From Acetobacter sp. (GTDB lineage Bacteria > Pseudomonadota > Alphaproteobacteria > Acetobacterales > Acetobacteraceae), in assembly GCF_022483985.1 (NCBI RefSeq), contig NZ_JAKVME010000001.1:124001-188000 (forward strand): a DNA stretch of 64,000 nt, in the 5' to 3' direction. The notes under the pieces were generated by a model. That model was not told where the DNA came from and did no database searches. It saw only the letters and a list, made by a program, of their open reading frames with translations. Made by a program: the position numbers and the translations under genes. Positions 1 through 64,000 of this stretch are shown here, piece by piece (position 1 is the stretch's first letter; the number at the start of each line of letters is the position of its first letter).

Positions 1-2
1 CG

Positions 3-203
3 TCCGTGCTGCGGGAGATGGACGCGATTTTCCCGAGAGGTGGCAGCAAGCTCGATTATGACTTCCATGAGCCCGCAGGCCCGCAGGTGGATAATTCCTA
101 CAACCAGGAACATGACGAAATCTTCCAGCCCATGCGGGAGATGTTCCAGATGATGCGGGAGATCAGCGTGGCGCTGATGCATGGAATCGGTGCGTTCGGC
201 TGA
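3..203 (+). CDS. 3' end of an unidentified protein
   Basis: An open frame enters from the left edge and ends at a TGA at 201-203, leaving about 66 codons. The visible tail is acidic and methionine-rich with a repeated PMREM/MMREI pattern (FQPMREMFQMMREISVALM) that probably forms an amphipathic helix. I do not recognise a family. An internal ATG at 18 has GGGAG directly against it with no spacing, so a start there is unlikely and the gene most likely begins outside the window. The strong hairpin at 248-307 would end its transcript. Confidence 0.5.
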   Translation, partial: SVLREMDAIFPRGGSKLDYDFHEPAGPQVDNSYNQEHDEIFQPMREMFQMMREISVALMHGIGAFG

Positions 204-252
204 CCTCGCAGCTCTCTTGCGACAACGGTTCTACAGGTTGAGGGCTGTAAAG

Positions 253-302
253 GCGGCTGCGGGAACTGCTTTCTTCCAGAAGAGAGCAGTTCCCGCAGCC
301 GC
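253..302 (+). terminator. Very strong intergenic hairpin (terminator-like)
   Basis: An 18-nt arm at 253-270 is perfectly complementary to 285-302. The inner bases 271-275 and 280-284 extend the stem to about 23 pairs with one G-U, closing on a CCAG loop. It lies 50 bp after the upstream stop codon. The downstream tract (ATGTTATTTG) is only modestly T-rich, so it may act as a bidirectional terminator or an RNA-stabilising stem. Confidence 0.65.
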
Positions 303-324
303 ATGTTATTTGACCATAAAGCGG

Positions 325-347
325 TTTCCAAAGGCGCGTCTTTGGCG
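325..347 (+). repeat. Dispersed palindromic repeat, copy A
   Basis: TTTCCAAAGGCGCG-T-CTTTGGCG matches, with one mismatch, the reverse complement of 7245-7267. The core of copy B is the perfect 18-bp palindrome CCAAAGGCGCGCCTTTGG; here one base (T instead of C) breaks the symmetry. Similarity continues loosely on the right (GCGGTGTGGG against GGGGCTCGGG). Both copies are intergenic and flank the SUF operon. Confidence 0.6.
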
Positions 348-517
348 CGGTGTGGGACGGTGCCCTGAAAGCCTTTTCCGGTAGAAAAGCCGGAGAGACT
401 GGCATGTGTCGCTTCCATACAAGGCTGTTGGCAAAGTGCCACAGTGTGCTCTGTCAGCCCTTCTCACGAGGCTTTGAGCTTGACGCGAGCCTTCCGGCGT
501 TCCATCTGTCCCTAAAC

Positions 518-534
518 AGGACTGATTTGGTCCT
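518..534. promoter_or_regulatory. Candidate Rrf2-regulator operator for the suf operon
   Basis: AGGAC-TGATTTG-GTCCT is an inverted repeat with 5-bp arms ending 35 bp before the ATG of the Rrf2-family gene, where an autoregulatory site would overlap the promoter. Fe-S-sensing Rrf2 proteins commonly bind such short inverted repeats with an AT-rich centre. Assigning it to this regulator is inference from position and shape. Confidence 0.4.
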
Positions 535-569
535 TAATGGCGGAAGCACCGCCGCAACGGACGGAAACC

Positions 570-1067
570 ATGCTCAGGCTGTCGAAACTGGCGGATTACG
601 CTGTTCTGACCCTTGTTAATCTCGGACGGCATGATGGCGTTGTCACGTCACCAGCCCTTGCGGTCGAAACCGGCGTGCCGGAGCCGACGGTGGCCAAGGT
701 TCTCAAGGCGCTGGCCTCTGATGGCCTGCTCGTCTCCCAGCGTGGAGCGCGGGGTGGCTACCGGCTGGCGCTGAAGCCGGAGGAAATCTCCATAGCACGG
801 GTCATTACCGCTGTGGACGGGCCGATCTCCTTGACGGCATGCGTCAGCGGTGGGGCAGGGTGCGACAATGGTGACTGCACTCTTTACGGAAGTTGGGATG
901 TAGTGAATGACGCCATCCGGAAGACCCTGTCAGGGATATCCATCGCCCGGATGGCTGAAATGGGCCACGGGCAGGGCCGCGGAAGAGCGGTCGCGGCGGT
1001 ATCGGCAGACACCGGGCCGCAGGACAATAAGGTGACGGCCGCGACGGTCGGGACGTTTGGAGGATAA
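570..1067 (+). CDS. Rrf2/IscR-family Fe-S regulator of the SUF operon
   Basis: A 165-residue winged-helix transcription factor of the Rrf2 family, closest to the SUF-associated subgroup. The N-terminus (MLRLSKLADYAVLTLVNL) and the wing (RGARGGYRLA) are typical of the family. Three cysteines at 91, 98 and 103, in the C-x6-C-x4-C arrangement known from IscR-type proteins, are the likely [2Fe-2S] ligands. The start at 570 is chosen because family members begin at MLRLSKLADYA; an in-frame start at 537 would add 11 atypical residues. It is the first gene of the suf operon, with sufB 6 bp downstream, so it probably adjusts operon expression to cluster demand and controls itself. A tail after residue 135 (GRGRAVAAVSA) is low complexity. 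Confidence 0.9.
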   Translation: MLRLSKLADYAVLTLVNLGRHDGVVTSPALAVETGVPEPTVAKVLKALASDGLLVSQRGARGGYRLALKPEEISIARVITAVDGPISLTACVSGGAGCDNGDCTLYGSWDVVNDAIRKTLSGISIARMAEMGHGQGRGRAVAAVSADTGPQDNKVTAATVGTFGG

Positions 1068-1073
1068 TTGGCT

Positions 1074-2564
1074 ATGCCAGCCGTTACAGAAACCCGTGAG
1101 CAGGTCGAAAAGCTCGGCCAGTCCTCCTACGAATGGGGTTTTGAGACCAACATCGAGATGGACCTCGCCCCGAAAGGGCTGAACGAGGACATCATCCGTC
1201 TGATCTCGACCCGCAAGGAAGAGCCGGAGTGGATGCTGGAATGGCGTCTCGCCGCCTATCGTTCCTGGCTGAAGATGAAGGAGCCCACCTGGGCCAAGGT
1301 AAGCCATCCGCCGATCGACTATCAGGACGTGCATTACTATGCAGCCCCGAAAAAGAAGAACGGCCCGAAGTCGCTGGACGAAGTCGATCCGGAACTGCTG
1401 CGGACTTATGAGAAGCTGGGTATTCCGCTGCACGAGCAGGCCATGCTCGCGGGCGTGGAAGTGCCGGAAGGTGAGGAAGCCCGTCTGCCGGTTGCTGTGG
1501 ACGCCGTGTTCGACAGCGTGTCGGTGGCCACGACCTTCCGCAAGACGCTGGCTGAAGCAGGCGTGATCTTCTGCCCGATCTCGGAAGCGATCCGCGATTA
1601 TCCCGATCTGGTAAAAGAATATCTCGGCAGTGTTGTGCCGGTCGCCGACAATTTCTACGCAGCCCTGAACTCGGCAGTGTTTACGGATGGCTCATTCGTG
1701 TTCGTGCCGAAGGGCGTGCGCTGCCCGATGGAGCTGTCCACCTATTTCCGCATCAACGCCAAGAACACGGGACAGTTCGAGCGGACGCTGATCATTGTCG
1801 AGGACAGGGCTTCCGTCTCCTACCTCGAAGGGTGCACCGCGCCGATGCGTGACGAGAACCAGCTTCACGCGGCGGTGGTGGAACTCGTGGCGATGGAAGA
1901 TGCGTCCATCAAATACAGCACGGTGCAGAACTGGTATCCGGGCGACGAGAACGGACGCGGCGGCATCTACAACTTCGTCACCAAGCGTGGCGCCTGCCGT
2001 GGCGCGCGGGCCAAGATTTCATGGACGCAGGTGGAAACGGGCTCGGCCATTACATGGAAATATCCGTCCTGCATCCTGCAGGGTGAGGAGTCCGTTGGTG
2101 AGTTCTACTCGGTGGCGGTGACCAACAATCATCAGCAGGCCGACACGGGCACCAAGATGATCCATCTGGGCCGCAACAGCCGTTCGACGATCATCGCCAA
2201 GACCATCAGCGCCGGGAAGTCCGACAGCACCTATCGCGGGCAGGTGAAGATCATGCCGAAAGCATCGGGCGCGCGAAACTTCACCCAGTGCGACAGTCTG
2301 CTGATCGGTGATCAGTGTGGCGCGCATACGGTGCCTTATATTGAAAGCCGGAACATGACGGCGCGCGTGGAACATGAAGCCACCACGTCGAAGATTTCCG
2401 AAGACCAGATGTTCTACTGCCGTCAGCGTGGTCTTTCGCAGGAAGATGCCGTCGGTCTGATCGTCAATGGTTTCTGCAAGGAAGTTCTCAAGGAGCTGCC
2501 TATGGAGTTTGCAGTGGAAGCACAGAAACTGTTGCAGATCAGTCTTGAAGGCAGCGTCGGCTGA
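1074..2564 (+). CDS. sufB: Fe-S cluster scaffold subunit SufB
   Basis: SufB (496 residues) pairs with SufD and the ATPase SufC to form the SufBC2D scaffold on which Fe-S clusters are built in the cytosol. The frame covers the family length, and the beta-helix core with [17 protein letters not shown] and the C-terminal [18 protein letters not shown] segment is characteristic. GGAGGA at 1059-1064 fits the ATG at 1074 better than the in-frame TTG at 1068, which would be only a few bases away. Next comes sufC after 23 bp. No anomalies seen. Confidence 0.97.
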
Positions 2565-2587
2565 ACGTGCAGAGAGGAATGGAAAAA

Positions 2588-3358
2588 ATGAGCGAATTAC
2601 TGAAAATTTCCGGTCTGCATGCCAGCATCGACGCCGACGGCACTCCCAAGGAAATCCTGCGCGGCGTGGAACTGGTGATCCCGCCGGGTGAAGTGCATGC
2701 GATCATGGGGCCGAACGGCTGCGGCAAGTCCACTCTGTCCTATGTCCTCGCCGGGCGTCAGGATTATGAAGTCACGGCAGGATCGGCCCTGTTCAAGGGT
2801 GAAGATCTGCTGGCGATGGAGCCGGAAGAGCGCGCTGCTGCTGGCATCTTCCTTGCATTTCAGGCACCTGTGGAACTGCCGGGCGTGAACAACGCCAACT
2901 TCCTGCGCACCGCCGTCAACGCGGTCCGCCGCGCACGCAACGCGCCGGAACTGGATGCAGTCGGATTTCTGAAAGCTGTCCGTGCCGCCACGAAGAATCT
3001 CTCCATGGCGGACGATATGCTCAAGCGTAACGTCAATGTCGGCTTCTCGGGTGGTGAGAAGAAGCGCAACGAAGTGCTTCAGATGACCATGTTGCAGCCG
3101 ACGCTGGCCATTCTCGACGAGACGGATAGTGGTCTCGACGTCGATGCGCTGCGGATTGTCGCGGAGGGCGTGCAGAACCTGCGCTCACCGGACTTCTCGG
3201 CGCTGGTGATCACGCATCATCAGAAACTGCTCGATTATCTTGGCCCGGATCGTGTGCATGTCATGGCCAAAGGCCGCATCATCCGCAGTGGTGGTCCGGA
3301 ACTGGCCAAGCAGATCAACGAGGAAGGGTATGCAGCCTTTCTCAAGGAGGCGGCATGA
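2588..3358 (+). CDS. sufC: Fe-S assembly ATPase SufC
   Basis: ABC-type ATPase (256 residues) that drives conformational change in the SufBCD scaffold. Walker A is GPNGCGKST at 41-49, the signature is FSGGEKKR, and Walker B is ILDETDSGLD with the Thr-Asp variant usual in SufC. The start at 2588 is preceded by AGAGAGGA at a proper distance; upstream in-frame GTG 2567 and ATG 2579 would lie on or before that site. The last codons overlap sufD by 4 bp (ATGA), showing translational coupling. Confidence 0.96.
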   Translation: MSELLKISGLHASIDADGTPKEILRGVELVIPPGEVHAIMGPNGCGKSTLSYVLAGRQDYEVTAGSALFKGEDLLAMEPEERAAAGIFLAFQAPVELPGVNNANFLRTAVNAVRRARNAPELDAVGFLKAVRAATKNLSMADDMLKRNVNVGFSGGEKKRNEVLQMTMLQPTLAILDETDSGLDVDALRIVAEGVQNLRSPDFSALVITHHQKLLDYLGPDRVHVMAKGRIIRSGGPELAKQINEEGYAAFLKEAA

Positions 3359-4656
3359 ACGCCATCGCACCGATCACGCAGGGTCTTGAGCCGTTTGCCG
3401 CCCGTCTTTCCGATGTGAAAGGCGAGGACCGCAAAGCTGCCGCTGGTGCGCTGGCCCGGACCGGACTTCCGACACCGCGTGTCGAGGCGTGGCATTATAC
3501 CAATCTGCGGGCGCTCGCCGGGCGTGTTTTTTCGGATGCTCCTGTTGGCTTTGATGAAGCCGCTGCTGAGGCTGCGCTGGAGCGTATTCTGCCACTGGAT
3601 TCAGTGGTTGCGGCTCTTCCGCGGCTGGTGCTGGTGAATGGCCGGTTTGCGCCGACACTGTCCTCGACAGATATGCCGGAAGGCGTGTCCTGCACATCCT
3701 TCGTCCAGTCGCCGGATTTCGGAATGCTGGCGTCTCCTGACCGTGAAGGCATGGTCGCGCTGAACACCGCGCTGGCGGATGATGGCGTGCAGATCACGGT
3801 GGCTCCCGGTAAGCAGGTCGGACAACTCGTGCTCGTCTCCCTGGCGCTTGGCACGGAAAGCGATGTGTCATTCCATCCGCGTCACAGCATCACGCTGGGG
3901 GAGGGCGCTTCGCTTTCGGTTGTCGAGATCGTCGCTTCTGAAAATACAGGTTCTTATCTTCATAATCCGGTTCTGACATGCACGGTGGCCGAGAAGGCTC
4001 ATCTGACGCATGTGAAGATCCAGCAGGAAGCCGAGAACGCTGTTCATCTGGCGACGGTCTATGTCGATATCGCCGTACGGGCTGCCTATGACAGCTTTAC
4101 ACTCGGTCTCGGCTCCGTTCTGGCGCGTCATGAAGTGCATGCCACGATGCGTGGGGACCATGCCGCTGTCCATGTAAACGGGGCGCAGCTTCTTGCGGCT
4201 TCGCAGGTTGGCGACATTACCAGCGTCATTACGCACGGAGCGCCTGACTGTATCTCGCGTCAGACCGTGCGCAATGTTCTGTCAGACCGCTCGCGGGCCG
4301 TGTTTCAGGGCAAGGTTCTGGTCGAGCGTGTCGCGCAGAAGACCGATGGCTACCAGATGAATCAGGCGCTGCTGCTGTCGCCGTCCGCTGAAATAAACGC
4401 CAAGCCGGAGCTTGAGATTTACGCGGACGACGTCAAGTGCAGCCATGGTGCGACAGTCGGCGCGCTGGATGATGATCAGCTTTTCTATCTGCGTAGTCGC
4501 GGTATTCCTGACGATCAGGCGCGTCAGATGCTGGTCGAGGCTTTTCTGGTTGAAACTGTCGATCTTGTCGAGGATGAGATACTGCGGACCGTGCTGACGC
4601 AGACGCTCGCAACGGCGCTGGGACAGCGTATTGGCGCTGCGGAGAAAACCGCATGA
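3355..4656 (+). CDS. sufD: Fe-S scaffold subunit SufD
   Basis: SufD (433 residues) is the SufB paralogue of the SufBC2D complex and is linked to iron entry. It has the C-terminal SufBD core (VLVERVAQKTDGYQMNQALL, KCSHGATVGALDDDQLFYLRSRG) with the conserved KCSHG histidine region, and the expected N-terminal EAWHYTNLRAL segment. It starts inside the last codon of sufC and ends inside the start of sufS, both ATGA overlaps, so the three proteins are probably made together. Confidence 0.95.
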   Translation: MNAIAPITQGLEPFAARLSDVKGEDRKAAAGALARTGLPTPRVEAWHYTNLRALAGRVFSDAPVGFDEAAAEAALERILPLDSVVAALPRLVLVNGRFAPTLSSTDMPEGVSCTSFVQSPDFGMLASPDREGMVALNTALADDGVQITVAPGKQVGQLVLVSLALGTESDVSFHPRHSITLGEGASLSVVEIVASENTGSYLHNPVLTCTVAEKAHLTHVKIQQEAENAVHLATVYVDIAVRAAYDSFTLGLGSVLARHEVHATMRGDHAAVHVNGAQLLAASQVGDITSVITHGAPDCISRQTVRNVLSDRSRAVFQGKVLVERVAQKTDGYQMNQALLLSPSAEINAKPELEIYADDVKCSHGATVGALDDDQLFYLRSRGIPDDQARQMLVEAFLVETVDLVEDEILRTVLTQTLATALGQRIGAAEKTA

Positions 4657-5864
4657 ATATCGCAGACATCAGAGCGCAATTTCCGATCCTGTCGGAAAAG
4701 GTTCATGGAAAGCCTCTGGTTTTTCTGGACAGTGCGGCGTCTGCCCAGAAACCGGATGTCGTCATTGACGCCATGTCGCAGATGATGCGTTCGCACTATG
4801 CGAACATTCATCGTGGCCTGCACTGGATGAGTGAGCGGGCGACGGAAGCTTATGAGGCTTCCCGCAGTCGCGTGGCGTCTTTCCTCGGTGGTGCGCGTGA
4901 GGAGATCGTCTTTACCCGCAACAGCACCGAGGCGATCAATCTCGTCGCCTATTCCTACGGAAGTCTGCTGAAGTCGGGACAGGCTGTGCTGATTTCCGAG
5001 ATGGAGCATCACGCCAATCTGGTGCCGTGGCAGATGCTGCGTGACCGTGTCGGGATCGAACTGCGTGTTGCCCCTATCACCGATGAGGGTGATCTCGATC
5101 TGGACGCCTATGGTCGTCTGCTTTCAGACGGTAAGGTGGCTCTGGTCGCCATCACGCACATGTCGAACGTGCTGGGCACGATCACACCGGCCGAGCGTCT
5201 GGTGACGATGGCTCATGATGCAGGCGCTAAAATCCTGCTTGATGGCAGTCAGGCCGTTGTGCATCGCAAGATCGACGTTCAGGCGCTTGGTGCCGATTTC
5301 TACGTCTTTACCGGCCATAAGCTCTATGGGCCGACCGGTATCGGCGTGCTGTGGGCGCGTCGGGAACTGCTGGAGGCCATGCCGCCTTTTATGGGCGGTG
5401 GCGACATGATTTCGTCGGTGACGTTCGAGAAGTCCATCTGGGCGCCTGTTCCGGCAAAGTTTGAGGCGGGTACACCAGCGATCGTGGAAGCCGTCGGGCT
5501 TGGCGCCGCCATCGACTGGGTCGAAAACATTGGCTACGAGGCCATCGGTGCGCATGAAGCCGCCCTGACGGCGCATGCCCTGCGTGTGCTGCCCGAGGTT
5601 CCCGGTTTCTCGGTTGTCGGAAAGCCGAAAGAGCGTGGCGGGGTCATCTCCTTTACAATGGATGATGTGCATCCCCACGATATCGCCACGTTGTTGGACC
5701 GGAACGGGATAGCGGTCAGGGTCGGACATCACTGCGCCGAGCCTCTGATGCACCGTCTCGGCCTGACGGCCACGGCGCGGGCCAGCTTCGGCATTTATAC
5801 GACCGAAGAAGAAATCGACATACTTGCGGAAACGCTCCGGCGTATCCGGCAGTTTTTCGTATAG
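4653..5864 (+). CDS. sufS: Cysteine desulfurase SufS
   Basis: Class II PLP-dependent cysteine desulfurase (403 residues) that takes sulfur from L-cysteine as a persulfide. The PLP-binding lysine is K223 in FTGHKLYGPTG, and the catalytic cysteine is C361 in RVGHHCAEPLM. The NRSTEAIN-like motif appears as NSTEAINLVAYS. It overlaps sufD by 4 bp and is followed after 7 bp by sufU, its likely sulfur acceptor. Length and motifs match SufS rather than IscS. Confidence 0.96.
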   Translation: MNIADIRAQFPILSEKVHGKPLVFLDSAASAQKPDVVIDAMSQMMRSHYANIHRGLHWMSERATEAYEASRSRVASFLGGAREEIVFTRNSTEAINLVAYSYGSLLKSGQAVLISEMEHHANLVPWQMLRDRVGIELRVAPITDEGDLDLDAYGRLLSDGKVALVAITHMSNVLGTITPAERLVTMAHDAGAKILLDGSQAVVHRKIDVQALGADFYVFTGHKLYGPTGIGVLWARRELLEAMPPFMGGGDMISSVTFEKSIWAPVPAKFEAGTPAIVEAVGLGAAIDWVENIGYEAIGAHEAALTAHALRVLPEVPGFSVVGKPKERGGVISFTMDDVHPHDIATLLDRNGIAVRVGHHCAEPLMHRLGLTATARASFGIYTTEEEIDILAETLRRIRQFFV

Positions 5865-5871
5865 GCCGGTC

Positions 5872-6306
5872 ATGGACGGATCATCCTGTTATGACGCGCT
5901 GATCCTCTTTCGTTCCCGCAGGCCGGAATTTTCCGGCAGCGTGGAAGGGGAGACGGCGACCGCACAGGGGAATAATCCGGTCTGCGGAGACCGCGTGACG
6001 CTCTCGCTGCGTGCCACCGACGGGACAGTCGCAGCGGTTCGTCACCAGACACGCGGTTGCGCGATCTGTATGGCGTCCGCCGATCTGATGGCGGAAGCCG
6101 TGACAGGACATTCCGTGACTGATGCTCTTGAACTGGGACGCCAGTTTGCCGATATGCTTGAGACCCCTTCCTCGCAGACCATGGTTACGGAAGAGGATGT
6201 TCTGCCCGTGGGGTTGCAGGCGTTTCGCCCTCTGAGAACCCATCGCTCCCGTCTGCGGTGCGCGACATTGCCCTGGACAGCGCTGGGGGAGGCGCTCACT
6301 CAATGA
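5872..6306 (+). CDS. sufU: SufU-type zinc sulfurtransferase
   Basis: SufU-like protein (144 residues) of the IscU fold. In Firmicutes and relatives it binds zinc and accepts sulfur from SufS. The zinc site is present: C38 and D40 (NPVCGD), C66 (GCAICMAS) and C130 (RLRCATLPW), with an extra C63. The start at 5872 gives MDGSSCYDAL, and an earlier in-frame codon at 5824 would overlap sufS. The terminal TGA overlaps the ATG of the next gene. Its presence in place of SufE indicates zinc-dependent sulfur transfer, inferred from family knowledge. Confidence 0.9.
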   Translation: MDGSSCYDALILFRSRRPEFSGSVEGETATAQGNNPVCGDRVTLSLRATDGTVAAVRHQTRGCAICMASADLMAEAVTGHSVTDALELGRQFADMLETPSSQTMVTEEDVLPVGLQAFRPLRTHRSRLRCATLPWTALGEALTQ

Positions 6307-6752
6307 CCGATACCATGCCCGCACAGGACGAACGCAAAATGACGTCGCAGGACACCGAGTTGTCAGATGAAAACAGGGACACTGCGGAAGTGCAGCAGGG
6401 TCAGGTTGCGCACTGGACGCCGGATGGAGAAGTGCAGCCAGCCACGGGCGCGCCTTCCGAGGACGCGGTGATCGACGCCATCGCAACGGTGCATGACCCG
6501 GAAATCCCGGTGAATATCTATGAACTCGGCCTGATCTACGCGATTGATCTGCATGATGATGGTCGCGTGAAGGTGGAGATGACCCTCACGGCCCCCAACT
6601 GTCCCAGCGCGCAGGAACTGCCCGTGCAGGTGCGTGAAGCCGTGGAAAAGGTGCCGGGTGTCACCTCTGCGGAGGTCGATATCGTGTGGGATCCGCCGTG
6701 GGACATGTCGCGCATGAGCGACGAGGCCCGCCTTGCCCTCAACATGTTCTGA
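6303..6752 (+). CDS. sufT: SUF assembly factor SufT (MIP18/DUF59 family)
   Basis: SufT (149 residues) has a MIP18/DUF59 domain at about 55-145, with TVHDPEIPVNIYELGLIY and LTAPNCPSAQELP carrying the conserved DPE motif and cysteine. Family members help Fe-S maturation under high demand. An N-terminal extension of about 50 polar residues (MTDTMPAQDERKMTSQ) looks disordered. It starts in an ATGA overlap with sufU and is followed after 16 bp by sufA. Confidence 0.9.
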   Translation: MTDTMPAQDERKMTSQDTELSDENRDTAEVQQGQVAHWTPDGEVQPATGAPSEDAVIDAIATVHDPEIPVNIYELGLIYAIDLHDDGRVKVEMTLTAPNCPSAQELPVQVREAVEKVPGVTSAEVDIVWDPPWDMSRMSDEARLALNMF

Positions 6753-6768
6753 GTCCGGAGACGCCGAG

Positions 6769-7152
6769 ATGAATACACAGACTTCAGCAGGCCAGACTCC
6801 CACCCGTCCGGTTCGTGAACTGCCGCCCGTCATCACGCTTTCGGAAAAGGCCGCCGCCCGTCTGCGGGCGCTTTATGAAGGCGCGAATGTCGGGCAGTTG
6901 CTCCGCATCTCGGTCAGCACGAAAGGCTGCTCCGGTCACGCCTACGACATGAACTTTGTCGATGCGGCGGGTACGCCGGGTGATGAGCGCGTCACCAGTC
7001 AGGGTGTGACGGTGCTGATCGACCAGAAGGCCGTGCTGTTTCTGATCGGATCACAGATGGACTATCAGACGGGTGACTTCGAGTCCGGTTTTGTCTTCAG
7101 CAATCCCAATGAAAAAGGCCGGTGCGGCTGCGGGATGAGCTTTCACGTCTGA
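6769..7152 (+). CDS. sufA: A-type Fe-S carrier SufA
   Basis: HesB/IscA-family carrier (127 residues) that hands Fe-S clusters from the scaffold to target proteins. The three ligands are C54 (STKGCSGHAY), C119 and C121 (GRCGCGMSFHV). About 20 extra polar N-terminal residues precede the domain. The start at 6769 follows GAGACGCCGAG; the upstream in-frame codon at 6733 lies inside sufT. It is the last gene of the operon, followed by a weak terminator and repeat copy B, then the convergent dinB. Confidence 0.93.
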   Translation: MNTQTSAGQTPTRPVRELPPVITLSEKAAARLRALYEGANVGQLLRISVSTKGCSGHAYDMNFVDAAGTPGDERVTSQGVTVLIDQKAVLFLIGSQMDYQTGDFESGFVFSNPNEKGRCGCGMSFHV

Positions 7153-7186
7153 TCCGCGAAGACGCTTGCTCTCCGGTTTATACCAG

Positions 7187-7208
7187 AGGCCTTTCTGCCT
7201 GGCCTTTT
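7187..7208 (+). terminator. Weak terminator after sufA
   Basis: AGGCC-TTTCTGCCT-GGCCTTTT forms a short GC-rich stem followed by T residues about 35 bp after the sufA stop. The stem is only 5 bp, so efficiency is uncertain; position and T-tail suggest it ends the suf transcript. Confidence 0.4.
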
Positions 7209-7244
7209 CTGTTGGTGAGACTGACGGGGCGCTACCCCGAGCCC

Positions 7245-7267
7245 CGCCAAAGGCGCGCCTTTGGAAA
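7245..7267 (-). repeat. Dispersed palindromic repeat, copy B
   Basis: Reverse complement of the element at 325-347 with one mismatch. Its centre is the perfect 18-bp palindrome CCAAAGGCGCGCCTTTGG. It lies between the convergent ends of sufA and dinB. Two inverted copies about 6.9 kb apart bracket the suf operon. Confidence 0.6.
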
Positions 7268-7343
7268 TCGTTTGCTCTCGACAGACCGGGGGCTGCAGCA
7301 CCCGCATCGACCCCCGCAAAGATCGCCAGTTATGTCGCGCGAC

Positions 7344-8666
7344 TTACTGCGCCGATCTGTCGCCCAGTGCCCGTCCCCGCTGAACGGCTGCTTTTCCAAA
7401 CCGTGAGCGCAACGTGTCGATGGCCTGCTGCACGGCGACCCGGCTCTGTGTCTGTGTGTCGGCAAGGTCAGGCGGGTCGGCGTCATCCAGTGGCGCAAGA
7501 CCATTCGAGCCGAGACCGATCAGCCGAAAGGCCGCATCTCCCACTTCCGGAGCGAGAAGGGTTCGGGCTGCCTGAAACAGGCGTTCCGGCAGAACGGTCG
7601 GGGTATGCAGCTTCATCGCCCGGCTGCGGGTCTGGAAACTGGCCGTACGCAGCTTGAGGGAAATACCTTGTGTCGCAACCTCCTTGCGCTTCAGACGAAG
7701 GGCAAGCTGTTCACAGAGATCCCACAGTTCCCTTTCCAGCAGAACCGTATCGTGGATATCCCGCGTGAATGTTACTTCGGTGCTGACGGATTTGACAGGA
7801 TGAAAGGGCGTCACCTTCCGGGAGCTTTCTCCGCGCGCTCTTGCCACCAAATCCGGTCCGCGTGGCCCCAGACGCCGGAACGCCTCTTCCGTCGTCAGGG
7901 ACGCGACCGCGCCCAATCTTGTCAGGCCGAGCTTCTGGAGCGAGTCTTCCTGCGCCCTGCCGATACCGGGCAGAAGTCTGACCGGTTTGTCGGCCAGCCA
8001 CTCCCGCGCTTCCGTGCCGATCACGCCATAGCCACGGGGTTTGTCGATTCCGGCGGCAAGTTTGGCCATCAGGGGGTTGGTGGCGAGGCCGACCGAAATC
8101 GTCACCCCAAGTTCCTTTTCCACCCGTAGGGCCAGCCGCGCCACGACCACACAGGGAAGCGCGCCATGCAGTTCCCGTGTGCCTGAGAGATCCAGCGCGG
8201 CCTCGTCAATGGATCTGACTTCCACCAGCGGCGTCAGTTCACGCATCATGGTGCGGATGCGCTCGGCCACGATGCGGTAGGCCGCGATATCCGGAGGAAG
8301 CACCACGGCGTCCGGACAGAGTTCGCGGGCGCGGCGCATCGGCATGGCGGAACGCGCGCCGGTCAGGCGGGCGATGTAGCAGGCCGTGCTGACGACCCCG
8401 CGCTCACCCGTGCCGCCCACGAGAAGAGGCCTGTTCTTCAGTTCGGGACGACGCTGCTTTTCGACGCTGGCGAAAAAGGCGTCACAGTCGATATGGGCGA
8501 TGGAAAGGCGTGTCAGTTCAGGATGGGAAACCAGTCGTCGGGAACCGCAGGCCGGACAGCGCGACACGGCTGAGCCGTCCTGTGGCCAGAACAGGTCCGG
8601 GCAATCCCGGCACAGAACCGGATATTTGCCTGTGTTCAGCGAATTTCCCCGATGTCCCAAAGCCAT
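7344..8666 (-). CDS. dinB: Y-family DNA polymerase IV with N-terminal zinc ribbon
   Basis: Translesion DNA polymerase IV (440 residues). The palm contains IAHIDCDAFFASVE (metal-binding D60) and RSIDEAALDLSG with the catalytic acidic pair, followed by the helix-hairpin-helix VRLLPGIGRAQ and a little-finger domain. Ahead of the polymerase is a four-cysteine zinc-ribbon-like segment (C19, C22, C37, C40; LCRDC and RCPACGS) that E. coli DinB lacks but some alphaproteobacterial members have. The start at 8666 overlaps the ROK gene upstream by 31 bp and keeps this ribbon intact. It is probably co-transcribed with mak. I saw no obvious SOS box. Confidence 0.9.
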   Translation of the reverse strand: MALGHRGNSLNTGKYPVLCRDCPDLFWPQDGSAVSRCPACGSRRLVSHPELTRLSIAHIDCDAFFASVEKQRRPELKNRPLLVGGTGERGVVSTACYIARLTGARSAMPMRRARELCPDAVVLPPDIAAYRIVAERIRTMMRELTPLVEVRSIDEAALDLSGTRELHGALPCVVVARLALRVEKELGVTISVGLATNPLMAKLAAGIDKPRGYGVIGTEAREWLADKPVRLLPGIGRAQEDSLQKLGLTRLGAVASLTTEEAFRRLGPRGPDLVARARGESSRKVTPFHPVKSVSTEVTFTRDIHDTVLLERELWDLCEQLALRLKRKEVATQGISLKLRTASFQTRSRAMKLHTPTVLPERLFQAARTLLAPEVGDAAFRLIGLGSNGLAPLDDADPPDLADTQTQSRVAVQQAIDTLRSRFGKAAVQRGRALGDRSAQ

Positions 8667-9568
8667 GCCGCCCCCCGGACACCAGAGCTGTCTCCATGTT
8701 TGTTGACAAGCAGTTCCGTCCTGCACACGGGCGTTATGATATTGCGTGACAGCAGTTCAGGCACTCTGGCGAGAGTGGCTTTGAGATTGGACACGCCGCC
8801 GCCGAAGACGATGGCGTCGGGATCGAGAAGGTTGATGACGAGCGAGCAGGCGCGGGCCAGATGATCCACATAGGCGTCAAGGGCCGCCTGAGCCTTTTTG
8901 TCCCCGGTCGCAGCGGCTTCCTCGATACCTTCAGCACTTCGTGTCCCTTCGCCTTTCCAGGCCGTCGCCAGAGCAGGGCCGCAGAGGAAGCGCTCAAGGC
9001 AGCCCTCATTGCCACAGAAGCAGCGTGGCATCGGGAATTCTTCCCGGCGTGGCCAGGGCAGGGGGATATGGCCCCATTCACCTGCGATGTGGTGGTGACC
9101 GCTGAGCAGTTTGCGGTCCACGACGAGGCCACCGCCCATGCCTGAGCCGATGATGACGCCGAAGACAACGCTGCGCCCGCTTGCCGCGCCGTCGATGGCC
9201 TCAGAAAGGGCGAAGCAGTTGGCGTCATTCTCGACGCGGACCTTGCGCCCAGTGACGCGGGGCAGATCGACGCCGAACGGCATGGCGTTCAGCCATGTGG
9301 CGTTGGCGTTCTTGATCAGCCCCGTCGTATCGTCGATCGAGCCGGGTATGCCAATTCCGAAAGGCAGGCGTGCACCGGAGCTGCTTCCGTCTTCCAGCCC
9401 CAGTCTGGCGGTGGTGGCGTCAAGAAGATCCCTGATGGCGAGCATCATCGGCTCATACGTGCCGGGATTCGGCGCACGTTCGCGCAGAAGGATGTCTCCG
9501 GCCGGGCCCATGGCCACGACTTCGATCTTGGTGCCTCCCAGGTCGATGCCAAGGCGTATGCTGTTCAT
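8636..9568 (-). CDS. mak: ROK-family fructokinase (Mak-like)
   Basis: Sugar kinase of the ROK family (310 residues) expected to phosphorylate fructose or a related hexose with ATP. It begins with the phosphate-binding loop GIDLGGTKIEVVA, has VENDANCFALSEA with the catalytic Asp, and a zinc-binding CFCGNEGCLE motif. The C-terminal KHGDSSGVRGAAWLW closely recalls E. coli Mak, which supports fructokinase over glucokinase or N-acetylglucosamine kinase. The 3' end overlaps dinB by 31 bp. Confidence 0.85.
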   Translation of the reverse strand: MNSIRLGIDLGGTKIEVVAMGPAGDILLRERAPNPGTYEPMMLAIRDLLDATTARLGLEDGSSSGARLPFGIGIPGSIDDTTGLIKNANATWLNAMPFGVDLPRVTGRKVRVENDANCFALSEAIDGAASGRSVVFGVIIGSGMGGGLVVDRKLLSGHHHIAGEWGHIPLPWPRREEFPMPRCFCGNEGCLERFLCGPALATAWKGEGTRSAEGIEEAAATGDKKAQAALDAYVDHLARACSLVINLLDPDAIVFGGGVSNLKATLARVPELLSRNIITPVCRTELLVNKHGDSSGVRGAAWLWDIGEIR

Positions 9569-9709
9569 GCTGACTATCCGTTACTGCGTGTCGTGCGAAA
9601 CGATCTGTTAAGGTTACTTCAAAGCAGATAGTACAGTCATGTTCCAGACCCGCCCGGAACGCAGGGATAAGAGCCCGAGCGGCGATGCTGAAAGTCAGGG
9701 AAAGAAAAC

Positions 9710-9949
9710 ATGAGCGAGACTCTTCTGGATGTGAGAGGTCTTTCCTGTCCATTGCCGGTTCTCAAGGCCAACAAGGCCCTGCGTGCGCTTGCGACCGGCG
9801 ACCATCTCCGTGTGCTGGCCACCGATCGGGCGTCTTCAGCCGATTTTCGCAGCTTCTGCCGGGAGACGGGACACGCCCTTGTCGCGTTTGGAGAGGAGGC
9901 GGGCGTGCTGTCTTTCGTGATCCGGAAAAAGAGCGAAGAGCCCGTCTGA
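9710..9949 (+). CDS. TusA/SirA-like sulfur carrier
   Basis: Small (79 residues) TusA-family protein. MSETLLDVRGLSCPLPVLKA carries the CPxP-type motif (CPLP) whose cysteine bears persulfide sulfur in TusA. Length matches the family. The neighbours do not identify the acceptor; tRNA thiolation or molybdenum-cofactor sulfuration are both possible. It is divergent from mak, with a 141-bp gap that would contain both promoters. Confidence 0.8.
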   Translation: MSETLLDVRGLSCPLPVLKANKALRALATGDHLRVLATDRASSADFRSFCRETGHALVAFGEEAGVLSFVIRKKSEEPV

Positions 9950-10104
9950 GAAGTGGCAGGCCGATGCGAAGAGGCGACATCTGCCGGGAAATCGACATTT
10001 TTACAGGGGAAAGTAGCCCCTGAATGTCATCTCCGGTCTTGGCATCCGCGTGCGTGCGGGGTAAGGGCAGCGGCTTGATGACCTGACCGAGGATGCTGTT
10101 TGAC

Positions 10105-10335
10105 ATGACGGGCGATACCAATTCCCTGTCCTTCGAGGACGCCCTCACCGAGCTTGAGCGGATCGTCCGGAGCCTTGAAGGCGGACAGCTCAAGCTTGAA
10201 GAGGCCATCACATCCTATGAACGCGGTGCGGCGTTGCGTGCCCACTGTGAAAGCAAGCTGCGCGAGGCCGAAGAGCGCGTGCAGGCTATCGTCAAGCGGG
10301 CTGACGGCTCGCTTGACGCCAAGAACGTGGATTGA
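10105..10335 (+). CDS. xseB: Exodeoxyribonuclease VII small subunit
   Basis: XseB (76 residues) binds XseA to form the exonuclease that trims single-stranded DNA. The family pattern FEDALTELERIVRSLEGGQL and LEEAITSYERGAAL is clear, a helical hairpin. ATG 10105 is preferred over 10093 because the GAGGA motif overlaps the latter. It sits 8 bp ahead of ispA, a common alphaproteobacterial arrangement with dxs and tlyA following. Confidence 0.93.
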   Translation: MTGDTNSLSFEDALTELERIVRSLEGGQLKLEEAITSYERGAALRAHCESKLREAEERVQAIVKRADGSLDAKNVD

Positions 10336-10343
10336 AGTTCGTC

Positions 10344-11273
10344 ATGACCAGCCCCGGTGCAAGCACAAATCCCACCTCTTCCGAAGCGTTGGGCGTCTCT
10401 CTCAAACAACGCGCCGCCGCCGTGGAAGTCGCGCTTGATCGGCTGATTCCTCAGGTCGACGGTCCGGAAGCACGCGTGATCGACGCCATGCGCTATGCGA
10501 CGCTGGGTGGTGGAAAGCGCCTGCGCGGCTATCTTGTGGCGGAAGTGGCGTCTCTGTTCCCGGAGCGGGATGGCGAGGAAGGGGCCTATCGTGCAGCGGC
10601 CTCCGTCGAGATGCTGCATGCCTACTCCCTCGTGCATGATGACCTGCCCGCGATGGATGACGACGATCTCCGTCGTGGTCAGCCGTCCACCCATCGCAAG
10701 TTCGACGAGGCGACCGCCATCCTAGCCGGTGACGCGCTCCAGACGCGCGCTTTCGAGGTGCTGGCCGAGACTGAAACCCATCCTGACGCCGCTGTGCGGA
10801 TTCAGCTTGTGCTGGCTCTGGCGCAGGCTTCCGGCGCGGCTGGCATGGTCGGCGGCCAGATGATCGACATGGAAGGCGAGGGCCGCGCCCTTTCCCTGAA
10901 GGAAGTCAGCCATCTGCACGCCCTGAAGACCGGTTGCCTGATCCGCTATTCGGCCGAGGCTGGCGCGATTCTGGGCGGCGCGAATCCCGAACAGCGTGAG
11001 CGCATCGCCAGTTATGGCCGTGATATCGGCGCGGCCTTCCAGATCGCGGACGACGTGCTGGATGCAACGGCGACCGAGGAAGAACTCGGCAAGACGGCCG
11101 GGAAGGATCAGGCTGCGGAAAAGTCGACCTTCGTGGCGCTGCTGGGGATCGACGGCGCTCGCAGGGAGGCTGAGAAGCTGGCCGATCGGGCGTGCCATGC
11201 CCTTGATATTTTTGGTGAAAAAGCCGATCGGCTACGCGACCTTGCGCGTTATGTCGTAGAGCGCAGGAGCTGA
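10344..11273 (+). CDS. ispA: Farnesyl diphosphate synthase
   Basis: Polyprenyl synthase (309 residues) that condenses IPP and DMAPP to geranyl and farnesyl diphosphate, precursor of hopanoids, quinones and undecaprenyl phosphate. The first aspartate-rich motif is [15 protein letters not shown] (DD at 99-100) and the second is [27 protein letters not shown] supplies the IPP-binding lysine and arginine. The start is ATG 10344; an in-frame TTG at 10332 overlaps xseB. It is 5 bp upstream of dxs, forming an isoprenoid operon. Confidence 0.93.
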
Positions 11274-11278
11274 GAGCC

Positions 11279-13261
11279 ATGAGCGATACGTCAGGATCCA
11301 TCCCCACGCGTGGTCGTTTTCCGTTACTGGACCGTGTTTCGCAGCCTGTTGACCTGCGGAACCTGTCGATCGACCAGCTCAAGCAGGTCGCGGACGAGCT
11401 TCGGTCGGAGACGGTCGAGACGGTGTCCACAACAGGCGGTCACCTCGGCGCATCGCTGGGCGTGGTGGAACTGACGGTCGCCATCCATGCCGTGTTCGAC
11501 ACCCCCGACGACCGGCTGATCTGGGACGTGGGCCATCAGGCCTACCCGCACAAGATCATCACCGGACGCCGCGACCGCATCCGCACCCTGCGCCAGCCGG
11601 GCGGCCTGTCGGGCTTCACCCGCCGCTCGGAGAGCGAATACGACCCGTTCGGCGCGGCCCACTCCTCCACCTCCATCTCCGCCGGTCTCGGCATGGCCGT
11701 GGCGCACCATCTGCGCGCCGAAGACGACCCGTCCTACCGCGAGCGCAATGTCATCGCCGTGATCGGCGACGGTTCGATCTCCGCCGGCATGGCCTATGAG
11801 GCGATGAACAACGCCGCCGTCGCCGGTGAGGGCGCGGAACGGCTGATCGTCATCCTCAACGACAACGAGATGTCCATCGCGCCGCCGGTCGGCTCGATGT
11901 CGAACTACCTCTCCCGCCTGATGTCCTCGCGCCAGTTCATGGGCCTGCGCGACCTCGCCGGGAAGTTCGTGAAGAAACTGCCGGACCGTCTGGAACGCAC
12001 CGCCAAGAAGGCCGAGGAATATGCCCGCGGCATGATCACCGGCGGCACGCTGTTCGAGGAACTCGGCTTCTATTATGTCGGCCCGGTCGACGGGCACGAC
12101 CTGACCCAGCTCGTGCCGATCCTGCGCAATCTGCGCGACACGGATCAGGGTCCGATCCTGCTGCATGTCATCACCGAGAAAGGCCATGGCTACAAGCCGG
12201 CCGAGGCGGCGGGCGACAAGTATCACGCCGTGGCGAAGTTCAACGTCGTTACTGGCGAGCAGAAGAAAGCCCCTCCGGGACCGCCGTCCTGGACCAACAT
12301 CTTCGCCCGTGAGCTGGTCGATCGCGCCGCCACCGACAGCCGCATCACGGCCATCACCGCCGCGATGCCGTCCGGTACGGGGCTCGACAAATTCGCGGCG
12401 AAGTTCCCCGACCGGTTCTTCGATGTCGGCATCGCCGAGCAGCACGCCGTCACCTTCGCCGCCGGTATGGCGACGGAAGGGCTGCGTCCGTTCTGCGCGA
12501 TCTACTCCACCTTCCTGCAACGCGCCTACGATCAGGTCATGCATGACGTGGTGCTGCAGAAGCTGCCTGTGCGCTTCGCCATTGACCGCGCCGGTCTGGT
12601 CGGCGCCGACGGCGCGACGCATGCGGGCTCGTTCGACATCGCCTATCTGGGCTGCCTGCCGGGCATGACCATCATGGCGCCGTCCGACGAGATTGAGCTT
12701 CTGAACATGACGGCCACGGCCTGCGAGTTCGATGAAGGTCCGATCGCCCTGCGGTATCCGCGTGGCAACACCTATGGTCTGGAGCTGCCCGCGAAGGGCG
12801 AGATCATCCAGATCGGCAAGGGGCGCATCGTTCGTGAGATGGGTCAGCAGTCCGGGCGCGAGAAGGGCGGCATCGCCATCCTGTCGCTCGGTCCGCGTCT
12901 GGAGGAGGCGCTGAAGGCCGCCGACCAGCTCGCCGCGCACGGCCTGCCGCCGACGGTGGCCGACGCCCGCTTCGCCAAACCGCTGGACACGCAGCTTGTC
13001 GAGCAACTCGCCCGCGACCATGCCGTTCTGATCACCATCGAGGAAGGCTCTGTCGGCGGGTTCGGATCGCTGGTCGCCCAGCATCTCTCACAGACCGGCC
13101 TGCTCGATCACGTCCGCCTGCGCACCATGACGCTCCCCGATACGTTCATCGACCATGACAGCCAGTTCGAGCAATACAACACAGCACGCCTCAACGCTCC
13201 CCATATCGTCCAGACAGCAATCAAGGCGTTGGGTGTGAACGTCAGCGAGCAGATCGCCTGA
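11279..13261 (+). CDS. dxs: 1-deoxy-D-xylulose-5-phosphate synthase
   Basis: Thiamine-diphosphate enzyme (660 residues) that makes DXP from pyruvate and glyceraldehyde-3-phosphate, the entry step of the MEP pathway. The cofactor motif is [20 protein letters not shown], slightly different from the usual [23 protein letters not shown] and [15 protein letters not shown] are family hallmarks. From about 11430 to 13080 the third codon positions are almost all G or C, clearly more than in ispA or tlyA on either side. It is 5 bp after ispA and 3 bp before tlyA. Confidence 0.96.
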
Positions 13262-13264
13262 TTC

Positions 13265-14005
13265 ATGGCGAAGCGCCGCGTAGACCAGCTTCTCGTTGAT
13301 CGGGGGCTGGTCGAAAGCCGTACGAAGGCGCAGGCCCTCATCATGGCGGGGCTTGTCTACACCAGTGACCGACGTATCGCGAAAGCAGGGGATCTGTTGC
13401 CCGAAGAAGCGCCTCTGGCGCTCAAGGGACAGGATCATCCGTGGGTTTCCCGTGGGGGGCTGAAGCTCTCCCATGCGCTGCCGTTCTTCGGTTTTTCCCC
13501 TGAAGGCCGGACCGGTCTGGATGTGGGCGCATCCACCGGCGGTTTTACCGATGTCCTGCTGACCAATGGCGCGAGCAAGGTTTATGCCGTCGATGTCGGG
13601 CATGGCCAGTTGGCGTGGAAGCTGCGCTCCGATCCTCGTGTCGTGGTGATGGAGAAGCAGAACGCCCGGGCTCTGGACGCCAAGATTATTCCTGTTTCCA
13701 TCGGCGCGGTCGTGTGTGACGCCAGCTTCATCGGTCTGCGCACGGTGCTGCCCGCGGCTCTGTCGCTCACCGCACCGGACGCTTGGGCTGTTGCGCTGAT
13801 CAAGCCGCAGTTCGAAGCCGGACGTGAGCATGTGGGTGCGAAAGGCGTCGTGCGTGATCCTGTCATTCACAAACAGGTCTGTGAAATGATTTCTGACTGG
13901 TGGAAGACCCTGCCGGGATGGGAGGTGCTGGGTGTGGAAGCCAGCCCGATCACCGGACCGGAAGGGAACCGCGAGTTTCTGATTGGCGCACGGCGGACCG
14001 GGTGA
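13265..14005 (+). CDS. tlyA: TlyA-family rRNA 2'-O-methyltransferase
   Basis: TlyA-type enzyme (246 residues) with an N-terminal S4 RNA-binding domain (RVDQLLVDRGLVESRTKAQA) and an FtsJ/RrmJ methyltransferase domain. The SAM-binding loop is LDVGASTGGFTDVLL; K, D, K and E of the catalytic set are visible in SRGGLKL, VCDASF, LIKPQFEAG and EGNREF. Homologues methylate rRNA cytidine 2'-O, and older annotations call it haemolysin. It closes the xseB-ispA-dxs-tlyA operon. Confidence 0.9.
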   Translation: MAKRRVDQLLVDRGLVESRTKAQALIMAGLVYTSDRRIAKAGDLLPEEAPLALKGQDHPWVSRGGLKLSHALPFFGFSPEGRTGLDVGASTGGFTDVLLTNGASKVYAVDVGHGQLAWKLRSDPRVVVMEKQNARALDAKIIPVSIGAVVCDASFIGLRTVLPAALSLTAPDAWAVALIKPQFEAGREHVGAKGVVRDPVIHKQVCEMISDWWKTLPGWEVLGVEASPITGPEGNREFLIGARRTG

Positions 14006-14086
14006 ATGAGGGGCTTTCTTCGTCCCCGCCTGTGACTGAAACTGAACAGTTTCAAAATCACATCATGTCACTCGACAGTTTCTGAG

Positions 14087-14113
14087 CGCCGCTTTTTTTC
14101 AGAAAAAGCGGCG
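14087..14113. terminator. Bidirectional terminator between tlyA and lpxL
   Basis: CGCCGCTTTTT (14087-14097) pairs perfectly with AAAAAGCGGCG (14103-14113) around a 5-nt loop. It stands between the convergent tlyA and the acyltransferase gene, and its A/T-rich upper stem fits termination from either side. Confidence 0.6.
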
Positions 14114-14215
14114 TCCCATTATCCTCCGGAGCAGTCATCAGGGAGGCGAGTGAGAACCATTACACTCGTTATCCTGCCCCAATGAGCAGCCTGTGCGTTA
14201 CATGAGATCAGTCGG

Positions 14216-15160
14216 TTACGCGGCCATCTCTTCGGGCGCCGTTGGATTGGCGACCGCTTTCGGCCATCGACGATGGAACCACAGCCATTGCTGGGGCTCT
14301 GCTCTGATCCAGCCCTCAAGATGCGCGTTCACGGCCTTCATGATCGACACCTGATCGGCGGTCCGCTCGCCGGTCGTGACGAAATCCAGGGCGGGTTCGC
14401 ACACAAGCCGAAACCGGGCCGTGCCGATCCGCACGACATGGATCGGCACGATATTACGCTCAAAACGCGCAGCAAGCTGGGCGAGGGCTGGGGCCGTCCA
14501 CGCCGTCTGCCCGAAGAAGGGAACGGCGATGCCGTCATTCATCTTCTGGTCCACCAGCAGCCCGAGCGTGCCGCCAGCGCTCAGATGGCCGATGATGTCT
14601 CTCGCGCCTCGCGCGCCCTTTGGAAACATCCGTGTTCCATGTCCTGCCTCACTGCGGAGCTGCTGGATCAGACGTTCGATCACGGGATTTGACGATGCCC
14701 GGTAAACGCCACCGACCGGCAGGCCCAGTGCGCCAGCGATGGGCAGAATCATTTCCCAGTTGCCGAGATGGGCGGAAAAAAACAGCGGTGGCAGCCCGTT
14801 CTTCTGGGCCGCGTCGATATGTTCCTGACCTGAAATCTCCCAGCCCGGCCCGGCCGAAGTGCGTTCCAGCTTTCCAAGATGGGAAAATTCCCCGATCACG
14901 CGCCCCAGATTGTTCCATGCTCCCCGGACAATCCTTTCCTGTTCATCCTTTCCCATATCGGGAAAGGCGAGGGTGAGGTTGCCTCTGGCGACCCGGGAGA
15001 CAGGCAGAAGCGGGCCTATGGCTCCGGCGAAATGGCCGCCGATGCCGGAGGACCACCCTATACCGAGGAGACGCATCAGCCCAACGGCGCTGTTGAACGC
15101 CAGTCCGGTCAGATAACCGCCAATGCGGTCCCTGCCGGAGGACACCGGGGCGGGCGTCAT
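14216..15160 (-). CDS. Lipid A (LpxL/HtrB-type) acyltransferase
   Basis: Inner-membrane late acyltransferase (314 residues) that adds a secondary acyl chain to the lipid A precursor from acyl-ACP. The catalytic H-x4-E is seen as HLGNWE, with SSNPVIERLIQQLR, FPKGARGARDI and LVDQKMNDGIAVPFFG typical of LpxL/LpxM. The start at 15160 (MTPAPVSSGRD) is chosen because homologues begin shortly before the first hydrophobic segment; an in-frame codon at 15217 would add 19 residues. Which acyl position or chain it uses cannot be told. Confidence 0.85.
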   Translation of the reverse strand: MTPAPVSSGRDRIGGYLTGLAFNSAVGLMRLLGIGWSSGIGGHFAGAIGPLLPVSRVARGNLTLAFPDMGKDEQERIVRGAWNNLGRVIGEFSHLGKLERTSAGPGWEISGQEHIDAAQKNGLPPLFFSAHLGNWEMILPIAGALGLPVGGVYRASSNPVIERLIQQLRSEAGHGTRMFPKGARGARDIIGHLSAGGTLGLLVDQKMNDGIAVPFFGQTAWTAPALAQLAARFERNIVPIHVVRIGTARFRLVCEPALDFVTTGERTADQVSIMKAVNAHLEGWIRAEPQQWLWFHRRWPKAVANPTAPEEMAA

Positions 15161-15649
15161 GAAGGTGTGAAAAGTCCGAAAGTGTTTGCTGTGAGCGCAT
15201 GCAGGAAGTGCGTCCACGGTCTGACAGCAGATAGGGTTCCTGCCGGAAACTGCCTGAAACGCATGAGGGTGTTACCTGAGGTGAGAGGGGCGGGAATTGC
15301 CACCCTGCACGCAGCGCCTCTAGCACATCGAAGACTGAAAAGACGTAACAAATGGTCTCGGGACCGACCGTTCCGTCACAGGCGGAGGGAGAGGTGGGCG
15401 GGAGTGACCGTTGATGCCAGCGCTGAACAGGACAGACATTGGAGCCGTAACAGCCCGTATGGTCGTCTTCGTTTCGACTGCCGGGAGCGGCATCCGTTCA
15501 GACTGGATCGCGGCCGTTACTCACATGCCCGATATCCCGCTCTCTTTCATGACAACCCCGTTTTGTCCGTCGAGTCTACTGCTGCTCATGCACGCCTGAT
15601 CATCTTTTCCGGTTTTGACGAACGGTCCGTTCTGTCCAATAAACACCCC
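15161..15649. other. Intergenic region between lpxL-like gene and nth
   Basis: This 489-bp gap separates divergent genes and should hold both promoters. Open frames cross it on both strands, including an extension of the nth frame, but they lack ribosome-binding sites and resemble no family. I see no strong hairpin, repeat or RNA gene. Confidence 0.5.
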
Positions 15650-16387
15650 ATGCCGCCAACCCGCTCCAAAAAAACGGTGCCACCAGCCAAGGCCGACATC
15701 CCGCGTCTTCCCAACGGCACCGCCATTGCCCCCCGCGATATGACGAAGCCGGAACTCACCCGCTTTCTCGCTGATCTGGCGAAAGCGTGGCCGGACCCGG
15801 AAACCGAGCTGGTGTTCAGTTCGCCCTACCAGCTTCTCGTCGCCACGGCTCTGGCGGCGCAGGCGACGGACAGTTCGGTCAACAAGGCGACGCCCGCGCT
15901 GTTCGCGGTCGCTCCTGGTCCGAGGGAAATGGCGGAACTCGGCGAAGACGCGGTCGGCGGCTATATCAAGACCATCGGCCTGTGGCGGAACAAGGCGAAG
16001 AACGTCGTCGCCCTGTCGCGTGATCTTCTCACGCGGCATGGGGGCGAGGTGCCTGCTGACCGTGATGCTCTGGAGGCGCTGCCCGGTGTCGGACGCAAGA
16101 CGGCGAATGTCATTCTGAACGTCGCCTACGGACTTCCGGCCATGCCGGTCGATACCCATTGTTTCAGGCTGGCCAACCGGACGGGGCTGGCGCGTGGCAG
16201 GACGGTTCTGGATGTGGAAAATGCGCTGGAGGCCCGTATCCCGCGCGATCAGCTACGGGACTCGCATCACTGGCTGATCCTGCAGGGACGATATGTCTGC
16301 AAGGCCCGGCGGCCGGAATGTTGGCGCTGCGCTGCGGTGAAGGACTGCCTTTATCCTGAAAAGGAAATGATCGCGCCCAGAAGATAG
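15650..16387 (+). CDS. nth: Endonuclease III
   Basis: DNA glycosylase/AP lyase (245 residues) that removes oxidised pyrimidines. The helix-hairpin-helix EALPGVGRKTANVILNVA carries the catalytic lysine and MPVDTHCFRLANR the catalytic aspartate. The C-terminal CKARRPECWRCAAVKDC gives the C-x6-C-x2-C-x5-C [4Fe-4S] ligand set. The frame stays open far upstream, but ATG 15650 (MPPTRSKKTVPPAK) leaves a usual-length enzyme with a basic N-terminal tail. The start is moderately sure, the identity very sure. Confidence 0.93.
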   Translation: MPPTRSKKTVPPAKADIPRLPNGTAIAPRDMTKPELTRFLADLAKAWPDPETELVFSSPYQLLVATALAAQATDSSVNKATPALFAVAPGPREMAELGEDAVGGYIKTIGLWRNKAKNVVALSRDLLTRHGGEVPADRDALEALPGVGRKTANVILNVAYGLPAMPVDTHCFRLANRTGLARGRTVLDVENALEARIPRDQLRDSHHWLILQGRYVCKARRPECWRCAAVKDCLYPEKEMIAPRR

Positions 16388-16679
16388 GGCGGGACGGCCA
16401 TGTTCATCAGAAAACCATGATCGTCATGTAAATGTCATTGTTATTGCAGCAGTGATACGAGTCTTGATGGCCGGTCGCCCGTTGCGCTGGCTGCTACTGT
16501 GTTCTAGGTGCAGAGGCGCATTCCCGGACAGGTTTCAGGCCATTGCATCAAAGTTGCCTCCGCCCGTTCTCCCGTCTGCTCTTTGGTCCGCAATGAAGAT
16601 TTATGCCCTCTGTATCATGCGATTCAAGGTCGCTTTTCCGGCTGTTCGTTCTGTCCTCGGCAGGGTCGAGCGCAGGGCG
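16388..16679. other. Intergenic region before the RND efflux operon
   Basis: The adaptor frame is open here but the codons look non-coding and lack a convincing start. An AT-richer stretch around 16420-16450 may hold the operon promoter. No metal-responsive regulator gene or clear operator was found nearby. Confidence 0.35.
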
Positions 16680-17807
16680 ATGCCGCCTGCCCGGAACGGA
16701 GGGCCGTTGATCGACGTGGTCAGGCCTATGGTCGCGGCGTTGTGCATGGGCCTGCTGACGGCAGGTTCGGCATATGCGGACGGTCAGGTTCCCGTGCAGC
16801 GCGGGGCGGATGGACGGGTGGTCGTCCCGGAAGGCTCGCCGGTGGACAGACGACTGACCGTCAGTCCCGTGACGGTCAGTCACTGGAACCGGGGCACGAC
16901 AGCGCCCGGTGTGATCGTGGCGGAGCCAGCGCGAAACGTCACTGTGTTCTCTCCCGCGGCTGGCAAGGTGCTGGATGTCGCGGTCCGGGTGGGCGAGCAT
17001 GTGGATGTCGGTGACGAAATCGCCCATATTCTCTCGGCTGACGCGGCGCAGGCCTCCGCTGATGAACTGAAGGCGCAGGCGGCGCTTGATCTCGCCAGCC
17101 GGACGCTTCGCCGCGCGCAGGGCGTGCTGGCGGCTGGCGGTGAGGCGGTCAAGGATGTGGAGAACGCAAAGTCCGGCTACGCGCAGGCGCAGGCCGAGGA
17201 GCAGCGCGCCCGCACGCATCTTGAATCCCTCTCCACCAGCGTAAACGCGGGCGGCGTCATCACGCTGAGATCGCCCATCGAAGGAGCGGTCGGCAGCGTC
17301 AACACCACGGCGGGGATGAATGTCGTGGATATGACGCAGCCGCTGGCGGTGGTGACCAATATCGCGGAAGTCTGGGCGGTCGCCAGCGTGCCGGAACGTG
17401 ATATCCGCAACGTGGAACTCGGGCAGGCCGTCAACCTGACGCTTCCGGCTTTCCCCGGTCAGATTTTTCATTCCACCGTGTCCGGAATCGAGCCGATCAT
17501 GCAGGCCGATACGCAGGTTCTGATGGTGCGTGTCATTCTGCCGAATGTGGACCGCAAGCTGCATCCGAACATGTACGCCAACATGACGGTCATGGCCTCG
17601 CAGCCGGAAACCATTTCCGTGCCGCAATCCGCTCTGGTCATGAATAACGATCAGGTGACGGTCTTCGTGGAGACGGCGCCGCATGTGTTCGAACGCAGGG
17701 CCGTGCAGGTGATCTATGACGATGGCGCTCTCTGCCGGATCACCTCGGGGCTGGCCCCGGGCGACCGTATCGTGACGACCGGCGCGGTCCTGCTCAACGA
17801 TGATTAA
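16680..17807 (+). CDS. RND efflux periplasmic adaptor (CzcB/CusB-like)
   Basis: Membrane-fusion protein (375 residues from this start) linking an inner-membrane RND pump to an outer-membrane channel. A signal peptide (MVAALCMGLLTAGSAYA, after about 16 residues) is followed by a biotinyl-lipoyl-like domain (VFSPAAGKVLDVAVRVGEHV), a helical hairpin rich in Ala/Gln, and beta-barrel segments ending IVTTGAVLLNDD. The start is uncertain: 16680 has a weak AGGGCG site, and 16728 is possible. It overlaps the permease gene by 8 bp. A CusB-like methionine metal site is not evident, so the substrate is open. Confidence 0.85.
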   Translation: MPPARNGGPLIDVVRPMVAALCMGLLTAGSAYADGQVPVQRGADGRVVVPEGSPVDRRLTVSPVTVSHWNRGTTAPGVIVAEPARNVTVFSPAAGKVLDVAVRVGEHVDVGDEIAHILSADAAQASADELKAQAALDLASRTLRRAQGVLAAGGEAVKDVENAKSGYAQAQAEEQRARTHLESLSTSVNAGGVITLRSPIEGAVGSVNTTAGMNVVDMTQPLAVVTNIAEVWAVASVPERDIRNVELGQAVNLTLPAFPGQIFHSTVSGIEPIMQADTQVLMVRVILPNVDRKLHPNMYANMTVMASQPETISVPQSALVMNNDQVTVFVETAPHVFERRAVQVIYDDGALCRITSGLAPGDRIVTTGAVLLNDD

Positions 17808-20800
17808 CGCCGTCATCGCGGGATGCCTGCGCCAGCGTAAGCTCGTTTTTTTGGGAGCGCTCATTCTGGCGCTCGCCGGACTGTTCGCATGGCGCAACAT
17901 CGCCATCGAAGCCTATCCCGATCTTGGCGCTGTCACCGTTCAGGTTTCGACACAGGTGCCGGGTCTGGCCGCCGAGGAAATCGAACAGCAGATCACCATT
18001 CCCCTCGAACGGCAGCTTGCCAGCACGCCGGGGATTGTGGATTCCCGCTCCAGCAGCACCTTCGGACTGTCCCTGATCACGCTGATCTTCAAGGACGGCA
18101 CGGACGTCTATTTCGCCCGTCAGCGCGTCACGGAGCAACTGGCTCAGGTGACTGTGCCGTATGGCGCGACACCGGGACTCGGGCCGGTCACGGGGCCATC
18201 CGGCGAGATTTATCGCTACACGCTGGAGTCCGACCGCGCCAATCTGATGCAGCTTTCGGACATCCAGCGCTGGATCGTCATGCCCGCGCTCCAGCAGATA
18301 CCGGGTATCGCAGCGGTCAACAATTTCGGCGGCTTCACCAAGGAATATCAGCTCGTCCTCACGCCCGGCGCGTTGCAGCGTTACGGAATCGGCCTGAATG
18401 ATGTCATCACGGCGATGCAGAACAACAACGCCAATGCCGGTGGCGGCCGCGTGACACGCGGCGAGCAGTCCTACGTTGTGCGCGGCTCCGGTCTTGTCCG
18501 GACGCTGGACGACATGGGCGAGATCGCGGTGGCCCAGCATCATGGCGTGCCGATCCTGCTGAATGATCTGGGACGTCTCCAGATGGGACATCAGGTGCGG
18601 GAAGGTATTCTCGGCAAGGATTCCAACCCCGACACGATCGAGGGCATCGTGACGATGCTCACCGGCCAGAACGCTTCTCTGGTGCTGGAAAAGGTCCATG
18701 CGCAGGTGAAGCAGCTCCAGAAGCAGCTCGACCCGATGGGCGTGAAGATCGTCCCCTATATCGACCGCGACATGCTGGTGAAGGCGACCACCGACAAGGT
18801 GATGGACACCGTGTTCAAGGGTGTCCTGCTGGTGGTCGTGGTGCTGCTGGTGTTCCTCGGCAGTCCCCGCAGCGCGCTTGTGGCGGCGGTGACCATTCCT
18901 TTGGCGCTGGCGATGGTCTTCGTCATCATGGACCTTGTCGGGATGCCCGCGAACCTGTTCTCGCTGGGCGCCATCGACTTCGGCGTGGTGGTGGACGGCG
19001 CCATCGTGGTGACGGAAGCGATCCTGCGGATTCGCGAGGAACGCCCGACGCAGAAGATCCAGATGAAGGATATTCTCGGCGTCACCAATCATATCGGGCG
19101 GTCGATCCTGTTCTCGACGCTGATCATCATCGTGGCCTACAGCCCGCTATTCGCCTTCGACGGTGCGGAAGGCAAGCTGTTCCGCCCGATGGCCTTTACC
19201 GTCAGTTTTGCACTGTTCGGCGCCTTGCTCAGCGCCACGATGCTCACGCCTGCGCTGGCGTGGCTGGCCATGCGCAAACCGCACAAGCTGTTTCATAACA
19301 GGCCGCTCGAATGGCTGCGCCACCAGTATATCCGCTGGCTGGGGCATATCGTGGACCGGCCGTTTCTGGCCTATCTCGGCGGCGGCGCGGCGTTCGCACT
19401 GGTGATCGTGCTGGGTCTCAGCACCGGGCGTGAGTTTCTGCCGGAACTGGACGAAGGCGCGTTGTGGCTTCAGGTCGGACTGCCCTCCGGTATCTCGCTC
19501 GACAAGGCCAGTGCGATGGCGAGCGAAATCCGCAAGGCAGTGAATGAGTTTCCGGAGATTTCCTACGCCATAACCCAGCTTGGGCGGAACGATTCAGGCA
19601 CCGATCCCTGGACACCATCGCACATCGAAATGCCGGTGGGGCTGAAACCCTACGGCACGTGGCCCGCGGGAGAGACGAAGGCGCAGTTCGAGCATCGTCT
19701 GCGGGAGCGTCTGAGGCAGATTCCCGGTATCAGCTTCGATATCAGCCAGCCGATTGAAGACGGCATGAACGATCTTGTCGGCGGCGCGCATTCGCCGCTG
19801 GTGCTGCGTGTCTATGGTCAGGATTTCGGTGAACTGCGGCGGATCGGCGACGAGATCGTGAAGGTTCTGCATTCCGTCGCCGGTACGCGTGACGCTTCGA
19901 TCTTTCAGGGACCGGAAATTCCGGAACTCGCCATTACCGTGGATCGCTCGGCCATCGCCCGTTACGGAGTCTCTGTCGCTGACGTGATGGCGGTGATCCA
20001 GAACGGGATCGGCGACGCGCCTGTCACGCAGGTCTATGTCGGTGATCGGACCTACAACATGACGGTCCGTTTCCAGCCGGACGAGACAGCCAATCTTCAG
20101 AAGCTTGGTCACCTTCCGCTGACCGGCACGTCAGGAGACCATATCCCTCTTGAGGCGCTTGCGAAAATCCGTCTGGAAACCGGCGAGAGCAATATCTCGC
20201 ACGAGAACAACCGGCGGCAGATCACCATCCGCGTGAACAATGGCGACCGGCCCCTGTCCCAGTATCTGACGGATGCCCAGACCCATATCGACCGGGAAGT
20301 CCATTTCGATACGTCGAAATATCGGCTGGAATGGGCGGGGACTTTCCAGCAGCAGCAGCGGGCGCAGGCGCGTCTGAGCGTGGCGCTGGCGATCATGTTC
20401 GCCGTCATGCTCCTGCTGCTGTTCGGCGAATTCCGGCTGTTCCGTCAGGCTGTTCTGGTGCTCGGCGTCGTGCCGCTGGCCACGCTCGGAGGGCTGATCG
20501 CCCTGCATGTGCGTGGGGAAACCCTGAACGTCGCTACCGTGGTCGGCTTCATCGCGCTGTTCGGGGTCGCGATCCAGAACGGAATCATCATGATTTCCAA
20601 CATCAATCGCCTGCGCTCGGAGGGCAATTCCCTGCGTGATGCGGTTCTGGAGGGGGCAGGCGAGCGGTTCCGCCCCGTCCTGATGACGGCGACCGTCGCG
20701 TCCGTTGGCATGCTGCCCGCAGCGATCGCAACCGGCATTGGTACGGATGTGCAACGCGGTCTGGCGACGGTCGTGGTGGGCGGACTGGGAATCGCCACCA

Positions 20801-20910
20801 TTCTGACCCTGTTCATCCTGCCGACCTATTACGCCGAGATGGAAGCTATGTTCGAGCGCCGTCGGCAGAGTCGGATGAACGCGCCTCAGAATGGTGATGG
20901 AGGAGACTGA
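17800..20910 (+). CDS. Heavy-metal-type RND efflux permease (CzcA/CusA family)
   Basis: Inner-membrane proton-driven pump (1036 residues) with twelve expected membrane segments and two large periplasmic loops. The TM4 motif DFGVVVDGAIVVTE holds two aspartates and a glutamate in the arrangement of heavy-metal efflux (HME) members rather than drug pumps. NIAIEAYPDLGAVTVQVST, LASTPGIVDSRSSSTFG and GREFLPELDEGALWLQ are also HME-like. Cobalt/zinc/cadmium-type or monovalent metals are both possible. It lies between its adaptor and outer-membrane partner genes. Confidence 0.9.
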   Translation: MINAVIAGCLRQRKLVFLGALILALAGLFAWRNIAIEAYPDLGAVTVQVSTQVPGLAAEEIEQQITIPLERQLASTPGIVDSRSSSTFGLSLITLIFKDGTDVYFARQRVTEQLAQVTVPYGATPGLGPVTGPSGEIYRYTLESDRANLMQLSDIQRWIVMPALQQIPGIAAVNNFGGFTKEYQLVLTPGALQRYGIGLNDVITAMQNNNANAGGGRVTRGEQSYVVRGSGLVRTLDDMGEIAVAQHHGVPILLNDLGRLQMGHQVREGILGKDSNPDTIEGIVTMLTGQNASLVLEKVHAQVKQLQKQLDPMGVKIVPYIDRDMLVKATTDKVMDTVFKGVLLVVVVLLVFLGSPRSALVAAVTIPLALAMVFVIMDLVGMPANLFSLGAIDFGVVVDGAIVVTEAILRIREERPTQKIQMKDILGVTNHIGRSILFSTLIIIVAYSPLFAFDGAEGKLFRPMAFTVSFALFGALLSATMLTPALAWLAMRKPHKLFHNRPLEWLRHQYIRWLGHIVDRPFLAYLGGGAAFALVIVLGLSTGREFLPELDEGALWLQVGLPSGISLDKASAMASEIRKAVNEFPEISYAITQLGRNDSGTDPWTPSHIEMPVGLKPYGTWPAGETKAQFEHRLRERLRQIPGISFDISQPIEDGMNDLVGGAHSPLVLRVYGQDFGELRRIGDEIVKVLHSVAGTRDASIFQGPEIPELAITVDRSAIARYGVSVADVMAVIQNGIGDAPVTQVYVGDRTYNMTVRFQPDETANLQKLGHLPLTGTSGDHIPLEALAKIRLETGESNISHENNRRQITIRVNNGDRPLSQYLTDAQTHIDREVHFDTSKYRLEWAGTFQQQQRAQARLSVALAIMFAVMLLLLFGEFRLFRQAVLVLGVVPLATLGGLIALHVRGETLNVATVVGFIALFGVAIQNGIIMISNINRLRSEGNSLRDAVLEGAGERFRPVLMTATVASVGMLPAAIATGIGTDVQRGLATVVVGGLGIATILTLFILPTYYAEMEAMFERRRQSRMNAPQNGDGGD

Positions 20911-20912
20911 CA

Positions 20913-22448
20913 ATGAAGCGGTACGGTCTTTTCAGCACCCTGCCTCGTCATGCCGGCGTTTCCTTCAGCGTTCTGATGCTGGCAGGCTGCGCTGTCGGGC
21001 CGGATTTTCACCGCCCGTCCGCGCCTGTCACGTCCTACATGCAGGGTGGTCTGCCGAAAAGTAGCGGTGGTCGGACGGGTGTTTCGTCTGCGCTGGATGG
21101 CGATCAGATTTTCCGCCCGGACGCGGATATTCCCGCCGACTGGTGGCGGCTGTTCCATTATCCGGAACTGGATCAGCTCTTGAAGCGGATTCTGGCGCGC
21201 AACCCGTCTCTGGAGGCCGCCAAACAGTCTCTCTATGCCGCCCAGCAGGACAAGCTGGCCTCGGAAAGCGCGCTGTATCCTTCGGTCAGCGGTTACTTTA
21301 ATCCGGCCCGTTTCAAGACGTCCCGCGCCTATTCCAATGTGCCGATAGCCAATTCATGGCTTTACAACATGCACACGGCGCAACTGAATATTTCGTACTC
21401 GCCAGACCTGTGGGGCGGGATACGTCGTCAGGTCGAGGCCGCCGCCGCCGAGCGGGAGGCGCAGAAATATCAGCTTGAGGCCGCGTGGCTCACGCTGACG
21501 AGCTCCGCCGTGGACGCCGCCATTTCCTATGCGATGGTCCGCGAGGAAATCGCCACGACAAACACCCTGATCAGCCAGCAGGAAGCTGTGCTGCATTCAA
21601 TGGAGATGCAGCAGAAACTAGGCGATGTCTCGCTGGCCGATCTGGCGCAGCAGCAGACCCTTCTGGCCCAGACCCGGGCGACGCTGCCGACTCTCCGTCA
21701 GACGCTGGCTGCCCTGCATGACGAGATTGCGGCGCTGGCCAACGATCAGCCGGATCAGCCGACGCCGGAGTTCGAACTGGCCCGCTTTACGCTGCCCGCC
21801 GAACTTCCGGTCAGTCTTCCCGCGCAGCTCATCAATCAGCGGCCGGACATCAGGACTTCCGAGGCGTATTATCACGTCGCCTGCGCGCATGTCGGTGTGG
21901 CCATCGCCAATCGTCTGCCGAATGTACAGCTTGGATTTTCACCGGGTTTCGCCGCGGCAAGCATCGCGCAGATGGCGGCTCCCGGCTACGGCCAGTGGCA
22001 ACTGGCGGCGATGCTCAGTCAGCCGCTTTTCGACGGATTTGAGCTTCAGCATCAGGAGACCGGGGCGCGGCGCAGGTATGACGAGGCTGCCGCCCAGTAT
22101 CGCTCGACCATCATCACGGCAATCGAGGATGTCGCGGATAGTCTCAATGCCGTCCACAATGATTCAGACATGCTGATCCAGACCGAGAACGCGGCGCAGG
22201 CGGCGGCGAAAAGCGCCAGCATCGCGCTGGCCCAGCTTCGTCTGGGAGATGTCAGCCGGGTCGCCATGCTGAACGCGCAGCAGGCCGAGTTACAGGCTAA
22301 GCTGGCTCTGGCGCAGGCACAGGGCGCGAGACTGTCCGATACGGTCGGACTCTTTCAGGCGCTCGGTGGCGGCTGGTGGAACCGTGTGGATGATCCGGCG
22401 AACGCGCCGAAAGCGGGTGGCAAAAAGAGGCTACAGCAAAAGGGCTGA
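20913..22448 (+). CDS. Outer-membrane efflux lipoprotein (NodT/OprM family)
   Basis: TolC-like channel (511 residues) of the NodT lipoprotein subgroup. The lipobox is LMLAGC with the lipidated cysteine near residue 28, then GPDFHRPSAPV, a common start of mature OprM/CusC proteins. Two repeats of the outer-membrane efflux protein domain follow, with PADWWRLFHYPELDQLL and LINQRPDIRTSEAYYHVACA. It begins 2 bp after the permease stop, completing a tripartite pump. Confidence 0.92.
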   Translation: MKRYGLFSTLPRHAGVSFSVLMLAGCAVGPDFHRPSAPVTSYMQGGLPKSSGGRTGVSSALDGDQIFRPDADIPADWWRLFHYPELDQLLKRILARNPSLEAAKQSLYAAQQDKLASESALYPSVSGYFNPARFKTSRAYSNVPIANSWLYNMHTAQLNISYSPDLWGGIRRQVEAAAAEREAQKYQLEAAWLTLTSSAVDAAISYAMVREEIATTNTLISQQEAVLHSMEMQQKLGDVSLADLAQQQTLLAQTRATLPTLRQTLAALHDEIAALANDQPDQPTPEFELARFTLPAELPVSLPAQLINQRPDIRTSEAYYHVACAHVGVAIANRLPNVQLGFSPGFAAASIAQMAAPGYGQWQLAAMLSQPLFDGFELQHQETGARRRYDEAAAQYRSTIITAIEDVADSLNAVHNDSDMLIQTENAAQAAAKSASIALAQLRLGDVSRVAMLNAQQAELQAKLALAQAQGARLSDTVGLFQALGGGWWNRVDDPANAPKAGGKKRLQQKG

Positions 22449-22600
22449 GGCTCTTTGGCGATGGGCTGGTTCAGGGTGCGTTATCTCTGGGACATTACCC
22501 AGCGGTCCCCTGCGGGTGCGGGTAGAGCCCGGATAAGGGGTAATGGTTCAAGGCCGCAGCCATAGACAGGCCCGGAAAGCGCAAAGTCCCCGAAAACATC

Positions 22601-23526
22601 CTACCGCCAGATCGCTTCATTTTCGTCCTTGTAGCGGTCGATGCCGATCGTGCGGATGCGTTTCATGTCGGCATGAGGCGGCAGCCCGAACACTTTTCTG
22701 TATTCCCGATTGAACTGGGAAGGACTTTCGTACCCCACACGGAATCCGATTTCAGCCACGGATATGCCGTCATGAAGCAGCATGCGGCGGGCTTCCTGCA
22801 TCCGGAGACGCAGGCGGTATTGCAGCGGCGTGAGGTTGGTGGCCTGCTGGAACTTTTTATAGAAGCGGGAACGGCTCATTCCGGCAAGAGCGGGGAGAGC
22901 GGCCATGTCGCCATTTTCAGAAAACCCCTGTTTTAGAAAAGCGATTGCCCGATTGATGCCGGACAGGTCGCTTCTGTCGTTGGCAATGTCGTGCAGCGTT
23001 TTTCCCTGTTCTCCTGCCAGCATCCGATAGATGATTTCCTTTTTGATCAGGGGCGCAAGAAAATGAATATCCTGTTGTGAATCCAGACAGTTCAGGAATC
23101 GTAGCAGCGTTTCGAGAAGATCGTCGGTGAGTGCGCCGAGACCCATGCCTGTGTGAGAGGATGGACGCGGCATGGCATCTGTACCGCAGGCTTTGATCAC
23201 TTCCAGAATTTCCAGCGGCGAGAAAGCGATGCAGGCTGCAAGGTAGGGTTTTTCCGGAGACGCCTCGGTGATCATGCCTGAGACCGGCAGATCGACGGTC
23301 GAGATGAGATACTGGCGTTCGTTGTAATCGTAGGTTTTGTCGTAAAGGGAGACCTGCTTGCTGCCCTGCACGACGATATAGATGCGGGGTTCATAGACAA
23401 GAGCACCGGGTCTGTTTTCCGCTCGGATTTATAGAGCGTCAGGCAGTTGATGCCGGTTCTGACGACCTTGTCCTGACAGAGAACAGTGACACGCGACTGG
23501 ATTTTGCTGAGTGCATCAGAAGTCAT
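22601..23526 (-). pseudogene. AraC-family regulator broken by a frameshift
   Basis: The two halves of an AraC-type regulator lie in different frames. The N-terminal part runs from ATG 23526 (MTSDALSKIQSRVTVLCQDK ... ERKTDPVL) to about 23402. The rest of the AraC_N ligand-binding domain (VYEPRIYIVVQGSKQVSLYD) and the C-terminal double helix-turn-helix (MAALPALAGMSRSRFYKKF, ISVAEIGFRVGYESPSQFNREY) continue in another frame to 22601. One base missing, or two extra, near 23398-23404 explains it, and there is no long homopolymer there. Each frame stops soon after or before the junction. It is divergent from the dehydrogenase at 23778, a common regulator/enzyme pairing. A sequencing error cannot be excluded. 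Confidence 0.8.
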
Positions 23527-23777
23527 GAAAACCATTCGAGTGATTGGGTCTATAGAAAATCAGGCAATTTTTTGGGAAGATCATTCTATCCCATTCATGT
23601 CGTTTTGGCGCAAACCATCGCAGGATAAGGGGAGGGGATTGCATGGGAGAAAGTGCGTCGTGATTGTCCGCTAGCCGGTCATCATCCTGTGTGGCCGGAT
23701 ATGGCGGAGTTTTGATTTTTCACGATACCTTCAAACAGTAATTCCTTTCGATAAGAGTTAAACGAGGGATATCAATC

Positions 23778-24509
23778 ATGACTGATCGTGTTGCTGTGAT
23801 TACCGGCGGAAGCCGTGGCATCGGCGCTGCTGTTGCCGAACATCTTGCCAGAGACGGATTCGATATCGCGTTTTCCTATGCGCGGAGCGAGGCGCAGGCC
23901 AACGAGCTGTGCAGGAAAATCGAGCAGATCGGGCGGAAAGCCAAAGCCATTCAGGCCGATGGCGCGACCGTTGAAGGCAACAGGAAAATCATCGCTGAAA
24001 CTGTGAGTCATTTTGGGCGGATTGATGCTCTGGTGTGCAACGCGGGTGCTTATCCTTACACAACCATTGATCAGGCCAGCGTCGAAGACATCGAGAAAGT
24101 CCTGAACCTCAATGTGCGTGGCGTCATGATCGAGACGCGGGAAGCGCTCCAGCACATGAAGAGCGGTGGACGCATCATCCTGATGGGGTCGGCCTTTGCC
24201 GGGCGTCTGCCGTTCCCCGGCCTGTCTCTCTATGGCGCGACAAAAGCCGCGCTGCGTGGCTTTGCTCAGGGCGCCGCCCGTGATCTCGGTAAAAAAGGCA
24301 TCACCATCAACGTGGTGGAACCCGGCCCGATCGACACCGACATGAATCCGGCTGATGCGGAGGGAGCGGCGGCTCTTGCGGGTTTCGTTGCAACCGGTGC
24401 TTACGGTCATGTCGGGGACATCGCCCGCATGGTGGCGTTCCTTGCCCGGCCGGATGCCGGGTATGTCACAGGTGCTGCGATTCCTGTGGATGGCGGGCTG
24501 CTGGCCTGA
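23778..24509 (+). CDS. Short-chain dehydrogenase/reductase
   Basis: Classical SDR (243 residues) using NAD(P)H. It has the TGGSRGIG nucleotide-binding loop, NAG motif (VCNAGAYPY), catalytic serine in ILMGSAFAG, the YGATK active-site pair and a C-terminal GYVTGAAIPVDGG. The residues after the second strand (SYARSEAQA) suggest NADP(H). The substrate cannot be told; in acetic acid bacteria such enzymes often reduce ketones or sugars. It lies 251 bp from a broken divergent AraC-type gene that probably controlled it. Confidence 0.85.
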   Translation: MTDRVAVITGGSRGIGAAVAEHLARDGFDIAFSYARSEAQANELCRKIEQIGRKAKAIQADGATVEGNRKIIAETVSHFGRIDALVCNAGAYPYTTIDQASVEDIEKVLNLNVRGVMIETREALQHMKSGGRIILMGSAFAGRLPFPGLSLYGATKAALRGFAQGAARDLGKKGITINVVEPGPIDTDMNPADAEGAAALAGFVATGAYGHVGDIARMVAFLARPDAGYVTGAAIPVDGGLLA

Positions 24510-24804
24510 TTGCGGCAGGAACGTGCAGCAGACACGGGGGCTGTTGTGTGCGTCATGGCTGCTCCCCTCTTGAAACGATCCTGTCTTCAATCCACCTGAA
24601 AGACAGAGCTATGGCTGTTCGCCGCTTTTTCTGAGGAGCGGGGGTGGTCACGGCGATGTTTTGAGGAAACCTGCCCGGGGAGGAAGCTCATCCTGAAGGC
24701 GGGTTTCTGTTTTCGCGTCCCTGCGCTAAACCTGTTGCCATGGCTGAAGCCGGGTCTGGCGCAGGCAGACGTGTGGCGGTTGCAGGAAGGCAGGATTGCA
24801 GACG
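24510..24804. other. Intergenic region before ybbN-like gene
   Basis: A 295-bp gap with no convincing gene, repeat or terminator. The ybbN-like frame remains open a short way upstream (TTG 24796). Confidence 0.35.
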
Positions 24805-25809
24805 ATGGATTATATAATCGGCCAGAACCGTTCAGCGCCTCCCGCCGGTAGCGGAGCCGGTCTGCATGGGGAAGCTCCAGTGGCTCCGGGAATGGTGCAT
24901 GGGCCACAGGCTGGCGGCGACATCATCATGGATGGCACAGAAGCCAACTTCATGCAGATCGTGCTGGAGGCCAGCCGCAATGTGCCGGTTCTGGTCGATT
25001 TCTGGGCGGACTGGTGCGGCCCCTGCAAGCAGCTCACGCCTGTTATCGAACGTGTGGTCACGGCGGCCAAGGGGCGGGTCAGACTCGTCAAGGTCGATAT
25101 CGAGGCCAACCGTAGTCTCACCGCGCAGTTGACCCGTGCGGGACTGCCGCTTCAGTCCATCCCGATGGTGGCGGCTTTCTGGAAGGGCCAGATTCTGGAC
25201 CTGTTTCAGGGCGCGCTTCCGGAAAGTCAGGTCAAGCAGTTTGTCGAAACCGTGCTGAAGGCGGCTGGTGGCGGCACGCTGCCGAGCGCCGATCTGCTGG
25301 TGGAAGCTGCCGCGGCGATGGAAGCAGGGCAGCCTGCGCATGCCGCCGAGCTTTATTCCGCTGTGCTGGAAGACGAGGCCGAGAATCCGGCGGCGTGGGG
25401 CGGTCTGATCCGCGCCATGCTGGCGCTGGATGATGAGGAAGCGGCTTCTGCCGCGCTGGATGACGTTCCGGCTTCCATCACGACGCATCCGGAGGTCGAG
25501 GGCGCCCGTGCGGAGTTGGAACTGAAGCGTGAAGGCCGGAAGGTGGCTGGAGAAGCGGATGAGCTTCGCAGGCGCATTGAGGCCAATCCTGATGATTTTG
25601 AAGCGCGCATGGATCTTGCCAGTGCGCTGAATGTCGCGGGTCATCGCGAAGAGGCCGCTGCCGAACTGCTGGCGATCATCAAGGCGGACCGTGAGTGGAA
25701 AGACGGCGCCGCCAAGCAGTTGCTGTTCAAGTTTTTTGAGGCATGGGGGCATACGGACCCGGCGACACTGTCGGCCCGTCGCCGTCTGTCTTCCATGCTG
25801 TTCTCCTGA
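24805..25809 (+). CDS. YbbN/CnoX-like thioredoxin-TPR protein
   Basis: Cytosolic co-chaperone-like protein (334 residues) with an N-terminal thioredoxin fold and C-terminal tetratricopeptide-like helices. The active-site motif is WADWCGPCKQL, retaining both cysteines (E. coli CnoX has lost CGPC-type redox activity, other members keep it). The C-terminal half is Ala/Glu-rich with repeated LAxALNxxGxxEEA patterns. Start ATG 24805 is preferred to TTG 24796. About 40 flexible Gly/Ala/Pro-rich residues precede the thioredoxin domain. The next gene begins 12 bp later. Confidence 0.87.
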   Translation: MDYIIGQNRSAPPAGSGAGLHGEAPVAPGMVHGPQAGGDIIMDGTEANFMQIVLEASRNVPVLVDFWADWCGPCKQLTPVIERVVTAAKGRVRLVKVDIEANRSLTAQLTRAGLPLQSIPMVAAFWKGQILDLFQGALPESQVKQFVETVLKAAGGGTLPSADLLVEAAAAMEAGQPAHAAELYSAVLEDEAENPAAWGGLIRAMLALDDEEAASAALDDVPASITTHPEVEGARAELELKREGRKVAGEADELRRRIEANPDDFEARMDLASALNVAGHREEAAAELLAIIKADREWKDGAAKQLLFKFFEAWGHTDPATLSARRRLSSMLFS

Positions 25810-25821
25810 GGAGGAACGGGT

Positions 25822-26532
25822 CTGGCTACTGCTTCCCACTTTTTCGATGACAACACGCCGCGGAGAGTTCCCCGACTTGGTGACATCACCCTTGCGGACC
25901 TCCCTGCGGAAATAGGGCTTTTCCCGCTGTTCGGCACATTGTTGCTGCCACGGGGAAAGCTGCCGCTGAATGTCTTTGAGCCGCGTTATATCGGGCTGAT
26001 TGAAGACGCGCTGGCCGATCAAAGGCTGATCGGCATCATCCAGCCGTTCAGCGAGATTGATGATGATGAGGATTTCGCTGCCGAGCCGCATTTGTTCGAA
26101 GTGGGATGCATCGGTCGCATCACCTCCTTCGTGGAGCGGCTGGATAACACATATGCCATTACCCTGACCGGTGTCAGTCGCTTTCGATATCTGCGTGAGA
26201 GTGAAGGCGCGCGTGGCTATCGCCGCGCCCGTATCGATGTTTCCGCCTATGCGGGTGATCTGAACGAGATTCCTTCCGCGCCCTTTGACCGGAAGATGCT
26301 GCTGGAATCGCTCAAGGGTTATTTCGAGTCCCGTGGTATGGGCGTGCGGTGGGAGGTGATCGACCAGATGGCGGATGACGCCCTTCTGGTGGCGCTCCCG
26401 ATGATCTGTCCTTTCCCTTCTCCGGAAAAACAGGCATTGCTTGAGGCGGATACGCTGACCGAGCGGGCGAGGGTGTTGCAGTCTCTTCTCGATCTTTCCG
26501 GATCGCAGAACGGCAGCGCCCGGCCTGTATAG
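25822..26532 (+). CDS. Lon N-terminal (substrate-binding) domain protein, apparent CTG start
   Basis: A stand-alone Lon N-terminal domain protein (about 236 residues) lacking ATPase and protease parts. The conserved core [20 protein letters not shown] and [11 protein letters not shown] is present. No ATG, GTG or TTG exists in frame between the upstream TGA (25807) and TTG 25939, and starting at 25939 would cut the domain's first strand. GAGGAGGA at 25808-25815 sits six bases before an in-frame CTG at 25822, which yields [20 protein letters not shown], a plausible family N-terminus. So initiation at CTG is inferred. It lies between ybbN-like and Trm112-like genes. Confidence 0.8.
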
Positions 26533-26561
26533 ATTTTCTGTTTGTTTTTTTGGAGACAGTC

Positions 26562-26750
26562 ATGACGACCACCGAGATTTCACCCCCTCTGGATCAGCGG
26601 CTTCTGTCTCTTCTCGTGTGCCCGGTGACGAAGGGACCGCTGGTCTATGATCGTGAGGCCTCGGAACTGATCAGTGAGCGGGCCGGTTTGGCCTTCCCCG
26701 TTCGCGACGGAATTCCGGTCATGCTGCCGGAAGAAGCCCGCAAGCTTTGA
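26562..26750 (+). CDS. Trm112/UPF0434-family small protein
   Basis: A 62-residue Trm112-like zinc-ribbon fold protein ([36 protein letters not shown]). In other organisms Trm112 activates methyltransferases; the bacterial role of these short UPF0434 proteins is unclear. Only one of the usual cysteines is visible (C24), so zinc binding is doubtful. Start ATG 26562 follows TTGGAGACAG; TTG 26550 is less likely. It follows the Lon-domain gene by 29 bp. Confidence 0.85.
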
Positions 26751-26778
26751 TCCGGACGGTTTCGGCTCAGAGAGTAAG

Positions 26779-27126
26779 ATGTGCCGCCCGACCATAATAT
26801 GTTTGTCGCGGTGGGTGATGGTCTTCACGCCTGTCGCCTTTCTGGCGTCCTGCGGAATGTCGGGAACCGATCCACGGGCGGGCGATAATATCGACGTTCC
26901 CCCAGAGCGTCCCGGCCGCAATATTCCTGAAGCAGCGGAAGCGGAAGAGCGTCATGAGCGGGAGGCGAACTATCAGACGCCTCCTGCGGGTGGTGGCGTA
27001 AGGGAGGGCTATGAGCCTGCGCCCTATGCCGGAACGGCCCTGCCGAAACCCGGCACGTCCAACGCGACACCGGATACGGAAGTCACCTACGGCAAACCGG
27101 ATGCCGGTCAGAACAAGCCCAGATGA
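26779..27126 (+). CDS. Small proline-rich lipoprotein of unknown function
   Basis: A 115-residue predicted lipoprotein. The signal ends FTPVAFLASCGM with a clear lipobox (LASC). The mature part is hydrophilic and rich in Pro, Glu and Gly (RNIPEAAEAEERHEREAN, TPPAGGGVREGYEPAPYAG) and probably disordered. I do not recognise a family. AGAGAGTAAG precedes ATG 26779. A 10-bp inverted repeat follows the stop. Confidence 0.65.
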   Translation: MCRPTIICLSRWVMVFTPVAFLASCGMSGTDPRAGDNIDVPPERPGRNIPEAAEAEERHEREANYQTPPAGGGVREGYEPAPYAGTALPKPGTSNATPDTEVTYGKPDAGQNKPR

Positions 27127-27139
27127 CCTCTTCATGAAT

Positions 27140-27176
27140 AGGAGATATTTCCTGAAAATGTGTGACAATATCTCCT
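27140..27176. repeat. Perfect inverted repeat upstream of hpnR
   Basis: AGGAGATATT (27140-27149) is the exact reverse complement of AATATCTCCT (27167-27176), with 17 bp between. It starts 14 bp after the lipoprotein gene and ends 55 bp before hpnR. It could terminate the upstream transcript, but there is no T-run after it, so a protein- or RNA-based control site for hpnR is also possible. Confidence 0.5.
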
Positions 27177-27231
27177 GACAGGTCGAGAATGCGCCGTGAG
27201 GATACTGAAATGAAAGTCCGGAGGCAGCATA

Positions 27232-28770
27232 ATGAAACTTTTGGCGGTACATCCAAGCGCCCTGATGTACACACGAGTGTTTCTGAGACTGGAGCCTCTT
27301 GGGCTTGAACTGATTGCCGGCGCGGCAAGAAATGCCGGCCATGATGTCAGAATTATTGATCTGCAGGTCGAAACCCATCGTGATTACTGGAAACTGATCG
27401 AGGAGTTCAGGCCGGACGCCGTCTGTTTCTGTGGAAATTATCTGGCGAACATTCCCGAAATCGTCGATCTCTGTAAAGAGACGAAGGACCATTTTCCGGA
27501 CTGTTTCACGATTGTCGGCGGTCACTCCGTTTCTTTTATTCCGCAGGATGTTCTGGGCCTGTCGGAAGGCGCGATTGACTGCATCCTGCGCGGTGAAGGG
27601 GAGCCCGGCATTGGTCCGCTGCTCGATGGCTGGCTGAAGGGTGATATTTCTCAGGTTCCCGGTGTGGTGACGACCGCATTCGAGGGACCGCCTCCGAGCT
27701 TTGTCAAAAGCCTTGATGAGGTAAGGCCCGCCCGTGATCTTCTGCGTCACCGGAACAGGTATTTCATCGGCACGCTCGATCCGGCGGCTTCCATTGAATT
27801 CGCGCGAGGCTGTCCATGGGACTGCACGTTCTGTAGCGCCTGGACCTTTTACGGTCGTTCCTACCGTACGGCCGATCCGAAAATTATCGCTGACGAACTG
27901 GAGGCTTTGAAGGAGCCGGGCGTCTTCATCGTTGATGACGTCGCGTTCGTTCATGCCGAGCACGGTCTGGCGATTGCGGCGGAGATTCGCAAACGAGGGA
28001 TCAAAAAAGAGTATTATCTTGAAACCCGTGCGGATGTCCTGCTTCGCAACAAGGAGGTTTTCAGGGAATGGAGTGAGATAGGCCTCAGCTATATTTTTAT
28101 CGGCCTTGAAGCGGTCGATGAGGAAGGGCTGAAGCGGTTCCGCAAGCGTGTTTCTGTCGACCGGAATTTTGAGGCGCTGGAATATGCCCGTTCACTGGGG
28201 CTGATGGTGGCGATCAACCTTATTGCGGACCCGTCATGGACGAAAGAACGGTTTGAGACGATCCGCCAGTGGTGTCTGGAGATTCCGGATATCGTCAATA
28301 TTTCTGTGACGACGCCTTATCCGGGAACGGAAATCTGGCACAGGGAAGCGCGGCGTCTCACAACGCGGGATTATCGCCTGTTTGATATCCAGCATGCCGT
28401 CCTGCCGACCACATTGTCCCTGCCAGAGTTCTACGAGGAACTGGTGAAGACCCAGCAGGTGCTGAACACCAAGCATATGGGGTGGTCGGCTTTACGGGAC
28501 ACGGTGGGTATCGCCGCGCGATTGCTGAGCCGGGGGCAGACAAACTTTGTCAAAATGATCTGGAAATTCAATTCAGTCTTCAATCCAAAGCTACAATTGG
28601 CGGATCATATGCGCAGGCCGCGCTATGAGATGCCTGTTCAGCCGGACGTGGTTGATAAAATGGATGTCAAGGAGCTCTACGTGCATGGTCCGGGTGGGAG
28701 AAAGTCCCGTACTCTGGATGATGATACTGAAAGATTTGTGGACCAGACCCGGATGGGGGCTGACGCCTGA
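27232..28770 (+). CDS. hpnR: Hopanoid C-3 methylase (B12-binding radical SAM)
   Basis: HpnR (512 residues) methylates hopanoids at C-3, giving the 3-methylhopanoids known from acetic acid bacteria and methanotrophs. The N-terminal cobalamin-binding domain (MKLLAVHPSALMYTR, LEPLGLELIAGAARNAGHDV, IVGGHSVSF) is followed by the radical SAM cluster motif C194-x3-C198-x2-C201 (CPWDCTFC). The C-terminal domain is HpnR-like. GGAGG precedes ATG 27232. It stands alone, with no other hopanoid genes nearby, so hopene synthesis must be encoded elsewhere. It needs cobalamin and an Fe-S cluster, both served by genes in this window. Confidence 0.88.
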   Translation: MKLLAVHPSALMYTRVFLRLEPLGLELIAGAARNAGHDVRIIDLQVETHRDYWKLIEEFRPDAVCFCGNYLANIPEIVDLCKETKDHFPDCFTIVGGHSVSFIPQDVLGLSEGAIDCILRGEGEPGIGPLLDGWLKGDISQVPGVVTTAFEGPPPSFVKSLDEVRPARDLLRHRNRYFIGTLDPAASIEFARGCPWDCTFCSAWTFYGRSYRTADPKIIADELEALKEPGVFIVDDVAFVHAEHGLAIAAEIRKRGIKKEYYLETRADVLLRNKEVFREWSEIGLSYIFIGLEAVDEEGLKRFRKRVSVDRNFEALEYARSLGLMVAINLIADPSWTKERFETIRQWCLEIPDIVNISVTTPYPGTEIWHREARRLTTRDYRLFDIQHAVLPTTLSLPEFYEELVKTQQVLNTKHMGWSALRDTVGIAARLLSRGQTNFVKMIWKFNSVFNPKLQLADHMRRPRYEMPVQPDVVDKMDVKELYVHGPGGRKSRTLDDDTERFVDQTRMGADA

Positions 28771-29237
28771 GAGGCTGTATCGGAAATACGTGCTGACGGA
28801 GGTCTGACACGTATTTTCTGTGCCTTGGCGCTCACGTTATCAAGGCCACTCCCACTCGCTAGAGCATATTTCCCAACAGGCTCTGAGGACGTTATTGATG
28901 TTATATGAAAACGATCGGATATTATGGCATTCCGGTTGCTTTTATGAATTCTCTGTGGATAGAGACGGATTATAGGATATCAGGATAAGTGATTGAGCGG
29001 ATATATTCTGGCGTCTCCGGAGGCGGTGGCTTTTGCAGCGTTGGGATAAAACAGACACCGGCGATTTGAAGTGTTCAGTTCGCATGGTGTAAGGATATGG
29101 TTATAAACGGTTTTGTCACGGGTAATTATTCAGCTTCATCTTGAGATATTTGAAGCAGGGTTATATCGTCCTCAACCGTTCAGTGACGATGACTGATTTT
29201 GGTGTTGCAAGCTGTCCGCTATGTGTCGGGAGAGTGG
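28771..29237. other. AT-richer intergenic region before the exopolysaccharide genes
   Basis: A 467-bp region without a credible gene. It should carry the promoter of the exopolysaccharide cluster. I see no clear hairpin or direct repeat, and no recognisable regulator site. Confidence 0.4.
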
Positions 29238-30752
29238 ATGCTGATGAGTAACCGACGCTTGATTGTGGACTCAGGTTATGTGGCTGCTGACATTGATGGC
29301 GCCAAGCCGTTGGTGGAGGTTCCAGCTATACGCCAGCTATTGAGGGAGCCTTATCCCTACCTCCATAGTATTCTGGCTATGATTGTCCGTTGTCTGGATG
29401 TTGTTTCGGTGGCTGCCGGGACAATGGCGGCGGACTGGTTCGAGAAGAGCCATATGCTCCATTCGGGAGGAACGGAAACAGATGCAGCCGATCTGGTGGC
29501 TGTTATAGTTTTTTGTCTCTTTCCAAAAAAGTCAAAGCTTCTCGCTTTTCCAAAAATACGTCGCGGAAAAGCGCAGATTCGTTATTTGATAACGCCTGTC
29601 CTCGCTGGATGTTTTGCACATGCCTGCCTCTCCGCCATTCTAGTTTCGGATGGTGTCGCCTCACTGAAAATGGCAGCGGTGTGGATGCTGTGCGTATGCG
29701 CCGCAGTTTTTATCGAACGGTCCATGCTGACATTCTGTCTGCATCAGCCTGCCATTGTCGCCAGACTGCGTCGCAGGGTGGCGATAGTGGGAACGGGCGG
29801 TGTGGCGACGGATCTGGTGTGTCGTCTTCGTTCGGATGCAGGTCAGGCCTATTCCCTCTTCGGTCAGTTTGAAGACGCCGCGTATTGTGAATCCGGGCAA
29901 AAGCTGGATGGGACGCTTGATGATCTGATCCACAGAAGTCGACGTGAAGCACTGCATGCGATCATCCTTGCTTTTCCTGAAACCGGAGACGCAGAGGCGC
30001 GCGTACGTGCTGTCGCAGTGGCGCTTAAGCCGGTGCTTTCGGATATTTATGTCACTCCAAATCTTGTTTCCGGTTTTGATCGTGTTCTCCCCTGTGAATT
30101 TTTGGGAGAGAATGCGGTTTTTGTGATCCAGAGACGGCCACTTTCCGATGTTCAGCTTGTTGAAAAAACAATTGTTGATTTCATTCTTGCTTTTTGTGTC
30201 TCTTTTTTTCTGCTGCCGTTCCTCCTCGGCGTGGCGCTTGCCATAAAGTGCGATTCAAAAGGGCCTGTCTTTTTTCGCCAGCCCCGGATCGGAAAAAACG
30301 GCAAGGAGTTTATGGTCTACAAGTTCCGCTCCATGCATACCCATATGTCTGACCTTATGGCCGAGCGTCAGACAAGCCGGGATGATCCCCGGGTGACACG
30401 TGTCGGGAAATGGTTGCGACGTCTGAGCATCGATGAAGTCCCCCAGTTGCTGAATGTCCTGAAGGGAGAAATGTCTCTGGTCGGTCCCCGGCCCCATGCG
30501 CCTCATACACGGGCTGGCGGGCTGTTGCTGAATGATGCGCTGGCCGAGTATGTTCTGCGTTATCACGTCAAACCTGGCATCACCGGTTGGGCCCAGATCA
30601 ACGGCGCCCGTGGTGAGCTTGTCACCATTGATGATCTGAAAAAAAGAGTGGCCTACGATCTGGACTATATCCGTCGCTGGTCGCTCGTGTTTGATTTCAG
30701 GATCATGATTCTGACCATCGTCCGGGAGGTCTTCAGCCGTCATGCGTTCTGA
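29238..30752 (+). CDS. Undecaprenyl-phosphate sugar-1-phosphate transferase (WcaJ/GumD-like)
   Basis: Initiating enzyme (about 505 residues) that loads a sugar phosphate, probably glucose-1-P, onto undecaprenyl phosphate at the inner membrane to start exopolysaccharide repeat synthesis. It has N-terminal membrane segments, a middle CoA-binding-like domain ([16 protein letters not shown]), and a C-terminal sugar transferase domain with [44 protein letters not shown] and the following PRP. ATG 29238 has GGAGAG just upstream; ATG 29244 is close and cannot be ruled out. It overlaps the next gene by 11 bp. Confidence 0.88.
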
Positions 30753-31572
30753 TAGTGCGCTCAGTCAGCGATCAAAGCGGTTCTGTGGACATGATTTTCC
30801 TGTCGTGGAGGTCATGGGGCTGAATCTGATGGATATCCCCCGTGAGGATATTGTCGCCTGTCTGTCGGAGACTGTCCGGCAAAAAGGGGCCGCGAGGGTC
30901 ATCAACGCGAACGCCCATTGCGTAACACTTTCTCAAAAACAGCCATGGATGCGCGCTTTTTTCGATGAAGCCGAAATCGCGTTTTGCGATGGTGCGGGTG
31001 TACAACTGGCGTCAATGTTTCTGACGGGAAAGAACCTGTACCGGACCACGCCGCCGGAGTGGATTGGCGCTCTGCTGTCCGCGCTCGGCGATGCGGCGCA
31101 TATCTTCTGGCTGGGGGGAGAGCAGGAGGTTGCTGAAAAAGCCGCTGCAAGCTTCGCCGCGAAATATGGATGCAGGACGGCAGGCGTTCATCATGGTTTT
31201 TTTGATCCCACGCCGGGTAGTCCGGACGCTGAGAGTGTCATTGAAAAGATTGTAGCGGCGAGGCCGTCTGTGCTTTTGCTCAACATGGGGATGCCGCGTC
31301 AGGAGCGATGGCTGTGGGACAACTGGCACAGGCTGCCGCCGATGGTGGCGATCACGGCTGGTGCTCTCGTTGATCATGCTGCCGGACGTGTTTCACGCCC
31401 GCCAAGATGGGTTGCGAATCTGGGGCTTGAATGGTTAGTCAGATTGAGTCGCGAGCCGACGCGGCTGTGGCGCCGATATCTGCTGGGTCTGCCCTGTTTT
31501 GGCGTATATGTACTATGGTGGAGGTTATCCACCCTGCTTGGTAAAAAAACGGTGTCATCCACCCGGACGTAA
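30742..31572 (+). CDS. WecG/TagA/CpsF-family glycosyltransferase
   Basis: GT26-family transferase (276 residues). Conserved pieces are VINANAHCVTL, AFCDGAGVQLA, LNMGMPRQERWLWDN and GLEWLVRLSREPTRLWRRYL. Members such as GumM and WecG add a sugar (glucuronic acid or N-acetylmannosaminuronic acid) to a lipid-linked intermediate on the cytosolic membrane face. The exact donor is unknown here. It starts 11 bp inside the end of the initiating transferase gene, indicating one transcript. Confidence 0.85.
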   Translation: MRSDSALSQRSKRFCGHDFPVVEVMGLNLMDIPREDIVACLSETVRQKGAARVINANAHCVTLSQKQPWMRAFFDEAEIAFCDGAGVQLASMFLTGKNLYRTTPPEWIGALLSALGDAAHIFWLGGEQEVAEKAAASFAAKYGCRTAGVHHGFFDPTPGSPDAESVIEKIVAARPSVLLLNMGMPRQERWLWDNWHRLPPMVAITAGALVDHAAGRVSRPPRWVANLGLEWLVRLSREPTRLWRRYLLGLPCFGVYVLWWRLSTLLGKKTVSSTRT

Positions 31573-31614
31573 GAACGCCGAGAGAATTTCTGTTGGATGT
31601 AGGATCCTTCTGGT

Positions 31615-33822
31615 ATGCTTGATCGACCACTGGACTGTACTTTCGAGCAGCCAAGGGCTGAACCTCCTCCTGTGGTCACAGGGGGCTACGGACTCACGAT
31701 GCGCTATTTCTCGATGGGGTGGCGCCATCGTTATCTGTTCAGTGCTGTTGCCCTCCTGATTCTTTTTCTCGGTACGCTGGCGGTTCTGTCGCTGAAGCGA
31801 TCTTTCATGGCGCCTGCGACTGTGGTTGTGACAACGCATGTCGTTGACCCGATGGTGCAGCAGTCCGACTCCAATCGGACCATCGAAGATGACGAGCTTG
31901 CCACACAGTCCTCGTTGATTGCCTCAAGAGATGTGGCTGCGATGGTGCTGAAGGAGCTTCCGCCTCCACCTCCGCCGGTATCGCATAATTGGCATCACTT
32001 TCTCTGTGAGCATGGTGTCAGGCTGGGATGTGTTGCCGGGACGGAGGTGGCGAGCAACAGCGCCGGAGTTGCGGATCGGCAGATTGACGGCCTGCTGGCC
32101 AGCGTGACGGTGGAGCCGCTCCCACGATCCCGTATCCTCACTGTGACTGCGAAAGCGGATACTGGGGAGCGTGCGGCTGCCGTGGCCAATGCATTTGTCA
32201 GCAGTTATCAGAAGCTGGCGCTGAACCAGCAGCGTAGCGACCTGCAACGTGAGGCGGAATGGCTGGATGACCGGACGGCGGCGCTCCGTCAACGCTGGCT
32301 GGAAGCCGAGCGGGCCGCCAGCACCTACAACGTCCAGCACGCGCTCGTTAACACGACAGGCGGATCGCCTCTTGTCGAACATCAGATTTCCGACATGGCA
32401 GTCAGTCTGGGGCAGGCTCAGACGCGTTACGCCGCTGCTCAGGCACGGGCATCCACCCTGAAGGCCGCCATGCAGAGCGGTGATCCGCAGACTCTTCTGA
32501 CGCTCGGTGAACAGCCTCTTGTCATTGCGGCCGCGACGGCCCTGATGCAGGAAGAAAGCGAGAGAGCCCAGAAAAGCGCTTCCTTTGGCCCCAACCATCC
32601 TGACGTCATTGCGTTTGACAAACAGATTGCCAGCAGCCGGGCGAATCTGGTCGCAGCCACCCGCCGGGCTCTGCTTTCGATCAATGGAGAACTTGCGTCC
32701 GCACGTGCAGAGGTGGATCAGTTGACGTCGGATCTTGATCGTCTTCGTTTGCAGTCCGGCAAACAGAGTGGAGCGCAGGCGGAGTATCGGACCCTTGATC
32801 AGGAATCGCAAAGCGCAAGAAGCATATATGAGTCCTTCCTTGAGCGGGCCAAACAACTGACGGATCGCGTCGCCCTTCTTCAGCCGCCCGTGATGTTTGT
32901 TTCGCATGCGGCGGTTCCGGCTACGGCGACTTTCCCCAATCGCACGAAGCTGATGATGGGCGTCATCGTTCTCGCTGTTGTCGGTGGCATCGGTGCAGTC
33001 GCGCTGCGCGTTTTCTTTTCGCCAAGTTTTACGGATATTGACGAGTTCAGGGGCTTCGGCGGCATGCCGCTGCTGGCTGTCTTCCCCTGGATTCAGGCAG
33101 GAAAGAAAAAATCGCCAGTCGATCTTTTGCGTGAACACCCATTCTCTCTGCCTGCCGAGGCGCTGAGGCAACTGGGGGCACAGCTTTCCATCGCCAGCGG
33201 CGGAACACGGAGTGGTGACACAAGGATCATAGCCATTGCGTCGGCGTTGCCCGGCGATGGAAAGATGACGCTCGCTGCATGGCTCGCCGCGGCAGCCGAG
33301 GAAGCTGGTGAAACGGCTCTGGTCATCGATACGGATTTCAGCCGTCGGGTTGGCCTTGATCGCAACCGGGCCGGGGGCTCTCTGGGGCTTTCAGACGTTC
33401 TGCAAGGGAAGGTTGCGGCACGGAATATCATTGTCAGGGATCAGCAGCGGGGATGCGATGTCATGTCCGCAGGCACGCCACGAGGCTATGTCTTTGACCG
33501 GGCCGAGATTTCGCAACTTCAGGATCTGTTTCGTGATCTTTCCCGTTCTTACCGCAAGATTATTCTCGTCACGCCTCCGCTGGGTGTCATGGCAGGCGGT
33601 CTGTCGATGGCTTCTGTTGCGGACCAGACGCTTTTTGTCTGCCGCTGGGGACGCACGTCTCGGGAAACAACGGCTGCCTGCATTGAAAGATTGCGGCTTT
33701 ATGGTGCCAGACTATCAGGTTTTGTCGTGACGGGTACGGACAACGCATCTTTCAATCTTCTCTGCGGCGCCCAGTTGACGCGACAGGAAGCCCGACTGAT
33801 TGCGCATAGGCGTCAGGCGTGA
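31615..33822 (+). CDS. GumC/Wzc-like polysaccharide co-polymerase with degenerate kinase domain
   Basis: Inner-membrane co-polymerase (735 residues) that sets chain length and links synthesis to export. A membrane segment near residue 45 (LFSAVALLILFLGTLAVLSL) and one near 445 (MMGVIVLAVVGGIGAVALRV) flank a long periplasmic coiled-coil region. A BY-kinase-like domain follows at about 500-730, but Walker A is PGDGKM (546-551) with Met in place of Thr/Ser, and the Walker B Asp is missing (KIILVTPP, 648-655). Only Walker A' (VIDTD, 570-574) looks intact, and there is no C-terminal tyrosine cluster. It is therefore probably not an active kinase. The start may be ATG 31699. Confidence 0.82.
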   Translation: MLDRPLDCTFEQPRAEPPPVVTGGYGLTMRYFSMGWRHRYLFSAVALLILFLGTLAVLSLKRSFMAPATVVVTTHVVDPMVQQSDSNRTIEDDELATQSSLIASRDVAAMVLKELPPPPPPVSHNWHHFLCEHGVRLGCVAGTEVASNSAGVADRQIDGLLASVTVEPLPRSRILTVTAKADTGERAAAVANAFVSSYQKLALNQQRSDLQREAEWLDDRTAALRQRWLEAERAASTYNVQHALVNTTGGSPLVEHQISDMAVSLGQAQTRYAAAQARASTLKAAMQSGDPQTLLTLGEQPLVIAAATALMQEESERAQKSASFGPNHPDVIAFDKQIASSRANLVAATRRALLSINGELASARAEVDQLTSDLDRLRLQSGKQSGAQAEYRTLDQESQSARSIYESFLERAKQLTDRVALLQPPVMFVSHAAVPATATFPNRTKLMMGVIVLAVVGGIGAVALRVFFSPSFTDIDEFRGFGGMPLLAVFPWIQAGKKKSPVDLLREHPFSLPAEALRQLGAQLSIASGGTRSGDTRIIAIASALPGDGKMTLAAWLAAAAEEAGETALVIDTDFSRRVGLDRNRAGGSLGLSDVLQGKVAARNIIVRDQQRGCDVMSAGTPRGYVFDRAEISQLQDLFRDLSRSYRKIILVTPPLGVMAGGLSMASVADQTLFVCRWGRTSRETTAACIERLRLYGARLSGFVVTGTDNASFNLLCGAQLTRQEARLIAHRRQA

Positions 33823-34955
33823 AAATCCTGCATGTTGTAAGGCAGTTCAGCCCGTCAGTCGGCGGGCTTGAAGACTCCGTTCTCAGCCTCGCCTTTGAAC
33901 AGAGAGCCATGGGCATCGATGCTCAGGTCATAACGCTGAATACAGTGTTCAACAGGGACACTGGACGGCTGCCTCCTCGTGAATCGATACAGGGCATCCC
34001 GGTAACCCGCGTGCCCTGGCGAGGCTCCACACGCTACCCGCTGGCCCCGACAGTGCTCGCGCATGTTGGTGGAGCGGATCTCATTCATGTGCATGCGATT
34101 GATTTTTTCTTTGATTTCTTCGCACTGACAAAATTCGTGGTCAGGAAGCCACTGATTGTGTCCACTCATGGTGGTTTTTTCCATAGTGGGGCGTATGCGA
34201 AACTCAAGAAACTCTGGTTTGCAACGCTGACCCGGGCAAGTGTCAGGGCATATGACAAAGTTGTCGCCTGTAGCCAGAATGATGCGGATATTTTTGCTGA
34301 CGTTGCAAAAGGCCGACTGGTTACCATTGAAAATGGTATCAACCAGTCGAAATTCTCCAATGCGTCCTCAGAAAAACCACTTCGTACATTGATAAGTTTC
34401 GGGCGGTTCTCGCCACATAAACGTCTTGACCGTCTTTTTGATCTTCTGGCGGTATTGAAAAAACAGAACCCGGAATGGAAGCTGATTGTCGCGGGAAGAC
34501 CGGCGGAGCAGTCTGTATCAGACCTTGAACAATTCGCGGTGCGGTCTGGTGTTGAGAATGCTGTCCAGTTTCTCGTTGAGCCGTCCGATGAAGCGTTGCG
34601 GGACGCTCTTGGTGTCGCAAGCTGGTTCGTGAGTTTCTCAGATCACGAAGGGTTTGGTCTGGCTGCGGTGGAAGCCATGTCAGCCGGACTCATTCCTGTT
34701 CTCAGTGAGATCGCGCCCTTTAGTCGTCTGGTCGACAAGACGGGGGTCGGGTTGCAACTGGAAGGGGAGGACATGCAGGGGTTGGCTACAAAAATTGAAT
34801 CCCTACAGACTGATCCTGAAGCGATGGCGGCAGGAAGGGCTTCCGCTATTGCTGGTGCCCAAAGCTACGACTGGAAAGATGTCGCTCGACAGTATGTGGG
34901 TGTTTATGCCGAAGTTCTGGGTATGCCAGTCGCTTCGTCGGGTTCTGTTTCCTGA
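33819..34955 (+). CDS. Family-4 glycosyltransferase (GumH-like)
   Basis: Retaining GT-B glycosyltransferase (378 residues). It opens MKILHVVRQFSPSVGGLEDS, the acceptor-side loop, and has the donor-binding SFGRFSPHKRLDRL and DHEGFGLAAVEAMSAG, containing the E-x7-E motif of GT4. Homologues in gum- and acetan-type clusters transfer mannose to a lipid-linked disaccharide; that donor is inferred. It overlaps the co-polymerase gene by 4 bp (GTGA) and is followed by an outer-membrane barrel gene. Confidence 0.85.
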   Translation: MKILHVVRQFSPSVGGLEDSVLSLAFEQRAMGIDAQVITLNTVFNRDTGRLPPRESIQGIPVTRVPWRGSTRYPLAPTVLAHVGGADLIHVHAIDFFFDFFALTKFVVRKPLIVSTHGGFFHSGAYAKLKKLWFATLTRASVRAYDKVVACSQNDADIFADVAKGRLVTIENGINQSKFSNASSEKPLRTLISFGRFSPHKRLDRLFDLLAVLKKQNPEWKLIVAGRPAEQSVSDLEQFAVRSGVENAVQFLVEPSDEALRDALGVASWFVSFSDHEGFGLAAVEAMSAGLIPVLSEIAPFSRLVDKTGVGLQLEGEDMQGLATKIESLQTDPEAMAAGRASAIAGAQSYDWKDVARQYVGVYAEVLGMPVASSGSVS

Positions 34956-34957
34956 AT

Positions 34958-36322
34958 ATGATTGCTGAATACCGATATATGCATCAGATCAACGGCATAA
35001 CCACTTGTTTTTTTAATATAATTTTTCTGATTGTGCTGCTCTGGGGAGGCTTGTTTGTCCCGGAAGCACGGGCGCAGCTTGCCCAACAGTCTTTCTCAAG
35101 TGAATTGCCGGGTTATTCGAGCGATTCAACGGGAAATGTTTCTCTGAGAGAGATGATGCAGCATCGATACACGGGTATTCCGGTCGGTGCGTATATCCTC
35201 AGGCCGACCTTGTCCCAGCAGATCGGTTATAGAACAAATATTCTAGCTGCACCTCATACATCGAGTGCTTCTCTCATTACTTCCGCTGGATTGGGGGTGA
35301 AGTCAAACTGGTCGCGGCATGCTATCGGAGCATCCATGTCGGTCACAAATCAGGCTTATCCATCACTCAGTGCTGCCAATTATACTGACTGGTCTGCATC
35401 TGCCGGTGGCGCGCTCGATCTTCGTCGCGACACCTTGTCTCTGGGTTATTCTCATTCTTTTAAGCATTTGTCGGCGACAGATCTGGGGAACTTCGGGGTT
35501 GGCTACCCTGTGCCTTACACTACTGACGATGTGCGAATGAGCTACCGTAAAACGTGGGCACGTTTTGCTCTTATTCCAACCGCATCATATGACAATTTTT
35601 CTTTTGGGGAGAGTCCGACGACTTTGCCAACGGCCTCTCGCAACATGAGCGCCCTGAGTCATCAGCTTGAAATGCAGGTCATTCAGGGCCGATTCGAAGT
35701 TTCTAAAGGGAATGCATTCGTGGTGGCTTTGAAAGGAGCTGAGGCTCAGTTTAATTCTCGCTCCGGACAATTACCCAATGATTATGTGAGCGGAGGTGGT
35801 TTTATCGGTCTTGATCTTCGTGCTGATCCTGTCCTCCAGTATCGTTTACTGGCCGGAGGAGAAACACGCCGTTTTACAAGAGGGGGCGGTAATCCGGTTA
35901 CGACACCGACAGCGGAAGCACAGATATTATGGATGCCAGACAAATTGAATACCTTGACGTTTTCTGGCCGGAGAGGGTTGTTTGATCCGACTTCCCCTTT
36001 TTCACGCAATCAGGTGATGTCAACTGCACAGATTGGTTGGGACCGCGAACTAAGAAGAGATGTGTTCTTCCATGGAAGCGCTACATATGCGCTTACGAAT
36101 TCCCGCTCCTCTACCGAGGGCGCGAGGTCTCGACAACAAAATCAAATTATCTTCAGAACTGCGCTGGACTGGCAATTCACACGGGATGTCAAATTTACTT
36201 TGAACTACAGTCACACTTCAAGTTATACAAAGCACGGGGCATCGGCTGTTCTTGATAATGGTTTTTCTCATGGTACGTTCACGAATAATTCCATAACATT
36301 TGGCGTGGAGTTTACTCGCTAA
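34958..36322 (+). CDS. Outer-membrane beta-barrel protein of the polysaccharide cluster
   Basis: A 454-residue secreted protein with a signal peptide ending LFVPEARA-Q and a mature part of alternating polar/aromatic strands (RPTLSQQIGYRTNILAAP, LNYSHTSSYTKHG) ending VEFTR, a typical barrel terminus. It resembles the putative beta-barrel porin family often found beside Wza genes. It probably forms or assists the outer-membrane export path, which is inference. The DNA becomes markedly AT-richer here. ATG 34979 is an alternative start. Confidence 0.75.
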   Translation: MIAEYRYMHQINGITTCFFNIIFLIVLLWGGLFVPEARAQLAQQSFSSELPGYSSDSTGNVSLREMMQHRYTGIPVGAYILRPTLSQQIGYRTNILAAPHTSSASLITSAGLGVKSNWSRHAIGASMSVTNQAYPSLSAANYTDWSASAGGALDLRRDTLSLGYSHSFKHLSATDLGNFGVGYPVPYTTDDVRMSYRKTWARFALIPTASYDNFSFGESPTTLPTASRNMSALSHQLEMQVIQGRFEVSKGNAFVVALKGAEAQFNSRSGQLPNDYVSGGGFIGLDLRADPVLQYRLLAGGETRRFTRGGGNPVTTPTAEAQILWMPDKLNTLTFSGRRGLFDPTSPFSRNQVMSTAQIGWDRELRRDVFFHGSATYALTNSRSSTEGARSRQQNQIIFRTALDWQFTRDVKFTLNYSHTSSYTKHGASAVLDNGFSHGTFTNNSITFGVEFTR

Positions 36323-36379
36323 CGACACGAAAACCCTGTTTCAACCCTCTTTTCCTCTGCAGTGGAGTGCAATTACAGA

Positions 36380-36955
36380 ATGTCGTTACGTCTCATACAG
36401 CGATTGGTCGTGGTCGGCATATCTGGTCTTCTTCTGGCTGCCTGTTCTCCAACACACGGATTGAAGCCTATTCCACCAGTGACGGGCGCCTATCATCTTG
36501 GTGCGGGAGATCAGATCCGGATTCTGACCTACAATGACCCTCAATTAAGCAATTCCTTTTTTGTGAGTGATGGGGGTACGATTGCTTTCCCTCTTTTGGG
36601 GACTGTCATGGCGGCAGGTCAGACACCGGCAGATTTTGCGACAGCTTTGAGTAGCCAGTTGGCAACGAAAGGTTTGTTGCATAAGCCAAGCGTTTCTGTT
36701 GAAGTGACTCAATACAGGCCGGTATTTGTTTTGGGAGAGATACAGAAGCCTGGTCAGTATAACTATCTTCCCGGTATGACGATGGAAACGGCTGTGGCGC
36801 TTGCCGGAGGGTACACCTATCGAGCCATCAAAAATCCGGCGAGTGTGGTTCGGACGGAAGGGACACCAGATGGCCGTCCAATGAAAGGTAGGATCTCGGA
36901 AGAGACTTACCTTGCTCCTGGAGACGTCATAACAATCTATGAGCGATTTTTCTGA
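36380..36955 (+). CDS. Wza/GumB-family polysaccharide export lipoprotein
   Basis: Outer-membrane polysaccharide export protein (191 residues). It has a lipobox (LLLAACSP), the polysaccharide export domain (YHLGAGDQIRILTYNDPQLS) and a SLBB-type loop (RPVFVLGEIQKPGQYNYLPG), ending LAPGDVITIYERFF. It is shorter than Wza and close to GumB, which is matched with GumC-like co-polymerases. ATG 36380 is chosen; GTG 36362 is also in frame. It is the last gene of the cluster, and no Wzx or Wzy is present in the window. Confidence 0.88.
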   Translation: MSLRLIQRLVVVGISGLLLAACSPTHGLKPIPPVTGAYHLGAGDQIRILTYNDPQLSNSFFVSDGGTIAFPLLGTVMAAGQTPADFATALSSQLATKGLLHKPSVSVEVTQYRPVFVLGEIQKPGQYNYLPGMTMETAVALAGGYTYRAIKNPASVVRTEGTPDGRPMKGRISEETYLAPGDVITIYERFF

Positions 36956-37244
36956 ACTCTAAATGTGATATGATTGCCCCATCATGCTGGATGGGGCAGT
37001 ATTTCCTAAACATCACTGTCATTTGTAATGTTTGATCGGTTCGCTATGTGACGCTTGGGCTTTGCTGGTTCCGGGCAATGCTCGTGAAATATTCTATCTC
37101 TTATGTCTCATCTGAGTAAATGACGGAGACTTTCGGCTTCCCTGTTTCTGTTATACATGGCGACAATCTGTCAGGTAATCATTGGCAACGATTGAGGCGT
37201 CTCTGCTGTCATAAGAAATGCAGCATTGAGACTGATTTCGTTTC

Positions 37245-37574
37245 ATGCAGGACAAATCCTTACCACTATCGTTTGTGATGGACGCTCGTGAGCTTAACTC
37301 CTTATTAAGGAATGCTTCGTTATTTAGACGTGTATTCACTTTTTACACGGTAACAGAAAGCATGGTTCCGTCCAAAAATGCGCTTCCGCTGACGTTATGG
37401 GAATTGGCAGGCCGTCAGGATGCTTCTCCCGAATTTTTGGTGCAGGTAACTGATCCGCTGAAAAAGCCTTCTCCACGCGCATCGGCTTTTAAGGGCATGG
37501 CTGTTGGAGCGGTGTTCTGTGTTCCTTTCTGGGCAGGCGTCATATGGTTTGTCGCTGACCATATTCGTTCGTGA
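37245..37574 (+). CDS. Small membrane protein of unknown function (doubtful)
   Basis: A 109-residue frame with a polar N-terminus (MDARELNSLLRNASLFRR) and one C-terminal membrane segment (GMAVGAVFCVPFWAGVIWFV). The hydrophobic block at the end looks like a genuine protein, but there is no good ribosome-binding site before ATG 37245 or the alternative ATG 37278. I recognise no family. It stands alone in AT-richer DNA. Confidence 0.4.
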   Translation: MQDKSLPLSFVMDARELNSLLRNASLFRRVFTFYTVTESMVPSKNALPLTLWELAGRQDASPEFLVQVTDPLKKPSPRASAFKGMAVGAVFCVPFWAGVIWFVADHIRS

Positions 37575-38098
37575 ACAGACAGAAGCGCTGCATGCCTCTG
37601 CTGGCGTTGATCCAGCTTTGACAGATATTTCCAATAGTATTGGGGACTAAGTGCTTCTTGATGCTGTGCGTAGTGCAGGCTAAGAACCCTTTTGGAAATG
37701 GTTTAGAGTCTGGAACTGAGTATGGAAGCGGTTCTCCGCATCAACAGGAAAATGTTGAAAAACCGGCATTTTCAAGCGCCATGATGTGCTCCGCGAGGCT
37801 GCGTTCAACGTCAGATAATGAATTTCCAAAAGGGCTCTAATAAGTGAGTATCTATCCGCTGATTTGGATTTACTCATTGAGATTTTTCATTCTTGCGAAA
37901 CTGTCGGTAAGAATGGCCATCTTCTGAGCAGCGATTGCTGCGAATACGGTATGAAACAGTAGGGTTGCGGGTTCATGTCGACTTGGGACTGGGCTGTGAC
38001 CTTCGCTGCGACGTGATTCAATCTCGTGCGAGAAAATGTTCATCGGTTTGGAAATAAATTTCAGACCAATGAAATGTATATTTTTAAATACACATTCG

Positions 38099-38139
38099 AA
38101 AACATCCCATATTCATAAAATTTATATATGGGATGTTTT
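38099..38139. terminator. Perfect 14-bp hairpin between export genes and gapR
   Basis: AAAACATCCCATAT (38099-38112) pairs perfectly with ATATGGGATGTTTT (38126-38139) around 13 nt. The A-tract on one side and T-tract on the other make it a good bidirectional terminator. Confidence 0.7.
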
Positions 38140-38153
38140 GTAGATAAATCCTT

Positions 38154-38176
38154 CTGTTTTGATATTTTCAAAACAG
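38154..38176 (-). terminator. Terminator-like hairpin after gapR
   Basis: CTGTTTTGA (38154-38162) pairs with TCAAAACAG (38168-38176). It lies 4 bp beyond the gapR stop on its strand, directly before the longer hairpin at 38099-38139. Confidence 0.55.
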
Positions 38177-38179
38177 ATA

Positions 38180-38491
38180 TTACATTCCAAGAGCTCTTTT
38201 GTAGATATCCAGCAGCGTTTCCTGCTCTTCTATCTCGGAGGGCTCCTTTTTTCTCAGCCGCAGGATTTGCTTGATGGTCGCTACATCAAATCCGGCAGAC
38301 TTAGCCTCGCTGAAAATGTCTTTAATGTCACCGGCCAGAGCTTTGCGCTCTTCTTCAAGACGCTCGACTCGTTCGATGATGCTTCTCAGCCGGTCAGCTG
38401 CAATACCACCTACATTTGATTCCGGGGCAGCGGCCTGACGTGCCCTGCTGGCAGCGGCTTCATCATCAATATCAAAAGGGACGTCAGACAT
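38180..38491 (-). CDS. gapR: GapR-like nucleoid-associated protein (DUF2312)
   Basis: A 103-residue DUF2312 protein. In Caulobacter GapR binds overtwisted AT-rich DNA and helps topoisomerases during replication. The conserved helical core ADRLRSIIERVERLEEERKA and DIFSEAKSAGFDVATIKQIL with LRKK is clear. The N-terminal 25 residues are acidic and probably flexible. It is alone on the minus strand with its own terminator. Confidence 0.92.
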   Translation of the reverse strand: MSDVPFDIDDEAAASRARQAAAPESNVGGIAADRLRSIIERVERLEEERKALAGDIKDIFSEAKSAGFDVATIKQILRLRKKEPSEIEEQETLLDIYKRALGM

Positions 38492-38869
38492 GATTTCCTC
38501 AGAGTTTCAGTGAACTGGAGCGACTGGGTAGCCGCAGATAGCGGCCCTTATATGGTCAGTCGGCAGGGGGCGGTAGTCCGTAATTAAGGTGGAGTAGAGG
38601 GTGTTTTTATATAACTATTTGTTTAAAATGAAAAAAATAATGATGTAAGCCTCCGTTTGTGTCTGAAAATCCTGCCTGACGGCGAGGAATGCGCCTTTGA
38701 CAAGCACATCGGCTCATCGTCAGAGCGTCCGGCGGATTGCGTTCGACGTGATTTGCTGGTCAATCAGGGGCCGAAGACTCTTCATGAATGAACCTGTGGG
38801 GAGTTGGCTTGTTGTCCTTCTGAGTGCGTGGGCACACATCATGGACGATAGAATGTAATGGAGATCCCG
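38492..38869. other. Divergent intergenic region gapR-zwf
   Basis: A 378-bp gap holding promoters for gapR (minus) and zwf (plus). It has an AT-rich patch at about 38595-38650 next to gapR. No gene, repeat or known operator is apparent. Confidence 0.4.
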
Positions 38870-40393
38870 ATGGCTGAACAGGTGGCTGCTGCTGGCTCAT
38901 CCAGCAAGATTCAGGCCGATGGAAAGCAGTCTGTTCCGGACGCCGCCGCCTTTGATTTCGTGATCGTCGGCGCGACCGGCGATCTGACAATGCGCAAGCT
39001 TCTCCCTGCTTTCTATGAATGTTTTCGTCGCGGGCAGATCGACGGGAGCGCGAAGATTATCGGTGTCGCCCGGTCCCCGCTGAGTGCTGAAGGGTATCGG
39101 AGCAAGGCTCAGGCGGCTCTGAAGGATTTTGTGGCGTCTGCGTCGTATGATGACGCCATAAGCCGGGATTTTCTTGGGCTCGTGCAGTATGTCTCGCTCG
39201 ACATGTCGGGCAGGGATGCCGACTGGACCGGACTGGCAAACCAGCTTTCCGCCGAAAAAGAGCGCCCACGGGTCTTTTATGTAGCGACGGCCCCGAAGCT
39301 CTACGTCCCGACCGCGGACGCGATTGCTCATAACAAGCTGATTACGGAAAGCAGCCGGATCGTTCTGGAAAAGCCAATCGGTACGGATCAGGCGACTGCG
39401 GCCGAGATCAACGATGGCGTTGGCCAGCATTTTACGGAAGAGCAGATTTTCCGCATAGATCATTATCTCGGCAAGCAGACCGTGCAGAATATTCTGGCGC
39501 TCCGGTTCGCAAATCCCATTCTGGAGCGCGTGTGGAACGCTGATTCCATTGCTCATGTGCAGATTACAGCCGCTGAAACGGTTGGTGTCGGCAAGCGGGG
39601 ACCGTATTACGATAGCGCGGGCGCTCTGCGTGACATGGTGCAGAATCATCTGCTTCAGGTGCTGAGCCTTGTTGCGATGGAGCCGCCCACGGCTTTTTCG
39701 GCCATGGATCTGCGAGACGAAAAGCTGAAGATCCTACGTGCCCTGAAGCCGATGTCCGACCATGATATCGCCACTGACACGGTGCGGGCCCAGTATGGCG
39801 AAGGCCGCGTCGATGGGGAGCAGGTGCCGGGATATCTTGAAGATCTTGGCGCGCCGGTGAGCACGACGGAAACCTGCCTCGCCATCAGGGCGGAAATCCG
39901 CACGGCCCGATGGGCCGGCGTGCCGTTCTATATCCGGACCGGTAAACGCATGGCCCGCAAGGAAACGACGGTTGTCGTTCAGTTTCGTCCGCAGCCATGG
40001 GCCATTTTCACTGACAACCCGGAGCCCGGTCAGCTCGTGTTGCGAATCCAGCCCAATGAGGGTGTTTCCCTGTCGCTGGCCAGCAAGGACCCTGCTTCGG
40101 AGCAGTATCGGCTGAAAGAAGCCGTGCTCGATGTGGATTATGTGAAGGCGTTCAACACCCGCTATCCTGACTCCTACGAGGATCTGTTGATGGCTGCCGT
40201 GCGTGGTGATCAGGTCCTGTTTATCCGCCGTGACGAGGTTGAGGCGTCCTGGCGATGGATCGAGCCGATTCTTCGCGGCTGGGAGAAGAACGTCCGACCG
40301 CTTGAAACCTACCCTGCCGGAGATCAGGGACCAGCCTCGTCAGATGAACTGCTGGCGCGGGATGGTTTTGTCTGGAAAGAAAGCATTCAATGA
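38870..40393 (+). CDS. zwf: Glucose-6-phosphate 1-dehydrogenase
   Basis: Oxidises glucose-6-phosphate to 6-phosphogluconolactone, first step of the oxidative pentose phosphate pathway that dominates sugar use in acetic acid bacteria. The enzyme (507 residues) has the cofactor loop GATGDLTMRKLLPA, the substrate-binding RIDHYLGKQTVQNI with catalytic His, and PFYIRTGKRM. ATG 38870 follows GGAG by six bases; ATG 38858 overlaps that site. The C-terminus overlaps the next gene by 4 bp. Confidence 0.95.
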   Translation: MAEQVAAAGSSSKIQADGKQSVPDAAAFDFVIVGATGDLTMRKLLPAFYECFRRGQIDGSAKIIGVARSPLSAEGYRSKAQAALKDFVASASYDDAISRDFLGLVQYVSLDMSGRDADWTGLANQLSAEKERPRVFYVATAPKLYVPTADAIAHNKLITESSRIVLEKPIGTDQATAAEINDGVGQHFTEEQIFRIDHYLGKQTVQNILALRFANPILERVWNADSIAHVQITAAETVGVGKRGPYYDSAGALRDMVQNHLLQVLSLVAMEPPTAFSAMDLRDEKLKILRALKPMSDHDIATDTVRAQYGEGRVDGEQVPGYLEDLGAPVSTTETCLAIRAEIRTARWAGVPFYIRTGKRMARKETTVVVQFRPQPWAIFTDNPEPGQLVLRIQPNEGVSLSLASKDPASEQYRLKEAVLDVDYVKAFNTRYPDSYEDLLMAAVRGDQVLFIRRDEVEASWRWIEPILRGWEKNVRPLETYPAGDQGPASSDELLARDGFVWKESIQ

Positions 40394-40857
40394 CATCTCC
40401 TGTTACACCAGAGTCCGGAAAAGGTCCGCGTCGGTTCACGAGTGGGCCTTTCAAGGGGCGGTCCCTTAAGCAGCATATCCTGCGCCGTCTGATACTGGTC
40501 CTGCCTCTCAGTCTGCTCATGATTGTTCTGGCCAAATCAGGGTTCATGGATCGTCTGGTCGATCAGTACACCTTCAAGCCTGCAAGCTGGTTTGATGATA
40601 CGGCTCTGGTCAGACATCTGCGCCAGCAAGTTACGCACAACGGCATGACGGGCGATCGGCCTGACTGTCTGCTGTTCATTGTGAATGGCAACAGTCCGCC
40701 AACCGCAACGATGATTGATGTGATGGAAAAACATTCCGGAAACTGCCCAAATCCGGATGCGTCCCTGCCGAAGCTGTTCAGCCTCCGCGTGGACAGGGTG
40801 GCGGCTCGTGTGGAAACAGATCAGGGCACGCCCGGACAGTTTCATCCCGTTCCGTGA
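40390..40857 (+). CDS. Single-pass membrane protein of unknown function
   Basis: A 155-residue protein starting in an ATGA overlap with zwf, so the two are translationally coupled. A basic N-terminus (KGRSLKQHILRRL) precedes one membrane segment (ILVLPLSLLMIVLAKSG); the rest is probably periplasmic and contains two cysteines (PDCLLF and GNCPNP). I do not recognise a family. A link to zwf activity is not indicated by sequence. Confidence 0.65.
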   Translation: MTSPVTPESGKGPRRFTSGPFKGRSLKQHILRRLILVLPLSLLMIVLAKSGFMDRLVDQYTFKPASWFDDTALVRHLRQQVTHNGMTGDRPDCLLFIVNGNSPPTATMIDVMEKHSGNCPNPDASLPKLFSLRVDRVAARVETDQGTPGQFHPVP

Positions 40858-40909
40858 TTTTCCTGATACAGAAAGGAAATCTTGAAAGAATGAGTTTGTC
40901 CGTTTTCAG

Positions 40910-40931
40910 GCTGCTGTAAAAATACAGCAGC
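40910..40931. repeat. Perfect 9-bp inverted repeat
   Basis: GCTGCTGTA (40910-40918) and TACAGCAGC (40923-40931) with an AAAA loop. It is 52 bp after the zwf-coupled gene and may terminate that transcript, though the following bases are not T-rich. Confidence 0.5.
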
Positions 40932-41119
40932 CCGCAACCTATATGTTTCAGGGCAACGTGGCCTGTCGATGTACGTTGGCCGGGAGGATGTCTGCGTCGG
41001 GCAGGGTAGACGTAGACCGGACGGTAAGGCACATCTTTTGCCGTGAACTGTGTCAGGCCGGGATGTCTGGAGAAACCTGTTTGTTTTTGTGATGTCCGGG
41101 CAAACAAGGATGTACCATC

Positions 41120-41521
41120 ATGCGCTTACGTTTTGTCGTTCTCTGTTCGGGCGTTATCGCCAGCGCCACTCTCGGGGCATCTGCTCCGGGGTATGCGGCG
41201 CCTCAACCGGCTCATTCTTCAAGCACGCCACACTCATCGGCATTTTTCGCAGGCGACTGGTCCTCAATGGGTACTGTTGTAACCATTGTCGCCAACAGAG
41301 CTATGGGACCGGCAAGCCGTATCATTGTAAAACTGCCGAAGAACCTGCAGAAATCAGGTCAGGCCAGTTTCTCTCTCTCCCGGAAAAGCGATGATGAATG
41401 GAGTGGGGTCCAGGATAACGTAACGGTTTCTTTCAAGCTGATTTCGGACAATTTTGGGATTCTGTCGATGGTGGGTGATAAGCCCGACCATCATTTCGAA
41501 ATGCCCCTGTCCCGTATTTGA
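41120..41521 (+). CDS. Small secreted protein of unknown function
   Basis: A 133-residue protein with a signal peptide (MRLRFVVLCSGVIASATLG ... GYA-A). The mature part starts with a Ser/His/Pro-rich stretch and continues as a likely beta domain (SSMGTVVTIVANRAMG, VTVSFKLISDNFGILSMVG). It is probably periplasmic. No family recognised. It lies 24 bp ahead of cobC but functional linkage is unproven. Confidence 0.6.
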   Translation: MRLRFVVLCSGVIASATLGASAPGYAAPQPAHSSSTPHSSAFFAGDWSSMGTVVTIVANRAMGPASRIIVKLPKNLQKSGQASFSLSRKSDDEWSGVQDNVTVSFKLISDNFGILSMVGDKPDHHFEMPLSRI

Positions 41522-41545
41522 TCGAGAGACGGGGCAGCAGTTTTC

Positions 41546-42073
41546 ATGGCCATCCGGTGCCTCGTCCGACATCCCCGGGTCGAGGTGACGCCGGGGGTCT
41601 GTTACGGCCAGTCTGATGTGGGGCTCGCTACAGGCTGGGAGGTTTTCGCTTCTCAACTGGCGGATTACATGCAGAAAACCGGCATCAGAATGCTGGTGGC
41701 CTCACCTCTGGCGCGCTGTCGCCTTCCGGCTCAATGGGCGGCGGCGCAAACGCATTGCGAATTGCGTCTGGATGAGCGGCTGAAAGAGATCAGTTTCGGA
41801 GACTGGGAACTGTGCGCTTGGGACAGCATCCCTCGGGCTGCTCTTGACGCATGGGCGGCTGATCTGTCCGGATTTTCCCCTCCGCAGGGAGAAAGCGGCC
41901 AGGAACTGATAGCTCGCGTCACGGCTTTCTGGAACGAAGCAAGCACGGGAGAGGCGTGTGCAATCCTCTCGCATGGAGGCCCCCTGCGCATTCTGGAGGC
42001 GCTTGTTGCACGAAAAGAGATTGATCTTTCAGTCACGGCAATACCGCTGGGGAAGATAGCGCCTGTTTCATAA
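41546..42073 (+). CDS. cobC: Histidine phosphatase, alpha-ribazole phosphatase (CobC-like)
   Basis: A phosphoglycerate-mutase-like phosphatase (175 residues) expected to dephosphorylate alpha-ribazole phosphate in cobalamin assembly. The catalytic RH motif appears as CLVRHPRVEVTPGVCYGQSD, with Pro in the usual Gly position as in other CobC proteins, and the second histidine is in LSHGGPLRIL. The assignment rests on this motif and on nearby cobS, cobT and cobU. It is convergent with cobS, 112 bp apart. Confidence 0.85.
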   Translation: MAIRCLVRHPRVEVTPGVCYGQSDVGLATGWEVFASQLADYMQKTGIRMLVASPLARCRLPAQWAAAQTHCELRLDERLKEISFGDWELCAWDSIPRAALDAWAADLSGFSPPQGESGQELIARVTAFWNEASTGEACAILSHGGPLRILEALVARKEIDLSVTAIPLGKIAPVS

Positions 42074-42185
42074 AGGTTTTTTGTAAAATTGTAGTAAAGG
42101 TGTTGTGTTCTTTGTGAGGGTGTATGTGTAAAGATATCTTTTATATTAAAGAATATTAAAGAATCTATAGTGTTTCCCATGAAGT

Positions 42186-42941
42186 CTATCCATTGAACGA
42201 CGTCAGTGTGACAAGCACGGCAAGTTCAGCAAGCACGGCTTCTGCTCCAAGGATATCACCTGTAAAACCACCAATCTTTTTTATGCTGAAGCGATGCGTC
42301 AGGGTGGTGGTCAAAAGTGCGGCTGCGAAAGACGTAATGATTTCATTGGCCGGAATCAGAAGGACTGCGAGCAGGAGAGTCGTGAGGAGCGCTGCGGCAA
42401 AGGGGCGTGAGGAAAGAGGAAACAGGGCGCTGGCCAGTCCATCCTGTCGTGCGGGTTTTCCCCATTTCAGTTCCAGCAGTATGGCGGCCCGCGAGAGGCT
42501 TCCTGCCAGAATCAGTGAGGGGAACAGGCAGGATACCGGTAAAGAGGCAATGCAGGCGCAGCGGAGGGCTACGACACTGCATAATGCCAGTGTTCCATAG
42601 GAGCCAATGCGACTGTCCCGCATGATCTCCAGACGGCGCTCCACCGTTCTGCCGCCGACCATGCCGTCCGCACTGTCAGCAAGCCCGTCCTCATGGAGGC
42701 CTCCCGTGACGAGCAGTTGCATCATCACGGCGCAGATAGCGGATACGGCTGGCGGAAGGTGCACGGCATAGCCCAGCCACATGGCGCAGGCTGTCAGAGC
42801 GCCGATCAGTCCGCCAGTAAGCGGCCAGACCCGGACCGATCGACGAAGATCGACTCCTGCTGCATGTTTTTCAAGCCATTGCAGCGGCAGTCGGGTGAAC
42901 AGGCCAAGGGCGGCAAGGAAATCTGCGGCGAGACATCCCAA
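42186..42941 (-). CDS. cobS: Adenosylcobinamide-GDP ribazoletransferase CobS
   Basis: Integral membrane enzyme (about 251 residues) that joins alpha-ribazole with adenosylcobinamide-GDP to give adenosylcobalamin. FLAALGLFTRLPL, VRVWPLTGGLIGAL, GGLHEDGLADSADG and MRDSRIGSYG are diagnostic. No ATG fits: the frame runs open into cobT, and the family N-terminus begins just before FLAALGLF. TTG 42941 (MGCLAADFLAAL) is the best choice; TTG 42968 would overlap the cobT stop. It follows cobT closely on the same strand. Confidence 0.88.
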   Translation of the reverse strand: MGCLAADFLAALGLFTRLPLQWLEKHAAGVDLRRSVRVWPLTGGLIGALTACAMWLGYAVHLPPAVSAICAVMMQLLVTGGLHEDGLADSADGMVGGRTVERRLEIMRDSRIGSYGTLALCSVVALRCACIASLPVSCLFPSLILAGSLSRAAILLELKWGKPARQDGLASALFPLSSRPFAAALLTTLLLAVLLIPANEIITSFAAALLTTTLTHRFSIKKIGGFTGDILGAEAVLAELAVLVTLTSFNG

Positions 42942-42960
42942 AATGGATGTTCGCCGGTGA

Positions 42961-43989
42961 TCAGCCAATGCCGGCCTCGGCAAAGGTGTGCATGCCAGTG
43001 TGGCAGGCGAGCGCTGCACGGAGCAGTGGGACAGCGAGGGTGGAGCCGGACGCCTCGCCCAGACGAAGCCCCAGATCGAGAAGTGGCTTTTGTTCCAGCA
43101 GGCCTGCCAGCCGTGTGTGGCCGGGCTCGGCGGAGCAATGCGCGATCCGGCAGTGCGCCAACCCTTCAGGATGCAGGACGTGCAGAGGGGCGACCGCCGC
43201 CGTGCAGACGAACCCGTCCAGAAGCACGGGAATGCCGTGGACCCGAGCGGCAATGGTGGCGCCCATCATGGCGGCGAGTTCATGGCCGCCCAATCGACGG
43301 GCGATCTGCAGGGGATCGGTGAAAGCAGCGCGATGAAGCGCCAGAGCCCGGTCAATGGCGGAAATTTTGCGCGTCATGGCGGCATCGTCATTGCCTGCGC
43401 CCCGGCCGGCCCATTCTGTTCCATCGCCTCCAAAGAGTGCTGCTGACAGCGCGGCGGCAGGGGTTGTGTTGCCGATGCCCATCTCGCCCAGACAGAGCAG
43501 ATCGGTTTCGGGTGAGACAGAATTGAAACCGCGCTCCAGCATGCGGAGAAACGTCCCGTCATTCATGGCGGCGGTCTGCGTGAAATCCTCTGTCGGACGA
43601 AGGTCTTCCAGCGTCTCTATGGTCAGAGCTGTCTCCGCATACCGGGAGAGCTGGTTGATGGCCGCGCCGCCATTACGGAAGTTCTGTACCATCAGGGCAG
43701 TCACATCCGATGGCCATGCCGACACACCCTGCGCGGCGACGCCATGATTGCCTGCGAAGATGATCGTCTGGACACGTTCAAGCCGGGGTGTGCTTCGTCG
43801 TTGCCACGCGCCCAGCCATGCTGTCAGCTCTTCCAGTCGTCCAAGACTGCCGGCTGGCTTGGTGAGTGTGGCCTCACGTTCGGCAATCTGGTTTATGGCG
43901 ACCGTATCGCTGGATGCGGGGGCACGGCACAGGGCGCGCAGGCTGTCCATGTCTGCAAAAAGGGGGGCTGTAAAAGGAGGCGTGCTCAT
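42961..43989 (-). CDS. cobT: Nicotinate-nucleotide--dimethylbenzimidazole phosphoribosyltransferase
   Basis: CobT (342 residues) makes alpha-ribazole-5'-phosphate from the lower-ligand base. TKPAGSLGRLEELTAW, IFAGNHGVAAQGVSAWP, CLGEMGIGNTTPAAAL and LLDGFVCTAA are classic. The catalytic Glu would be in HPEGLAHCRIAHCSAEPGH. ATG 43989 gives MSTPPFTAP; ATG 44001 is an alternative. It is divergent from cobU with only 35 bp between start codons. Confidence 0.93.
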   Translation of the reverse strand: MSTPPFTAPLFADMDSLRALCRAPASSDTVAINQIAEREATLTKPAGSLGRLEELTAWLGAWQRRSTPRLERVQTIIFAGNHGVAAQGVSAWPSDVTALMVQNFRNGGAAINQLSRYAETALTIETLEDLRPTEDFTQTAAMNDGTFLRMLERGFNSVSPETDLLCLGEMGIGNTTPAAALSAALFGGDGTEWAGRGAGNDDAAMTRKISAIDRALALHRAAFTDPLQIARRLGGHELAAMMGATIAARVHGIPVLLDGFVCTAAVAPLHVLHPEGLAHCRIAHCSAEPGHTRLAGLLEQKPLLDLGLRLGEASGSTLAVPLLRAALACHTGMHTFAEAGIG

Positions 43990-44024
43990 GGATAGACACA
44001 TGCCGTTTTCGGAGGGCGAGGGCA

Positions 44025-44546
44025 ATGATTGAACTGGTTCTGGGGGGCGTTCGGTCCGGCAAAAGTCGTTACGCAGAGAGTGTGGTGAAACGGTTTCCCG
44101 CGCCATGGATCTATCTCGCCACGGGGCGGGCCTGGGATGATGAGATGCAGGAGCGCATCGTGCGTCATCAGGCTGATCGTGGAGAGGGGTGGCTCACGGT
44201 TGAAGAGCCGTTGGAGTTGGTGGATGCGCTGGTCGCGGCAGGTGATGTGCCGGTTCTTGTTGACTGCCTGACTCTCTGGCTGACAAATCTTCTGATGGCG
44301 GAGAGGGATATTTCGATTGAGAAGCAGCGATTACTGATCGCGCTTTCCCGCCGCAAGGCTCTGACGGTGCTGGTTGGTAACGAAGTCGGTCTGGGCATTG
44401 TGCCTGAGAACGCGCTGGCCCGCCGTTTCCGGGACGAGGCGGGCTGGCTGCATCAGGCAGTTGCCGCGCAGGCGGAAAAAGTCGTTCTGTGCGTGGCGGG
44501 AATTCCGTGTGTTATCAAGGAGGTTTCTGGTCCTGCGACTGATTGA
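44025..44546 (+). CDS. cobU: Adenosylcobinamide kinase/guanylyltransferase CobU
   Basis: Bifunctional enzyme (173 residues) that phosphorylates adenosylcobinamide and adds GMP, preparing it for CobS. The P-loop is LVLGGVRSGKSRYAE; LVDCLTLWLTNLL and VGNEVGLGIVPENALARRFR are conserved. GGAGGGCGAGG lies before ATG 44025. With cobT, cobS and cobC it covers the nucleotide-loop assembly stage; no corrin-ring genes are in the window. Confidence 0.93.
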   Translation: MIELVLGGVRSGKSRYAESVVKRFPAPWIYLATGRAWDDEMQERIVRHQADRGEGWLTVEEPLELVDALVAAGDVPVLVDCLTLWLTNLLMAERDISIEKQRLLIALSRRKALTVLVGNEVGLGIVPENALARRFRDEAGWLHQAVAAQAEKVVLCVAGIPCVIKEVSGPATD

Positions 44547-44979
44547 ACTTTTGGATCGTCAGGTCGTTGATAAGAAGGCGTTCTTGGTGGTTGGAGTGTC
44601 AGTTTCTTGTGGAAGCCTGCATAAGTATGGCGGGTTCTAATATTGTATAAATAAAAGACTCGCTGCGGAATGAGTTTTTCTGGAAAAATCTTCCTGATTC
44701 TGTGTGGGCGGAACCGTTTTTATGCGGCCTGATGGATTGCTGCATGTCCTGCATCGGAGGTCTGTCGGTTTTCATGGTATCGGAGCGAGTTCGGGAAAGC
44801 AGTGTCTGCGTGACACTTAAGACACAGTGGAAACACTTCTTCTCTGGCCTCTACACAGATAAAAACAGGCGCTTTATGGATTCAGATTAAGTCAGTTCTG
44901 CGGAAACGTGTCTGTATGGAAATGTTTTGTCGTGTTTCATGACCAAACAGCTGTGTTGCAACAAGGAAAAATAAAAATC
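44547..44979. other. Intergenic region cobU-oprB
   Basis: A 433-bp gap containing the cobU terminator-like hairpin and, presumably, the porin promoter. Short open frames (for example 44702-44890, Cys/Met-rich) lack a ribosome-binding site and are probably chance. Confidence 0.4.
44653..44679 (+). terminator. Terminator-like hairpin after cobU
   Basis: AAAAGACTC (44653-44661) pairs with GAGTTTTT (44672-44679) allowing one G-U, ending in a T-run. It lies 107 bp after the cobU stop. Confidence 0.45.
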
Positions 44980-46541
44980 ATGTCCCGGCAGACCGTTACG
45001 TCGAAAGTAAGCCAGAGACTCCGTGTCGATTTCCGCAAGGCTGTCGTGGGTGTGCTTGCGTGTTTTCTGGCTGCCGGTTCTGTCGATGAGGCGTCGGCGC
45101 GGTCCCCCTATACGCATCAGACGAATCTGCCGCAAAAAAACAGCATATTTTATGATCCTTCTCCGGATGTCTCGAATCCTGGCATGTATGGCGAGGGACA
45201 GGAGATCATCCCGCTCTATCAGTCGATACCGGGCTTTCTGCAGTCTCCTTATGGTCCTCCCTCATTTGGACCGCCATATGGCACCTCTCACCTTTTCGGT
45301 GACTGGGGGGTGTGCAGCCGTGGCTTCAGAAGCGTGGTGTTTACGTTGCCGTGAACGTGTACGAGAGTCTTTCGGGCAATCCCATTGGCGGCAGGAAGCA
45401 GACAGTGACGGATGCCGGACAGGTCGGCGTCACTCTGGATATTGACTGGCAGAAGATACTGAATGCCGGTCACTGGTCGGACAATTTCTGGCTGCACATG
45501 CTTGCGGTCAACGGACACGGTCGGAACCTGAGCGCAGAGTTTGGTGACAATGCCAATCAGGTGCAGCAGATTTACGGCGCACGTGGTAACGTCGTGGCGC
45601 ATCTGGTGTGGGCCTATTTTGAAAAATCCATGTACCACAACAAGGTTGATCTGGCGATGGGCTGGATCCCGACGGGAACGTTCTTCAATAACTCCCCGTG
45701 GGGCTGCTCATTCATGAATGTGTGGATGTGCGGCAACGTCACGCCGACAAAATATCTGAATGGTGGACGTGACTGGCCGTCGGGCAACATAGGCACGGTG
45801 CTGCGTCTGATGCCGACGAAGCATTTCTATATCATGGGCGGTCTGTTTGCTGTTTCGCCGCATGCCTATAATGGCGGCATTTCAGGATGGGCGTGGGCTC
45901 AGCCGGGACTTGGAAAGCTTTCGACGGAAGTTGAACTGGGCTGGATTCCGGAGTTCGGGAAAAATCACCTGATCGGCCATTACAAGGTCGGCGCGATGTA
46001 CGATAATTCAAAATATAATGACCTGTACAGGGATATCTACGGCCATGCCTGGGTGACATCGGGGCAGCCTGCGCGACGTCAGAGCGGGCAGACCTCCATG
46101 TGGGTCATGATCGATCAGATGCTGGTGCGTCATGGAGACGGTCCCATGAACGGCTTTATCATCGGCGGACAATACAGCTACGCTTCCGGTCAGACCTCGG
46201 CGATGAAAAATCATCTTGTCGGGGTGATCATGGATACCGGTCACTGGTGGAACAGGCCGAAGGATATGGTTGGTTTCGCTTTCCAGTGGGCTGAATTCAG
46301 CCGTTCGGCGATCAGGCAGCAGGAAGTCTCGCAGGCTGCGGGACTGCCGTTTCAGGGAGCGAATTTCGGGGTGCCGTATGGCGTCCAGTCGCATGAAAAC
46401 ATCTATGAGTTTTTCTACACGATCCAGGTCATCCCCGGCATCAGTGTGCAGCCTGATTTCCAGTATATCCAGCGGCCCGGTGGCAGCACGGTATTCAGGA
46501 ACGCTGCGGTCTTCAGCTCTGCGTTCAGCTTCACGCTCTGA
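44980..46541 (+). pseudogene. oprB: OprB-type carbohydrate porin interrupted in a G-run
   Basis: Outer-membrane sugar porin of the OprB family, read in two frames. The first (44980-45354) has a signal peptide (VLACFLAAGSVDEASA) and the start of the domain, SHLFGDWG. The second (from before 45312 to 46541) carries VQPWLQKRGVYVAVNVYES and the rest of the barrel, ending VFSSAFSFTL. The tract at 45305-45310 has six G; seven would read SHLFGDWGGVQPWLQKRGV continuously, as expected for OprB. So one base is missing, either a real mutation, a slippage phase variant or a sequencing error. The rest of the gene is undamaged. Confidence 0.85.
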
Positions 46542-46723
46542 TTTTTTTGCGAAAGATGATGAAGCCGGAAAACCTCCAGTCATCGGCGGCGTTGTCGAAG
46601 CGGGGATCATGAGGTTTGCCGCAGACGCGGTAGACCTCGCTTTCTCGTGATCGAAAAAATCCCTCTCTGATGGAACGAATGGACCGCGCCATTCATTGAT
46701 CCCATAAGAACAGGGGAAAAAAG

Positions 46724-47314
46724 ATGGCTGATACCTTCCAGACCCAGATTGTTGCGATCCTGCCCAAGCTTCGCGTGCAGGCGCTCGCTCTCACCAGAAA
46801 CCGTGCCCAGGCGGAAGATCTGGTGCAGGATGCCGTATGCAACGCTCTGGGCGCGCGTGACAGCTTTATTCCCGGAACAAATTTTGCCGCATGGATGCAC
46901 AGAATCCTGCGCAACCGTTTCATCTCTGACCTGCGCAAGCGCAGAGCGACGACGGACATTGATGATCTGCCCGGCGACATGCTTTCCAGCAAGGCTGACC
47001 ATGAGGACCGTCTGGCTGTGAAGGACCTGAGCTTTGCGCTCGCACGTCTGCCGGCTGATCAGCGTGAGGCGCTGGTCATGGTTGTCCTGCAGGGCATGAG
47101 CTATCAGGAGCTTGCGGAAGCGACGGGCTGTGCGGTGGGAACGGCCAAAAGCCGGGTATTCCGCGCACGTCGTCAGCTTGAAGCCTGGATGACCGGAGAA
47201 CTGCCCGAGAGCGATCGTCTGCGTCAGCAGGCAATGGCTTTGCGTCATGAGGTTGAGGAGCGGCGCAAAAATTTCGGTAATCGATCTGTGGTAACAAATC
47301 CCGTGGTCGTGTAA
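46724..47314 (+). CDS. ecfG: EcfG-type sigma factor of the general stress response
   Basis: ECF sigma factor (196 residues) with region 2 (LTRNRAQAEDLVQDAVCNAL, FAAWMHRILRNRFISDLRKR) and region 4 (LPADQREALVMVVLQGMSYQ, EVLAEAT-like ELAEATGCAVGTAKSRVFRAR). It is assigned to the EcfG group because NepR and a HisKA_2-type kinase follow. EcfG is kept inactive by NepR until phosphorylated PhyR releases it. A GGAAC at 46672-46676 recalls the EcfG -35 element, but I do not see a matching CGTT at the right distance. Confidence 0.85.
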   Translation: MADTFQTQIVAILPKLRVQALALTRNRAQAEDLVQDAVCNALGARDSFIPGTNFAAWMHRILRNRFISDLRKRRATTDIDDLPGDMLSSKADHEDRLAVKDLSFALARLPADQREALVMVVLQGMSYQELAEATGCAVGTAKSRVFRARRQLEAWMTGELPESDRLRQQAMALRHEVEERRKNFGNRSVVTNPVVV

Positions 47315-47433
47315 GAAGCTGACGGCACTCCAAGAAATGAAATGTGAAACGGGGAAGGTTCTGCTATATGAATGGCGATAGCTTCCCGACATCATGCCTG
47401 GAATCGTCTGAATATCTGCCGGGGTGGTTGTCA

Positions 47434-47607
47434 ATGTCAGCCAGAAACCGAAAATCCAGTTCTTCTGCCCATGGCGGGAAGAAAGAGGACGACGCGTTCG
47501 ATATCTGGCTGAAGCGCGGTCTTCATCAGCTTTTCGATGACGTTGCGAACGAGCCTATCCCGGAAGAACTTCTGCGTCTGCTTGAGGAAGACGAGGACGG
47601 TCAGTGA
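47434..47607 (+). CDS. nepR: NepR-like anti-sigma factor
   Basis: Short (57 residues) anti-sigma factor of the general stress response. The conserved NepR helix pair is seen in LKRGLHQLFDDVANEPIPEE followed by LLRLLEEDED. The start is uncertain: ATG 47434 has GGGGTGG at good spacing and gives a family-like length; ATG 47368 and GTG 47344 are in frame but encode an atypical N-terminus. It lies 119 bp after ecfG. Confidence 0.82.
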   Translation: MSARNRKSSSSAHGGKKEDDAFDIWLKRGLHQLFDDVANEPIPEELLRLLEEDEDGQ

Positions 47608-47753
47608 CTGTCCGTTTTCTGTTAGTGTTTCCGCGTTCGACAGGGTCGATGTGAATGGACTCGCGTTTTTTGTTTTCATGTTCCGTTTCGTCTTCGAGGG
47701 GTGACGGGGTGGTGTTGATGGTCGCCTTCTGATGCAAAGGCGCGAAACGTAAG

Positions 47754-49526
47754 ATGGCTGAAAACGGCCATCAGCGTGGCTGGCGATCCCGTAGTTTTCT
47801 GGTTTCTTTCCTGATCGGCATAACCAGCCGATTCGATTCGGTCAGGAGCCGGATGGCCATCGTCATCATGGGGTCAGTGCTGCCCGTTGCGGCACTTGGG
47901 GGAGTGGTCATCTGGCAGGATTATATCCGCCTGAATGACGCAGGCACCCAGCGCGGCAAGCAGGCATTTTCAGAACTTGAAAAATACTTCGACAGCGAAA
48001 TACTTCGCACAATGTCGATGTTGAAGCAGGTTGGTCAGGCGTCTGACGACAGCGCGCTCCGCAATCTGCTGCTGCTCGCTCAGGCGGCGAGCAAGGGACG
48101 CTACTGTCTTCTGGCCGCCGTCGATGAGAAAGGGGCTCTGCGGGACGTCGTGACTGGCGCAGATCCCGCTGACGCCAGTTGCCGTGACATTGCGCGTAGC
48201 ACGCCTCCTCCCGGAGAGCCTGCTCATTTATGGGTGTATCGGGGACGTCCCTATCTGCGGGTTGTGCAGGAACTTCCCGTTGCCGATCATGATGAAGGAA
48301 ATCATTTTCTGGTGGCGATCCAGTCGATTGGCTGGGAGCCTGACGTGTCTGATGACGCTTCTCCATCTGGCGTTGGGGCAGTAAAAACATCCCGGAAATT
48401 CCTGTCGGCATGGTTTGTCATGCCGGACCACTCCCTTGTGTCGGTATGTCCGCAATGCAACTGGGCTCCTCCGGCTGACAGGGCGGTCAGTCAGGCGGCG
48501 ATCGAGGCGCGCATGCGCTCCGAACATGAACGTACTGTCGAGCGCCGGGAGAACAGATCCTATATTTACGGTCCTGTCGGCCGTGCGGATTTTGCGCTCA
48601 TTGAAGTCAGGCGGCTTCCGGAAGAAAAACGGGCGGTCTTCCTGCTGTTCGGGTGGATCGCGATGGTCGGCATCCTGCTGATCGCAGGGATGGCCGGGAT
48701 CATGGTGGCGGGCAGGCGGCTTGTCGTCGAACCCCTGAACCAGTTGGCTCAGGATGTCGAAGGCTGGTTGCGGAAAGGAAAATTCGAGAGCGTGGCTGAC
48801 TCTTCCGGTATGCCACGGGAATTTCGCAAGCTTTCCGGTGCGTTTGGCACGGCGACATGGCGGCTGGCGCATCGTGAGACCGAACTGGAAGCGGCTCTCG
48901 TGCACCAGAAACGTCTGGCTGCGGAAATTCATCACAGGGTGAAAAACAATCTTCAGATTGTCGGCTCCCTTTTGAGTTTGCAGGCGAACCGTGCTTCAGA
49001 CATCGACACCCGCATGGCGCTGCTGGTCGCCCGGAACCGTGTGCGCATTCTCTCGATGTTGCAGCGCCACCTGTATGTCGGTGATGAGCTTGCCAATCTG
49101 CGGATGGCCGAGTTTCTGCCCATACTGACGCAACAGATCGTTCAGGCCGCACCCGATGACGTACGCTACCGGGTGACGATTGAAGAGGATGCGGGCGACG
49201 TCGCGCTCACGCCTGATATGGCGACTCCCGTCGTCATGATCATTGCCGAAGCGTTACTGAATGCGCTGAACTATGGTTTCCCCGCTGCCCGTGTCGGGGT
49301 TGTGCGCGTCTCCCTTTCCCGGGAAGCCGATCTCCTGACGCTGATCGTGGAAGATAACGGTGACAGCGCCGCCGCCCTGCAGGGAGGGCTCGATGCCGGC
49401 GGGCTCAGTCAGCAACTGATCCGCGGATTTGTCAGGCAAATCGTCGGGACTCTTCATATCGAAGAGCAGAACGGGATGCGCATTGTCGTGACCTGTTCCG
49501 TAAAAGCAGGGTTGACCGGAGAATAG
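47754..49526 (+). CDS. HisKA_2/HWE-family membrane sensor kinase
   Basis: Sensor kinase (590 residues) with two membrane segments (MAIVIMGSVLPVAALGGVVI and AMVGILLIAGMAGIMVAG) around a periplasmic sensor domain of about 230 residues. A HAMP-like linker (VEPLNQLAQDVEGWLRKG) is followed by the phosphoacceptor region AEIHHRVKNNLQIVGSLLSL (H393/H394) and an ATPase domain (IAEALLNALNYGF, LIVEDNGDS). Kinases of this class phosphorylate PhyR in the alphaproteobacterial stress response. PhyR itself is not in the window. The signal sensed is unknown. Confidence 0.88.
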   Translation: MAENGHQRGWRSRSFLVSFLIGITSRFDSVRSRMAIVIMGSVLPVAALGGVVIWQDYIRLNDAGTQRGKQAFSELEKYFDSEILRTMSMLKQVGQASDDSALRNLLLLAQAASKGRYCLLAAVDEKGALRDVVTGADPADASCRDIARSTPPPGEPAHLWVYRGRPYLRVVQELPVADHDEGNHFLVAIQSIGWEPDVSDDASPSGVGAVKTSRKFLSAWFVMPDHSLVSVCPQCNWAPPADRAVSQAAIEARMRSEHERTVERRENRSYIYGPVGRADFALIEVRRLPEEKRAVFLLFGWIAMVGILLIAGMAGIMVAGRRLVVEPLNQLAQDVEGWLRKGKFESVADSSGMPREFRKLSGAFGTATWRLAHRETELEAALVHQKRLAAEIHHRVKNNLQIVGSLLSLQANRASDIDTRMALLVARNRVRILSMLQRHLYVGDELANLRMAEFLPILTQQIVQAAPDDVRYRVTIEEDAGDVALTPDMATPVVMIIAEALLNALNYGFPAARVGVVRVSLSREADLLTLIVEDNGDSAAALQGGLDAGGLSQQLIRGFVRQIVGTLHIEEQNGMRIVVTCSVKAGLTGE

Positions 49527-49612
49527 GACAAGGATCTCCAATTCCCGGAGTGCGAGGCTGACACGTCAGATGCCCTCTGTTTCCGGAGTGGAGTCTTCGG
49601 TATAGGGGCGGC

Positions 49613-51349
49613 ATGAGTGAGAGTAAGGCAGCCATAAAGGCCTGGACCAAGACGCAGGCGCGTCTGGGACTGCGTGCAGTGCGTCCGTCCATTGTTCTGG
49701 GCATTGTTTCCAGTCTGGCGGGAGCGGCGCAGTTCTGGTGCGTGGCCAATATTCTGGGTCCGGCACTGACGGATTTCGTGACCCCATCAGGTCACGGGGC
49801 GGGAGCCCCTGTGCCGGTCTGGCCTCTGCCTGCTTTTGTCATCATTGCTCTTCTCCGTATCGCAATCAATTTTTTCAGCGAAAATGAGACCGCCACGGCA
49901 GGACGCCGCGCCCGCAGTCGATTGCGGAACGAAGTGCTCGGCTCAATTGTCGGGGCTGGTCCTGCCGTACTGCGTCACGCGCATAGCGGCGCGCTGGCGG
50001 CGCTGGCCGTGGACCGGATCGAGGCGCTGGACGGCTACTTCACCCGTTGGGCTCCGGCGTCCGTGCTGTGGATGGCGTCGCCATGCGTGCTGGCGGTTCT
50101 GACAGCGTTCGTGCAGCCACGGGCCGCTCTTATTCTGGCGCTCTGCGGCCTTTTCGTGCCGTTCGCACAGGCCCTGTTCGGCATCGGGGCCGCCGTGGCG
50201 TCCCGCAAGCAGTTCCTCGCCATGACCCGGCTTCAGGCCCGTTTTCTGGATCGCATGCGCGGCATCGCCACCATCGTTCTGGCCGGGCGGGCGGATGACG
50301 AGGCGCAGCGTCTCGGGCAGGCTGCCGATGATCTGCGCAAGCGGACCATGAAGATTCTGCGGGTGGCGTTTCTTTCGTCCGCTTCCATCGACTGCGCCAT
50401 GATCGTCGCGCTGATCCTGATCGCCCTGATCGACGGGCGGCATGTACAGGCCGCCATTCATACGACCGACGCCGCGACATTCCGTTCCATTGTAACGGCC
50501 AGCCTGTTTGCGCTGCTGATTGTGCCGGAGTTTTTCGCGCCTCTGCGCGGACTGGCCCTCGCCTATCAGGATCGCGCGCTTGTACAGGGCGCGGCGGAAG
50601 ATATCCTGGCGCTCCCGGAAGAGGCCGCTGCGCCAGGCGAGACACACCAGCTTCGCGTGGCGGCGGACGAAGGTGTGGCGATCACGTTTGAAAATGTTTC
50701 GTTCGTCTGGGACGAGGCGCGTGGACAGGCGCTCGATAACGTATCGTTCTCGGTCGCAGCCGGAGAGACCGTAATCCTTTCCGGCCCTTCGGGCGCGGGC
50801 AAGTCCACAGTGATGGAACTGCTGCTGGGTTTTATCCGCCCGACTTCCGGACGGATTACGTTCAATGGCGTCGATATGCAGACGATCGCCCCGACAAGCC
50901 TGATGCACCTGATCTCATGGATCGGGCAGCGGCCAGTCCTGTTCGCAGGCTCCTTGCGGGAAAATATTCTTTTCGCCCGCCCGGACGCTACCGGGGAAGA
51001 ACTCCAGCAGGCCATTCACGCGGCCTCTGTTGACCGGTTCCTCGACAGTCTGCCGGACGGAATTGAAACCATGATCGGCGAGGGCGGGTTTGGCCTGTCC
51101 GGTGGGCAGGCGCAGCGGATCGCCATCGCGCGCGCCTATCTGAAGAATGCGCCGGTCCTGCTTCTGGATGAACCGACAGCCTATCTCGATCCGGTGACGG
51201 AAGGCGACGTGTTCGAAAGTCTTGAGGTGCTGGCGCAGCATCGTACGGTGATTCTCGCCAGTCACTCGACTGCGCTTCAGGTGTTTCAGGGACAGCGGAT
51301 TGAACTGTCCGAGGGGCGGATCGCCGATGCTGGAGGGATGGCGGCATGA
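49613..51349 (+). CDS. cydD: Thiol exporter ABC subunit CydD
   Basis: Half-transporter (578 residues) that pairs with CydC to export cysteine and glutathione to the periplasm, needed for cytochrome bd assembly. Six membrane segments precede an ATPase domain with Walker A GPSGAGKST, signature LSGGQAQRIAIARAYL and Walker B VLLLDEPTAYLD. The unusual pairing with an equally sized second half-transporter 43 bp downstream supports CydDC over a lipid or drug exporter. No cydAB genes are in the window. Confidence 0.85.
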   Translation: MSESKAAIKAWTKTQARLGLRAVRPSIVLGIVSSLAGAAQFWCVANILGPALTDFVTPSGHGAGAPVPVWPLPAFVIIALLRIAINFFSENETATAGRRARSRLRNEVLGSIVGAGPAVLRHAHSGALAALAVDRIEALDGYFTRWAPASVLWMASPCVLAVLTAFVQPRAALILALCGLFVPFAQALFGIGAAVASRKQFLAMTRLQARFLDRMRGIATIVLAGRADDEAQRLGQAADDLRKRTMKILRVAFLSSASIDCAMIVALILIALIDGRHVQAAIHTTDAATFRSIVTASLFALLIVPEFFAPLRGLALAYQDRALVQGAAEDILALPEEAAAPGETHQLRVAADEGVAITFENVSFVWDEARGQALDNVSFSVAAGETVILSGPSGAGKSTVMELLLGFIRPTSGRITFNGVDMQTIAPTSLMHLISWIGQRPVLFAGSLRENILFARPDATGEELQQAIHAASVDRFLDSLPDGIETMIGEGGFGLSGGQAQRIAIARAYLKNAPVLLLDEPTAYLDPVTEGDVFESLEVLAQHRTVILASHSTALQVFQGQRIELSEGRIADAGGMAA

Positions 51350-51392
51350 ACAGCATCCCGGCACATGAAACCGGCATAAAGGGGAACTGTTC

Positions 51393-53084
51393 ATGAGCCG
51401 ACCGTCTTCCCGGGATGTGGCCGCGCGTGAACGGGCCGACCGTGACGCCCTGATCCGTATCGTCGAGGTCTGGCGTCCGCATGCTGCCCGCCTGACGATA
51501 GGACTGTTTCTGTCGCTGCTGGCCGTTCTGGCCGGACTGGCCCTGATGAGCAGCGCCGGTCTGCGTTTTGCCGGGGCGGCGCTGGGCATGGTGCTTGTCA
51601 CGGCGACATCGCTCCGGGTGCTGGGTCTTGGCCGTATCGTGCTGCGCTATTCCGAGCGTCTGTATGCTCATGACGCCATGTTCCGGGCGCTGGCGACATT
51701 GCGGGTGTGGTTTTTCCGCTCTTTGGCGCAGGGCGGAGCCGCCGGTCTCGGCTTCCGGCGGGCGGGAGACCTGCTGTCGCGGCTTGTCTCAGACATCGAG
51801 GCGCTGGACGGGCTTTACCTCCGCCTTCTGCTGCCACTCGCTGGGGCCTGTCTGACATTTCCTGTGCTGGTTCTGGTTCTGGCCAACACCAATGCGCTGC
51901 TGGGCGTGCTGATCGGCATTCTTTTTGTGTCATCAGCCTTCGTCATGCCTCTCGCGGCTGCCAGGCTGAGTCGTAAGGAAGGGGCTGGCCTCAGCCACGC
52001 GCAGGCCGCGCTTCGCGTTGGTGTGCTGGATCTTGTCAGTGGCATGCGCGAGATCCGGGCTTTCGGTGCCGGATCGCGGATTCTTGATCAGGTCAACAGT
52101 GCGAACAGTCGTCTGCTGGCGCGTCAGGCGCAACTCTCCCGCCGCATGGCTTTTGTTGGCGCGCTGTCCAGCGTCTGCACGCAGACCGCCCTGCTGCTGT
52201 TACTGGCCGCCATTGCAGGGGTCGGATTCGATCGTGTCCCCGCCGTGCAGGGTGTAGGACTGATGTTTCTGACCTTCGCCTGTTTCGAGGGGGTGTCCGG
52301 TCTGACCCGTGCGGGTATGCTGGCCGGTAACATGGGGGCTGCGGCATATCGCGTCGTGGCGATTGCCGATGAACATCCACGTCCCGCGCAGGCCGTGCCG
52401 CCCGCGTCCGTGATGCCGACCGGCTTTGATATTGCTTTCGAACATGTTGCGTTTCGCTGGCGGGCTGACCGTCCCGCCGTGTTCAGTGATTTCTCGCTGA
52501 CCATTCCGGCGGGCAGCCGGGTCGCGTTGCTGGGACCGTCGGGCGCGGGAAAATCGACACTCGCGGCCCTGCTGCTCAAGGCGGCTTTCCCTCAGGACGG
52601 TCGGGTTCTGGTTGGCGGCGTCGATATCGCCGCTCTGCCGGATGTCTGGCTGCGTCAGCATATCGCATGGCTGTCACAGGCGACGCATCTGTTTGATGAC
52701 ACGATCCGCAATAACCTGCTGCTTGGCGGACCTGACGCGGATGAGGATGCGCTCTGGAGGGCGCTTGACGAAGCGGCTGTCGGTGACTTCGTGCGCACAC
52801 TTCCCGACGGTCTTGATACATGGCTTGGTGAAGGCGGAGTCAAGGTTTCCGGCGGGCAGGGGCGTCGTATCGCGTTGGCCCGGACATTGCTGTCCGAGGC
52901 TCCCATTCTCGTTCTGGACGAACCTGCGACGGGCCTCGACGCCCAGACCGAACAGGATTTTTTCCTCACCCTGAACCGGGTTGCTCAGGGGCGTACCGTT
53001 GTGCTGATCGCGCACCGGCTCACGGGTGTTGAGCAGCTTGACCATGTCTGGACTATTTCCGGTGGTTCGGCTTCTCCTGTCTGA
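51393..53084 (+). CDS. cydC: Thiol exporter ABC subunit CydC
   Basis: Second half-transporter (563 residues) of CydDC. It contains RIVLRYSERLYAHDAMFRAL and LLSRLVSDIEALDGLYLRLL, strongly typical of CydC. The ATPase part has GPSGAGKSTLAALL, VSGGQGRRIALARTLLSEAP and LVLDEPATGLD. ATG 51393 follows AAGGGGAAC. It is co-transcribed with cydD. Confidence 0.88.
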   Translation: MSRPSSRDVAARERADRDALIRIVEVWRPHAARLTIGLFLSLLAVLAGLALMSSAGLRFAGAALGMVLVTATSLRVLGLGRIVLRYSERLYAHDAMFRALATLRVWFFRSLAQGGAAGLGFRRAGDLLSRLVSDIEALDGLYLRLLLPLAGACLTFPVLVLVLANTNALLGVLIGILFVSSAFVMPLAAARLSRKEGAGLSHAQAALRVGVLDLVSGMREIRAFGAGSRILDQVNSANSRLLARQAQLSRRMAFVGALSSVCTQTALLLLLAAIAGVGFDRVPAVQGVGLMFLTFACFEGVSGLTRAGMLAGNMGAAAYRVVAIADEHPRPAQAVPPASVMPTGFDIAFEHVAFRWRADRPAVFSDFSLTIPAGSRVALLGPSGAGKSTLAALLLKAAFPQDGRVLVGGVDIAALPDVWLRQHIAWLSQATHLFDDTIRNNLLLGGPDADEDALWRALDEAAVGDFVRTLPDGLDTWLGEGGVKVSGGQGRRIALARTLLSEAPILVLDEPATGLDAQTEQDFFLTLNRVAQGRTVVLIAHRLTGVEQLDHVWTISGGSASPV

Positions 53085-53122
53085 GACACGGAGCCGGTAT
53101 GACCCGTGTGGCAGGGAAAGAG

Positions 53123-53175
53123 GTGCCCGCTCTCTTTTGTTGACCTTCTTTTCTCTTGCGGGCACGAGAAAAGAA
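53123..53175. promoter_or_regulatory. Two adjacent interleaved inverted repeats
   Basis: GTGCCCGC (53123-53130) pairs with GCGGGCAC (53158-53165). TTCTTTTCTC (53146-53155) pairs perfectly with GAGAAAAGAA (53166-53175). The right arm of the first is the loop of the second, so the stems cannot form fully together. They lie between cydC and the lipoprotein gene and could be a terminator or a switchable leader. Confidence 0.5.
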
Positions 53176-53231
53176 CCCAGCCGATTTGACATCCATCCGC
53201 GTTGGGTCCGCTGCATCCTGAGGAGTGCGTT

Positions 53232-53609
53232 ATGCGTCGTCTTCTGTCTGTTATCAGCCTGTGTGCGCTTGCAGCTTGCGCCGGTGAGGGGCCGGGAAGG
53301 CAGTATGTTGTCTTCTTCGGTCAGGGATCAGCCGAACTGGATGATGTGTCACAGAGCGTTGTGACAAAAATTGCCGCCAAGGCACGCCATTATTCTGACA
53401 GGGTGGTTGTGGTGGAGGGCTATGCCCGCCAGAACGGAGACCTGTCCGCGGAGTCCCTGCTGGCAGTCCTGAGAGCCAAGGCCGTGGCCAGACAACTGGT
53501 GGCTGACGGCGTTGCCGAAGGCCGTATCAGGGAGACGACCCGGCCACCCTCGAATGCGGAAGGCGTCGTTGGTTCGCGCCGGGTCGAGATCGAACTGCTC
53601 GCCCAGTAA
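53232..53609 (+). CDS. OmpA-like peptidoglycan-associated lipoprotein
   Basis: A 125-residue lipoprotein with lipobox LCALAAC and an OmpA C-terminal-like domain (VFFGQGSAELDDVSQSVV, VVVEGYARQNGDLSAESLLA, LRAKAVARQLVADGV, SRRVEIELL). The usual peptidoglycan-binding Asp/Arg pair is only partly evident, so binding is not certain. ATG 53232 follows GAGGAG. recQ starts 9 bp after its stop. Confidence 0.8.
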   Translation: MRRLLSVISLCALAACAGEGPGRQYVVFFGQGSAELDDVSQSVVTKIAAKARHYSDRVVVVEGYARQNGDLSAESLLAVLRAKAVARQLVADGVAEGRIRETTRPPSNAEGVVGSRRVEIELLAQ

Positions 53610-53618
53610 TCAAGGCTG

Positions 53619-55532
53619 ATGCTGGAAAAGTCTTCCTTGTCCGATCTTGATTGCAGGGACGATGGCTTTCCTGCCGGGCAGTCTGCCTCGGAGGGGGGGC
53701 GTGACCGTTTTGTCGGACAGTCGCCACGTGAGGTGCTCCAGCGTGTCTTCGGCTTTCCAGCCTTCCGGGGGCTTCAGGAGGAGGCCGTCAATCGTGTGAT
53801 GGCGGGCGAGGACACGCTCGTCCTCATGCCGACGGGCGGCGGCAAGAGCGTCTGCTATCAGGTGCCCGCGCTCTGTCGCGCCGGTATGGGGCTGGTGGTT
53901 TCTCCCCTGATCGCGCTGATGGATGATCAGGTGGCGGCTCTCCGTCAGCTCGGCGTCAATGCGGCGGCCCTGCACTCGGAACTGGATGGCGACGAGGCTT
54001 CCCGTATCCGGGGCGACCTGTTCAACGGACGGATTGATATCCTCTACGTCTCGCCGGAGCGGCTGCTGTCTCCCGGCACGCTGGACCGGCTTTCCCGCCA
54101 GCAGATCTCCGTCATTGCGATTGACGAGGCTCACTGCATTTCCGCATGGGGCCACGAGTTCCGTCCGGAATATCGGGCGCTTCAGACTCTGCCGGAGCAT
54201 TTTCCGGGTGTGCCGCGCATCGCCCTGACGGCTACGGCTGATCCCCGGACCCGCGACGACATTCTCACCGCGCTGGCCATGCCGGAAGCGGAAGTGCTGT
54301 CCGCCAGCTTTCACCGCCCCAACCTGATGATCGCCGCCCGTCCCAAAGGGGGCGAGATGCGGCAGCTTGATGACGCGCTTCGCAGGCATCGCAACGACGC
54401 CTGCATTGTCTATTGCGGATCGCGGGCCCGCACGGAGCGGATCGCCGCGTCGTTGCGTGAAAAATCCTATCCCGCCTGTGCTTTCCACGCTGGTCTCTCG
54501 CCGCAGGAAAAACGGGCGGCCCTGCACCGTTTCCGGTCGGGCGAGCCGATTGTCATCGTCGCCACCATCGCGTTCGGGATGGGGATTGACCGTCCGGATG
54601 TCCGGACGGTGATCCACCTCGACATGCCTGCCTCGCCGGAAGCCTATTACCAGCAGATCGGACGTGCGGGACGTGACGGTCTGCCATCCGATGTGCTGCT
54701 GCTCTATGGCGGCGAGGACATGAGCCGGGCGCGTTACTGGCTGGATCAGTCCAACGCGCCAGATAGTGAAAAGCGCATCATGCGGGGGCGGCTGGAGGCC
54801 ATGATCGCCTTCACGGAAAGCACGTCCTGCCGGACCCGTGCGCTGCTGGCCTGTTTTGGCGAGACCATGACCGAGCCGTGCGGGCATTGCGACAACTGCC
54901 GGACGCCGGTGCCGACCTTTGACGGCACGCAGGCGGCGCGGATGTTGCTGTCCGCCATCTATCGCACCGGCCAGCGTTATGGCGCGCTGCATGTGATCGC
55001 CGTTCTGCGCGGCAAACCTTCGGACAACATTACGCGGGCGGGACATGATCGTCTGTCAGTCTGGGGGATTGGCAAGGATAAAACCGAGACATTCTGGCGC
55101 AGTGTGGTGCGGCAGTTGATTGCCCGCGGCGCCCTGATGACCGGCGATGAGCATGGTGGCCTGCGACTGAACGAAGAGGTCGCGCGTCCGATCCTTCGCG
55201 GGGAGGAAGAAGTGCGGCTGCGGGAGGATGCGGTCGAGGCGTCTTCCAGAAACAGCCGGTCCACAGGGCAGGGAGATTCCATCGCCGATCAGTTGACCGA
55301 GGATGCGCGGGAACGCTTCAACGCGCTCAAACGCTGGCGGCTGGCCGAAGCGCGGGAGCAGGAGATTCCGCCCTATGTCATTTTCCATGACGCGACGTTG
55401 CGGGATATCGCGTTGGAATGCCCCGGCACTCTTGATGAATTGGGTGATGTCAAGGGCGTGGGAGGCTCCAAGCTCAGCCGGTATGGAGAAGCGGTTCTGG
55501 AAGTGCTCGAAGATCTTGGGGCTGGAAGGTGA
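53619..55532 (+). CDS. recQ: ATP-dependent DNA helicase RecQ
   Basis: 3'-5' helicase (637 residues) that works in recombination and stalled-fork repair. Walker A is MPTGGGKSVCYQVPAL, the DEAH box is IAIDEAHCISAWGHEFRPEY, motif VI is QQIGRAGRDGLPS. The RecQ zinc site (CRTRALLACFGE, EPCGHCDNC), winged-helix and a C-terminal HRDC domain (IPPYVIFHDATLRDIALECP) are all present. It overlaps glpR by 4 bp. Confidence 0.95.
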   Translation: MLEKSSLSDLDCRDDGFPAGQSASEGGRDRFVGQSPREVLQRVFGFPAFRGLQEEAVNRVMAGEDTLVLMPTGGGKSVCYQVPALCRAGMGLVVSPLIALMDDQVAALRQLGVNAAALHSELDGDEASRIRGDLFNGRIDILYVSPERLLSPGTLDRLSRQQISVIAIDEAHCISAWGHEFRPEYRALQTLPEHFPGVPRIALTATADPRTRDDILTALAMPEAEVLSASFHRPNLMIAARPKGGEMRQLDDALRRHRNDACIVYCGSRARTERIAASLREKSYPACAFHAGLSPQEKRAALHRFRSGEPIVIVATIAFGMGIDRPDVRTVIHLDMPASPEAYYQQIGRAGRDGLPSDVLLLYGGEDMSRARYWLDQSNAPDSEKRIMRGRLEAMIAFTESTSCRTRALLACFGETMTEPCGHCDNCRTPVPTFDGTQAARMLLSAIYRTGQRYGALHVIAVLRGKPSDNITRAGHDRLSVWGIGKDKTETFWRSVVRQLIARGALMTGDEHGGLRLNEEVARPILRGEEEVRLREDAVEASSRNSRSTGQGDSIADQLTEDARERFNALKRWRLAEAREQEIPPYVIFHDATLRDIALECPGTLDELGDVKGVGGSKLSRYGEAVLEVLEDLGAGR

Positions 55533-56359
55533 AGAGCGTGCCTGAGTCCCGTGGAGATGTCGGCGGAGAGGGCTCCCGCACGCAGGCGCGTCATCAGGCG
55601 ATCATCGCGACGGTGAAGCGGCAGGGTTATGCCTCGAACGAGGAGCTTGCCCGTCTGTTCGACGTGGCAGTGCAGACCATCCGGCGCGATATCCGCACGC
55701 TGGATGCCGCCGGGGAGGTGCTGCGTCACCACGGGGGGGCGAGCGCGTCGTCTTCTGTCGAAAATATTGCCTATCCGCAAAGGCAGATTCGCAATCGCGG
55801 CGAAAAGGATGCGATCGGACAACTGGCGGCCGCCGTCATTCCCGACGGCGCATCCCTGTTTGTGAATATCGGCACGACGACGGAAGCGTTTGCCCGTGCT
55901 CTGGCTAATCACAAGGGATTGCAGGTCATCACCAACAACCTGCATGTGGCCACCCTGCTGGCAGGTAGCGAGGACTGTCGGGTCGTCCTCACCGGTGGCA
56001 CGGTGCGTGTGCGGGACGGCGGAATTCTGGGGCCGGACTCCCTGACCATGCTCAGCCGGTATCGTGCTGACTATGGTGTGATCGGCATCAGCGGAATCGA
56101 CGAGGACGGCACGCTGCTGGATTATGACGCGGAGGAGATTCGCGCATCCGAACTTATCCGTACCAATTCACGCAAGATTTTCCTGCTGGCCGATCACACC
56201 AAGTTCGGGCGGAGGCCTCTGATGGATGCGGGCAGTATCGCCGGTGTAACAGCCTTTTTCACGGACCGGATGCCGCCTGAGTCGATCTGCGAGATGCTTG
56301 CCGCTCATGATATCGCGCTTGTCATTGTGGGTGAAGATGTTCGAAAACGAACATTTTAG
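55529..56359 (+). CDS. glpR: DeoR-family glycerol-3-phosphate regulon repressor GlpR
   Basis: DeoR-type repressor (about 276 residues) that releases DNA on binding glycerol-3-phosphate. The helix-turn-helix is ASNEELARLFDVAVQTIRRD, followed by LRHHGGASASSS and the sugar-phosphate domain (IGTTTEAFARAL, ITNNLHVATLL, VVLTGGTVRVRDGGILGP, LLADHTKFGRRPL). Start GTG 55529 overlaps recQ; GTG 55538 has a better-spaced ribosome site. Its last codons contain a GlpR operator (56337-56354), and glpD, glpF and glpK follow. It is presumably autogenous to the operon. Confidence 0.92.
   Translation: MKSVPESRGDVGGEGSRTQARHQAIIATVKRQGYASNEELARLFDVAVQTIRRDIRTLDAAGEVLRHHGGASASSSVENIAYPQRQIRNRGEKDAIGQLAAAVIPDGASLFVNIGTTTEAFARALANHKGLQVITNNLHVATLLAGSEDCRVVLTGGTVRVRDGGILGPDSLTMLSRYRADYGVIGISGIDEDGTLLDYDAEEIRASELIRTNSRKIFLLADHTKFGRRPLMDAGSIAGVTAFFTDRMPPESICEMLAAHDIALVIVGEDVRKRTF
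56337..56354. promoter_or_regulatory. GlpR operator inside the 3' end of glpR
   Basis: ATGTTCG-AAAA-CGAACAT is an inverted repeat with perfect 7-bp arms, matching the known GlpR operator pattern (T-G/T-TTCG core with CGAA-A). It spans glpR codons DVRKRTF, 137 bp before the glpD ATG. Confidence 0.75.
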
Positions 56360-56440
56360 GCTTTGCAGCTAGTTGGTGACGGAATTGTGGCGTCTTTTTG
56401 CAGAATCCCGTCGAGATTTTTCCATTGCCAAAAAGGTCCG

Positions 56441-56456
56441 TGTTCGGATACGAAAA
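56441..56456. promoter_or_regulatory. Second GlpR-like operator upstream of glpD
   Basis: TGTTCG-GATA-CGAAAA resembles the operator at 56337-56354 with one weaker half. A further half-site, TTTTTCGAACA, lies at 56467-56477. Several spaced sites allow cooperative repression, as in E. coli glp promoters. Confidence 0.55.
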
Positions 56457-56490
56457 TATCGATGCGTTTTTCGAACAACAGACGGGACCG

Positions 56491-58014
56491 ATGAAGATGG
56501 CCGCAGCCGACGACTCCTCCACCGTATATGATCTGCTGATTGTCGGCGGCGGTGTTAATGGAACGGGTATCGCACGCGATGCGTCGGGGCGGGGCGCGTC
56601 CGTTCTGCTGGTCGAACAGGATGATCTTGCCAGCTACACCTCGTCCGCCAGCACCAAACTGATTCATGGCGGCCTGCGCTATCTGGAATATTACGAGTTC
56701 CGCCTTGTCCGTGAGGCGCTGATCGAGCGTGACCGGCTTCTGGCCATTGCGCCACATATCATGTGGCCGCTGCGTTTCGTGCTGCCGCACTCCCCGGAAC
56801 AACGTCCTGTCTGGATGATCCGTCTGGGACTGTTTCTTTACGATCACCTCGCCCCGAAGATGAAGTTGCCCAAATCCCGGGCGCTTAATCTGAATACGCA
56901 TTCAGCCGGTCAACCGCTGCAGGATCAGTACAGAAAGGGCTTCGTCTATTCCGACGGGTGGGTGCAGGACAGTCGCCTTGTGGTGCTGAACGCGATGGAC
57001 GCGGCCAACCGTGGCGCGGACATCCGCACCCGCACCCGTCTGGTCTCCGCGCGCCGCGTCAACGGTATCTGGGAAGCCGAGATCGAGGACATGCTCAAGG
57101 GCGGCACGAAAACTGTTCGCGCCAAGGGTGTTGTGAACGCCGCTGGTCCGTGGGTCGCGCGTCTGCTGTCCAACCAGCTTGATCTGCCGAATTCGAAATC
57201 CGTGCGTCTGGTCAAGGGTAGTCATATTGTCGTACCGCAGATATTCGACGGTCCGCAGTGCTACATCTTTCAGAACCCTGACAAACGCATCGTGTTCGCA
57301 ATCCCTTACGAGCAGCGCTTCACATTGATCGGCACGACCGATGTGACGTGGAACGAAGAGCCGGGTCTGGTTCAGATTTCTCCGGATGAAATCAAGTATC
57401 TCTGTGAAAGCGTGAACCGCTATTTCAAGGAGGACGTCAAGCCGAGCGATGTCGTGTGGAGCTACGCCGGTCTGCGTCCGCTCTATGATGACGCCGCCGC
57501 CAATGCGTCTGCCGTGACGCGTGATTACGTGTTGGATCTCGACAATACGGATGGTGCGCCCCTGCTATCCATCTTTGGTGGCAAGATCACGACCTTCCGT
57601 AAACTGGCGGAGCACGCGCTTGAAAAGCTTGCGCCGGTTCTGCCTGCCGTGGGAGGCTATTCCTGGACAGCCGACGCGGCCCTGCCGGGGGGGGATCTGG
57701 GAACAGGTGGTTTTGAGGCCGCCCTGAACCGTTTCCGTGACGCGGCTTCCTTCCTGTCCCTGCCGCTGGCGTGGCGTCTGATGCGAACCTACGGCATGCG
57801 GGCTTACGATGTTGTCGGAACAGCCAGGTCGCTTTCCGATATGGGCGAGGATTTCGGTCAGGGTATGACGGCCAGCGAAGTCGATTACCTGATCGCAAAC
57901 GAATGGGCACGGGCGCCGGAGGATGTGCTATGGCGGCGTACCAAGATCGGTCTGCATATGACCGAAGAGCAGCGTCAGCGTGTGGGCGCGTATATAAAAG
58001 AAAAAGTCGGTTAA
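56491..58014 (+). CDS. glpD: Aerobic glycerol-3-phosphate dehydrogenase
   Basis: FAD-dependent, membrane-associated dehydrogenase (507 residues) that oxidises glycerol-3-phosphate to dihydroxyacetone phosphate and reduces quinone. The FAD loop is LIVGGGVNGTGIARDASGRG, and SASTKLIHGGLRYLEYYEFR and YAGLRPLYDD are typical. ATG 56491 is preferred; the frame opens at 56398, but that segment contains operator-like sites. A G8 tract (57687-57694) is in frame. glpF is 16 bp downstream. Confidence 0.95.
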   Translation: MKMAAADDSSTVYDLLIVGGGVNGTGIARDASGRGASVLLVEQDDLASYTSSASTKLIHGGLRYLEYYEFRLVREALIERDRLLAIAPHIMWPLRFVLPHSPEQRPVWMIRLGLFLYDHLAPKMKLPKSRALNLNTHSAGQPLQDQYRKGFVYSDGWVQDSRLVVLNAMDAANRGADIRTRTRLVSARRVNGIWEAEIEDMLKGGTKTVRAKGVVNAAGPWVARLLSNQLDLPNSKSVRLVKGSHIVVPQIFDGPQCYIFQNPDKRIVFAIPYEQRFTLIGTTDVTWNEEPGLVQISPDEIKYLCESVNRYFKEDVKPSDVVWSYAGLRPLYDDAAANASAVTRDYVLDLDNTDGAPLLSIFGGKITTFRKLAEHALEKLAPVLPAVGGYSWTADAALPGGDLGTGGFEAALNRFRDAASFLSLPLAWRLMRTYGMRAYDVVGTARSLSDMGEDFGQGMTASEVDYLIANEWARAPEDVLWRRTKIGLHMTEEQRQRVGAYIKEKVG

Positions 58015-58030
58015 CGGCTATCGGAGCAGC

Positions 58031-58852
58031 ATGACAGACCGGAAAAAACTGATCGGCGAACTTATCGCCGAATGTATAGCGGTTTTCATAATCATCCTGT
58101 TCGGTGATTCTGTCGCCGCCATGTATTCCCTCTATGATCCGAGCCCTTACAGGACGGCTTACTGGGGGGTGTGCATCGTGTGGGGCCTCGGCGTGACCAT
58201 CGCCATTTATGTGACAGGCGCGGTCTCGGGCACTCACGCCAATCCGGCGGTGACGCTTGCTCTGGCGGTGTATCGCGGGTTCTCATGGGCCAAGGTCGTG
58301 CCTTATTGCGTGGCGCAGATTCTGGGCGGCTTTCTGGGAGCAGTCGTGGTTTACACGCTGTTTGAGCCTGTCATCGCACATTATGCCGTCGCGCATGGTC
58401 TGGATCGTTTTCACGATGGCGTGGCGGCAGGCGTGTTCTTCACCCATCCGGGTGATTTCGTGACGCCGATGCATGCTTTTCTGGTTGAAATCGTCCTGAC
58501 GGCCATGCTGGTTTTCGGGATTTTCGCAATCACGTATGAGCACAACACCATGGCGCCACAGGCGAATTCCGGTGCGTTGATCATCGGTCTGCTCGTGGCG
58601 ATCATTGGTGCGTCCGCTGGTTATCTGGATGCCTGGGCGATCAACCCGGCGCGTGATTTCGGGCCGCGCCTGTTCTGCTATCTCGCAGGCTGGGGGCCGC
58701 AGGCTCTGCCTTCTCCGGGCAATTACTGGTGGGTGCCTGTTGTTGGTCCGCTCTGTGGTGGTCTTCTTGGAGCCGGGCTTTACCGTACCCTTGTCCAGCC
58801 TTTCATGCCGAGGCCCGCTGTGACGGTTTCCTCAATCGAAACATCTGTCTGA
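58031..58852 (+). CDS. glpF: Glycerol uptake facilitator
   Basis: Aquaglyceroporin (273 residues) in the inner membrane. Two NPA motifs line the pore (SGTHANPAVTLALA and AWAINPARDFGPRL), with an Arg after the second NPA and six membrane spans, and FGDSVAAMY at the first helix. Residues after the second motif (D after NPAR) fit glycerol rather than strict water channels. It sits between glpD and glpK with spacings under 20 bp. Confidence 0.94.
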   Translation: MTDRKKLIGELIAECIAVFIIILFGDSVAAMYSLYDPSPYRTAYWGVCIVWGLGVTIAIYVTGAVSGTHANPAVTLALAVYRGFSWAKVVPYCVAQILGGFLGAVVVYTLFEPVIAHYAVAHGLDRFHDGVAAGVFFTHPGDFVTPMHAFLVEIVLTAMLVFGIFAITYEHNTMAPQANSGALIIGLLVAIIGASAGYLDAWAINPARDFGPRLFCYLAGWGPQALPSPGNYWWVPVVGPLCGGLLGAGLYRTLVQPFMPRPAVTVSSIETSV

Positions 58853-58871
58853 CCGTTAAGGAACTGCCATC

Positions 58872-60362
58872 ATGATCAAACAGGATCGTATTCTGGCGAT
58901 TGACCAGGGAACCACTTCCACCCGCAGTATTGTCTTTGATATGAAGGGGCAGGAGATTTCGGTCGCACGGCAGGAGTTCCGCCAGTACTATCCGCAGCAG
59001 GGCTGGGTGGAACATGATCCTGAAGATATCTGGCGCGATGCAAAAACAACCGCGCAGGAAGCGATCGAACGTTCCGGCGGCGTCGATCGTATTGCGGCAA
59101 TTGGTATTACCAACCAGCGTGAAACCATCGTTGTATGGGATCGTAAAACCGGCAAGACGATTCATAACGCCATTGTCTGGCAGGATCGTCGGACAGCCAA
59201 GCTCTGTGCGGAACTCAAGAAGCAGGGGAAGGAAGAACTGGTCGCAAGTCGTACCGGTCTGCTGCTCGACCCTTATTTCACAGCCACGAAGCTCGCATGG
59301 ATACTCGACAATGTAGAAGGAGCGCGGGCGCGGGCTGAAAAGGGCGAGCTGGCCTGTGGCACGATTGACTGCTTTCTGCTGTGGCGTCTGACGGATGGAA
59401 AGGTCCACGCGACGGACGTGACCAATGCTTCCCGCACACTGCTGTTCGATATCCATCGTCAGCAATGGGATGACGAGCTTCTTGCGCTCTTCAACATTCC
59501 GGCGGCCCTGCTTCCGGAGGTCAAAGACAGCAGCGGCGTTTTTGGTGAAAGCACGCCTGATCTGTTCGGTCGTGCGGTGCCGATTGCCGGTATTGCTGGC
59601 GACCAGCAGGCCGCTGTTGTCGGCCAGACCTGTTTCAAGCCGGGCATGGCCAAGGCGACCTACGGCACGGGCTGCTTCGTTCTGCTGAACACTGGCGAGA
59701 AACCGGTCGTCTCCCAGAACCGGATGCTCACGACTATTGCTTACCGCGTTAAAGGCAAGACGGCCTACGCGCTGGAGGGCTCCATCTTTGTTGCCGGTGC
59801 AGCGATCAAATGGCTCCGTGATGGTCTGCATCTGATCACACACGCTTCCCAGACTGACGACATGGCGACACGTATCCCGCACAGCCATGGTGTCTATATG
59901 GTGCCGGGTTTCGTTGGTCTTGGCGCGCCACACTGGGACCCGGATGCGCGTGGTCTGATCTGCGGTCTGACGCTTGACGCCACTGAGGCGCATATTGCCC
60001 GTGCGGCTCTGGAATCTGTAGCCTATCAGACGCTCGACCTCGTGGCGGCGATGACGCAGGACGGAGGCGGCACGGCTGAAACACTGCGTATCGACGGCGG
60101 CATGGCGGCGAATGACTGGTTCTGTCAGTTCCTGTCCGACATGCTGCAGGCGAAAGTCGAACGTCCCAGACAGATCGAAACAACGGCCCTTGGCGCTGCG
60201 TTCCTTGCTGGCGTGGGTGTGGGGCTATGGAATGATCTGGAGGAGGTCGCTTCCGAATGGCAACGCGGCGCGCTATTCGAGCCGAAGATGGAGGCGACGA
60301 TCCGCAAGGACATGATTGATGGATGGCACGTTGCTGTTCGTCGGACGCTCAGCCATATCTGA
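58872..60362 (+). CDS. glpK: Glycerol kinase
   Basis: FGGY-family kinase (496 residues) that makes glycerol-3-phosphate from glycerol and ATP. The start [16 protein letters not shown] is the phosphate loop; [29 protein letters not shown] and [17 protein letters not shown] are conserved. The product also serves as the GlpR inducer. Terminator hairpins follow it. Confidence 0.96.
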
Positions 60363-60392
60363 GCGTTCTGTTCCGGGCTGGGAGGCAGATCT

Positions 60393-60415
60393 TCTACTCC
60401 ATTGGGTGGAGTAGA
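60393..60415 (+). terminator. Hairpin after glpK
   Basis: TCTACTCC (60393-60400) pairs with GGAGTAGA (60408-60415) around 7 nt and is followed by GGATTTT. It is 30 bp after the glpK stop. Confidence 0.6.
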
Positions 60416-60508
60416 GGATTTTCAGACTGCATTTCAGCTCGAAAGTCCATGTGGCTCTATGAGCCGTTCTAACGGTGTTGCAGGGTCGACTATATCTTGC
60501 TGGCAGTG

Positions 60509-60532
60509 AGCGGTGGGAAACCACCGCTTTTT
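60509..60532 (+). terminator. Intrinsic terminator downstream of glpK
   Basis: AGCGGTGG-GAAA-CCACCGCT is an 8-bp perfect stem with a GNRA-type GAAA loop and runs directly into TTTTT, an ideal intrinsic terminator. It lies 147 bp after glpK and probably backs up the hairpin at 60393. Confidence 0.8.
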
Positions 60533-61017
60533 GCTAAGTGCCCTTTTGAAAATCGTGCCGGGCTGAGGTTGGCGTGTGGAAGCTGCCTCAACTCGATGTG
60601 GAAGTGGCGGCAATCCGTCATTTCCATAAGCCGAACGTATGATCAGTCAAGCCTGTCTGACGACAGAGGACGATTTCCCAAGTTAAATCTAATGCTTCTA
60701 TTTTTTTGAATGATATCAAGATTTATTTGGTAAATATACTTCTGTTTTTATGAATGCTCACTTTTTGATGATTGAAGCTGTGCTGAGCAGATCAAGCGAG
60801 GCTTGTCTATGCGCATTGCATATGCTGAGATATGAATGAAATTCATGTTTTAATGAAATCAAATCATTTTTATTCAACGAAAAGCTGGGGCATAAGGACG
60901 ATGCTTCTGCTTGAAGGCAGAAAAATACCACTGAATAAAAGAAAATCAGAAGTAAAAGTCGGATTTATTTCAATTCCGATCAGCAGGCTCTGATTTCGTA
61001 GAAACAGGATCAATGAC
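60533..61017. other. AT-rich regulatory region upstream of mesX
   Basis: A 485-bp gene-free stretch, AT-rich after 60690. It contains the MetR-like palindrome at 60834-60848 and a looser one (TTGA-ATGATA-TCAA) near 60706-60719. I looked for a SAM-type riboswitch pattern and saw none I could support. Confidence 0.5.
60834..60848. promoter_or_regulatory. MetR-like LysR-type binding palindrome
   Basis: ATGAAT-GAA-ATTCAT is a perfect palindrome containing TGAA-N5-TTCA, the classic MetR consensus. It is 170 bp before the mesX start. The LysR-family gene at 63267 is the natural candidate to bind it; this is inference. Confidence 0.6.
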
Positions 61018-62001
61018 GTGATTGAAGAATCTGCATTCAATATTAGAAGGATTGTATTCGATGAGAATTATCATCCTTCAGAGAATACGCGTCTTACGAC
61101 GAATTTCGCCAATCTGGCGAGGGGGGATAGCCGTCAGGAAAACCTGCGTAATGTTCTGACGATGATTGATAATCGTTTCAATGATCTTGCCTGTTGGGAT
61201 AATTCCAGAAGAGATCGATATTCTATTGAACTTGAAATTATTTCTTTTGAGATGAATGTTGATTCTGGAAATAAGACGGATGCCTTCCCTCTGATTGAAG
61301 TTCTGAATACGAATATTCTTGATAAAAAAACAGGTAAAAAAATTGAAGGAATGACGGGGAACAATTTTTCTTCATATGTAAGGGACTATGATTTTAGCGT
61401 GTTGTTGTTGGAGCATAACAGGAACTTGTCCGCGTTTGATACGCCGCGTCATTTTGGAGAGTTGCACGGGAACCTCTTTAAATACATTATAAATTCAAAT
61501 CTCTATAAGAAAAATTTCAGAAAATATCCGGTTATCTGCCTGAGTGTTTCAAGCAACAGGACCTATCATCGAACCGAAAATCAGCATCCTGTGTTGGGCG
61601 TGGAATATCACCAGCACGAAGATTCGCTGACCGATCAGTATTTTGAAAAAATGGGAATGCAGGTGCGCTATTTTATGCCCGCCAATAGTGTTGCACCCTT
61701 GGCATTCTATTTTTTCGGTGATCTCGTTTCTGATTATTCAGACCTTGAACTCATCAGTGCCATCAGCACAATGGAATCTTTTCAGAAGATTTACCGTCCT
61801 GAAATTTATAACGCCAACTCTGCGGCGGCTGATTGTTATCAGCCAAGTTTGAAGCATCAGGATTATTCAGTAACCCGGATTGTCTACGACCGGGAAGAAC
61901 GCAGCAAGCTGGCTGTAGAGCAGGGAAAGTTTACCGAACAGAACTTCATCAAACCGTATCGGGATAGCCTTGAGCGTTGGTCTGCCACTTATTCCGTTTA
62001 A
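61018..62001 (+). CDS. mesX: MesX (DUF1852), partner of MesD methionine synthase
   Basis: A 327-residue DUF1852 protein. Recognisable segments are IVFDENYHPSENTRLTTNFA, NLARGDSRQENLRNVLTMID and DRYSIELEIISFEMNV. DUF1852 genes are regularly paired with a core-MetE gene, and from genetic studies of folate-independent methionine synthases this pair is named MesX-MesD and works as a unit; its chemistry is still poorly defined. GTG 61018 with AGGAT upstream is the start; no in-frame ATG fits. DNA is AT-richer than average, a hint of transfer. mesD follows after 27 bp. Confidence 0.82.
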   Translation: MIEESAFNIRRIVFDENYHPSENTRLTTNFANLARGDSRQENLRNVLTMIDNRFNDLACWDNSRRDRYSIELEIISFEMNVDSGNKTDAFPLIEVLNTNILDKKTGKKIEGMTGNNFSSYVRDYDFSVLLLEHNRNLSAFDTPRHFGELHGNLFKYIINSNLYKKNFRKYPVICLSVSSNRTYHRTENQHPVLGVEYHQHEDSLTDQYFEKMGMQVRYFMPANSVAPLAFYFFGDLVSDYSDLELISAISTMESFQKIYRPEIYNANSAAADCYQPSLKHQDYSVTRIVYDREERSKLAVEQGKFTEQNFIKPYRDSLERWSATYSV

Positions 62002-62028
62002 TCAACCAGAAAGACAGGGTCATCTATC

Positions 62029-63057
62029 GTGAAAACATTGCTTCCCACTTCTACGGCCGGTAGCCTGCCCAAGCCTTCATGGCTTGCAAAACCTGAGACA
62101 CTCTGGTCGCCCTGGAAATTGCAGGGTGAGGAACTTGTCGAGGGCAAACAGGATGCCTTGCGTCTGACACTGGATGATCAGGATCGCGCGGGTATTGATA
62201 TCGTCAGTGACGGTGAACAGACGCGCCAGCATTTTGTCACGACATTCATTGAACATCTCAGTGGCGTTGATTTCGAAAACCGTCAAACAGTCAGAATTCG
62301 TAATCGTTACGATGCGAGCGTTCCATCAGTCGTAGGTGACGTGACACGGGAAAAACCCGTCTTTGTCGAAGATGCGAAATTTCTACGTAAACTGACGAAG
62401 AAACCAATCAAATGGGCGCTGCCTGGTCCCATGACGATGATTGATACGCTTTATGACGATCACTACAAAAGTCGCGAAAAGCTGGCATGGGAGTTCGCCA
62501 GAATACTCAATCAGGAAGCGAGGGAACTGGAAGCGGCTGGTATCGATATTATCCAGTTCGATGAGCCGGCGTTCAATGTTTTCTTTGATGAGGTAAATGA
62601 CTGGGGTATTGCCGTTCTGGAAAAGGCAATCGAAGGTCTCAAGTGCGAAACCGCAGTTCATATCTGCTATGGTTATGGTATCAAGGCCAATATCGACTGG
62701 AAAAACACTCTAGGGTCAGAATGGAGACAATATGAGGAAATTTTCCCCAAATTGCAGAAATCCAGTATCGATCTGATTTCGCTCGAATGCCAGAATTCTC
62801 GCGTGCCAATGGATCTCATCGAACTCATTCGCGGCAAAAAGGTGATGGTCGGTGCTATTGACGTGGCAACCAGCACCGTTGAGACACCTGAAGAAGTCGC
62901 CAATGTCCTGCGAAAGGCGCTTCAGTTCGTTGATGCGGACAAACTCTATCCTTGCACCAATTGCGGCATGACGCCTTTGTCCCGGAAAGTTGCAACAGGC
63001 AAGCTCAATGCCTTGAGTGCAGGTGCGGAAATCATCCGGAAAGAGCTTGCCGCTTAG
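62029..63057 (+). CDS. mesD: MesD-type core-MetE methionine synthase
   Basis: Cobalamin-independent methionine synthase catalytic domain only (342 residues), without the N-terminal folate-binding half of MetE (which is about 750 residues). Zinc ligands expected in the family are visible: His and Cys in VHICYGYG, Glu in SLECQNS and Cys in YPCTNCGMTPL. DIVSDGEQTR and IQFDEPAFNVFFDE are conserved. The mesX partner immediately upstream points to the MesD subgroup. GTG 62029 is the start. The methyl donor is unknown. Confidence 0.85.
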   Translation: MKTLLPTSTAGSLPKPSWLAKPETLWSPWKLQGEELVEGKQDALRLTLDDQDRAGIDIVSDGEQTRQHFVTTFIEHLSGVDFENRQTVRIRNRYDASVPSVVGDVTREKPVFVEDAKFLRKLTKKPIKWALPGPMTMIDTLYDDHYKSREKLAWEFARILNQEARELEAAGIDIIQFDEPAFNVFFDEVNDWGIAVLEKAIEGLKCETAVHICYGYGIKANIDWKNTLGSEWRQYEEIFPKLQKSSIDLISLECQNSRVPMDLIELIRGKKVMVGAIDVATSTVETPEEVANVLRKALQFVDADKLYPCTNCGMTPLSRKVATGKLNALSAGAEIIRKELAA

Positions 63058-63266
63058 CAGATGTAAGGGGCGCGTACAGCCCGACAAACGTCTTGTGGTT
63101 TCCTTGAATATGATATGCTGTTCACGTTCAGGGAAGCTGTAAGAAACGTTGCTTTCATACTGTATTCCTGCAAAACTCTTTGGGAAATATGTCAGAAGTT
63201 TTTGTAAGGATTTATAAAAACAAGCGGAAGTGATTATATAAGTCCGATCTGTTTACTGGGTGAAAT

Positions 63267-64000
63267 ATGGGTTTTCTGGAACGCAGCCATCTGACCATCA
63301 TTCGGGAAGTCGCCCGGGAGGGTTCTCTGACGGCTGCAGGAATGCGTCTGCACCTGACTCAACCAGCACTCAGCCATGCTATTCGCAAGATTGAAAACCA
63401 GCTTGGGGTAAAGATCTGGCGACGGGAAGGGCGCTCCCTCGTACTCACGCAGGCAGGTGAGTGGCTGCTGTCTCTGGCGAACCGCCTGCTGCCTCAATTT
63501 GAACTGGCGGAAAAGCGTCTCGAACAGTTCGGCAATGGAGAACGTGGCACGCTCCGTATCGGGATGGAGTGCCATCCCTGCTATCAGTGGCTTCTGAAAA
63601 TCGTATCGCCTTATCTGGAGCGATGGCCAAAAGTCGATGTTGACGTCAGGCAGAAGTTCCAGTTCGGCGGTATCGGCGCCTTGTTCAGTAACGAGATCGA
63701 TATTCTGGTTACCCCTGATCCGCTTTATAAACCCGGCCTGAAATTCATTCCGGTTTTTGATTATGAACTCGTTCTGGTTGTCGGTCCGGAACATCCCCTG
63801 CGTGGGGCACGGTTTGTCGTGCCGGAACAACTGGCAGGCGAAACCCTGATCACTTATCCCGTTCCTCCGGAACGACTTGATATCTACACGCAGTTTCTGC
63901 AACCGGCGGGTATCGGTCCAAGACAGCAGAAACAGATAGAAACGACTGATATCATGCTGGTCATGGTCACACGTGGAAGGGGCGTCGCAGCACTTCCACG
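63267..64000 (+). CDS. LysR-family regulator, MetR-like (3' end outside window)
   Basis: N-terminal 244 codons of a LysR-type regulator; the frame is open at the window edge. The winged helix is LERSHLTIIREVAREGSLTA with AGMRLHLTQPALSHAIRKIE, followed by the ligand domain (LRIGMECHPCYQWLLKIVSP). This ECHPCYQWL segment and the mesX-mesD neighbourhood suggest a MetR-type activator responding to homocysteine. It lies 209 bp downstream of mesD on the same strand. The ATG 63267 follows GGGTGA. Confidence 0.82.
   Translation, partial: MGFLERSHLTIIREVAREGSLTAAGMRLHLTQPALSHAIRKIENQLGVKIWRREGRSLVLTQAGEWLLSLANRLLPQFELAEKRLEQFGNGERGTLRIGMECHPCYQWLLKIVSPYLERWPKVDVDVRQKFQFGGIGALFSNEIDILVTPDPLYKPGLKFIPVFDYELVLVVGPEHPLRGARFVVPEQLAGETLITYPVPPERLDIYTQFLQPAGIGPRQQKQIETTDIMLVMVTRGRGVAALP

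What the first reader, a model, noticed from the sequence alone, without database searches (positions are those of the whole stretch)
61018..64000. mesX-mesD folate-independent methionine synthase with a MetR-like regulator and palindrome
A DUF1852 gene, a truncated core-MetE gene and a LysR-type regulator stand together, and a perfect ATGAAT-GAA-ATTCAT palindrome (60834-60848) matching the MetR consensus lies upstream. The core-MetE lacks the folate-binding half, so its methyl donor is unknown, and what DUF1852 does is largely undefined. In the same window, cobalamin nucleotide-loop genes could support a B12-dependent methionine synthase, so the bacterium may switch between two chemistries. 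The unit sits in AT-richer DNA, which hints at acquisition.
Basis: partly seen in the sequence, partly recalled or inferred. Interest (0 to 1): 0.75.

Follow-up and report, generated by a model that had tools for sequence, protein, structure and literature searches.

The report
B12-free methionine synthase with MetR regulator
An acetic acid bacterium carries a published oxygen-dependent gene pair that makes methionine without folate or vitamin B12, beside a methionine-type regulator and its likely binding sites; a second copy elsewhere in the genome sits with another B12-free enzyme gene and may be part of a mobile B12-independence cassette.

Summary
In detail: mesX (DUF1852/PF08908, 61018-62001), mesD (core methionine synthase, 62029-63057) and a MetR-like LysR gene (63267 to about 64166, cut by the window). 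The palindrome is at 60832-60846, two bases from the stated place. MesX/MesD is a published system (PMC7857596): methionine from homocysteine, needing oxygen but neither methyl-folate nor B12. (1) A second, anciently diverged copy lies on a 558-kb contig with queH, the only metF found and its own metR. (2) The palindrome is half of a two-box operator (21-bp spacing) seen in 25 of 26 chosen, almost all acetic-acid-bacterial, loci. (3) The genome has full-length MetH and QueG (B12 enzymes), no MetE folate domain and no CbiC match, so B12 is probably salvaged. Related gene sets lie on Acetobacter plasmids. The window locus is a new member of a known kind. Most novel reading: mesXD, queH and metR form a mobile B12-independence module; queH lies near mesXD in 11 of 80 named loci (about 0.2 expected under a simple model). 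MesX chemistry stays unsolved; its predicted fold has no confident solved match.

The parts
60832..60846 (.). Box 1: perfect MetR-type palindrome ATGAAT-GAA-ATTCAT
   Evidence: motif as in PMC4239095; counterpart with one mismatch upstream of the C2 copy (L006:10100)
60853..60867 (.). Box 2: ATGAAATCAAATCAT, one mismatch to the MetR motif, start 21 bp after that of box 1
   Evidence: identical 15-mer at L006:10121 upstream of the C2 copy
60889..60895 (+). Conserved GGCATAA, 36 nt after the start of box 2; possible -10 region (inference)
   Evidence: Conserved in the anchored comparison of 26 loci, 23 distinct; the consensus promoter scan did not report a promoter here
61018..62001 (+). mesX (DUF1852, PF08908), required oxygen-dependent partner of MesD
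   Evidence: PF08908 E 6.3e-177, full length; family role from PMC7857596
62029..63057 (+). mesD, core methionine synthase without folate domain
   Evidence: PF01717 and PRK09121; closest solved chain 3RPD, E 1.1e-200; expected zinc ligands H211, C213, E253, C312 and substrate residues S12, E63, D178 present (positions; mapping and by inference)
63267..64000 (+). MetR-like LysR-type regulator, 299 aa, continues about 166 bases beyond the window
   Evidence: Best NCBIfam match MetR PRK15421, 206.8 bits, next 118.5, but curated cut-off 382 not reached

Best explanation
The locus is a MesX/MesD folate- and B12-independent methionine synthase under MetR-type control. MesX, in an oxygen-dependent reaction on an unknown substrate, supplies a methyl group; MesD, a one-domain zinc methyltransferase of the MetE catalytic family, moves it to homocysteine and gives methionine. 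Inferred regulation: when B12 is scarce MetH stalls and homocysteine rises; the MetR-like activator, with homocysteine as co-inducer, binds the two boxes 21 bp apart and switches on mesX-mesD. When B12 is salvaged, MetH does the work and mesXD falls silent. Shown here by sequence: gene identities, MesD functional residues, a conserved two-box operator, MetH present, MetE folate domain and CbiC not found, a second copy on C2. Shown by others in other species: dependence on MesX and oxygen, independence of MetF and B12, strong lowering of a DUF1852 transcript by B12. Inferred: MetR binding, homocysteine as the signal, the direction of the switch, and activity of this copy.
For: Family matches and functional residues. 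mesX and mesD adjacent and in the same order in 80 of 80 named loci. Genetics and complementation in PMC7857596. MetH present, PF08267 absent, CbiC absent. Two-box operator at both copies, in 25 of 26 chosen loci, and a 20- or 21-bp pair in 37 of 99 against mean 0.07, maximum 1, in 200 randomised sets. A metR relative of at least 50% identity in 16 of 19 family or own loci and 31 of 80 named loci. Both copies look constrained: dN/dS about 0.07 (mesX), 0.03 (mesD), 0.05 (metR), with saturated dS. B12 lowers a DUF1852 gene by log2 -8.3 in A. baumannii (PMC12892962, passages). A same-genus genome, G117, has mesXD but no match for MetH, PF08267, QueG or CbiC.
Against: No experiment on this organism. 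The regulator is under NCBIfam's MetR cut-off (206.8 against 382). The two-box pair was not seen in 62 of 99 loci, and 6 of the 7 other Acetobacteraceae loci with metR upstream of mesX showed no site at up to one mismatch. No box was found upstream of metH or between mesD and metR of the window copy. MetR was reported absent from Moraxellaceae (PMC4239095), the family of the B12-repression data, so that result cannot be credited to MetR.
Confidence: 0.85

Rival explanations
1. The window copy is a redundant, decaying duplicate; the C2 copy, with queH, metF and its own metR, does the work.
For: Lower GC (mesX 41%, C2 copy 47%), long branch (0.24 against 0.042), simpler neighbourhood.
Against: Open frame with full-length family score, low dN/dS, and box 1 is perfect here but has a mismatch at C2.
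Confidence: 0.12
2. MesX is not a flavin-dependent oxygenase fed by a neighbouring reductase; it uses a metal, or has an acyltransferase-like fold, to release a methyl group from a central metabolite.
Confidence: 0.3
3. The methyl donor is methyl-folate made by MetF, which stands beside the C2 copy.
For: metF lies in the C2 cassette and in some relatives.
Against: MesD lacks the folate domain; in PMC7857596 mesXD rescued an E. coli metF deletion. MetF is needed for MetH in any case.
Confidence: 0.04
4. The LysR protein regulates something else and the palindrome is chance or serves another factor.
For: Under the MetR cut-off; no binding data.
Against: MetR is the best match by a wide margin; conserved two-box spacing; PF08908 was already predicted as a MetR target in Xanthomonadales (PMC4239095).
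Confidence: 0.1

Closest known systems
MesX/MesD folate-independent methionine synthase (PMC7857596; Acinetobacter baylyi ACIAD3524/ACIAD3523, Sphingomonas koreensis Ga0059261_2928/2929)
   Same: Same two families, adjacent, same order; MesD without folate domain and with the expected zinc and substrate residues; MetH in the same genome.
   Different: No flavin reductase relative found beside it; MetR-like gene and two-box operator adjacent; two diverged copies in one genome, one with queH and metF.
MetR-controlled metE with MetH as B12-dependent alternative, as in enterobacteria (recalled; motif and regulon in PMC4239095)
   Same: B12-independent isozyme with a MetR-type operator, and MetH as the alternative.
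   Different: The isozyme is MesXD, not MetE, and needs oxygen; metR lies downstream in the same direction, not divergent.
QueG/QueH pair of epoxyqueuosine reductases (QueG cobalamin-dependent, QueH not; recalled, papers listed)
   Same: The same logic of a B12-dependent enzyme and a B12-free counterpart in one genome; queH lies in the C2 cassette, queG on C3.
   Different: Another pathway (tRNA modification); not present in the window copy.

Membership tests
MesX/MesD methionine synthase | DUF1852/PF08908 protein | tested here: met
   E 6.3e-177, positions 1-323 of 323
MesX/MesD methionine synthase | Core MetE-type catalytic domain of the MesD kind, next to MesX | tested here: met
   PRK09121 697 bits, cut-off 392; gap of 27 bases to mesX
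MesX/MesD methionine synthase | Zinc and homocysteine-binding residues | tested here: met
   H211, C213, E253, C312, S12, E63, D178 by motif position and spacing; the last two zinc ligands are mapped by eye
MesX/MesD methionine synthase | Oxygen-dependent activity without methyl-folate or B12 | not testable with these tools
   Shown in relatives (PMC7857596)
Full-length MetE | N-terminal folate domain (PF08267) | tested here: not met
   Only PF01717 reported for the protein and no PF08267 match in the whole genome
MetR regulator | LysR-type protein reaching the curated MetR model cut-off | tested here: not met
   Best family match, but 206.8 bits against 382; filed as MetR-like only
MetR regulator | ATGAA-N5-TTCAT site upstream of the target gene | tested here: met
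   60832-60846 perfect, 60853-60867 one mismatch
MetR regulator | Homocysteine-responsive DNA binding | not testable with these tools
   Needs a binding assay

The most novel reading that the evidence does not exclude
mesXD belongs to a mobile B12-independence module. In several lineages mesX-mesD is packed with queH (the cobalamin-free counterpart of QueG), a MetR-like activator and sometimes metF, so that a cell that only salvages B12 gains cobalamin-free versions of both MetH and QueG in one regulated block, with a cobalamin riboswitch in the mesX upstream region of some members. The window copy would be a slimmed version (mesX-mesD-metR) of that module.
Probability: 0.4. Interest if true: 0.6.

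Novelty: new member of a known kind. Interest (0 to 1): 0.4.

Why it matters
The enzyme pair is known, but how it is regulated and spread is much less so. A conserved two-box operator, plasmid carriage and the recurrent neighbour queH make a testable case that bacteria can acquire independence from vitamin B12 as a package, which bears on who needs B12 in the communities where acetic acid bacteria live. A same-genus relative (G117) with mesXD but no match for MetH, the MetE folate domain, QueG or CbiC is a natural test. The methyl donor of MesX remains an open biochemical question.

Tried and rejected

Caveats on counts. At least two strains appear twice (L033/L049 and L039/L088, judged from identical proteins and contig lengths). 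For the deep alignment A2 I gave 73 MesX sequences, not all 99. Two rows (L030, L100) were dropped from the trees as incomplete. The 26 loci were chosen by me (the acetic-acid-bacteria group plus L030 and L041); the one that failed the threshold is L042. The queH count of 14 of 99 leaves out two partial hits (L091, L105); the expectation of 0.23 assumes one queH per 5-Mb genome and independent loci. The queH 'changes' value on the MesX tree (9) was not compared with shuffled labels. Absence of genes in a genome rests on single family searches of assemblies that may be incomplete (G117 is in 190 contigs).

Full report
What is there. On the + strand stand mesX (61018-62001, 327 aa, GTG start), mesD (62029-63057, 342 aa) and a LysR-type gene (63267 to about 64166, cut by the window end). 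MesX matches PF08908 from end to end (E 6.3e-177). MesD matches only the catalytic domain of MetE, PF01717, and best the equivalog PRK09121 at 697 bits; the closest solved chain is 3RPD, which PMC7857596 calls a MesD (section 11 read). Upstream are an aquaporin-family gene and an FGGY kinase, by context glpF and glpK, after a glpD-like gene (names recalled). The palindrome lies at 60832-60846.

What is published. A search for MesD, MesX, methionine synthase and DUF1852 led to PMC7857596 (outline with abstract, passages, sections 11 and 13 read). MesD needs MesX and oxygen and needs neither 5-methyl-folate nor B12; the pair rescues E. coli metE and metF deletions in air. The methyl donor was not identified there. 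A search for later MesX oxygenase work returned only that paper, and a search for every held paper with the word DUF1852 returned 5, of which I saw passages of two and the listing of three; none that I saw is a biochemical study of MesX. In A. baumannii B12 lowers a DUF1852 gene by log2 -8.3 (PMC12892962, passages). Two isolates with MesD appeared to escape nitrous oxide, which inactivates MetH (PMC13059711, passages). The MetR motif, and PF08908 as a MetR target in Xanthomonadales, are in PMC4239095 (passages), which found MetR among alphaproteobacteria only in Rhodobacterales; the MetR-like genes seen here would extend that.

The genome. The window lies at C1:124001-188000 of a 3.7-Mb assembly in three contigs. 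The genus is probably Acetobacter: the same-genus genome G169 has a 49,380-bp contig, the length of an A. ascendens plasmid record that also carries mesD. The genome has one full-length MetH, no PF08267 match, one MetF, one QueG on C3 and no CbiC match, so the corrin ring is probably not made; cobS and cobT in the window fit salvage. A full cobalamin riboswitch on C1 (115 bits) stands before a gene that looks like a TonB-dependent receptor (by eye). A second mesX-mesD pair lies on C2 (558 kb). There the order is mesX, mesD, then on the other strand an unknown 163-aa ORF, queH and metF, then a second metR. Identity between the copies: MesX 74%, MesD 92%, MetR 89%.

Regulation. MetR is the best NCBIfam match of both regulators by a wide margin, though under its curated cut-off. 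Upstream of both copies are two MetR-like boxes 21 bp apart, with GGCATAA 36 nt after the start of box 2. Both boxes (up to 2 and 1 mismatches) are present in 25 of 26 chosen loci, 23 distinct. Over all 99 loci a 20- or 21-bp pair occurs in 37, against a mean of 0.07 and a maximum of 1 in 200 randomised sets, and 31 have a perfect TGAA-N5-TTCA core against a mean of 1.1 and a maximum of 4. The pair was not seen in 62 of 99. In the divergent Acetobacteraceae loci where metR lies upstream of mesX (L032, L037, L038, L040, L043-L045), 6 of 7 had no site at up to one mismatch and L032 a single one. The C2 metF-metR gap has a one-mismatch site; no site with up to 2 mismatches was found upstream of metH.

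B12 riboswitches. A B12-box pattern was found in 9 of 99 mesX upstream regions. I gave 8 of those 9 (not L006) and a related plasmid to Rfam: 8 of the 9 sources had a cobalamin riboswitch there, 92-136 bits; L104 had none. In 7 of the 8 it reads away from mesX: toward a Rieske oxygenase gene in three acetic-acid-bacterial loci that I looked at, and toward a gene that looks like an acyl-CoA hydrolase (by eye) followed by metR in two Rhizobiaceae loci. In one Pseudomonas (L093) it reads toward mesX. On C2 only a sub-threshold remnant is left (27.1 bits, gathering 31.5), and none was found at the window copy. So B12 control of the window copy, if any, would run through homocysteine and MetR; homocysteine as the MetR signal is recalled, with support in passages of PMC4239095.

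Distribution and mobility. PF08908 was found in 17 of 200 family genomes and in 3 of the 4 same-genus genomes shown, own included. In those 17 plus one same-genus genome without it, MetH was found in 17 of 18 (16 over the cut-off) and PF08267 in 4 of 18, two of these as fragments. The exception for MetH, G117, also had no match for PF08267, CbiC or QueG, so MesD may be its only methionine synthase. In the MesX tree (quick method, 97 rows) 24 acetic-acid-bacterial rows group with SH-aLRT support 90, under the tool's mark of 95; the window copy is alone on a 0.24 branch within them, while the C2 copy is nested among Komagataeibacter and other family rows at 97; the K. rhaeticus and G. potus proteins are identical. 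The MesD tree has a 24-row set at 97 holding both copies and puts the window copy nearest Gluconobacter cadivus, so the two genes do not agree in detail. PLSDB holds 26 plasmids that match part of the C2 stretch (14 typed conjugative, 9 mobilizable) and 19 that match part of the window locus (9 and 8); none covers 80% of either query. In the three plasmid regions that I opened, mesX-mesD-LysR stand together with transposase genes within about 5 kb. This supports movement among acetic acid bacteria; it does not show when the window copy arrived.

The neighbour queH. A full or near-full queH lies in 14 of 99 loci, 11 of them among the 80 named ones, where 0.23 would be expected if each 5-Mb genome had one. 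The 80 are the best matches to this MesX group and include related strains, so the excess is large but its number of independent events is not settled. Arrangements differ: antisense behind mesD in acetic acid bacteria, upstream and co-directional in Burkholderia-type loci (metR-queH-mesX-mesD-flavin reductase in L075), downstream in two Pseudomonas. QueH as the cobalamin-free counterpart of QueG is recalled (papers listed). No held paper has DUF1852 and queuosine together, and the main text of PMC7857596 does not mention QueH or queuosine. Against a simple replacement story, 17 of 18 genomes searched, own included, keep QueG, and 85 of 99 loci have no full queH nearby.

MesX mechanism. The AlphaFold2 model is good (mean pLDDT 86.7, pTM 0.88) but has no confident solved relative. 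H150, H190, E196, D102 and C174 are invariant in 73 sequences and are candidates for a metal or catalytic site; I could not place them in space. A flavin reductase relative occurs in 36 of 99 loci but in none of the 33 Acetobacteraceae loci, so a neighbouring reductase is not obligatory. My best guess stays with an oxygen-dependent cleavage of a central metabolite that passes a methyl group to MesD, as the 2021 authors proposed; whether flavin or metal is used is open.

Verdict. The window locus is an intact member of a published system with good sequence evidence for MetR-type control. The part worth pursuing is the second cassette with queH and metF and the wider mesXD-queH association.

Noticed in passing
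L006:10279-15766 (G000:C2): Second mesX-mesD pair with a 163-aa ORF, queH, the only metF found and a second metR; an IS66-type transposase piece lies just beyond.
   Followed up: yes
L006:12338-12829: A 163-aa ORF without a Pfam match lies beside mesD on C2, with relatives beside mesD in L030, L034, L036, L051 and L053; function unknown.
   Followed up: no
L006:9673-9900 (- strand): Sub-threshold cobalamin riboswitch (27.1 bits) overlapping a transposase-like ORF upstream of the C2 mesX; looks like a remnant of the riboswitch that precedes a Rieske oxygenase gene in relatives.
   Followed up: partly
L051:4742-6395, L029:7588-8773, L133:4584-6206: Cobalamin riboswitch followed by a Rieske (VanA_C-type) oxygenase gene, divergent from mesX; why a Rieske oxygenase should answer to B12 is unexplained.
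   Followed up: partly
L070:4678-6705 and L105:4704-6720: Rhizobiaceae: cobalamin riboswitch, then a hydrolase-like gene, then metR, divergent from mesXD; would put metR under B12 control.
   Followed up: partly
L093:6438-7966: Pseudomonas: a strong cobalamin riboswitch (109.5 bits) reading toward mesX, about 345 bases before its start, with a MetR-type site in between.
   Followed up: partly
L030:6621-9270 (G169:C2): A mesX copy on a 49-kb contig is in two pieces about 1.65 kb apart, so it is probably broken by an insert; the same genome has a whole copy on its chromosome.
   Followed up: no
G117 (same genus): Has mesXD but no match for MetH, the MetE folate domain, QueG or CbiC; possibly a B12-free lineage.
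   Followed up: partly
L079: A contig titled Bacillus subtilis SK6B4 carries a MesX nearly identical to that of Pseudochrobactrum (L067); probably contamination.
   Followed up: no
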